From: a virus | Reading direction: 5' to 3' (one strand) | DNA: 27,247 nucleotides | IMG/VR virus record: IMGVR_UViG_3300010885_077322 | Span: 1 to 27,247 of that record | In this document: one piece after another, positions 1-27,247 of the stretch | Position numbering within the stretch: position 1 is the stretch's first letter | Layout of the letters: every line of letters starts with the position of its first letter | Made by a program: the position numbers and the translations under genes | Notes under the pieces: model-generated | Database searches by the model: none | Told to the model about the DNA's origin: nothing | Seen by the model: only the letters and a program-made list of their open reading frames with translations

Positions 1-85
1 GTGACTCAATAGCAGGCCTGTTTTTATCTACATACTGCAACAATGCGTTAAATTGCTTTTGTGTTTGCGGGGCAAATGCTAACAT
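1..85 (-). CDS. Small phage protein, 5' end only (cut by window edge)
   Basis: A leftward reading frame starts with ATG at 85-83 and stays open to base 1, giving 28 residues that begin MLAFAPQTQKQFNALLQYV. The start is well supported: a strong Shine-Dalgarno (AAAGGAG) lies 5 nt upstream, and a consensus sigma70 promoter lies further upstream, giving a predicted leader of about 21 nt. The visible part is a hydrophilic, probably helical segment with no motif I recognise. The host-type promoter and small-gene neighbourhood suggest an early phage gene, but this is inference. The function is unknown because most of the gene lies outside the window. Confidence 0.7.
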   Translation of the reverse strand, partial: MLAFAPQTQKQFNALLQYVDKNRPAIES

Positions 86-112
86 AGTGGCTCCTTTGTT
101 GTTTAAGTGTTA

Positions 113-141
113 ATTATAGCACTTCATGTATTTTTGGTCAA
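113..141 (-). promoter_or_regulatory. Sigma70-type (early) promoter P1
   Basis: On the minus strand there is TTGACC (-35, 141-136), a 17-nt spacer, and TATAAT (-10, 118-113). The TG of GTGCTATAAT makes it an extended -10. The predicted start is near 106, 21 nt before the ATG at 85. The -35 box lies inside the last codons of the 90-codon gene that ends at 124. Its layout matches phage early promoters read by host RNA polymerase. Confidence 0.85.
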
Positions 142-396
142 GTCAGTACAAAGTACTACCAAAGTAGCATCTGACTCATTGCGGAATGTGATCCAGTATG
201 GACAAAAGTCATTGCGGTTGCTGTGGTTGCCAAAGTAACTGTACCATGGGTCATGTCGCTGCCAGCTGACACCTAATCGGGCCTGGGTTATTTTTTCGTA
301 TGGCATGGCTTCGCCCCAATCAGTGAATCTTAGAGCAATGGTGTGCCCGTGTTCTCGGAACTGGCGAAATCTGCGGTTTAGTTTGACTACTTTCAT
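124..396 (-). CDS. Hypothetical small phage protein, 90 aa
   Basis: I do not recognise a family. The predicted protein is basic at the N-terminus (MKVVKLNRRFRQFREHG) and then rich in aromatic residues (DPWYSYFGNHSNRNDF, CPYWITFRNES). That pattern resembles small conserved phage proteins of unknown role, with no membrane segment or signal peptide. There is no Shine-Dalgarno before ATG 396, and the promoter P2 predicts transcription starting at about base 396 itself, so the message may be leaderless. An alternative start is ATG at 306 (residue 31, MPYEKITQ) with a weak purine-rich site upstream, giving 60 aa. The 3' end overlaps the -35 box of promoter P1. It is probably an early gene transcribed away from the structural genes. 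Confidence 0.6.
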   Translation of the reverse strand: MKVVKLNRRFRQFREHGHTIALRFTDWGEAMPYEKITQARLGVSWQRHDPWYSYFGNHSNRNDFCPYWITFRNESDATLVVLCTDLTKNT

Positions 397-402
397 ACAG
401 CC

Positions 403-431
403 ATTGTAGCACTTCTGGATTTATTGGTCAA
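403..431 (-). promoter_or_regulatory. Sigma70-type (early) promoter P2
   Basis: On the minus strand there is TTGACC (431-426), a 17-nt spacer, and TACAAT (408-403), with an upstream TG as in an extended -10. It matches P1 at 23 of 29 positions, including an identical GAAGTGCTA block next to the -10. The predicted start falls on or next to the A of ATG 396, implying little or no leader. The -35 box overlaps the TTG at 424 that would otherwise be a possible start for the rightward HNH gene. Confidence 0.8.
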
Positions 432-439
432 GTGGTACC

Positions 440-446
440 ATAAATA
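440..446 (+). promoter_or_regulatory. Possible T4-type late promoter (ATAAATA)
   Basis: ATAAATA matches seven of the eight bases of the T4 late-promoter element TATAAATA, which is recognised by the phage late sigma factor. It lies on the rightward strand at the head of the HNH-gp14-gp15 run. If used, transcription would begin near 452, right at the HNH start codon. The message would then serve the neck and sheath-stabiliser genes better than the HNH gene. The match is short and could be chance. Confidence 0.3.
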
Positions 447-450
447 CAAG

Positions 451-1110
451 ATGATCTTCCATAATAACAAGTATAGTCGTTGGTATACCCAAATTGTAGA
501 ACGGGCAAAATGTCGGTTATTAACTGGCGAGTATAAAGAGATACATCATATTATGCCTAAATGCTTGGGCGGGAACAACGATTCTAGCAACCTTGTAGAA
601 TTAACTGCCAGAGAGCATTTTGTTGTACACTGGTTACTTACTAAGATGGTAACTGACACAAAGCAAAAATATCAAATGTGGAATGCTTTTAGTTGTATGT
701 TATATAGAGAGCGCCCTGGACAACAAAGATATAAAGTTTCAAGCCGACTTTTTGAGAATATCAAAGTGTCTGGTGCAAAAATCAAAAGTGAAAAATTTAA
801 GGGAAAAAACAATCCTATGTTTGGCAAAAGAGGAAAAGATCATCCTGCATTTGGTAAACAATGGTCAGACGAACAAAGGAAGAATGCTAGTGTCTCTCAC
901 ACAGGAATTACAAGATCCATTGAGGCTAGAAAAAAGCAAAGTAATGCCACTAAAGGTAGAACACAGACTGCCGAGCATGTTGCCAAAAGAATTTGTGCAG
1001 GAGAAAAAAACGGCATGTATGGCAAAAAACTTACACCCGAAATGATTGCTAAACGTACAGCAACATTAAGGGCAAATAAACTGGCTAAAAAATTAGCCGT
1101 TGGAGTATAA
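451..1110 (+). CDS. HNH homing endonuclease with NUMOD3-type DNA-binding repeats
   Basis: This is a free-standing homing endonuclease that would cut phage DNA lacking the gene and so spread it. The protein is 219 aa from ATG 451. The opening (MIFHNNKYSRWYTQIVERAK) and the HNH region at residues ~31-63 (IHHIMPKCLGG, NNDSSNLVELTAREHF) are typical of the phage HNH family, with the HH pair at 32-33. The C-terminal half carries NUMOD3-like units around residues 120-127 (NNPMFGK), 130-142 (DHPAFGKQWSDEQ) and 187-201 (NGMYGKKLTPEM), followed by a Lys/Arg-rich tail. The frame is open back to TTG 424, but that codon overlaps promoter P2 and the family usually starts at the MI residues. No clear Shine-Dalgarno is seen. 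The last codons (TTGGAGTATAA) supply the ribosome site of the next gene. Confidence 0.9.
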   Translation: MIFHNNKYSRWYTQIVERAKCRLLTGEYKEIHHIMPKCLGGNNDSSNLVELTAREHFVVHWLLTKMVTDTKQKYQMWNAFSCMLYRERPGQQRYKVSSRLFENIKVSGAKIKSEKFKGKNNPMFGKRGKDHPAFGKQWSDEQRKNASVSHTGITRSIEARKKQSNATKGRTQTAEHVAKRICAGEKNGMYGKKLTPEMIAKRTATLRANKLAKKLAVGV

Positions 1111-1111
1111 C

Positions 1112-2437
1112 GTGCCTCGGTTGTCACTCTACAGACCCAACAAAACATCCGACTATAAGTTTCTGGACAGAACTATATCAGAAATGTTCACTGTTGGCGG
1201 ATTGGATATCTATATCCACAAATATGTTGGCCCATCTACCGGTGACCCCGGAGATGCAGATGCCACATTGCCTGTGTATGATACCCAAAATCTGCTATAT
1301 ATTGAAGATTTGTTGTTGTTGGAAAACAGAGATCGAACCTACGATCCAGATGTGTATGTACAGCGCGGTGTTTATCGTGTGGCTGACATTGACTTTGATC
1401 TGACCCAATTTGGACTGTTCCTGAATAATGATACTTTATTCATCTCGTTTCACTACAATGACATGATTGACACAATCGGCCGTAAACTCATGAGCGGCGA
1501 TGTGATCGAAGTACCAAACTTGAAAGATTACCATCCACTGGATACCAGCATTGTCAAAGCACTGCCCAAATGGTATGTGATACAGGATGCTTCGTATGCC
1601 AGTGAAGGATTCAGCCAAACTTGGTTACCGCACCTGTGGCGTGTCAAGGCCACTCCTATGGTCAATGCTCAAGAATACAACAGCATTACCAAACAGGCGT
1701 TTGAGCCCAACAACATCTGGGATCCAGGTAATCTGTATCCCGCTGGCACTGTGGTCAACAACGGTGATAAATTTTACACTGCCATCAGAGAAGTTCCACC
1801 TGGTACTGACATTACCAATACCACATATTGGGCAGAAAAAACTCCAGATACCATTGGGGGCAAAACTTCTACCCGCACAAAAGATTTAGAGATCAATGAC
1901 GCTATCCTGACACAGGCCGCTGTGGAAGTACCCCTGACGGGTTATGACACTGTTAAGTTTTATATTCTTCCCACCACAGAAGATGGACAACCTGCTGCGG
2001 CTGGTCTTACTGCGGATCAAACACCGCCCACTGTGGATGGTACGCAAGGCGGCGAAGGTACTACACCTCGCAGCGACGGCTACACAGTTGGGTACTTGAC
2101 TGGTGACGGTGTTGCTCCAAACGGATTGCCAATCACTGCTGGAGTTGGATTTCCACCTGGTGCAGCCGCTGGTGATTACACTTTGCGATTGGATTACTTT
2201 CCCAACCGCCTGTTCCGTTACGATGGTGTAGCATGGATTAAAATTGAAGACAGTGTCCGTACTGCCCCAGTGTTTGAACCCGCAACTGGTTACAATGAGA
2301 CCACATACAAAAATTCTTCGCTGAGAGCAGGATTTGTCAACAACAGAGAAACTGTGCAGACCAATGATCGTGGTGCTATCCCAAGTCGTCAGAGTCTAAG
2401 TGACATACTCAAACCCAACGCAGACAACGGCGGTTAA
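1112..2437 (+). CDS. 14: Probable gp14-like neck protein (virion head-tail connector region)
   Basis: This is a probable neck protein joining the filled head to the tail. The assignment rests on position, directly before the gp15-like gene as in T4, and on a weak gp14-like core at residues ~105-180: LFISFHYND, then RKLMSGDVIEVP, then KWYVIQDASYASEG. T4 gp14 has a comparable GDLIYFP followed by an interface strand. I chose GTG 1112 (MPRLSLYRPNKTSDYKFLDR) because GGAG sits 6 nt upstream; TTG 1100 has no such site. At 441 aa it is longer than T4 gp14 (about 256). Extra segments are visible: residues ~201-243 (NIWDPGNLYPAGTVVNNGDK...TYW) resemble a carbohydrate-binding CBM5/12-like fold, and ~340-384 form another aromatic module (DYFPNRLFRYDG). 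It follows the HNH stop by 1 nt and is probably translationally coupled to it. Confidence 0.6.
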   Translation: MPRLSLYRPNKTSDYKFLDRTISEMFTVGGLDIYIHKYVGPSTGDPGDADATLPVYDTQNLLYIEDLLLLENRDRTYDPDVYVQRGVYRVADIDFDLTQFGLFLNNDTLFISFHYNDMIDTIGRKLMSGDVIEVPNLKDYHPLDTSIVKALPKWYVIQDASYASEGFSQTWLPHLWRVKATPMVNAQEYNSITKQAFEPNNIWDPGNLYPAGTVVNNGDKFYTAIREVPPGTDITNTTYWAEKTPDTIGGKTSTRTKDLEINDAILTQAAVEVPLTGYDTVKFYILPTTEDGQPAAAGLTADQTPPTVDGTQGGEGTTPRSDGYTVGYLTGDGVAPNGLPITAGVGFPPGAAAGDYTLRLDYFPNRLFRYDGVAWIKIEDSVRTAPVFEPATGYNETTYKNSSLRAGFVNNRETVQTNDRGAIPSRQSLSDILKPNADNGG

Positions 2438-2443
2438 CAAACA

Positions 2444-3856
2444 ATGGCAACTACACCTTCCAACACCAACCCATACTTTTTTTATGATGAACAAATTCGT
2501 CGTTTCCTACTGCAATTCACACGGATCTTTTCAAACTTTCAAGTTGAATACGGGCGCAACGAAGAAGGAACAGCACACACCCTAGTGCGAGTGCCAATTC
2601 GATACGGCGACTCCAGTCGACAAGTGCAAACTGTGATGCAGAACAACTCTGCAAACTTTATGACATCTGTTCCCATGATGAGTTTCTATGTGTCCGGATT
2701 TGATTACGACCGTCCTAGAATGCAAGAGCCGTATTTTGTAAACAACATTTCTGTGCGCCAGCGCACATATGATGACAATACTCAAACCTACGAAACAACA
2801 CAGGGCAATGCATTCACAATTGAACGGCTAATGCCAGTGCCATACAAACTCACTCTCAAGTTGGACATATGGACATCCAACACAAATCAGAAAATGCAAC
2901 TGCTGGAACAAATTGCTGTGCTGTTTAACCCAGCACTGGAAATACAAAGCACTGACAACTACATTGACTGGACCAGTTTGAGCATAGTACAGCTGGAGTC
3001 AACACAATGGAGCAGCCGATCAGTTCCCACTGGCACCGATGATGCTATTGATGTTGCAACAATGACATTTTCCTTGCCAATTTGGATCAGCAGTCCTGCC
3101 AAAGTTAAAAAGTTGGGTGTGGTCGAACGAATTATTTCTAACATACACGATGCCAACGGTGATGCTGCCAACGCTGTGGTAAACAATGATTTATTGCTGG
3201 GAACACGACTGGTGGTTACGCCATGGGATTATCAAACTTTGTTGATTGGTAATAAACTACAAGTATTGCGTCCCAGTGCTGTAGTTGATCAATCCAACGC
3301 AAGTTTGACACCACCTGACTCACCACCCAGCAATCTATTATGGACCGCATTGATTGGTGCATACGGAGTGCTGCGACCAGGCATTAGCCAGATATTTTTA
3401 GAACAACCAGACGGCACAGAAGTTGCCGGCACAGTGGCCTATGATCCCAGCGACGATCGCTTTATGCTGTTTACCATCGACGAAGACACCAAACCACAAA
3501 ATACTCTATCACCGGTGCGTTCGGTAATTGATCCGTTGCGCAGTGGGCCAGGCGCAGGGTTGCCGGCTGCGGTGGCGGGTCAGAGATACTTGCTGACCGA
3601 AAACACTGGCAGCGACAACGGCAATGCAGCAGCATGGACTGGCGCAACAGGACAACCATTGACGGCCAAAACAAATGACATCATTGAATACATCGACGGG
3701 CGTTGGCAAGTGGTGTTTGACAACACATCAAGTCCGGACAATACGCAATATGTCACCAACATCACCACAGCAATACAGTACAAGTGGACTGGCGCAACTT
3801 GGGTCAAAAGTTATCAAGGCCTGTATCCAGGCGGTCAATGGAGAATAGTACTTTGA
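2444..3856 (+). CDS. 15: Tail sheath stabiliser/terminator, T4 gp15-like, with C-terminal extension
   Basis: In T4, gp15 caps the contractile tail tube and sheath and joins them to the neck. Residues ~10-30 (PYFFYDEQIRRFLLQFTRIF) followed by SNFQVEYGR and LVRVPIRYGD, the central MTSVPMMSFYVSGFDYDR, and PVPYKLTLKLDIWT...LLEQIAVLFNPAL (residues 131-165) follow the order and spacing of T4 gp15 (YFYN..FRR, RVPITY, PRINLHLVDFSYN, PIKMIYELSIFTR, QIVEQILPYFQP). The protein is 470 aa against about 272 in T4. The extra C-terminal ~210 residues include a repetitive aromatic module (GQRYLLTEN, NDIIEYIDGRWQVVFD, QYKWTGATW, GGQWRIVL) suggestive of a surface or glycan-contacting domain, which is inference. 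It starts 6 nt after the gp14-like gene and its end overlaps the Nudix start by 19 nt. Confidence 0.88.
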   Translation: MATTPSNTNPYFFYDEQIRRFLLQFTRIFSNFQVEYGRNEEGTAHTLVRVPIRYGDSSRQVQTVMQNNSANFMTSVPMMSFYVSGFDYDRPRMQEPYFVNNISVRQRTYDDNTQTYETTQGNAFTIERLMPVPYKLTLKLDIWTSNTNQKMQLLEQIAVLFNPALEIQSTDNYIDWTSLSIVQLESTQWSSRSVPTGTDDAIDVATMTFSLPIWISSPAKVKKLGVVERIISNIHDANGDAANAVVNNDLLLGTRLVVTPWDYQTLLIGNKLQVLRPSAVVDQSNASLTPPDSPPSNLLWTALIGAYGVLRPGISQIFLEQPDGTEVAGTVAYDPSDDRFMLFTIDEDTKPQNTLSPVRSVIDPLRSGPGAGLPAAVAGQRYLLTENTGSDNGNAAAWTGATGQPLTAKTNDIIEYIDGRWQVVFDNTSSPDNTQYVTNITTAIQYKWTGATWVKSYQGLYPGGQWRIVL

Positions 3857-4278
3857 AGGCCGTAGGAGTTTGGTTTTACAGCATCAGCACACAGCGATAT
3901 CTATATCTCATGCGCAACGACACTCGGCATCCAGACTCGTGGGGCCTGCCTGGTGGCAAGATTGAAGAACACGAAACACTTATGCAAGCAATGGTTCGCG
4001 AGTGTGAAGAAGAATTGGGTTCAATGCCTGATTATATAAAGCTGGTTCCCATTGAGAAGTTTACCAGTGCAGATGGCGGGTTCGCTTATCACACATTTTT
4101 TTGCAGTGTTGCAGAAGAATTTGCGCCAACTCTCAACGACGAACACATTGGGTGGGCCTGGATTGCCAGTGGCACATGGCCTAGGCCCATGCATCCAGGA
4201 CTGTGGTCAACTGTGAATTTTGATGCTGTGCGCAACAAAATGGCCACAGTGGAACATGGCGTTCAAACGTCGCAGTAA
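3838..4278 (+). CDS. Nudix hydrolase
   Basis: Nudix enzymes hydrolyse nucleoside diphosphates linked to another group, for example oxidised or dinucleotide substrates. The Nudix box is at residues 40-62: GKIEEHE, seven residues, then RECEEELG, giving the G-x5-E-x7-RE-x2-EE-x-G pattern. Only the last hydrophobic position (Ser62) deviates. The box is preceded by the usual strand and loop (YLYLMRND, SWGLPGG). Length is 146 aa from ATG 3838. A start at 3784 would place 18 residues inside gp15, so I prefer 3838, which overlaps gp15 by 19 nt and suggests coupling. The substrate is not predictable from the sequence. Nudix genes occur in many T4-like phages, usually with nucleotide metabolism, so its place at the end of a structural run is slightly unusual. 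The 3' end overlaps the convergent 221-aa gene. Confidence 0.9.
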   Translation: MENSTLKAVGVWFYSISTQRYLYLMRNDTRHPDSWGLPGGKIEEHETLMQAMVRECEEELGSMPDYIKLVPIEKFTSADGGFAYHTFFCSVAEEFAPTLNDEHIGWAWIASGTWPRPMHPGLWSTVNFDAVRNKMATVEHGVQTSQ

Positions 4279-4928
4279 GTCACAAACTCGCGATAATTTA
4301 TACAAGAAACATTGGCATTTTTCCGCCATTCTTGTGGCATGATAGTTTCTTCGCCGGCCAATATAAATTTCACTGACGGAAATGCAGCAATCACTGAATT
4401 CACATGTGACATCCATTCACTGGTAGTTCCCGGTGTCAAGTTGTTGTAGCCCAGCATGAAGATTTCTTTGTGTCCGTCAAATGCTGCCAGCCATAATACC
4501 AATGCTTCCATGGCCATCAGCGTGTTGTATGGTATCAAATAAAACTCACCGGGATTTACCAAACAATTTCGTGTGGTGGTGTACACAATGTTGTTGGTGG
4601 AATATCCGCGATCCAATATGTCTTGGATAATCACTTTGTCAATTTCAACGGCAAAGTCCAATCGCATTTCTTTTGTAATGGTTCCGGTTCCGTATGTTTG
4701 TAGTTTTTTTGAACCCAGCAAGCCACCGCGGTGTCGTTCTAACTTTTTGTAATTGAATTTTTCTTTGTCAATGTCGCTGACAATACACGCAGCGCGGCCG
4801 CTGATGTGTTGGTTGGCAATTGGGTTGGCAACCCATTCTCTGGCTTGTGTTTTTTTGCCGCCAGACCACTTACTTTCAGTGATTACAAATTCACCTTCGT
4901 AGTCACTTCGATATTGAGCTTTGATCAT
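4263..4928 (-). CDS. Conserved phage protein of unknown function, 221 aa
   Basis: I cannot assign a function. The protein is soluble-looking, without signal or membrane segments. It has a distinctive stretch KLERHRGGLLGSKKLQTYG at residues ~62-80, then an alternating strand/helix pattern (KVIIQDILDRG, NIVYTTTRN, FYLIPYNTLMAMEALVLWLAA, EIFMLGYNN, SVKFILAGEE) that suggests an alpha/beta fold, perhaps Rossmann- or glycosyltransferase-like. From memory, similar short proteins with HRGGLLGSKK and AFDGHKEIFM segments occur as hypotheticals in aquatic T4-like phages. ATG 4928 has GGA about 7 nt upstream (GGAACAATTATG). It is the last gene of the leftward fibre island and overlaps the Nudix gene tail-to-tail by 16 nt. 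Confidence 0.75.
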   Translation of the reverse strand: MIKAQYRSDYEGEFVITESKWSGGKKTQAREWVANPIANQHISGRAACIVSDIDKEKFNYKKLERHRGGLLGSKKLQTYGTGTITKEMRLDFAVEIDKVIIQDILDRGYSTNNIVYTTTRNCLVNPGEFYLIPYNTLMAMEALVLWLAAFDGHKEIFMLGYNNLTPGTTSEWMSHVNSVIAAFPSVKFILAGEETIMPQEWRKNANVSCINYREFVTYCDV

Positions 4929-4970
4929 AATTGTTCCAAGTTTCTTTACATAGTTCAGTGTGTTGCAGTT

Positions 4971-5261
4971 TCAAAAGAAGGCCATAAATTGACCGTTGAT
5001 GGTTGACGGAAAATTCCATCCGGTATTATTACCTTCGTTAATATTTGTACCATTGGACGCATCCCAGTATGCGCCACCAGTGGCATTGCTGTCTCGAATA
5101 CTCAAATAGTTTGCAGTTACTGTGCCACTGGATTTTGACAAAGTAAACTGCACACCCGGAACCGAACTGTTGATTGTTACTAAATTTCCAGCGGAACCGG
5201 ACAAAGTAAAATTAGTTACTGTTGTGGTGGACCCAGCTTCGAATGTAATAGTTGATGCCAT
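4971..5261 (-). CDS. Small beta-rich structural protein, probable detached C-terminus of the 2183-aa protein
   Basis: This 96-aa protein begins MASTITFEAGSTTTVTNFTL and ends with DSNATGGAYWDASNGTN...NNTGWNF. From memory, the same pattern usually forms the C-terminal end of long phage proteins that open with MANRYWVGG. Here that N-terminal part is the separate upstream gene. The two genes are in the same reading frame, separated only by the stop TAA and nine bases containing an AAGGA ribosome site (TAA AGG AAT CAA ATG). It is therefore either a split-off C-terminal domain made as its own chain, or a subunit that assembles with the large protein. It shares no obvious motif with the following 221-aa gene, 42 nt downstream. 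Confidence 0.75.
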   Translation of the reverse strand: MASTITFEAGSTTTVTNFTLSGSAGNLVTINSSVPGVQFTLSKSSGTVTANYLSIRDSNATGGAYWDASNGTNINEGNNTGWNFPSTINGQFMAFF

Positions 5262-5273
5262 TTGATTCCTTTA
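5259..5273 (-). promoter_or_regulatory. Intercistronic ribosome-binding site splitting a giant protein
   Basis: Read on the minus strand, the stop codon TAA of the 2183-aa gene is followed by AGG AAT CAA and then ATG of the 96-aa gene. AAGGA is placed well for initiation, and a terminating ribosome would reload at once. An almost identical junction (TAAGGAATCAACATGGC) separates the genes at 26882 and 26872, with the same 9-nt gap. Confidence 0.7.
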
Positions 5274-8200
5274 AATTACCTGTATGTCTGCAAAGGTGTT
5301 TGAACCAGTGATAGTCAATGCTCCGGCACTGGATGTTGCTAGTTTACCGTACGAGCCGCCGCCGCCGGCAAATGTTTTTGGGGTTGCGTTTGTCAAATTG
5401 ATTGTGTAGTCGGAGCCAGTGAACCCTGTGCCATCCGGAACTGTCCACCCACTCGATACTGAAATTATACCAGTGCCGGAGCCAGATATTGCTCTTGTTG
5501 CAACTGAACTTGAAATAAAATTAGCAGTGGTGAGAGTGATTCCGGCTACATTTAATGTACCGCTGGTCAGTGTAGTGGCGCCTATTACTGATAATGCAGG
5601 TATTGTAGTAGTGCCTGAATGATTGACAGTCAATGCTGCAATAGTTTTGCCACTGCCGGTAATAGTACCAGTGCCAACCATTGTGGTTGTTAAACTAGAA
5701 AATACACCACTGGATGACATGGTCAAGCTGTTTAAATTTAACGAAGTTGCAGGAACAGTAAAATTTGTAGTCCCAAAATTCAATGTGTTGAACCAACTGC
5801 CACTGGTGAATGTTCCTACAGCAGTGCCGCTGGCAGTCAGTGTCAAGTTGGGTGCATTAGTAGTTGTGCCACCGGTAGTACCAAACAAATATGTTCTTGT
5901 CACTGCTGCATCAGCAGTGAATCCGCCGGTACCTGTCCAGGTGAAACCAGTTGCATCAGCCATTGACAATACTGTTTGAGCAGCAGTAGTATGTGCCAAT
6001 ACAATATTACCCAAGCCAAATGACACGGAGCGAGTAGCGGTGTTGGTTGAACTGAATTGGCCAGTGGTCAATGTAAATCCAGCCAGGTCTAACGTACCAT
6101 TGGTCAATGTTGCAGCAGCAGTGGTTGATGTACTGAGTGCTCCGGCCAAGGTTGTTGTGCCACTAGGACAGTTGACAGTCAATGCTGCAACAGTTTTACC
6201 ATTTGGCGTAATAGTGCCGGTACCCACCATTACAATTGTCAAGTTTGTATATGTAGCACCACTACTTAATGTCACGCTGTTTAAATTTAATGTAGTAGTC
6301 TGTCCAACGCTGCCAGTATGAATTCCAAAATCAAATATATTAAACCAACTACCGGTAGTGAAAGTATTATTGGCATTGGTACCTGCGCCACTAAATGTAA
6401 AGTTTGGTGCGTTGGTAGATGTGCCGCCTGCTGTGGAACCAAAATCAAAAGTGCGGGTACGGCCAACGTTAGGCTCAGTGACAAACCCTCCAGTGCCGGT
6501 CCAAGAGAAACCAGTGGCTGTTCCCATGTCAAGGGTTGTGCCGCTTGCGGTCATAGCAACAAGTATAATATTGTTGGATCCAAATGCCACAGAGCGAGTG
6601 GTTGTATTTGTTGAAGAAAATTGGGCACAAGTAAAATCAAACCCATTCAAAGCAAGTGTACCTGAAGTTAAGGTGAATGTGGCGGTGGTGACGGACATTG
6701 TCAATGCTGCGGCCAATGAAGTGGTACCTGATATGTTATCAACAGTCAAGTTGACTAGAGTAGTATTTCCGTTGCCATCGACAGTGCCAGTACCACGCAT
6801 GGTTGGTCTAAAAGAAGGATAGGTACCAGTGCTTGATAATTTTAAACTGTTCAAGTTTGTGATAACTGAACCAGGAGTAAAAGTAGAAGTACCAAAATCA
6901 AGAGTATTAAACCAACTGCCAGTGGTAAGAGTCGCTAGATTGCTGCCGGAAGTTATTGTCAGATTGGGTGCATTGGTAATAGATCCGCCGGCCGTGTTAC
7001 CAAATTGAAATATTTTTGCAAGATTTGTTGTTGCAACAAATCCACCAGTACCTGTCCAAGTGAAACCAGTGGCTGTTGACATTGCCAGCACAGTTGTTGA
7101 TGCTGTCGTATGTACCAATGAAATATTATTAGAACCAAATGCTACGGAGCGAGTATTACTATTACTTGAACTGAATATACCAAATGTTTGGTCAACACCA
7201 CCCAAGTCTAATGTACCAGCAGTTAGGAAGAAAGTTGATGTTACAGGATATGTTTGTGTGCCTTCTAATGTGAGTGTTACTCCTTCCGCACCAACACCAA
7301 TACCTCCTAATTGTTTGCTGAATTGTGGTGTCCATGTCTGTGTTCTAGTAAACACTGGTATGAAACCAGTATAGGTTCCACCTGAGGCCAATGTTAGGGT
7401 ATCAACATAGATGCCAATTGTAGATGCACTCATGGCTGGTGTGCTAGTAGTACCAGTAAAATTCAATACATCAAACCATGATCCATTGGTAAATGTTGGT
7501 ACAGCGGCACCACTTGTAATTGATAAGTTGGGTGCATTGGCAGCAGTGCCACCTGCGGTGCTGCCAAAAGTAAATGTTCTAGTAACAGACGCATCAGTTG
7601 TAAATCCACCAGTGCCTGTCCAAGAGAAACCAGTGGCTGTTGCCATTGATATTACGGTCTGTCCCACTGACGTATGAGTCAACGCAATATTACCTGAGCC
7701 AAATGCAATGGAACGAGTGTTTGCGTTGGTTGAACTGAATATACCAGTTGATAATGTAAAACCTGCTAGATTCAAGGCGCCACTTGTCAATGTAGTGGTA
7801 CCAGTTACTGCTGTACCAAATGCTCCAGCCAAGGTAGTGGTACCGGTATGGTTGATGGTAAATGCTGCAACAGTTTTACCATTTGGTGTGATAGTACCGG
7901 TACCAACCATTGTAACTGTCATGTTGCCATATGTACCAGTACTGCTGCACACTAAACTGTTTAAATTTAATGCGGTGGCCGCAATGTTGAATGTTGTGGT
8001 TCCAAAATCAAGAGTGTTGAACCATCCACCAGTAGTAAATATAGGTACTGCTGAACCAGTGGTTAGTGTCACATTGGGTGCGTTGGTTGAGGTACCACCG
8101 GTAGTACCAAAAGTAAATGTTCTAATGACTGCTGCACTGGCTGTAAAACCACCAGTGCCAGTCCAAGTAAACCCAGTGGCAGTGGCCATACTCAACACAG

Positions 8201-11200
8201 TTTGTGATGCTGTTGTATGTGCCAATACAATATTACTTGAACCAAATGTGATTGAACGGGTGCCGGTACCATCCGAACTGAATATGCCGGTGGTCAGTGT
8301 AAATCCTGCTAGGTTTAAGGTACCACTTGTCAGTGTAAAAGTTCCAGTAGCCGTCAAGGTTACTGCGGCTCCCAATGATGTAGTACCTGATGTACTATTA
8401 ATTACCATTGCTCCTAATGTTGTGTTTCCGTTAGTGATAACAGTGCCAGTGCCCACCATTGTGGCTGTCATGCTGGTATATGTGCCACCACTGCTTAGAG
8501 TCACACTGTTCAGATTTAAGTTAGTGGTACCTGTATTAAATGCAGTGGTACCAAAATCAAGTTTGTTAAACCACCCGCCACTGTTTACTGTTTGTACTGC
8601 TGTACCAGAACCAGTGAATGTTAAGTTAGGTGCATTAGTAGATGATGCGCCACCCGAGAGACCGAACGAATATAATCGCACGACTGATGCATCTGCTACA
8701 AATCCACCAGTGCCAGTCCAGGAGAAACCTTGAACCTGATTGCACGCCAGTACAGTTGTTGATGCTGTTGGGTGTGCCAACACAATGTTGTTACTACCAA
8801 ATGCGATTGATCGGGTGACCGTAGTAGCAACAGAACCACTGAATATACCAATAGTTAAATCATAGCCACCTAAATCTAATGTGCCGCCATATAAGTAACA
8901 AGTTGATGTTGCAGTATATGTTTGTGTGTTATCCAGTGTCAATGTGACACCTGCAACACCTACACCAATACCACCTAGTTGTTTACTGAATTGTGCAGTC
9001 CATGTTTGTGTACGAGTAAATATTGGTGCGAAACCGGTATAGGTTCCACCTGTGGCCAATGTCAGTGTGCTTACATACACTGCCGCAGATGCAGGAGTGC
9101 AAGTACTACCAGTAAAATTCAATGAGTTAAACCATGAAAAATTAGTAAATGTTGGTATTGAGGCACCACTTGTGATTGATAAGTTTGGTGCATTGGCAAT
9201 AGTACCACCTGCTGTAGAACCAAAAGTATATGTTCTAGTAATTGCAGCATCAGTTGTAAATCCACCTGTACCGGTCCAAGTGAAGTTAGTGGCTGTGGCC
9301 ACATTCAGCACAGTTGTTCCTGCTGTGGTGTGTGCTAATACAATATTACCAGTTCCAAATGCTACAGAACGAGTGGGTGAACCAGCAGGACTTGAACTGA
9401 ATTGGCCAGTGGTCAATGTAAATCCTGCTAGGTCTAGCGTACCACCGTTCAACACAGTACTGCTTGTTGCTGTTGTACCAAATGCCGCTGCCAGAGTAGT
9501 GGTGCCTGCATGGTCAACTGTGAATGTTCCAATAGTTTTACCATTTGGTGTAATTGTGCCAGTACCAACCATAGTTGCATTTATGTTAGTGTACGTACCG
9601 CTGGCGCTTAAAGTCAAACTGTTTAAATTTAAATTAGTAGATGCTACAGTAAAAGCAGTGGTACCAAAATCAAGTTTATTAAAATAACTGCTAGTGGTAA
9701 ATGTTTGTACTGCTGTGCCGCTGCCAGTTAGTGTCACGTTGGGTGCGTTGGTAGATGTGCCACCGACACCTGTGCCAAATTGAAATGATCTAGTAATTGC
9801 CGCTGACGCTGTAAACCCTCCTGTTCCCGTCCAAGAGAAACCAGTGGCTGTGGCCATTGATATTACGGTCGTTGCCGCTGTAGTGTGTGCCAATACAATG
9901 TTGTTGCTACCAAATGCAATTGAACGAGTGTTTGAATTGCTTGAACTTATTAATCCAAAAGTTTGGTCGAACCCACCTAAGTCTAGTGTACCAGCAGTTA
10001 ATATTAAACTTGATGTTGCAGTATATGTTTGTGTGTTGTCCAGTGTCAACGTCACACCCGTAACACCCACACCGATGCCGCCCAGTTGTTTACTGAATTG
10101 AGGAGTCCATGTTTGTGTACGAGTGAATACTGGTATAAAACCAGTATAGGTTCCACCTGTTGCCAGTGTCAGTGTATCGATATAGATACCAATTGTGGAT
10201 GTAGTCATGGCTGGTGTGCTAGTAGTACCAGTAAAATTTAATGCCTTAAACCATGATCCATTGGTAAAAGTGACAACTGCTGCACCGCTTGTGATTGACA
10301 AGTTAGGTGCATTAGTAGTTGTGCCACCAGTAGTACCAAAAGTAAATGTTCTAGTGATTGAAGCGTCAGTTGTAAATCCGCCTGTGCCGGTCCAAGAGAA
10401 ATTCGTGGCTATGGCCATTGACAGTACAGTTGTTGCTGCTGTTGTATGTGCCAATACAATGTTGTTACTACCAAATGCGATTGAACGAGCGGTTGAAGTA
10501 CTTGAACTGAATATTCCAGTTGTTAAATCAAATCCATTTAGATTTAATGTGCCGCCGTTTTGGTTATATGTACCTGTTGCAGTAAGCGCATATGCTTGGC
10601 CCAATGTTACAGTACCTGCGGTGTGCGTAAATGTGGGTACTGCACTCAGTGTACCACCATTGTAGTTAAATGCACCTGAGGTTAATACAAAACTTGTACT
10701 TGGTGTGATAGTACCATTTGTCATTGTGAAGGTACCAGTAACTGTCCAAGTAGTACAAGTTATAGTGCCTGTGTTTGTCAATGTACCTGCGGTGTAGAAT
10801 GCATTGCTTGAACATGTCAAATTAAATGTAGCAAAATCAACGGTGCCAGCAATTTGACTGTATGTGCTACACGCCAATGCTCCGGCTAAGGTAGTGGTGC
10901 CTGCATGATTAACATCAAAATTTGCAACAGTTTTACCATTTGGTGTAATTGTACCTGTACCAATCATGACGGCAGATAAGTTAGTATAGGTACCACCACT
11001 GGATAATGTTAAACTATTAAGACTCAATGATGTAGTTCCAGGAGTAAACGCAGTAGTGCCAAAATCAAGTTTGTTGAAACTACTGAAATTGGTGAATGTT
11101 GCTACAGCAGTACCACTGCCAGTCAGTGTCAAGTTGGGTGCATTGGTGGAAGTGCCGCCGGTAGTACCAAATGTAAATGTTCTAGTAACTGCGGCCGTAG

Positions 11201-11822
11201 CAGTAAATCCGCCGGTGCCAGTATATGTGAAATTGGTGGCTATGGCCATAGCCAATACTGTTTGAGCAGCAGTAGTGTGTGCTAATACAATATTACCTGA
11301 GCCAAACGCAATGGAACGAGTGTTTGCGTTAGTTGAACTGAATTGGCCGGTGGTTAATGTAAATCCGGCCAGGTCTAGCGTACCATTGGTCAATGTAGTG
11401 GTGGCAGTGGCCGTTAGAGTGAGAGAACTTCCTAATGTCCACGCACCTGCCGCACCGTTAAATGTAACTGCGCCGCTAAGGGCAACGCCATTGGTTGTTA
11501 CAGTTTTACCTGTTGTTGTAGCATTAAATGTTGTTGTGCCAGTGCTGTTCCATACAGTTCCCGCTACCAGTGACATACTGCCCGACACTGCAAGTGTAGG
11601 TGTAGTGCCTGTTGCAAAAGTGACTGTACCTGCTGATACTGTAATATCTAAACAAGTCAATGCACCTGTCATTGTAACAGTATATGTGGCTGCTTGGTCG
11701 AAAAATACCGAGTCGGCCGCAGTTGGTGCTGAAGCACCACTGGCACCACCACTAGTGGCACTCCAGTTTGTGGTACTAGTACTCCATGTTCCAGTACCTC
11801 CTACCCAGTATCTATTTGCCAT
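5271..11822 (-). CDS. Giant repeat-containing phage structural/adhesin protein, 2183 aa
   Basis: This is probably a long fibrous virion protein, fibre or surface adhesin. The N-terminus MANRYWVGGTGTW...NWSATSGG...PTAADSVFFD (residues 1-43) is a recurrent opening of very large proteins in aquatic phage genomes. The rest is almost entirely Thr/Gly/Ser/Ala/Asn and built from ten repeats of ~185 residues, each marked by TRS(I/V)AFGS.NIVLAHTT and then TGTGGFTADA. The composition and repeated short strands suggest beta-solenoid-like stacking, which is inference. There are no catalytic motifs and no signal peptide. It starts at ATG 11822, 3 nt after the stop of the 65-aa gene and with only a weak ribosome site, so it is probably coupled. 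It ends NTFADIQVI and the missing C-terminal domain is encoded in frame by the next gene. Long antisense open frames opposite it look like composition artefacts. Confidence 0.85.
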   Translation of the reverse strand: MANRYWVGGTGTWSTSTTNWSATSGGASGASAPTAADSVFFDQAATYTVTMTGALTCLDITVSAGTVTFATGTTPTLAVSGSMSLVAGTVWNSTGTTTFNATTTGKTVTTNGVALSGAVTFNGAAGAWTLGSSLTLTATATTTLTNGTLDLAGFTLTTGQFSSTNANTRSIAFGSGNIVLAHTTAAQTVLAMAIATNFTYTGTGGFTATAAVTRTFTFGTTGGTSTNAPNLTLTGSGTAVATFTNFSSFNKLDFGTTAFTPGTTSLSLNSLTLSSGGTYTNLSAVMIGTGTITPNGKTVANFDVNHAGTTTLAGALACSTYSQIAGTVDFATFNLTCSSNAFYTAGTLTNTGTITCTTWTVTGTFTMTNGTITPSTSFVLTSGAFNYNGGTLSAVPTFTHTAGTVTLGQAYALTATGTYNQNGGTLNLNGFDLTTGIFSSSTSTARSIAFGSNNIVLAHTTAATTVLSMAIATNFSWTGTGGFTTDASITRTFTFGTTGGTTTNAPNLSITSGAAVVTFTNGSWFKALNFTGTTSTPAMTTSTIGIYIDTLTLATGGTYTGFIPVFTRTQTWTPQFSKQLGGIGVGVTGVTLTLDNTQTYTATSSLILTAGTLDLGGFDQTFGLISSSNSNTRSIAFGSNNIVLAHTTAATTVISMATATGFSWTGTGGFTASAAITRSFQFGTGVGGTSTNAPNVTLTGSGTAVQTFTTSSYFNKLDFGTTAFTVASTNLNLNSLTLSASGTYTNINATMVGTGTITPNGKTIGTFTVDHAGTTTLAAAFGTTATSSTVLNGGTLDLAGFTLTTGQFSSSPAGSPTRSVAFGTGNIVLAHTTAGTTVLNVATATNFTWTGTGGFTTDAAITRTYTFGSTAGGTIANAPNLSITSGASIPTFTNFSWFNSLNFTGSTCTPASAAVYVSTLTLATGGTYTGFAPIFTRTQTWTAQFSKQLGGIGVGVAGVTLTLDNTQTYTATSTCYLYGGTLDLGGYDLTIGIFSGSVATTVTRSIAFGSNNIVLAHPTASTTVLACNQVQGFSWTGTGGFVADASVVRLYSFGLSGGASSTNAPNLTFTGSGTAVQTVNSGGWFNKLDFGTTAFNTGTTNLNLNSVTLSSGGTYTSMTATMVGTGTVITNGNTTLGAMVINSTSGTTSLGAAVTLTATGTFTLTSGTLNLAGFTLTTGIFSSDGTGTRSITFGSSNIVLAHTTASQTVLSMATATGFTWTGTGGFTASAAVIRTFTFGTTGGTSTNAPNVTLTTGSAVPIFTTGGWFNTLDFGTTTFNIAATALNLNSLVCSSTGTYGNMTVTMVGTGTITPNGKTVAAFTINHTGTTTLAGAFGTAVTGTTTLTSGALNLAGFTLSTGIFSSTNANTRSIAFGSGNIALTHTSVGQTVISMATATGFSWTGTGGFTTDASVTRTFTFGSTAGGTAANAPNLSITSGAAVPTFTNGSWFDVLNFTGTTSTPAMSASTIGIYVDTLTLASGGTYTGFIPVFTRTQTWTPQFSKQLGGIGVGAEGVTLTLEGTQTYPVTSTFFLTAGTLDLGGVDQTFGIFSSSNSNTRSVAFGSNNISLVHTTASTTVLAMSTATGFTWTGTGGFVATTNLAKIFQFGNTAGGSITNAPNLTITSGSNLATLTTGSWFNTLDFGTSTFTPGSVITNLNSLKLSSTGTYPSFRPTMRGTGTVDGNGNTTLVNLTVDNISGTTSLAAALTMSVTTATFTLTSGTLALNGFDFTCAQFSSTNTTTRSVAFGSNNIILVAMTASGTTLDMGTATGFSWTGTGGFVTEPNVGRTRTFDFGSTAGGTSTNAPNFTFSGAGTNANNTFTTGSWFNIFDFGIHTGSVGQTTTLNLNSVTLSSGATYTNLTIVMVGTGTITPNGKTVAALTVNCPSGTTTLAGALSTSTTAAATLTNGTLDLAGFTLTTGQFSSTNTATRSVSFGLGNIVLAHTTAAQTVLSMADATGFTWTGTGGFTADAAVTRTYLFGTTGGTTTNAPNLTLTASGTAVGTFTSGSWFNTLNFGTTNFTVPATSLNLNSLTMSSSGVFSSLTTTMVGTGTITGSGKTIAALTVNHSGTTTIPALSVIGATTLTSGTLNVAGITLTTANFISSSVATRAISGSGTGIISVSSGWTVPDGTGFTGSDYTINLTNATPKTFAGGGGSYGKLATSSAGALTITGSNTFADIQVI
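5990..11340 (-). repeat. Ten tandem ~555-nt coding repeats (two subtypes)
   Basis: Markers of the TRS.AFGS motif fall near 6030, 6596, 7147, 7710, 8255, 8815, 9370, 9923, 10484 and 11310. Spacing is 545-566 nt except the first interval (~826 nt), which contains extra shorter repeats. Seven units end in type A (FDFGTT...MVGTGTITPNGKT). Three (units 2, 4 and 7 from the N-terminus) end in type B (LNFTGTT...RTQTW..QFSKQLGGIGVG). A degenerate eleventh partial unit precedes the C-terminus. Type B copies near 7230-7480, 8900-9130 and 10010-10250 are still close at DNA level, so some duplications are recent. Confidence 0.85.
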
Positions 11823-11825
11823 ATT

Positions 11826-12023
11826 TTATTCTGTCGGTGCTGCATTGACAATGGCCAACCAATTGTCAAATCTTTCTTGTTTCATTGCGTCAATGGTGGC
11901 AGCAGGTGTTGCGGCATATTCTTCCTGTGTCATCCACAATGCATCACGGAAGGTTCTGCCACTGTCACTTTTTTCAAAAATCACTTGTACTTTTCCGTCA
12001 ATTTGATTGATAATATCTTCCAT
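11826..12023 (-). CDS. Small acidic fibre-locus protein, 65 aa
   Basis: I recognise no named family. The protein runs MEDIINQIDGKVQVIFEKSD, then SGRTFRDALWMTQEEYAA, then helical residues to the C-terminus (IDAMKQERFDNWLAIVNAAP). It has an acidic, helix-rich make-up unlike its Thr/Gly-rich neighbours. Small proteins of this kind (DALWMT.EEY..) sit among fibre genes in many phages and may help fibre assembly, but that is inference from position. ATG 12023 has GAAAG a few bases upstream. Its stop is 3 nt before the start of the 2183-aa gene, so the two are probably translated together. Confidence 0.75.
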   Translation of the reverse strand: MEDIINQIDGKVQVIFEKSDSGRTFRDALWMTQEEYAATPAATIDAMKQERFDNWLAIVNAAPTE

Positions 12024-12042
12024 ATTGTTCTTTCATTAATTG

Positions 12043-12978
12043 TTAAAAACCAAAATTCTTGGCCAATAATTGCCATTTTGTAGCTGTTGTGTTGTATATA
12101 AATCCAACATAATCATATTTATTACTGCCAGTTGATGCTGTGGGCAATATCAAATCAGTTGATCCAACAAACACAGCATTCCAACTAAATGTCTGTATGT
12201 TTGCAGATTGCAATCTAAGTATAATTTTCTGTCCATTGAACAATGTTCCAGTCACTGCATTGATTGTCAATGTACCAGCGGCTTGAGTGTTTGTCTGTGT
12301 TGCTATGTCAGTGGTATCACCATTCATGGTGATTGAAACGCCGTCCGCAATGGATACTACTCTGGGCAGAACTGCACCACTGGCAGCAATGGTACCAGTC
12401 ACTGATACACTGCCGGAACTGATAACTTGACCAGTGCCATTTGGAGACAGCGTGATATTTCCGTTACTGCCAGTGATGATGCTCAGCGCACCTGTATCAA
12501 CAATATTGCCTGAGACATTCAAGTTGCCGGCTGAGATGTTGCCAGTGGCACTGACAATGCCCGGTAATATCAATCCAGTTGATGCAAATGTTGCCACTGT
12601 GGTACCAGCAACACCAACTGTGGTATTGGCACCAGATGCAACTGTGACATTACTTGTTCCATTGGTGATTGCAGACCCGCCTGCAGAAATACCAGTGAGA
12701 GCCGATCCATTTCCAATGAAATAATTGCCAGACACATTGCCAGTAGCCGTGACAATTCCAACTGTGACAACATTGCCAACTGTTATATTGCCGGTAACTG
12801 ATGCTAGACCCGTGGCCAACAGATTGCCGCTGTTGACTGTGCCAGTTACGCTGATGCTGACAAAAGAGTTGCTGACAGAAGTACTAACTGTCCATGCAGT
12901 CAAAGTACTGCTGTAGGTATAGGTTATGCCATTTATACTTGCTTGCTGTCCATTGGTTGGTGATAGTGGAAATGACAT
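12043..12978 (-). CDS. Tail fibre-like protein with GN/ATG repeats, 311 aa
   Basis: This is a probable fibre or adhesin subunit. The N-terminus MSFPLSPTNGQQASINGITY...AWTV (residues ~1-30) is a small domain common in phage structural proteins. The middle has short Gly/Asn-rich repeats (TGNITVGNVVTVGIVTATGN) and the motif VSGNYFIGNGSALTGI, shared with the 683-aa protein. The C-terminal ~85 residues (TLTINAVTGTLFNGQKIILR, QTFSWNAVFVGSTDLILPTA, YDYVGFIYNT, KWQLLAKNFGF) look like a compact beta-sandwich tip that recurs in unrelated phage fibres. It overlaps the upstream 683-aa gene by one base (TAATG) and has GGGAG upstream, so translation is coupled. The 65-aa gene follows 19 nt later. Confidence 0.8.
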   Translation of the reverse strand: MSFPLSPTNGQQASINGITYTYSSTLTAWTVSTSVSNSFVSISVTGTVNSGNLLATGLASVTGNITVGNVVTVGIVTATGNVSGNYFIGNGSALTGISAGGSAITNGTSNVTVASGANTTVGVAGTTVATFASTGLILPGIVSATGNISAGNLNVSGNIVDTGALSIITGSNGNITLSPNGTGQVISSGSVSVTGTIAASGAVLPRVVSIADGVSITMNGDTTDIATQTNTQAAGTLTINAVTGTLFNGQKIILRLQSANIQTFSWNAVFVGSTDLILPTASTGSNKYDYVGFIYNTTATKWQLLAKNFGF

Positions 12979-15029
12979 TATAGTCTCCCAATTGTAATTT
13001 CAATTACACCAGATTCACCAGTGAAATCTTCAACTGCTTTGCCTATCACTGTGCCCATGCTGGGTGCGGCAGCAGATTGTGCCTGGCCATTGCCGGCTGA
13101 TACCATCATTGCTCCTTTAGAAACTGGACCAATTACCTGAGTGGGCACACGACCAACCAGTGCAATTGCTGCCATATATTTGCCTTGTGCAGTGCTGTTC
13201 ATTAGATATGCAGGATTGGTACTTACTACGCCCATTACCAGTGGGCTGAATGGTGTGTTGCTGATTGTGACTTCTTTGTCACCGCCAAACTCCACCACTG
13301 TACCCGGAGCATACGCAGCATCGGCTTCGTACATTTCTGCCAAGTCAGCGTATTGTGCCGAAGTGGACTTGGCAAACACAGTGTTGAAACTTGATGTAGC
13401 ACTGCCAATATTGGCTGTGGCATTGGCTGTTGGCATGATGTTGGCGCTGATGTTGACGTTGCCAGTGCCATTGGGTGTCAGCACAATATTGGCATTGCCA
13501 GCAGTGGTTTGTATGTCCAATTGGGCCGAGTCTTGAATTGAGCCACTTATAATTAAATTACCAGCTGTGATGTTGCCAGTTGCCACTGTCAAGCTGCCAG
13601 CAGTAACTGTGCCAGTTACTGACACAGTGGTACCTGTGTGAGTGGTTGCATTGACATTGGCGCCACCTAACACATTGCCAGCAGTGATGTTGCTAGTTGC
13701 ACTGATTGTTCCACCTGTGTTAACATTACCCAATGTAGCTGTGCCAGTCACTGACAAACTCGTCAGTGTTCCAACGGAGGTAATATTGGCCTGCGCTGCT
13801 GTGGTCACTGTGGCAGCAGTTGTTGCTGAAGTTGCGCTGCCTGCTGACACTGCATATGTGGCATTGGCCACTGTGCCAGTTACATTGGCACCTGTTATAT
13901 TTGTCAGCAATGATCCATTGCCAATGAAATAACTACCGGCAATGTTGCCGGCAGCCGATACTTGTCCTGCTGTTAATAAATTACCACTAGATGTGTTTCC
14001 AGTGATGGTAAGGCTGGCAAAAGTGGTAGGAGGACTTTGATCCACCCATTGATTACCAGTGCCGTCGTTGATGTAAAGGTACAGTTTATCAGCGTAAGAA
14101 TCGTACCAATTGTCGCCCGCCACAGAATTTGACGGTGCTGTGTTGGCCTGTGTTGTCCATTTGTATGCTCTGGCGCCACCGGAAATTACATTGCCACCAA
14201 CGATGTTTCCTGTTACACTCAATGATCCCAGGGTGCCAACACTGGTCAGACTGGAATTTACTATGTTGGATGATAGGGTGTTGCCAATGAGTGTATTTGC
14301 ATCAACTGTGGTAATAATGCCACTCAGTTGGCTGCCGTTGCCTAAAAAATAGTTGCCAGTGATGTTGCCAGTGGCACTGATTGTGGATGTTGTGTTGATG
14401 GCCGTAGTTACATTGCCACTGGACAGGTATGCAGCAACTTCTGTATTTCCGTATGCACCTGCAATGCCAGTCAGTTGCGAACCGTTGCCTAAAAAATAGT
14501 TGCCCGAGACGTTACCAGTGGCACTGATATTCCCAGTAATTGACAGTATGTTTGAAGTTTTATCAAACACAAAATTACTAAATCCGGCCAATGTGCCGCC
14601 GTCATTGACTTGCACTTGTGTGTTGGAACCACCAACACTGCTTAAAATATTAATTACAAAAGTTAAACCAGTGGTTCCAATTACAATGGGATTGTCTGTT
14701 GTCAGTTTCCACTGAGTATCAGCATAGATAGACCCTTCGGTTACCATCACAATCATGCCGGCAAGAATTTCTCCTGTTGCATTGCCGTCGCTGGTTCTTT
14801 CCCAGGTGCCGTCGGATCCCACACCTACCACAGTTACATCATATAATCCGTTTTGACTGGCAGTTGTTTGACCGGTAACCAATATGCGATCGCCCAGCAC
14901 TAAACTAACGCCATCAACCAGCGCTGGGGCGCCGCCGGTCAAGGTCACATTACTCACCGTAATCACACGGGTTGCCTGTTTGTAATCTAAATCATATATC
15001 TGTGCAGCGCGAGGTCTAGTTAATCCCAT
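12978..15029 (-). CDS. Tail fibre protein with conserved C-terminal module, 683 aa
   Basis: This is a probable tail fibre. Residues 1-~130 form a known fibre-type domain (ALVDGVSLVLGDRILVTGQT, ASQNGLYDVTVVG, TWERTSDGN) like the one in the middle of the 1720-aa protein. Three YF(L/I)GNGS copies follow (nt ~14495, ~14345 and ~13930), then GN-rich repeats. Residues ~557-683 form the module starting QYADLAEMYEADAAYAPGTV and continuing with MGVVSTNPAYLMN, GRVPTQV, KGAMMVSAGNG, GTVIGKA and GVIEITIGRL. This is clearly paralogous to the end of the 1720-aa protein. Modules of this type may trimerise or process fibres; the YADLAE start and GVVSTNP block loosely recall the Peptidase_G2 IMC autocleavage domain, but I cannot confirm that. 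The gene begins just after a terminator and a CTAAATAT late-type motif, and has TGGAAAA upstream of ATG 15029. Confidence 0.85.
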   Translation of the reverse strand: MGLTRPRAAQIYDLDYKQATRVITVSNVTLTGGAPALVDGVSLVLGDRILVTGQTTASQNGLYDVTVVGVGSDGTWERTSDGNATGEILAGMIVMVTEGSIYADTQWKLTTDNPIVIGTTGLTFVINILSSVGGSNTQVQVNDGGTLAGFSNFVFDKTSNILSITGNISATGNVSGNYFLGNGSQLTGIAGAYGNTEVAAYLSSGNVTTAINTTSTISATGNITGNYFLGNGSQLSGIITTVDANTLIGNTLSSNIVNSSLTSVGTLGSLSVTGNIVGGNVISGGARAYKWTTQANTAPSNSVAGDNWYDSYADKLYLYINDGTGNQWVDQSPPTTFASLTITGNTSSGNLLTAGQVSAAGNIAGSYFIGNGSLLTNITGANVTGTVANATYAVSAGSATSATTAATVTTAAQANITSVGTLTSLSVTGTATLGNVNTGGTISATSNITAGNVLGGANVNATTHTGTTVSVTGTVTAGSLTVATGNITAGNLIISGSIQDSAQLDIQTTAGNANIVLTPNGTGNVNISANIMPTANATANIGSATSSFNTVFAKSTSAQYADLAEMYEADAAYAPGTVVEFGGDKEVTISNTPFSPLVMGVVSTNPAYLMNSTAQGKYMAAIALVGRVPTQVIGPVSKGAMMVSAGNGQAQSAAAPSMGTVIGKAVEDFTGESGVIEITIGRL

Positions 15030-15052
15030 TGATTTTTTCCAGTTTGTTAGCT

Positions 15053-15060
15053 ATATTTAG
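15053..15060 (-). promoter_or_regulatory. Possible late promoter (CTAAATAT)
   Basis: On the minus strand, CTAAATAT lies 24 nt before ATG 15029 and immediately after an intrinsic terminator. It resembles the T4 late element TATAAATA and is nearly identical to CTAAATAC before the gene at 26124. The position, between a terminator and a start codon with a ribosome site, is what a promoter would need. It is short, so moderate confidence only. Confidence 0.45.
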
Positions 15061-15062
15061 CC

Positions 15063-15093
15063 AAAAAAACAGGACTAACGAAAGTCCTGTTTT
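15063..15093 (-). terminator. Intrinsic terminator after the 259-aa gene
   Basis: A perfect 11-bp inverted repeat (AAAACAGGACT at 15066-15076, AGTCCTGTTTT at 15083-15093, 6-nt loop) is followed on the minus strand by a run of seven T. It begins 18 nt after the stop at 15111. It ends transcription of the lectin-like gene and separates it from the 683-aa fibre gene. Confidence 0.9.
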
Positions 15094-15110
15094 GAGTTAA
15101 AAATTATTGC

Positions 15111-15890
15111 TTAGAATGGTTTTGTAGCAGTTTGTATCACTGTGCCGTTGTTGGTAACAGTTTGTGTGCCACTGGTGTCTGTGGTCACCACAGCACCCAA
15201 CATCAAGTATTCGGTATTGGCGCCTGACGACAACGGTGCTACCGGTGCAGTGATTGTGGCGCTGGTGCTGTCGTACACAGCAGCACCAATGGTTGCTCTA
15301 AAATTGGTAATGAGTCCTGGAAAATATCCACCATAGTATCTGCCTACCCAATTACTGTTGCCCCAACTTTGACTGTCAGTTTGTGTGCCGCCACTAGGAC
15401 TGCCACCACCTGCAGCACCGGTTGCTCGAACACAGGTCACAGTTGAATAGTTGTCAACAAATGTGCCAATCCACATGGTTTCCAAATCAGTGCTGGCATT
15501 GCGGTTCAGCACTATGTATTGCCACTTGTTGGTTTGCAATGTTGCTGCTGGCCAAGTGTAACTGGGTTGATATCCACCACCGTATCTATCCAGAGTAATG
15601 GTGGCATCATCGCTGGTAAACAGGCTCATGCCCACACTTTGATCAGTGCCCATCAATCCTTTGGTGGTAAACCCACTGTTGTTGTAGAACCAGCCTTCTA
15701 TGGTAAACGCACCAGCATCCGGGGTCCATCCAGGAGTCATGCTAAGATACTGACTAGAGCCGTTGAAACTCAAACTGCCGGCAAGAGGCGTGTATAAATC
15801 TACCGGTGGAGGTGGGGGAGCACCAAAGCTCCACCCGGGGCCGATTGACCATCCTGGTCCAATGCTTACTGTTGCTGCTGGTAGTGACAT
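15111..15890 (-). CDS. LamG/concanavalin A-like lectin domain protein, 259 aa
   Basis: This is a probable glycan-binding adhesin of the virion. Residues ~37-215 have the LamG-type layout: GSLSFNGSSQYLSM, then FTIEGWFYNNS, a middle strand set with a KWQYIVLNRNAS core at ~122-133, and a final SNWVGRYYGGYFPGLITNFR strand. The ending (VYDSTSATITAPVAPL, NTEYLMLG) is usual for this phage lectin type. The N-terminus carries a tandem SIGPGW repeat (residues ~10-21) and a run of five prolines, probably a short rod or linker. There is no obvious Shine-Dalgarno before ATG 15890, and a terminator ends only ~18 nt upstream. Expression must therefore come from terminator read-through or an unseen promoter. 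It has its own terminator downstream, so it is a single-gene unit. Confidence 0.8.
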   Translation of the reverse strand: MSLPAATVSIGPGWSIGPGWSFGAPPPPPVDLYTPLAGSLSFNGSSQYLSMTPGWTPDAGAFTIEGWFYNNSGFTTKGLMGTDQSVGMSLFTSDDATITLDRYGGGYQPSYTWPAATLQTNKWQYIVLNRNASTDLETMWIGTFVDNYSTVTCVRATGAAGGGSPSGGTQTDSQSWGNSNWVGRYYGGYFPGLITNFRATIGAAVYDSTSATITAPVAPLSSGANTEYLMLGAVVTTDTSGTQTVTNNGTVIQTATKPF

Positions 15891-15907
15891 GTTATTTTCT
15901 ATTAGAT

Positions 15908-15934
15908 AAAAAGATAAGATCCGAAGACCCTATC
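15908..15934 (-). terminator. Intrinsic terminator with cUUCGg tetraloop after the 1720-aa gene
   Basis: On the minus strand GATAGGGTC - TTCG - GATCTTATC forms a 9-bp stem (two G-U pairs) closed by C-G around UUCG, the very stable tetraloop, followed by TTTTT. It lies 19 nt after the stop of the 1720-aa fibre gene. Confidence 0.8.
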
Positions 15935-15952
15935 CTGTACAGCGTTACCTGT

Positions 15953-18900
15953 TTAGAAGCGTCCTACAACCACTTCAATTACACCTTCAGCGCCGTCATG
16001 GTTGGCCAGTGCTTTACCAATGATTGTACCTGGTGCAGGAGCAGCTTCAGCGCGAGCTGCTCCATGGCCAGCACTCACCATCAAATCACCTTTGCGTACT
16101 GTTCCAGTGACACGAGTTGGCACACGACCAGTAAATGCCACAGTGACCACATGATCAGCAACCAGCTCGTTGTTCATGGTAAATGCAGGATTTGTACTCA
16201 CAACACCAGCAACACGAGTGTCAGCATCTGTACTGGCAGTGACTTCAGCAGCACCACCAAACGATACCACTGTGCCCGGAGCATATTCAGCATCTGCTGT
16301 GTATTTCTCTGCCAAGTCAGCGTATTGTGCTGACGTTGCAACGCCAATAAACGATGTACCAGTTACTGTGCCAGTGGCGCTGATCAATCCAGCTGTGCGT
16401 AAATTGCCACCTTGGATGTTGCCCGTAGCACTAATTGTGCCACCTGTGGCCACATTACCACCTGTGATCGTACCAGTTGAACTAACAGTTCCACCAGTTG
16501 CAACGTTGCCTAAGGTAGCTGTTCCAGTTGAACTCACAGTTCCACCTGTTGCTAAATTGCCACCGGTAATTGTTCCTGCTGCACTTGCTGTGCCACCAGT
16601 TGCTAGGTTACCACCGGTGACAGTGCCGTTTGCACTGACAGTACCGGTTATATTCAGGCCAGTAGTGGTAAACACTGCCACATTGCTGGTGGCACCAATT
16701 GTGATGTTGGCATTGCCGCCGGCTGTTTGAATATCCAAACTGGTTGTGCCGTTTTGGATTCTATCGCCCAGTATGTTGCCGCTCAGTGTAGCGTTGCCGC
16801 TCACAGTCAAGTTGCCTTGTATATCTACCAGGCCTGGGCTGACAGTTAGTACTGTTGCGCCGTTAGCAGCTATCACAGTGTTGCCATTGGCTACTGCAAT
16901 ACCAATAGAGCTGTTGCCGTTTTGTATGCTTGAAACAGTGCTGGTGGTAGTCAACACACGACTGTCAATCACGTCGCCCACTGCTGGAGCTTCTGTGAAT
17001 GTCAGTGTTGTACCTGACACACTGTAGGCTGAGGTTGGAATCTGTACCACACCGTTGATTGAAACAATAGTACCAGCTGTGGTAGATGCCACACTCAGGG
17101 TAAACGCTACAGTGGCACCATCACCGTTGAACTGGTCGTCAGTGATCACAGTAAGAGGAGGCGCAGCAACTGCTGTCCATTCAGTGTTGTCAAACACTTC
17201 CACATAGTTTTCTTGGCTGTTGAAACGCAACATACCAGTTACACCAGTACCTGGTCGTTGACCAATATTTCCAACTGGCATCAAGAACGAGTTGGTGGTG
17301 TTCATTGCTATTATAGCACCAGTGGTTTGTGTAGCACTGCCAAAACTGGCTGTGCCTGAGCCAGCATCCACATAGAACACATTGGCCACTGTGTCGCCGT
17401 TGACTGCAAAGTCCACATCGCCACCGGCTGTGTTGAAGTTCACACGGCCATTTGTGTCAGTGATATCGTCACCGCTGATCTGAATGTTGCCAAATTTGCC
17501 TGATGTTGTTCCAACAACATTGTTGCCTGTGATGTTGCCAGTAGCACTGATTGCGCCACCTGTGTTTACATTACCTAATGTAGCTGTTCCAGTTGAGCTG
17601 ACTGTACCACCTGTGGCCAAATTGCCACCGGTGATTGTGTTGGCTGATGTAATTGTACCAGTTGAACTGATTGTTCCACCAGTGGCCACATTGCCTAGCG
17701 TAGCTGTGCCAGTTGAGCTAACAGTTCCACCAGTGGCCAAGTTGCCACCTGTTATAGTGCTGGTTGCGCTGACGGTTCCACCAGTAGCCAAGTTGCCTAC
17801 TGTGGCTGTTCCAGTTGAGCTAACAGTTCCACCAGTGGCCAAATTACCACCGGTGATTGTGTTGGCTGATGTGATTGTACCAGTAGCGCTGATCAATCCA
17901 CCAGTTAATAAATTACCACCGGTTATGTTGCCTGATGCACTTAGACTTGCTGCGCCAAAAGTACCAGCAGTAGAAATATTACCACCGGTGATGTTGCCAG
18001 TAGCACTGATTGCGCCACCTGTGTCCACATTACCTAATGTAGCTGTTCCAGTTGAGCTGACTGTACCACCTGTGGCCAAATTGCCACCTGTTATTGTACC
18101 GGTTGCGCTGACCAGACCGCCTGTTAAAATATTGCCGCCTGTGATATTGCCAGAACCAGAAATAGCGCCGCCTGCGCCACTGGTTGAGATGTTGCCGCCT
18201 GTGATGTTGCCGGTAGCACTCACTGTTCCACCTGTGGCCAAATTACCTACTGTAGCAGTGCCAGTTGAGCTAACTGTTCCACCTGTGGCCAAGTTGCCTA
18301 CTGTAGCAGTGCCAGTTGAGCTAACTGTTCCACCGGTTGCAATGTTACCACCAGTGATTGTATTGGCACTGGTGATTGTTCCAGTAGCACTCACTGAGCC
18401 GCCAGTTGCAATGTTGCCACCTGTGATAGAACTTGCTGCACTAATTGTTCCGCCGGTTGCAACGTTACCCAGGGTAGCAGTACCAGTTGCGCTGACAGTT
18501 CCACCAGTTGCAATATTACCACCTGTAATAGTAGCAGCAGCGCTGATTGTTCCACCAGTTGCGACGTTACCTAAAGTGGCAGTTCCAGTTGAACTGATTG
18601 TTCCACCTGTTGCTAAATTGCCCACAGTAGCAGTTCCATCAACAGTAATTGTGCCGGTGACACTTAAACTTGTACCAGTAGCAGCGCCAATGTTTGGTGT
18701 TGTGAGTTGAGCGCCTGCTTTGACAATAACATTGTCACCGCTGATTGTGGTTGTAACTTCGTCAACATTGACGCTGAATATTGTGCCTGTTAAAGTTAAA
18801 CCATTGCCAGCTTGGTATTGTCCGGCGCCAGAGAACTGAACCCAAACCACAGGAGTTGTACCAACTGTGACAATTTCACCTGTTTGTACCCAACCAGTAT

Positions 18901-21115
18901 CTGCATTTTGAGTACCAACAGAAACAAAAGTAAATGCACCATCAAATTCTGCTGCTATATTCATATCCGTTGAACGAGTCAACACAAATGCTACGCCAGC
19001 AGTACCAACTGTGGTCAATGTGTAGATACCGTTGTATGCTGAGTTTGCACCGGACACATTACCTGTTTCGTTTTTAACTAAAACTCTGGTACCTACTACT
19101 GTGAGTGTTTGACCATCCACAACCAATGCACCAACTGCATTAGCAGTGATAGTTGCACCAACCCCAGCGGTACCATTGTTGTAGGTATACGCTGGCAGTG
19201 CAGCATATGTAGCAACATAAACTGATGCTTTGATGTTCAATCCTTGTGCTACGCTATCAACATAATCTTTGTTGGCAGCATCGGTTGGATTGGTCGGGAC
19301 AGCCAGATTAATAATTTTTGTATTGCCAACATCAGTCTGTGTACCAGCCAATGTAATAGCACCTGCAGATGTAATAGTGACTGTTGAACCAACAATACTT
19401 GTTGTGTTCACATTGCCAGCACTTACATTGCCAGTTGTAGAAATAAATCCACTGCCTGCACTGACATTGCCACCGGTGATTGTGCCTGTGGCACTGACGG
19501 TGCCACCTGTGGCCAAATTACCTACGGTAGCAGTGCCAGTTGAACTGACTGTGCCACCTGTGGCCAAATTGCCACCTGTGATTGTAGCAGCCGATGTGAT
19601 TGTGCTGGTAGCACTGATTGTGCCACCAGTGGCAATACTGCCGCCTGTGATAGAACTTGTAGCACTGATTGTTCCGCCTACAGCAACATTGCCCAAGGTA
19701 GCTGTGCCAGTTGAACTGATTGTTCCACCTGTGGCCAAATTACCTACGGTAGCTGTTCCTGTTGAGCTGATTGCACCACCTGTGTTCACATTGCCTACGG
19801 TAGCTGTTCCAGTTGAACTGATTGTACCACCTGTGGCAATGTTGCCACCGGTGATTGTGTTGGCCGATGTGATTGTACCAGTGGCACTTATTGTTCCGCC
19901 TGTAGCCACATTGCCTACAGTAGCAGTTCCTGTTGAACTAACTGTACCACCTGTGGCCAAATTGCCACCTGTTATTGTACCGGTTGCGCTGACTGTTCCA
20001 CCTGTGGCAATATTGCCACCTGTAATTGTAGAGGCAGCGCTGACTGTTCCACCTGTGGCAATATTGCCACCTGTGATTGTGGCAGCACTGGTGATTGTGC
20101 TGGTAGCACTGATCAATCCACCAGTTAGTACATTGCCACCAGTTATGTTGCCGGTTGAGCTGACTGTGCCACCAGTTGCAACATTACCCAAAGTAGCTGT
20201 GCCAGTTGAACTGACTGTGCCACCCGTGGCCAAGTTGCCTACTGTGGCTGTACCAGCAGCACTAACAGTACCACCAGTAGCAATATTACCGGCGGTAATA
20301 TTGCCAGTAGCACTTACTGTTCCACCTGTGGCCACATTGCCGCCGGTAACTGTGCCAGTTGAGCTGACTGTGCCAGCACCTAAATTACCAGTGATAGTGA
20401 CGTCGTTTGTCAATGTGGCAGTGACACTGCTTACATTGCCGGATACATTTGCAACTGCAACTGTAATGTTTGTACTGCCTTCAAACTCAATGGTATCGCC
20501 GCCGACAACTACTTCTGTAGTGACACCGTCGGTGATACTAAATCCCGAACCACTGACTTGACCGTCAACATAGGATTTGGTTGCTGCGTCTTGAGCACCT
20601 ACTGGATTGGCCACATTGCTAATTTTATTACTGCCAAGACTCACAGTGGAATTTGCAGTAACTAGGATGTTGGCTAAATTAGCCTGACCTGTGACAGCTA
20701 GATTGCCAGTCACCTCCGAATTCAATACTTTTGTACTGGCATACGCAGTGATGTTGATTGTTGTTGCTGTTTCAGCAGTGTCTGTGAATGCTGTTACAAA
20801 AACACCTTGACTTTCGTCCCACACAAATGCAATGTTTGTTTGTAACCCGCGTTGTCCAATGAACCCAATGTCAACTGCTGCATTACCTGTCTGTGTCGAT
20901 GCCAGCAAAATAACCGGATCTTCAATGGTTGTGATGTTGGTGTCAATTGCAGTGGTGTTACCTTGAACTGTCAAGTTCCCGGTAACGGTCAAATTTGACC
21001 CGTATGTCAAGTTGTTGGCAATTTTTGCCGCGCTAATCGAATAATCTTGAAGTTTTGAACTGGCAACAATGGTTGCATCAGTGATCTGATTATTCTTAAT
21101 TCTGGTTACAGCCAT
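15953..21115 (-). CDS. Giant tail fibre protein with 17-residue repeats, 1720 aa
   Basis: This is probably a long, trimeric tail fibre. The N-terminus (MAVTRIKNNQITDATIVASS, then NNLTYGSNLTVTGNLTV, EDPVILLAS...DIGFIGQRG) is a usual opening of aquatic phage fibres. Three blocks of 17-residue repeats of the form TVSSTGTATVGNLATGG follow, about 44 units in all. Blocks one and two are separated by a folded fibre domain at residues ~608-765 (DAANKDYVDSVAQGLNIKAS, VDGQTLTVVGTRVLVKNE, NADTGWVQTG). Residues ~1279-1400 hold the RP/LRFN plus GDGATVAFTL module shared with the 446- and 132-aa proteins. Residues ~1596-1720 are the QYADLAEKY...GVIEVVVGRF C-terminal module shared with the 683-aa protein. 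GGGAG sits upstream of ATG 21115. A terminator follows the stop. The 51-nt DNA repeat invites length change by recombination. Confidence 0.88.
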   Translation of the reverse strand: MAVTRIKNNQITDATIVASSKLQDYSISAAKIANNLTYGSNLTVTGNLTVQGNTTAIDTNITTIEDPVILLASTQTGNAAVDIGFIGQRGLQTNIAFVWDESQGVFVTAFTDTAETATTINITAYASTKVLNSEVTGNLAVTGQANLANILVTANSTVSLGSNKISNVANPVGAQDAATKSYVDGQVSGSGFSITDGVTTEVVVGGDTIEFEGSTNITVAVANVSGNVSSVTATLTNDVTITGNLGAGTVSSTGTVTGGNVATGGTVSATGNITAGNIATGGTVSAAGTATVGNLATGGTVSSTGTATLGNVATGGTVSSTGNITGGNVLTGGLISATSTITSAATITGGNIATGGTVSAASTITGGNIATGGTVSATGTITGGNLATGGTVSSTGTATVGNVATGGTISATGTITSANTITGGNIATGGTISSTGTATVGNVNTGGAISSTGTATVGNLATGGTISSTGTATLGNVAVGGTISATSSITGGSIATGGTISATSTITSAATITGGNLATGGTVSSTGTATVGNLATGGTVSATGTITGGNVSAGSGFISTTGNVSAGNVNTTSIVGSTVTITSAGAITLAGTQTDVGNTKIINLAVPTNPTDAANKDYVDSVAQGLNIKASVYVATYAALPAYTYNNGTAGVGATITANAVGALVVDGQTLTVVGTRVLVKNETGNVSGANSAYNGIYTLTTVGTAGVAFVLTRSTDMNIAAEFDGAFTFVSVGTQNADTGWVQTGEIVTVGTTPVVWVQFSGAGQYQAGNGLTLTGTIFSVNVDEVTTTISGDNVIVKAGAQLTTPNIGAATGTSLSVTGTITVDGTATVGNLATGGTISSTGTATLGNVATGGTISAAATITGGNIATGGTVSATGTATLGNVATGGTISAASSITGGNIATGGSVSATGTITSANTITGGNIATGGTVSSTGTATVGNLATGGTVSSTGTATVGNLATGGTVSATGNITGGNISTSGAGGAISGSGNITGGNILTGGLVSATGTITGGNLATGGTVSSTGTATLGNVDTGGAISATGNITGGNISTAGTFGAASLSASGNITGGNLLTGGLISATGTITSANTITGGNLATGGTVSSTGTATVGNLATGGTVSATSTITGGNLATGGTVSSTGTATLGNVATGGTISSTGTITSANTITGGNLATGGTVSSTGTATLGNVNTGGAISATGNITGNNVVGTTSGKFGNIQISGDDITDTNGRVNFNTAGGDVDFAVNGDTVANVFYVDAGSGTASFGSATQTTGAIIAMNTTNSFLMPVGNIGQRPGTGVTGMLRFNSQENYVEVFDNTEWTAVAAPPLTVITDDQFNGDGATVAFTLSVASTTAGTIVSINGVVQIPTSAYSVSGTTLTFTEAPAVGDVIDSRVLTTTSTVSSIQNGNSSIGIAVANGNTVIAANGATVLTVSPGLVDIQGNLTVSGNATLSGNILGDRIQNGTTSLDIQTAGGNANITIGATSNVAVFTTTGLNITGTVSANGTVTGGNLATGGTASAAGTITGGNLATGGTVSSTGTATLGNVATGGTVSSTGTITGGNVATGGTISATGNIQGGNLRTAGLISATGTVTGTSFIGVATSAQYADLAEKYTADAEYAPGTVVSFGGAAEVTASTDADTRVAGVVSTNPAFTMNNELVADHVVTVAFTGRVPTRVTGTVRKGDLMVSAGHGAARAEAAPAPGTIIGKALANHDGAEGVIEVVVGRF
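16350..20390 (-). repeat. Three blocks of in-frame 51-nt repeats
   Basis: By hand count the gene contains ~17 units at about 19450-20390, ~21 units at 17515-18650 and ~6 units at 16350-16650. The unit is 17 residues, T(V/I)S.TG..T.GN.ATGG. Several units carry a 6-residue insert (TITSAN or TITSAA), making 23. Neighbouring copies share long identical DNA stretches, for example the codons for STGTATVGNLATGG. The strict in-frame period shows they are protein repeats, not a CRISPR array. Confidence 0.9.
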
Positions 21116-21250
21116 TTAAAACTCCCGTTTTGGTATTCTGTTTCGCTTATCCGACAACTCATTTTGTCAAATGTTTAGTATTACAATGTTATTTACCAAA
21201 CTCGTAGGAATACACACCTGGGTAGTCGACTATTCAGACAAGAAATTACA
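21116..21250 (-). other. 135-nt gene gap before the giant fibre gene
   Basis: This is the longest gap without a gene. It ends, in the direction of transcription, with a good ribosome site (GGGAGTTTTAAATG) for the 1720-aa gene. It contains GTAAATAA at 21196-21189, a weak relative of the CTAAATAY motifs elsewhere, about 74 nt before the start codon. I see no convincing terminator hairpin after the 446-aa gene and no sigma70 promoter with correct spacing. An untranslated leader or a separate promoter is plausible given its size. Confidence 0.4.
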
Positions 21251-22591
21251 TTAGGTTGTTATGGCGTTGCCGATGGCAACTTGCTTCCAGCCGCCGCTGT
21301 AGACCGCTAAACACGGTGATCCAGCTGCTCCATTGGAAACATAGATCACCTGGCCTGTTGCTACATTGGCTAGACCAGTGGCCTGTGCCACTGTGTATGT
21401 GGGCAATCGAAGGCTGTGGCTAGCACTGATATCCAATATGCTGGCATTGGTTATTTGTGCTACTGTGGAATTATTTATCTCAAAGTTGATGTTTCCACTG
21501 TCTGTGGCTGTAACCGAAGTGTTGCCACTGGCGTTTGTTATTGAAGCAACAGTGGTGACTTGTGAAATAAATCGAACCTGTATCACATCCGACACAATGG
21601 GCGTTGTGGTAAATGTTATGTCTACATCATTGGCCACAGTGTAGTCAACTGCTGGAGTTTGATTAACGCCGTTGATGGTGACCAAAATACTGGCTGCGGT
21701 GGCTGGGTTATCCAGGGTAAAAGTAGCAGTGCTGCCGTCGCCATTGATTGTTTGATTGGTAATGGATGCTATTACTTCGCCAGCACCTTTCCACGCAGTT
21801 CCTGTGTAGATTTCCACAATACCTGTGGCTGTGTTGAATCGCAATGTTCCTGCAATTGCTGGATCTGGGCGCTGAGCTGTGTTGCCAACAGGAATTGAAA
21901 AACCTGTAGTTCCATCAATTTGCACTATTCCAGTGCCGGTTGCTTCTAAAATTATGTTGCCATTGACCTGACTGTTGGAAATTGTATCGCCACTGAAAGT
22001 AATGTTTCCGGTGTCGCCGCCTACACCAAATGGTCCTACATATCTGTAGCCCACAATAAAAACTGATTTGCCTGCGACTCCTCCAGCAATCACTGACGGA
22101 ATTGCAGCGCCGTTAAAGTTCAAGATACCAGCTTGATAATCAAAAAACCATGTGTCGTCGCTGCCAGAACCAGTTTGGAACAGTCTGGTACCAGTGGTTT
22201 GTGGCGTTGTGGATCCGGTGGTGTCTACATAGACCACTACCAAATAATTGTCGCCAAACTGAGTGGGTATCCAATTGGTAAGATTGGTTTTCCAAGTTTG
22301 ATTGTCAGGTGCTGTTAGATCTTCGGTACACTGCACTGTGGGGCTATAACTTCCAACACCATCTTTGTAAACTTGTACTATTGACGTGGTATCGCTGGGA
22401 GGACTAGCAGGAATACTACCGCTATCTCTCCAGACCAAATCGCCGCGATACAACAACGGGCTGGCTATGCTTTCGTTAAAGGCTTCTTTGGAACCAGAAC
22501 CCGGTGGAGGTATAGAAGTTTTGGCTACACCGTAACCAACTTTCTTCCAGAGATAGTCTAGTTTTTGACTTTCGTTAAATGAAGCAGCCAT
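21251..22591 (-). CDS. Virion structural protein with modular fibre domains, 446 aa
   Basis: This is a probable fibre- or baseplate-associated structural protein. The N-terminal half starts MAASFNESQKLDYLWKKVGY and continues with PLLYRGDLVWRD, WIPTQFGDNYLVVVYVDTTG and DTWFFDYQAGILNFNG. It is a conserved aquatic-phage domain that I recognise as a type but not by a named function. Residues ~196-227 are a short repeat strand set (GNITFSGDTISNSQVNGNII). Residues ~233-268 and ~280-342 form the shared module (IPVGNTAQRP...GTLRFNTATGIVEIYTG, then INGDGSTATFTLDN...INGVNQTP). Residues ~391-446 are a similar C-terminal tip (RLPTYT, GQVIYVSNG, LAVYSGGWKQVAIG). It overlaps the 1177-aa gene by one base (TAATG), with GGAG upstream, so translation is coupled. 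Confidence 0.8.
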   Translation of the reverse strand: MAASFNESQKLDYLWKKVGYGVAKTSIPPPGSGSKEAFNESIASPLLYRGDLVWRDSGSIPASPPSDTTSIVQVYKDGVGSYSPTVQCTEDLTAPDNQTWKTNLTNWIPTQFGDNYLVVVYVDTTGSTTPQTTGTRLFQTGSGSDDTWFFDYQAGILNFNGAAIPSVIAGGVAGKSVFIVGYRYVGPFGVGGDTGNITFSGDTISNSQVNGNIILEATGTGIVQIDGTTGFSIPVGNTAQRPDPAIAGTLRFNTATGIVEIYTGTAWKGAGEVIASITNQTINGDGSTATFTLDNPATAASILVTINGVNQTPAVDYTVANDVDITFTTTPIVSDVIQVRFISQVTTVASITNASGNTSVTATDSGNINFEINNSTVAQITNASILDISASHSLRLPTYTVAQATGLANVATGQVIYVSNGAAGSPCLAVYSGGWKQVAIGNAITT

Positions 22592-25500
22592 TACGCAGCA
22601 TCTCCTATCGAAAGTGCAGTAATAGTCTGCCCACTGCTTAGTGCTATGCGAACTAAAATATTATTGCCTGTGCTGTTGCTTGAATTCTGTGAACCCAGTG
22701 TCATGGTATATGCCACATTGGCAATGGCCGAGTTGAGCGGCACTACATCGGCACCAGTCAGTGCCACACCATTGGTGCCGTTGCCGCCCGATCCAGTGTT
22801 TGCCCCAGGCACACCAGATCCGTTGTACTGTAGTGAACAGCTCAACCAACCGTTGAGACTGCTTGTTGGACCCGGAAAACCCGGAGTGGGCGAACTAAAT
22901 CCACCAGTGTCAATTGTTGTTCCTGGAGCCGCAATCCACATGCCAGCTATACCCGTGCTAGTTGTAAGTCTAATGTCAAAGTTGGCCATTGTGGCTCTAC
23001 GGAATGCAAAAGTAAAGTATTGTAATCCACTACGACCTGTTGCAAGGTCAGGCCCTACTGGCAAATATCCTGTGCTCAGATCAGTTACATAATGTTTGAC
23101 TACCCCATACCGGTCGACTGCGTCTTGTGTTCCAGCAATAGTTTGAACTCCAGTCCAGACGTTGCCAGTGTAGTAGTTTGTGGCTCCGTTGAATGCTGGA
23201 GTGTTGGCAGCAGCGCCAAAGCCGGTTATGCGTAAACCATTGTCGGCATATACAGATCCCAAAGTGGCGCTGACTGCAATATTGCCTTCACTGATGCCAG
23301 TATTAGCAATGGCATTGACCTGTATCTTGGTTGGCAATTGTACTGTGGTGCTGGTGCCAACCACATTGAATATATTGGCAGCCACGGTGCTTACACTGTT
23401 CACTGCTCCATTGATCAAGACATTAATATTACCCATGGTGTAGTTTGACGCAATACCAATGTTGGCTTTGACATTACTGCCGGTCAGCATAGTGATTGTG
23501 CCATCAATCTGTGCTAGAGTTTTGGTCTGTAGGGCTATGATTGATCCAGAGCCTTCATAATTGGTTCCAGATGCCAGAGTAAACGGAGTTGCACTTCTAA
23601 ATGTTTGTCCTGTAAAATTAGACATTTCTAAGTTGGCCACCGTGATAGCCGGCGAACCTGTGGCACTGTAATAAGGTATACCGGAAATATATGCATAAGT
23701 TCCCGCAGTGGCCTCAGCCATTATGACATTGGCCGTGGTCAGAGTTGGTGCTGAATTCAAGTTGTCTTTGACCATGCCTACTGCGTTGGTGTTGCCTGAT
23801 ACTGTGTGTCTAAGTTGAAAATCATTGTAGCCTGTGCCCAAACTGGCCAGTGTATTGCTGATGGTTGCTGAAAATACCTTGTAGAATCCTGAGGGCACCG
23901 CGGCATTGGCCACATGCAAATCTCGATCAGCTGATACAATCAATGCGCCTGCTGTGCCTACTGTGTTTCCGCCTGTGGTAAATGTCACATTACCAGCGGC
24001 TGTGTTGTTGACAAATGCAGTCAATGTTCCTGTAGTTGCAGTGTTGGCATTTTGAACCTGTGTGCCAGTAGCAACTGGTGTTGTAGTGGCTACTCGAGTA
24101 ACTGATGTGCCATTGGCCACAATATTGCCACCAGTGTTGTCTGCTGCGCCGGCTGCCAACAGCGGACTGGTTCCCTGACTGGCTGTGATTATAGTCACAT
24201 TACTAAATCCGCTGAGATTAGTAGGTGCTGTAGGATTGGCCAAAATTGTGATGTATGCTGTTCGAGTCTGTGTGCTGGTTTGTGATATGGTTCCAGGTGT
24301 GCCATTGGCCTGTAAAGCTACAGTTTTGGTTCCGGTGGTCGGAGATCCCACAGCACTTTGGTATGAGTGAGAAATGTTAGCAAAAGTTATCAATCCAATA
24401 TTGCTAGTGGTATCGCCCCAGGTCCAATTGAACACATTGCCAGTGAAGGCCACATTGGGTGATGTTTGATTTTGAAAGTTGAACAGGCTACGATCAAGAC
24501 CGTTATAATCCGTGTACAAATATCCAACCTGTGCGTTGGATGTGTATCCAGTGGCATCGGTCTGTGTGTTGCTGGTTCCTATAAAGTTAGCTCTGACCTC
24601 TGGCTCAATAGAAATGGTCACATTGCCAGACTTGAATGGGCTGGTGCTGTAGCCAGTGTATAACCAAAGATTTGCCACACGGCTCACTGTGGTTGCAGCA
24701 TTTTGTTGCACCGAAGTAAGTGCAAAAGTGTGGGTAATGTTGGCTGCGCCAGGATTTCCTGCCAGCCCGGTTTGAATATTGATGTTGCTGTTGGCTGTGC
24801 TGTCGCCCCATTGAAAGTTGTATAACTGTTGGGCGCCAAAACTGGCTGTGTTGCCCGGAGCTCCGGGCGTGTCGTTGCGGAAACTTACTACTCCGCCAGA
24901 CGTAGACAGGTAGTTGATAGTTGTTGCAACATTGGCGGTAACAGCAGGACTTTGCTGTGTGTAAACTTTGACCGTGGTGTTGGTGGAAGTATTACTGAAT
25001 GGAGCATTGCCAATGTTACCAGCTGTTTGATTTATGGCTGTTAAATTGGCCAAATAAATTGTATCAGTATTTGCTGCTGATGACACATAAGTGTGACTAT
25101 TGGTAGTCCAACTGTTGCCAGGATTAACTGTGTTGCCATCGCCGTAGTTGATTGAGTACGATGTGGCATACTGACTGGTATTAGTTAGAGTAATACTGCT
25201 GCCGGTATCTATGCTTGCATTGGCTGGGCTAACTGTGTAGGATGCAACTGGCATCGGAGTATACAATGTGATATAATCCAGATTGGTCGCAGTTGAGGTA
25301 GACCCTTTTGCTCCAAGTGCAGCATTACCAGAGTATGTGCCATTTGAGTTGAACGCAGTAAAAGTTACATCAAATTGGCCGCCAGTTACATTACTGTAAG
25401 TATGGGCAACAACATTGCCAGTAGCGCTGGTGTTTCCATCTCCAAAATCCCACAAGAAATTGGTTGGGTTTCCGATGTATGTTCCGGTAAATGTCACTGC

Positions 25501-26124
25501 CATTGGGCTAGGGCCAGCAGTGGGTGTTCCTGTCAATGCTGCACGACCCACATAGGTGCCATTGGCAATGTTTAACGCAACTTGGTTTAGGTCATCAATA
25601 CTGTCAGTGACAAAAGTTGCTGTGGTCCACCCTGGGTATGCTACATTAATAGTAAGGCTGCTGTCTAGCGGAGTACCAAGAGGAATTAAATTGCCAGTGA
25701 CATTGCCGGCTACACTACCTATTGTTTGATCTACATAGAATTTGGTTGTGGCATCACTGTTGGCCACTGGCGCTGCCAGATTATTAATATTAACATTGCC
25801 GGCACTGATGTTACCTGTTGCCGGAATTATAATATTACCAACAACAACATTGCCGCTGACAGTGGCATTGCCTTGTACTACTATGGCAGCAACATTTGAC
25901 GTGCCTGTGGAATACAAGGATGTTGCAGTAACATTTCCTGCCAATATATTTCCTACAACATCCAATGCCACATCTGGAGTTGTAGTGTTGACTCCAACTC
26001 GACTGTTGGTTATATCAACAAATACCACTGGAGTATCAGCCACAGTGTCAGAAATTGCCAGATTAGCACCATCTCTTTCGAGATTGTCTTTCAACATCTG
26101 TCCTGCAATTTTACTAATAGCCAT
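22591..26124 (-). CDS. Large tail protein with four PKD-like domains, 1177 aa
   Basis: This is a probable tail/fibre protein. The N-terminus (MAISKIAGQMLKDNLERDGA, then SRVGVNTTTPDVALDVVGNI) is a recurrent fibre opening, followed by GN-type repeats and ATTKFYVDQTIG. PKD-like Ig-fold domains are marked by WDFGDGN...AHTYSN (~residue 221), INYGDGN...SHTYVS (~321), FQWGDST...THTFAL (~434) and WTWGDTT...SHSYQS (~567). PKD domains mediate extracellular protein or glycan contacts. A Thr/Ala-rich central region follows. The last ~180 residues (GLQYFTFAFRRATMANFDIR, GMWIAAPGTTIDTG, NGWLSCSLQYNGSGVPGANT, ILVRIALSSGQTITALSIG) match the end of long proteins known from aquatic T4-like phages. AGGG lies upstream of ATG 26124, preceded by a CTAAATAC motif. 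Confidence 0.85.
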   Translation of the reverse strand: MAISKIAGQMLKDNLERDGANLAISDTVADTPVVFVDITNSRVGVNTTTPDVALDVVGNILAGNVTATSLYSTGTSNVAAIVVQGNATVSGNVVVGNIIIPATGNISAGNVNINNLAAPVANSDATTKFYVDQTIGSVAGNVTGNLIPLGTPLDSSLTINVAYPGWTTATFVTDSIDDLNQVALNIANGTYVGRAALTGTPTAGPSPMAVTFTGTYIGNPTNFLWDFGDGNTSATGNVVAHTYSNVTGGQFDVTFTAFNSNGTYSGNAALGAKGSTSTATNLDYITLYTPMPVASYTVSPANASIDTGSSITLTNTSQYATSYSINYGDGNTVNPGNSWTTNSHTYVSSAANTDTIYLANLTAINQTAGNIGNAPFSNTSTNTTVKVYTQQSPAVTANVATTINYLSTSGGVVSFRNDTPGAPGNTASFGAQQLYNFQWGDSTANSNINIQTGLAGNPGAANITHTFALTSVQQNAATTVSRVANLWLYTGYSTSPFKSGNVTISIEPEVRANFIGTSNTQTDATGYTSNAQVGYLYTDYNGLDRSLFNFQNQTSPNVAFTGNVFNWTWGDTTSNIGLITFANISHSYQSAVGSPTTGTKTVALQANGTPGTISQTSTQTRTAYITILANPTAPTNLSGFSNVTIITASQGTSPLLAAGAADNTGGNIVANGTSVTRVATTTPVATGTQVQNANTATTGTLTAFVNNTAAGNVTFTTGGNTVGTAGALIVSADRDLHVANAAVPSGFYKVFSATISNTLASLGTGYNDFQLRHTVSGNTNAVGMVKDNLNSAPTLTTANVIMAEATAGTYAYISGIPYYSATGSPAITVANLEMSNFTGQTFRSATPFTLASGTNYEGSGSIIALQTKTLAQIDGTITMLTGSNVKANIGIASNYTMGNINVLINGAVNSVSTVAANIFNVVGTSTTVQLPTKIQVNAIANTGISEGNIAVSATLGSVYADNGLRITGFGAAANTPAFNGATNYYTGNVWTGVQTIAGTQDAVDRYGVVKHYVTDLSTGYLPVGPDLATGRSGLQYFTFAFRRATMANFDIRLTTSTGIAGMWIAAPGTTIDTGGFSSPTPGFPGPTSSLNGWLSCSLQYNGSGVPGANTGSGGNGTNGVALTGADVVPLNSAIANVAYTMTLGSQNSSNSTGNNILVRIALSSGQTITALSIGDAA

Positions 26125-26142
26125 TGGTTTTTCCCTAATAGG

Positions 26143-26150
26143 GTATTTAG
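26143..26150 (-). promoter_or_regulatory. Possible late promoter (CTAAATAC)
   Basis: On the minus strand CTAAATAC lies 19 nt before ATG 26124, leaving room for a short leader with AGGG as ribosome site. It differs at one base from the motif before 15029 and resembles the T4 late element. The leader also contains a small inverted repeat (CCCTATTAGGG) covering the ribosome site. Confidence 0.4.
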
Positions 26151-26154
26151 TTAG

Positions 26155-26553
26155 TTAACTGGTGCTGTGAATTACATTGATTGGTAATCCATTTGGCGGA
26201 GCACTGGTGAATGTGATATTGAAGCCGCCGTCGACAGTGTAGTTTGTAGTGGGTATTTGATAGACACTGCCCACAAACACAATCAGTTGTGATGCTAGAC
26301 TTTCAGGAATAGACATTGTGAACACAGTGGTACTGCCGTCGCCAACAAAACTGTCAACAGTGTATGCCACGCCGCCGCCAGCAGCCAAAGTAACCCAAAC
26401 AGATCCGTTGTAAAATTCTACGCTGGCACTGTCGGTATTGAATCTGAACTGACCAAAAACAGGAGCCAGTGGCCGAGTTCCAGAACTGCCTGACGGCATG
26501 ACAACCGAAGTGCTGCCGGATTCCAACACACGATTTTTTGTCCAGTTTCCCAT
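26155..26553 (-). CDS. Small structural protein with RP/FRFN and GDGST modules, 132 aa
   Basis: This is a probable minor virion or fibre-base protein. Residues ~19-56 (MPSGSSGTRPLAPVFGQFRF, then VEFYNGSVWVTL) and ~68-128 (FVGDGSTTVFTMS, IVFVGSVYQIPTTNYTVDGG, ITFTSAPPNG) form the same two-part module found inside the 446-aa and 1720-aa proteins. Here it is nearly the whole protein. It begins one base after the stop of the 105-aa gene (TAACATG), so it is likely coupled to it. No signal or membrane segment is seen. It may be a free-standing copy of a capping or attachment domain. Confidence 0.8.
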   Translation of the reverse strand: MGNWTKNRVLESGSTSVVMPSGSSGTRPLAPVFGQFRFNTDSASVEFYNGSVWVTLAAGGGVAYTVDSFVGDGSTTVFTMSIPESLASQLIVFVGSVYQIPTTNYTVDGGFNITFTSAPPNGLPINVIHSTS

Positions 26554-26554
26554 G

Positions 26555-26872
26555 TTACACAGCGATTGAGCTCACTGTCACAGTGACACAATCTGCTACA
26601 CTGGCTTCTACTTCGACCAAATCACCGTTGTCAAGTATGAGTTTTTCCAATGATATAACATATGTTTCGTTTGCTGTGAGTTCCAGTGACGAATATACCA
26701 TATTGCTGAAAGCAGCGCCTGTACTGTCAGAACTGTCAATCACAAACACATCTATCAAGCAAGTGGTTGAAGTTGTGTTACAAAAATACATTACCGTGAT
26801 AGCTTGTTGTCCTGACGCTGCAAATACAGTGGTTGGGTTGGTGTTATCTAACCGAGTGTTGGTGATTGCCAT
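26555..26872 (-). CDS. Small conserved phage structural protein, 105 aa
   Basis: The protein is beta-rich (MAITNTRLDNTNPTTVFAAS, QAITVMYFCNTTS, LIDVFVIDSS, ETYVISLEKLILDNGDLVEV, VTVTVSSIAV). Similar ~100-residue proteins occur beside fibre genes in T4-like phages of aquatic bacteria. The Ig-like strand pattern with a LEKLILDNGD hairpin near residue 75-84 is typical of that type. Function is unknown; it could be a decoration or fibre-base subunit. ATG 26872 follows the upstream stop by 9 nt with AAGGA overlapping that stop (TAAGGAATCAACATG). Confidence 0.75.
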   Translation of the reverse strand: MAITNTRLDNTNPTTVFAASGQQAITVMYFCNTTSTTCLIDVFVIDSSDSTGAAFSNMVYSSLELTANETYVISLEKLILDNGDLVEVEASVADCVTVTVSSIAV

Positions 26873-26881
26873 GTTGATTCC

Positions 26882-27247
26882 TTAAAATATGATGCCAAAT
26901 ACAATTGCTTTGGTTTTGCTAACCAGTTCATCGTTGACTGCGGAACTTATGACATAAACGCCTGTGCCGCCAGATCCAACTTGTTTGTTGTACAGTGCTG
27001 CTACATTTGATGTTGTAGCCGGTGTTGATACTATGTTGGCCAACACCAATTGTCCTGTTATGTTTACTTTGGCATTTCCTGCATCAAATGTAAAGGCTGA
27101 GTTGCCTGTGAATGCGCCTGCTCCGTTGAACTGTACTGAATTAGCCGGAGCGCCTGGAGATGTTCCAGCGCCGGATGCGATAGTTGTATATGCTGTTATC
27201 GGAGCACCGTTTGCTGCAACCGCAGGACTAATTTCCCAATCACCTGA
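26882..27247 (-). CDS. Structural/fibre protein, C-terminal 121 residues only (cut by window edge)
   Basis: The leftward frame is open from base 27247 and stops with TAA at 26884-26882. The visible part has a fibre-like segment (GAPANSVQFNGAGAFTGNSA, FTFDAGNAKVNITGQLVLAN), then LYNKQVGSGGTGVYVISS and a terminal VNDELVSKTKAIVFGIIF. The ending type (DEL.SK.KAIV.G.IF) is familiar from aquatic T4-like phage structural proteins. Its stop overlaps the ribosome site of the 105-aa gene. The N-terminus lies outside the window, so the function is not assigned beyond a fibre-type virion protein. Confidence 0.75.
   Translation of the reverse strand, partial: SGDWEISPAVAANGAPITAYTTIASGAGTSPGAPANSVQFNGAGAFTGNSAFTFDAGNAKVNITGQLVLANIVSTPATTSNVAALYNKQVGSGGTGVYVISSAVNDELVSKTKAIVFGIIF

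Follow-up and report, generated by a model that had tools for sequence, protein, structure and literature searches.

Probable stable fission of a phage tail-adhesin gene, with a 96-residue beta-solenoid module that may cap the giant protein in trans

The window considered here, a virus record of 27,247 bases from a large virus of bacteria, encodes a giant protein of 2183 amino acids and, nine nucleotides downstream and in the same reading frame, a protein of 96 amino acids. This raises the question of whether the pair represents a broken gene, a single protein made by read-through or two genes in their own right and, if the latter, what the small protein does. Re-reading of the coordinates bore out the description given in the earlier note, in that only a TAA and nine nucleotides precede the new ATG (Table 1). 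Neighbouring genes will share a frame by chance in one case out of three; the pair nevertheless stands above chance because the 96 residues align end to end with a module that 123 other distinct copies carry in fused form. By this alignment the small protein is the module with which beta-solenoid phage proteins of the YWVGG type end, as the earlier note had proposed from its resemblance to the C-terminal domain of such giants.

Table 1. Positions of the main features, numbered along the window.
Feature	Position	Strand	Remarks
Tail-sheath/sheath-stabiliser homologue	2444-3856		Flank
Four-gene fibre block (311-aa, 65-aa, giant, module)	4940-12977	(-)	Missing in three close relatives whose flanks match
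96-aa separate gene, terminal beta-solenoid module	4971-5261	(-)	Start ATG at 5259-5261
Nine-nucleotide gap AGGAATCAA	5262-5270	(-)	Between the TAA of the giant and the ATG of the small gene
Shine-Dalgarno AAAGGA	5267-5272	(-)	Gap bases plus the last two bases of the giant's stop
2183-aa ORF (giant)	5271-11822	(-)	Ends in TAA at 5271-5273; contig L001 has the same stop
Terminal coil of the giant (KTFAGGGGSYGKL...GALTITGSNTFADIQVI)	5274-5378	(-)	From alignment; adjoins the module directly in fused relatives
N-terminal MANRYWVGGTGTW domain of the giant	11550-11822	(-)	Homologues in most fused loci
65-aa gene	11826-12023	(-)	Members of its family regularly precede YWVGG giants, whether fused or split
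311-aa fibre-like protein ending LLAKNFGF	12043-12978	(-)	First gene of the block

The giant is a threonine- and glycine-rich beta-solenoid repeat protein with a repeat of approximately 185 residues, in which NAPN occurs ten times, and it is regarded as a putative tail adhesin shaft. Its N-terminal (M)xxYWVGGTGxW domain shares 67-79% identity with those of L003, L018, L022, L045 and L053. A scan with its terminal coil confirmed no relatives, most likely owing to low complexity, since the coil is evidently present in L001 and L003 as well. Both the terminal coil and the C-terminal STITFxAG...GWxF...FFxFF module are present in the window, on two polypeptides; in proteins of the YWVGG type the module usually, if not universally, lies in the same chain as the shaft, which is not so here. 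The 96-aa protein contains 11.5% glycine, with no run of three, and two tryptophans. Its aromatic C-terminal tail (GQFMAFF, 4974-4994; GNFFLFF and GEFFAFF in homologues) is kept in many modules, fused and separate. Pfam and PHROGs contained no family for this protein at an E value of 0.01, nor any convincing one. Searches of cultured phages by tblastn with the module and by blastn with the region gave no match, although the low-complexity filter of BLAST may hide some, and a relative was confirmed in none of the bacterial genomes searched.

The position of the division can be read from the alignment. Fused relatives read GSNxFADIQATTRPSTITFTAG across the border, whereas the window reads GSNTFADIQVI, a stop, RNQ and then MASTITFEAG; the split therefore falls precisely at the border of terminal coil and module. 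Compared with the fused genes, the junction has three additional codons, thus it is not a point stop, and these codons include the ribosome site. In L001, which is another metagenome contig, the genes are split at the same point by bases of its own (TAA GGT AAT AAA ATG). The Shine-Dalgarno site of the small gene pairs with the anti-Shine-Dalgarno at -5.6 kcal/mol, as against +0.2 for the giant's own site, and because the former is stronger, surplus copies of the cap could possibly be made. Reassignment of the stop codon was considered and rejected, TAA being the codon which ends most genes of the window. The earlier note had also likened the junction to that at 26872-26884, where TAA GGAATCAAC ATG again leaves nine nucleotides. 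The likeness exists but carries no special meaning, as the part common to both is a ribosome-binding site overlapping the stop (TAAGGAA at 26872) and the second junction is a normal border between genes, which 12 relatives of the 105-aa gene retain, the gap measuring 8, 9 or 12 nucleotides. A split event of the same kind at 26872 was rejected on finding this normal boundary in 12 relatives of this phage group.

Successive scans of viral contigs yielded 57, 51 and 80 relatives. A profile was run over all fetched loci and distinct copies with a complete start were counted, some contigs and multi-module proteins supplying more than one. The module was fused inside a long open frame in 123 of 134 copies and formed a gene of its own in 11, the window included, so that homologues are indeed fused elsewhere and the module is not always separate. 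Four of the separate copies (the window, L001, L025 and L109) lie in the frame of the upstream gene and seven in a different one. Such sharing of frame speaks in favour of a programmed read-through of the TAA, giving a minor fused product of approximately 2283 residues as the earlier note had allowed. However, with the frame differing in 7/11 copies, two stops in a row (TAA TAG) ending the upstream gene of L025, three extra codons in the junction of the window and TAA as the usual stop here, read-through is very unlikely. The eight separate copies that either lie in another frame or follow a double stop argue against decay and error as well. A TAAAGGAAT-type ribosome site is common to the window, L101 and L109 and similar sites were found in L001, L094, L096 and L098, making 7/11 Shine-Dalgarno-like, whilst those of L002, L059, L025 and L051 are weak. 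Immediately upstream of each of the 11 separate copies is an ORF which, where the contig holds enough of it, has solenoid repeats and/or a glycine-rich tip. Given this placement, and the fusion of the same module to such giants elsewhere, it is improbable that the small gene, though expressed, acts at another site on the virion, unrelated to the giant.

ORFs in frame and only nine bases apart are also what a recent nonsense mutation or a sequencing error would leave, the 96-aa ORF then being a remnant. This is scarcely credible when the independent contig L001 is split alike although its module has only 79% nucleotide identity to that of the window (21% of bases differ; dN 0.11, dS approximately 0.8-1.1), and when there are ten separate copies besides the window, a Shine-Dalgarno site and purifying selection, with dN/dS at 0.10-0.18 over the window-L001 and L002-L059 pairs (0.15-0.18 for the latter). 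The view that this is a real gene junction, and not a decayed stop or an error in the reads, is thus upheld. On comparative sequence grounds, the split is an old and maintained gene division, placed at a border where domains can be swapped, rather than a broken gene.

In a tree of the modules (93 rows, 96 columns, with many unresolved forks) the separate copies were nested among the fused ones; placing the ten tested separate copies in a single clade was not rejected (AU p value of 0.73) and gave a tree of higher likelihood, so that they fit one lineage. As the separate copies are nested in this way, and modules also occur internally in multi-unit proteins, the fused state is most likely ancestral; fission most likely took place once or a few times.

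When modelled alone by AlphaFold2, the module is a small all-beta solenoid (pLDDT 87.1, pTM 0.73). The C-terminus that read-through would produce is likewise predicted to be all-beta, with strands that continue over the split (pLDDT 91.7, pTM 0.87), and may be read as one continuous solenoid, in a model which joins both halves in one chain by construction. Comparison of the C-terminal 260 residues with A0A6J5QXQ6 of the BFVD gave a Foldseek E value of 1.8e-14, a TMq of 0.86 and 46% identity. Fold matches of the module in the PDB were weak, the best (Z 6.1) being to a beta-helix alginate lyase and those to SV2 luminal domains lying near Z 5; they suggest only a short parallel beta-solenoid, and no enzyme activity is inferred from them.

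The fused and separate copies were also compared for what surrounds the module. The upstream giant ends in a glycine-rich segment in 9/11 separate cases, the exceptions being the window and L001, whereas none of the 123 fused copies has a glycine-rich stretch in the 150 residues before the module and four have one after it. The segment was assigned by Pfam to Gly_rich_2 (PF21722) in L002, L062 and L051, in each of which the cassette comes after the GSNxFxD coil, where the giant of the window stops; in L002 it is preceded by three LamG domains. These counts should be considered with caution, as the separate copies are related to one another: the cassette-with-split pattern is largely the habit of one lineage and not eleven independent events, and the Fisher value for cassette against separate gene is for that reason not used as a probability. 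What emerges is a repeatable anatomical rule in environmental phages, namely that where the terminal module is separate the split point usually holds a tip cassette. The separate module of L051 (1022-2146) is itself interrupted, after approximately 34 residues, by a glycine-rich domain of approximately 240 residues, so a large insert is tolerated.

The reading we favour, with a probability of roughly 0.6, is that the gene of a phage tail adhesin has undergone a stable fission, the 96-aa module most likely capping the giant solenoid in trans. A single-chain YWVGG beta-solenoid fibre would have been divided between the terminal coil and the last module, each half having its own stop and start, with the small gene's ribosome site reaching into the giant's stop codon. 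Ribosomes could restart at this overlap and so make the module as a separate subunit, which would most likely dock at the open end of the solenoid formed by the giant and cap it, the C-terminus of the giant thereby being left free for exchangeable glycine-rich or LamG tip cassettes. We infer the docking, the capping, the position on the virion and host recognition. Capping in trans fits the finding of one module per record, fused or separate, in all eight of the virus records first tested (that of L051 being in two pieces), and would explain how a tip cassette can follow the coil when the cap comes from a gene of its own. Against it, the cap in the cassette-bearing relatives would have to dock beside a long continuing chain.

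Small genes immediately after fibre genes often encode adhesins or chaperones, and the 96-aa protein, standing in just such a place, could instead act on its own as an assembly factor or tip protein, in the manner of gp38 or of a chaperone, and no longer complete the solenoid of the giant. The glycine-rich insert in the separate protein of L051 may be compared with the polyglycine domain of gp38 on a beta-helix (PMC6851490). However, in sequence and predicted fold the module is still that of the fused proteins, down to its first strand beside the giant; no gp38 or chaperone family was matched and the model is without a helical attachment domain. We therefore regard such a factor as unlikely, if still deserving of attention, and return to capping in trans. 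Its furthest extension is that of a natural split solenoid, in which the last coils are supplied in trans, the shaft is capped and the C-terminus swaps tips, the split serving as an evolutionary device for the exchange of host-recognition tips; this is put forward tentatively, as a possibility that we would not yet favour. If the cap does act in trans, it would explain how tips are gained and lost on very long single-chain fibres without rebuilding, and would provide a two-part system open to test with purified proteins.

The genomic setting bears on how the split adhesin came to be here. The flanks of the window carry T4-type myophage genes, and the best full-length cultured matches of the sheath homologue are to Sinorhizobium, Agrobacterium and Pseudomonas jumbo phages, at 34-35% identity. 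A NUDIX-like ORF at 3784-4278 (GLPGGKIEEHETLMQAMVRECEEELG) overlaps the end of this gene, and in some cultured jumbo phages the match of the sheath homologue falls on a MutT/NUDIX annotation. Near-identical relatives were found by a scan with the 105-aa protein encoded at 26555-26872, one of them a contig of 340,172 bases. Three relatives, on contigs of 340 kb, 56 kb and 17 kb, match the window to approximately base 4939 (91%, 90% and 78% DNA identity for G013, G010 and G016) and once more in fibre genes past the block, without the bases 4940-12977 and without the module; in G013 and G010 a fibre gene continues directly into a homologue of the 221-aa gene. Because near-identical relatives lack the whole block, an 8-kb fibre cassette probably brought the split adhesin in, the alternative being loss of the block in all three. 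The acquired junction suggested in the earlier note thus holds in another sense, the acquisition being that of the block. The same four-gene order is found in L062, a contig of 159.7 kb, which shares with the window 78% identity in the C-terminus of the 311-aa protein and approximately 70% in the module but only 29% in the sheath-stabiliser homologue. The block appears to move as a unit between distant large myophages and is a candidate unit of host-range exchange. Elsewhere in the window, an ORF at 424-1110 contains an HNH-like stretch (HHIMPKCLGGNNDSSNLVELT) and bases 447-1123 are replaced by approximately 17 bases in the 340-kb relative; the region 424-1123 looks like a homing-endonuclease insertion.

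Two-part fibres are already known, and the pair in the window can be set against them. The YWVGG-type proteins of uncultured Caudovirales (e.g., A0A6J5QXQ6 and A0A6J7X413) share fold and sequence with its C-terminal 260 residues; in the A0A6J5QXQ6 type the match lies within a single long protein, whereas in the window the last 96 residues are a separate gene. In the T-even phage S16, gp38 is encoded by a separate gene, caps the end of the gp37 fibre and has a glycine-rich tip (PMC6851490), and the small gene of the window similarly lies directly downstream of a giant fibre gene. However, the polyglycine II domain of gp38 is in the small protein, where the window has none and where, among the separate copies, only L051 has one; in the cassette-bearing relatives the glycine-rich part is otherwise on the giant. 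Furthermore, gp38 has an N-terminal helical attachment domain with three tryptophans, as opposed to an all-beta model and two tryptophans for the module, to which it has no sequence relation, and the giant of the window is a solenoid repeat protein. In phage DT57C the two adjacent lateral-fibre genes LtfA and LtfB replace the single Ltf of T5, and a fused derivative has arisen in the laboratory (PMC4728585; structure in PMC10713586). The window too has two adjacent genes where its relatives have one, but LtfB, which has a chaperone domain of its own, forms a second fibre that binds a receptor, whereas the small protein here is a split-off terminal module. The C-terminal chaperone domain present in both Ltf proteins was found by Pfam in neither the giant nor the 96-aa protein. 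The pair thus resembles gp37/gp38 and LtfA/LtfB in outline and is a member of neither; what is new is that a terminal solenoid module has been split off and that this is linked to tip cassettes.
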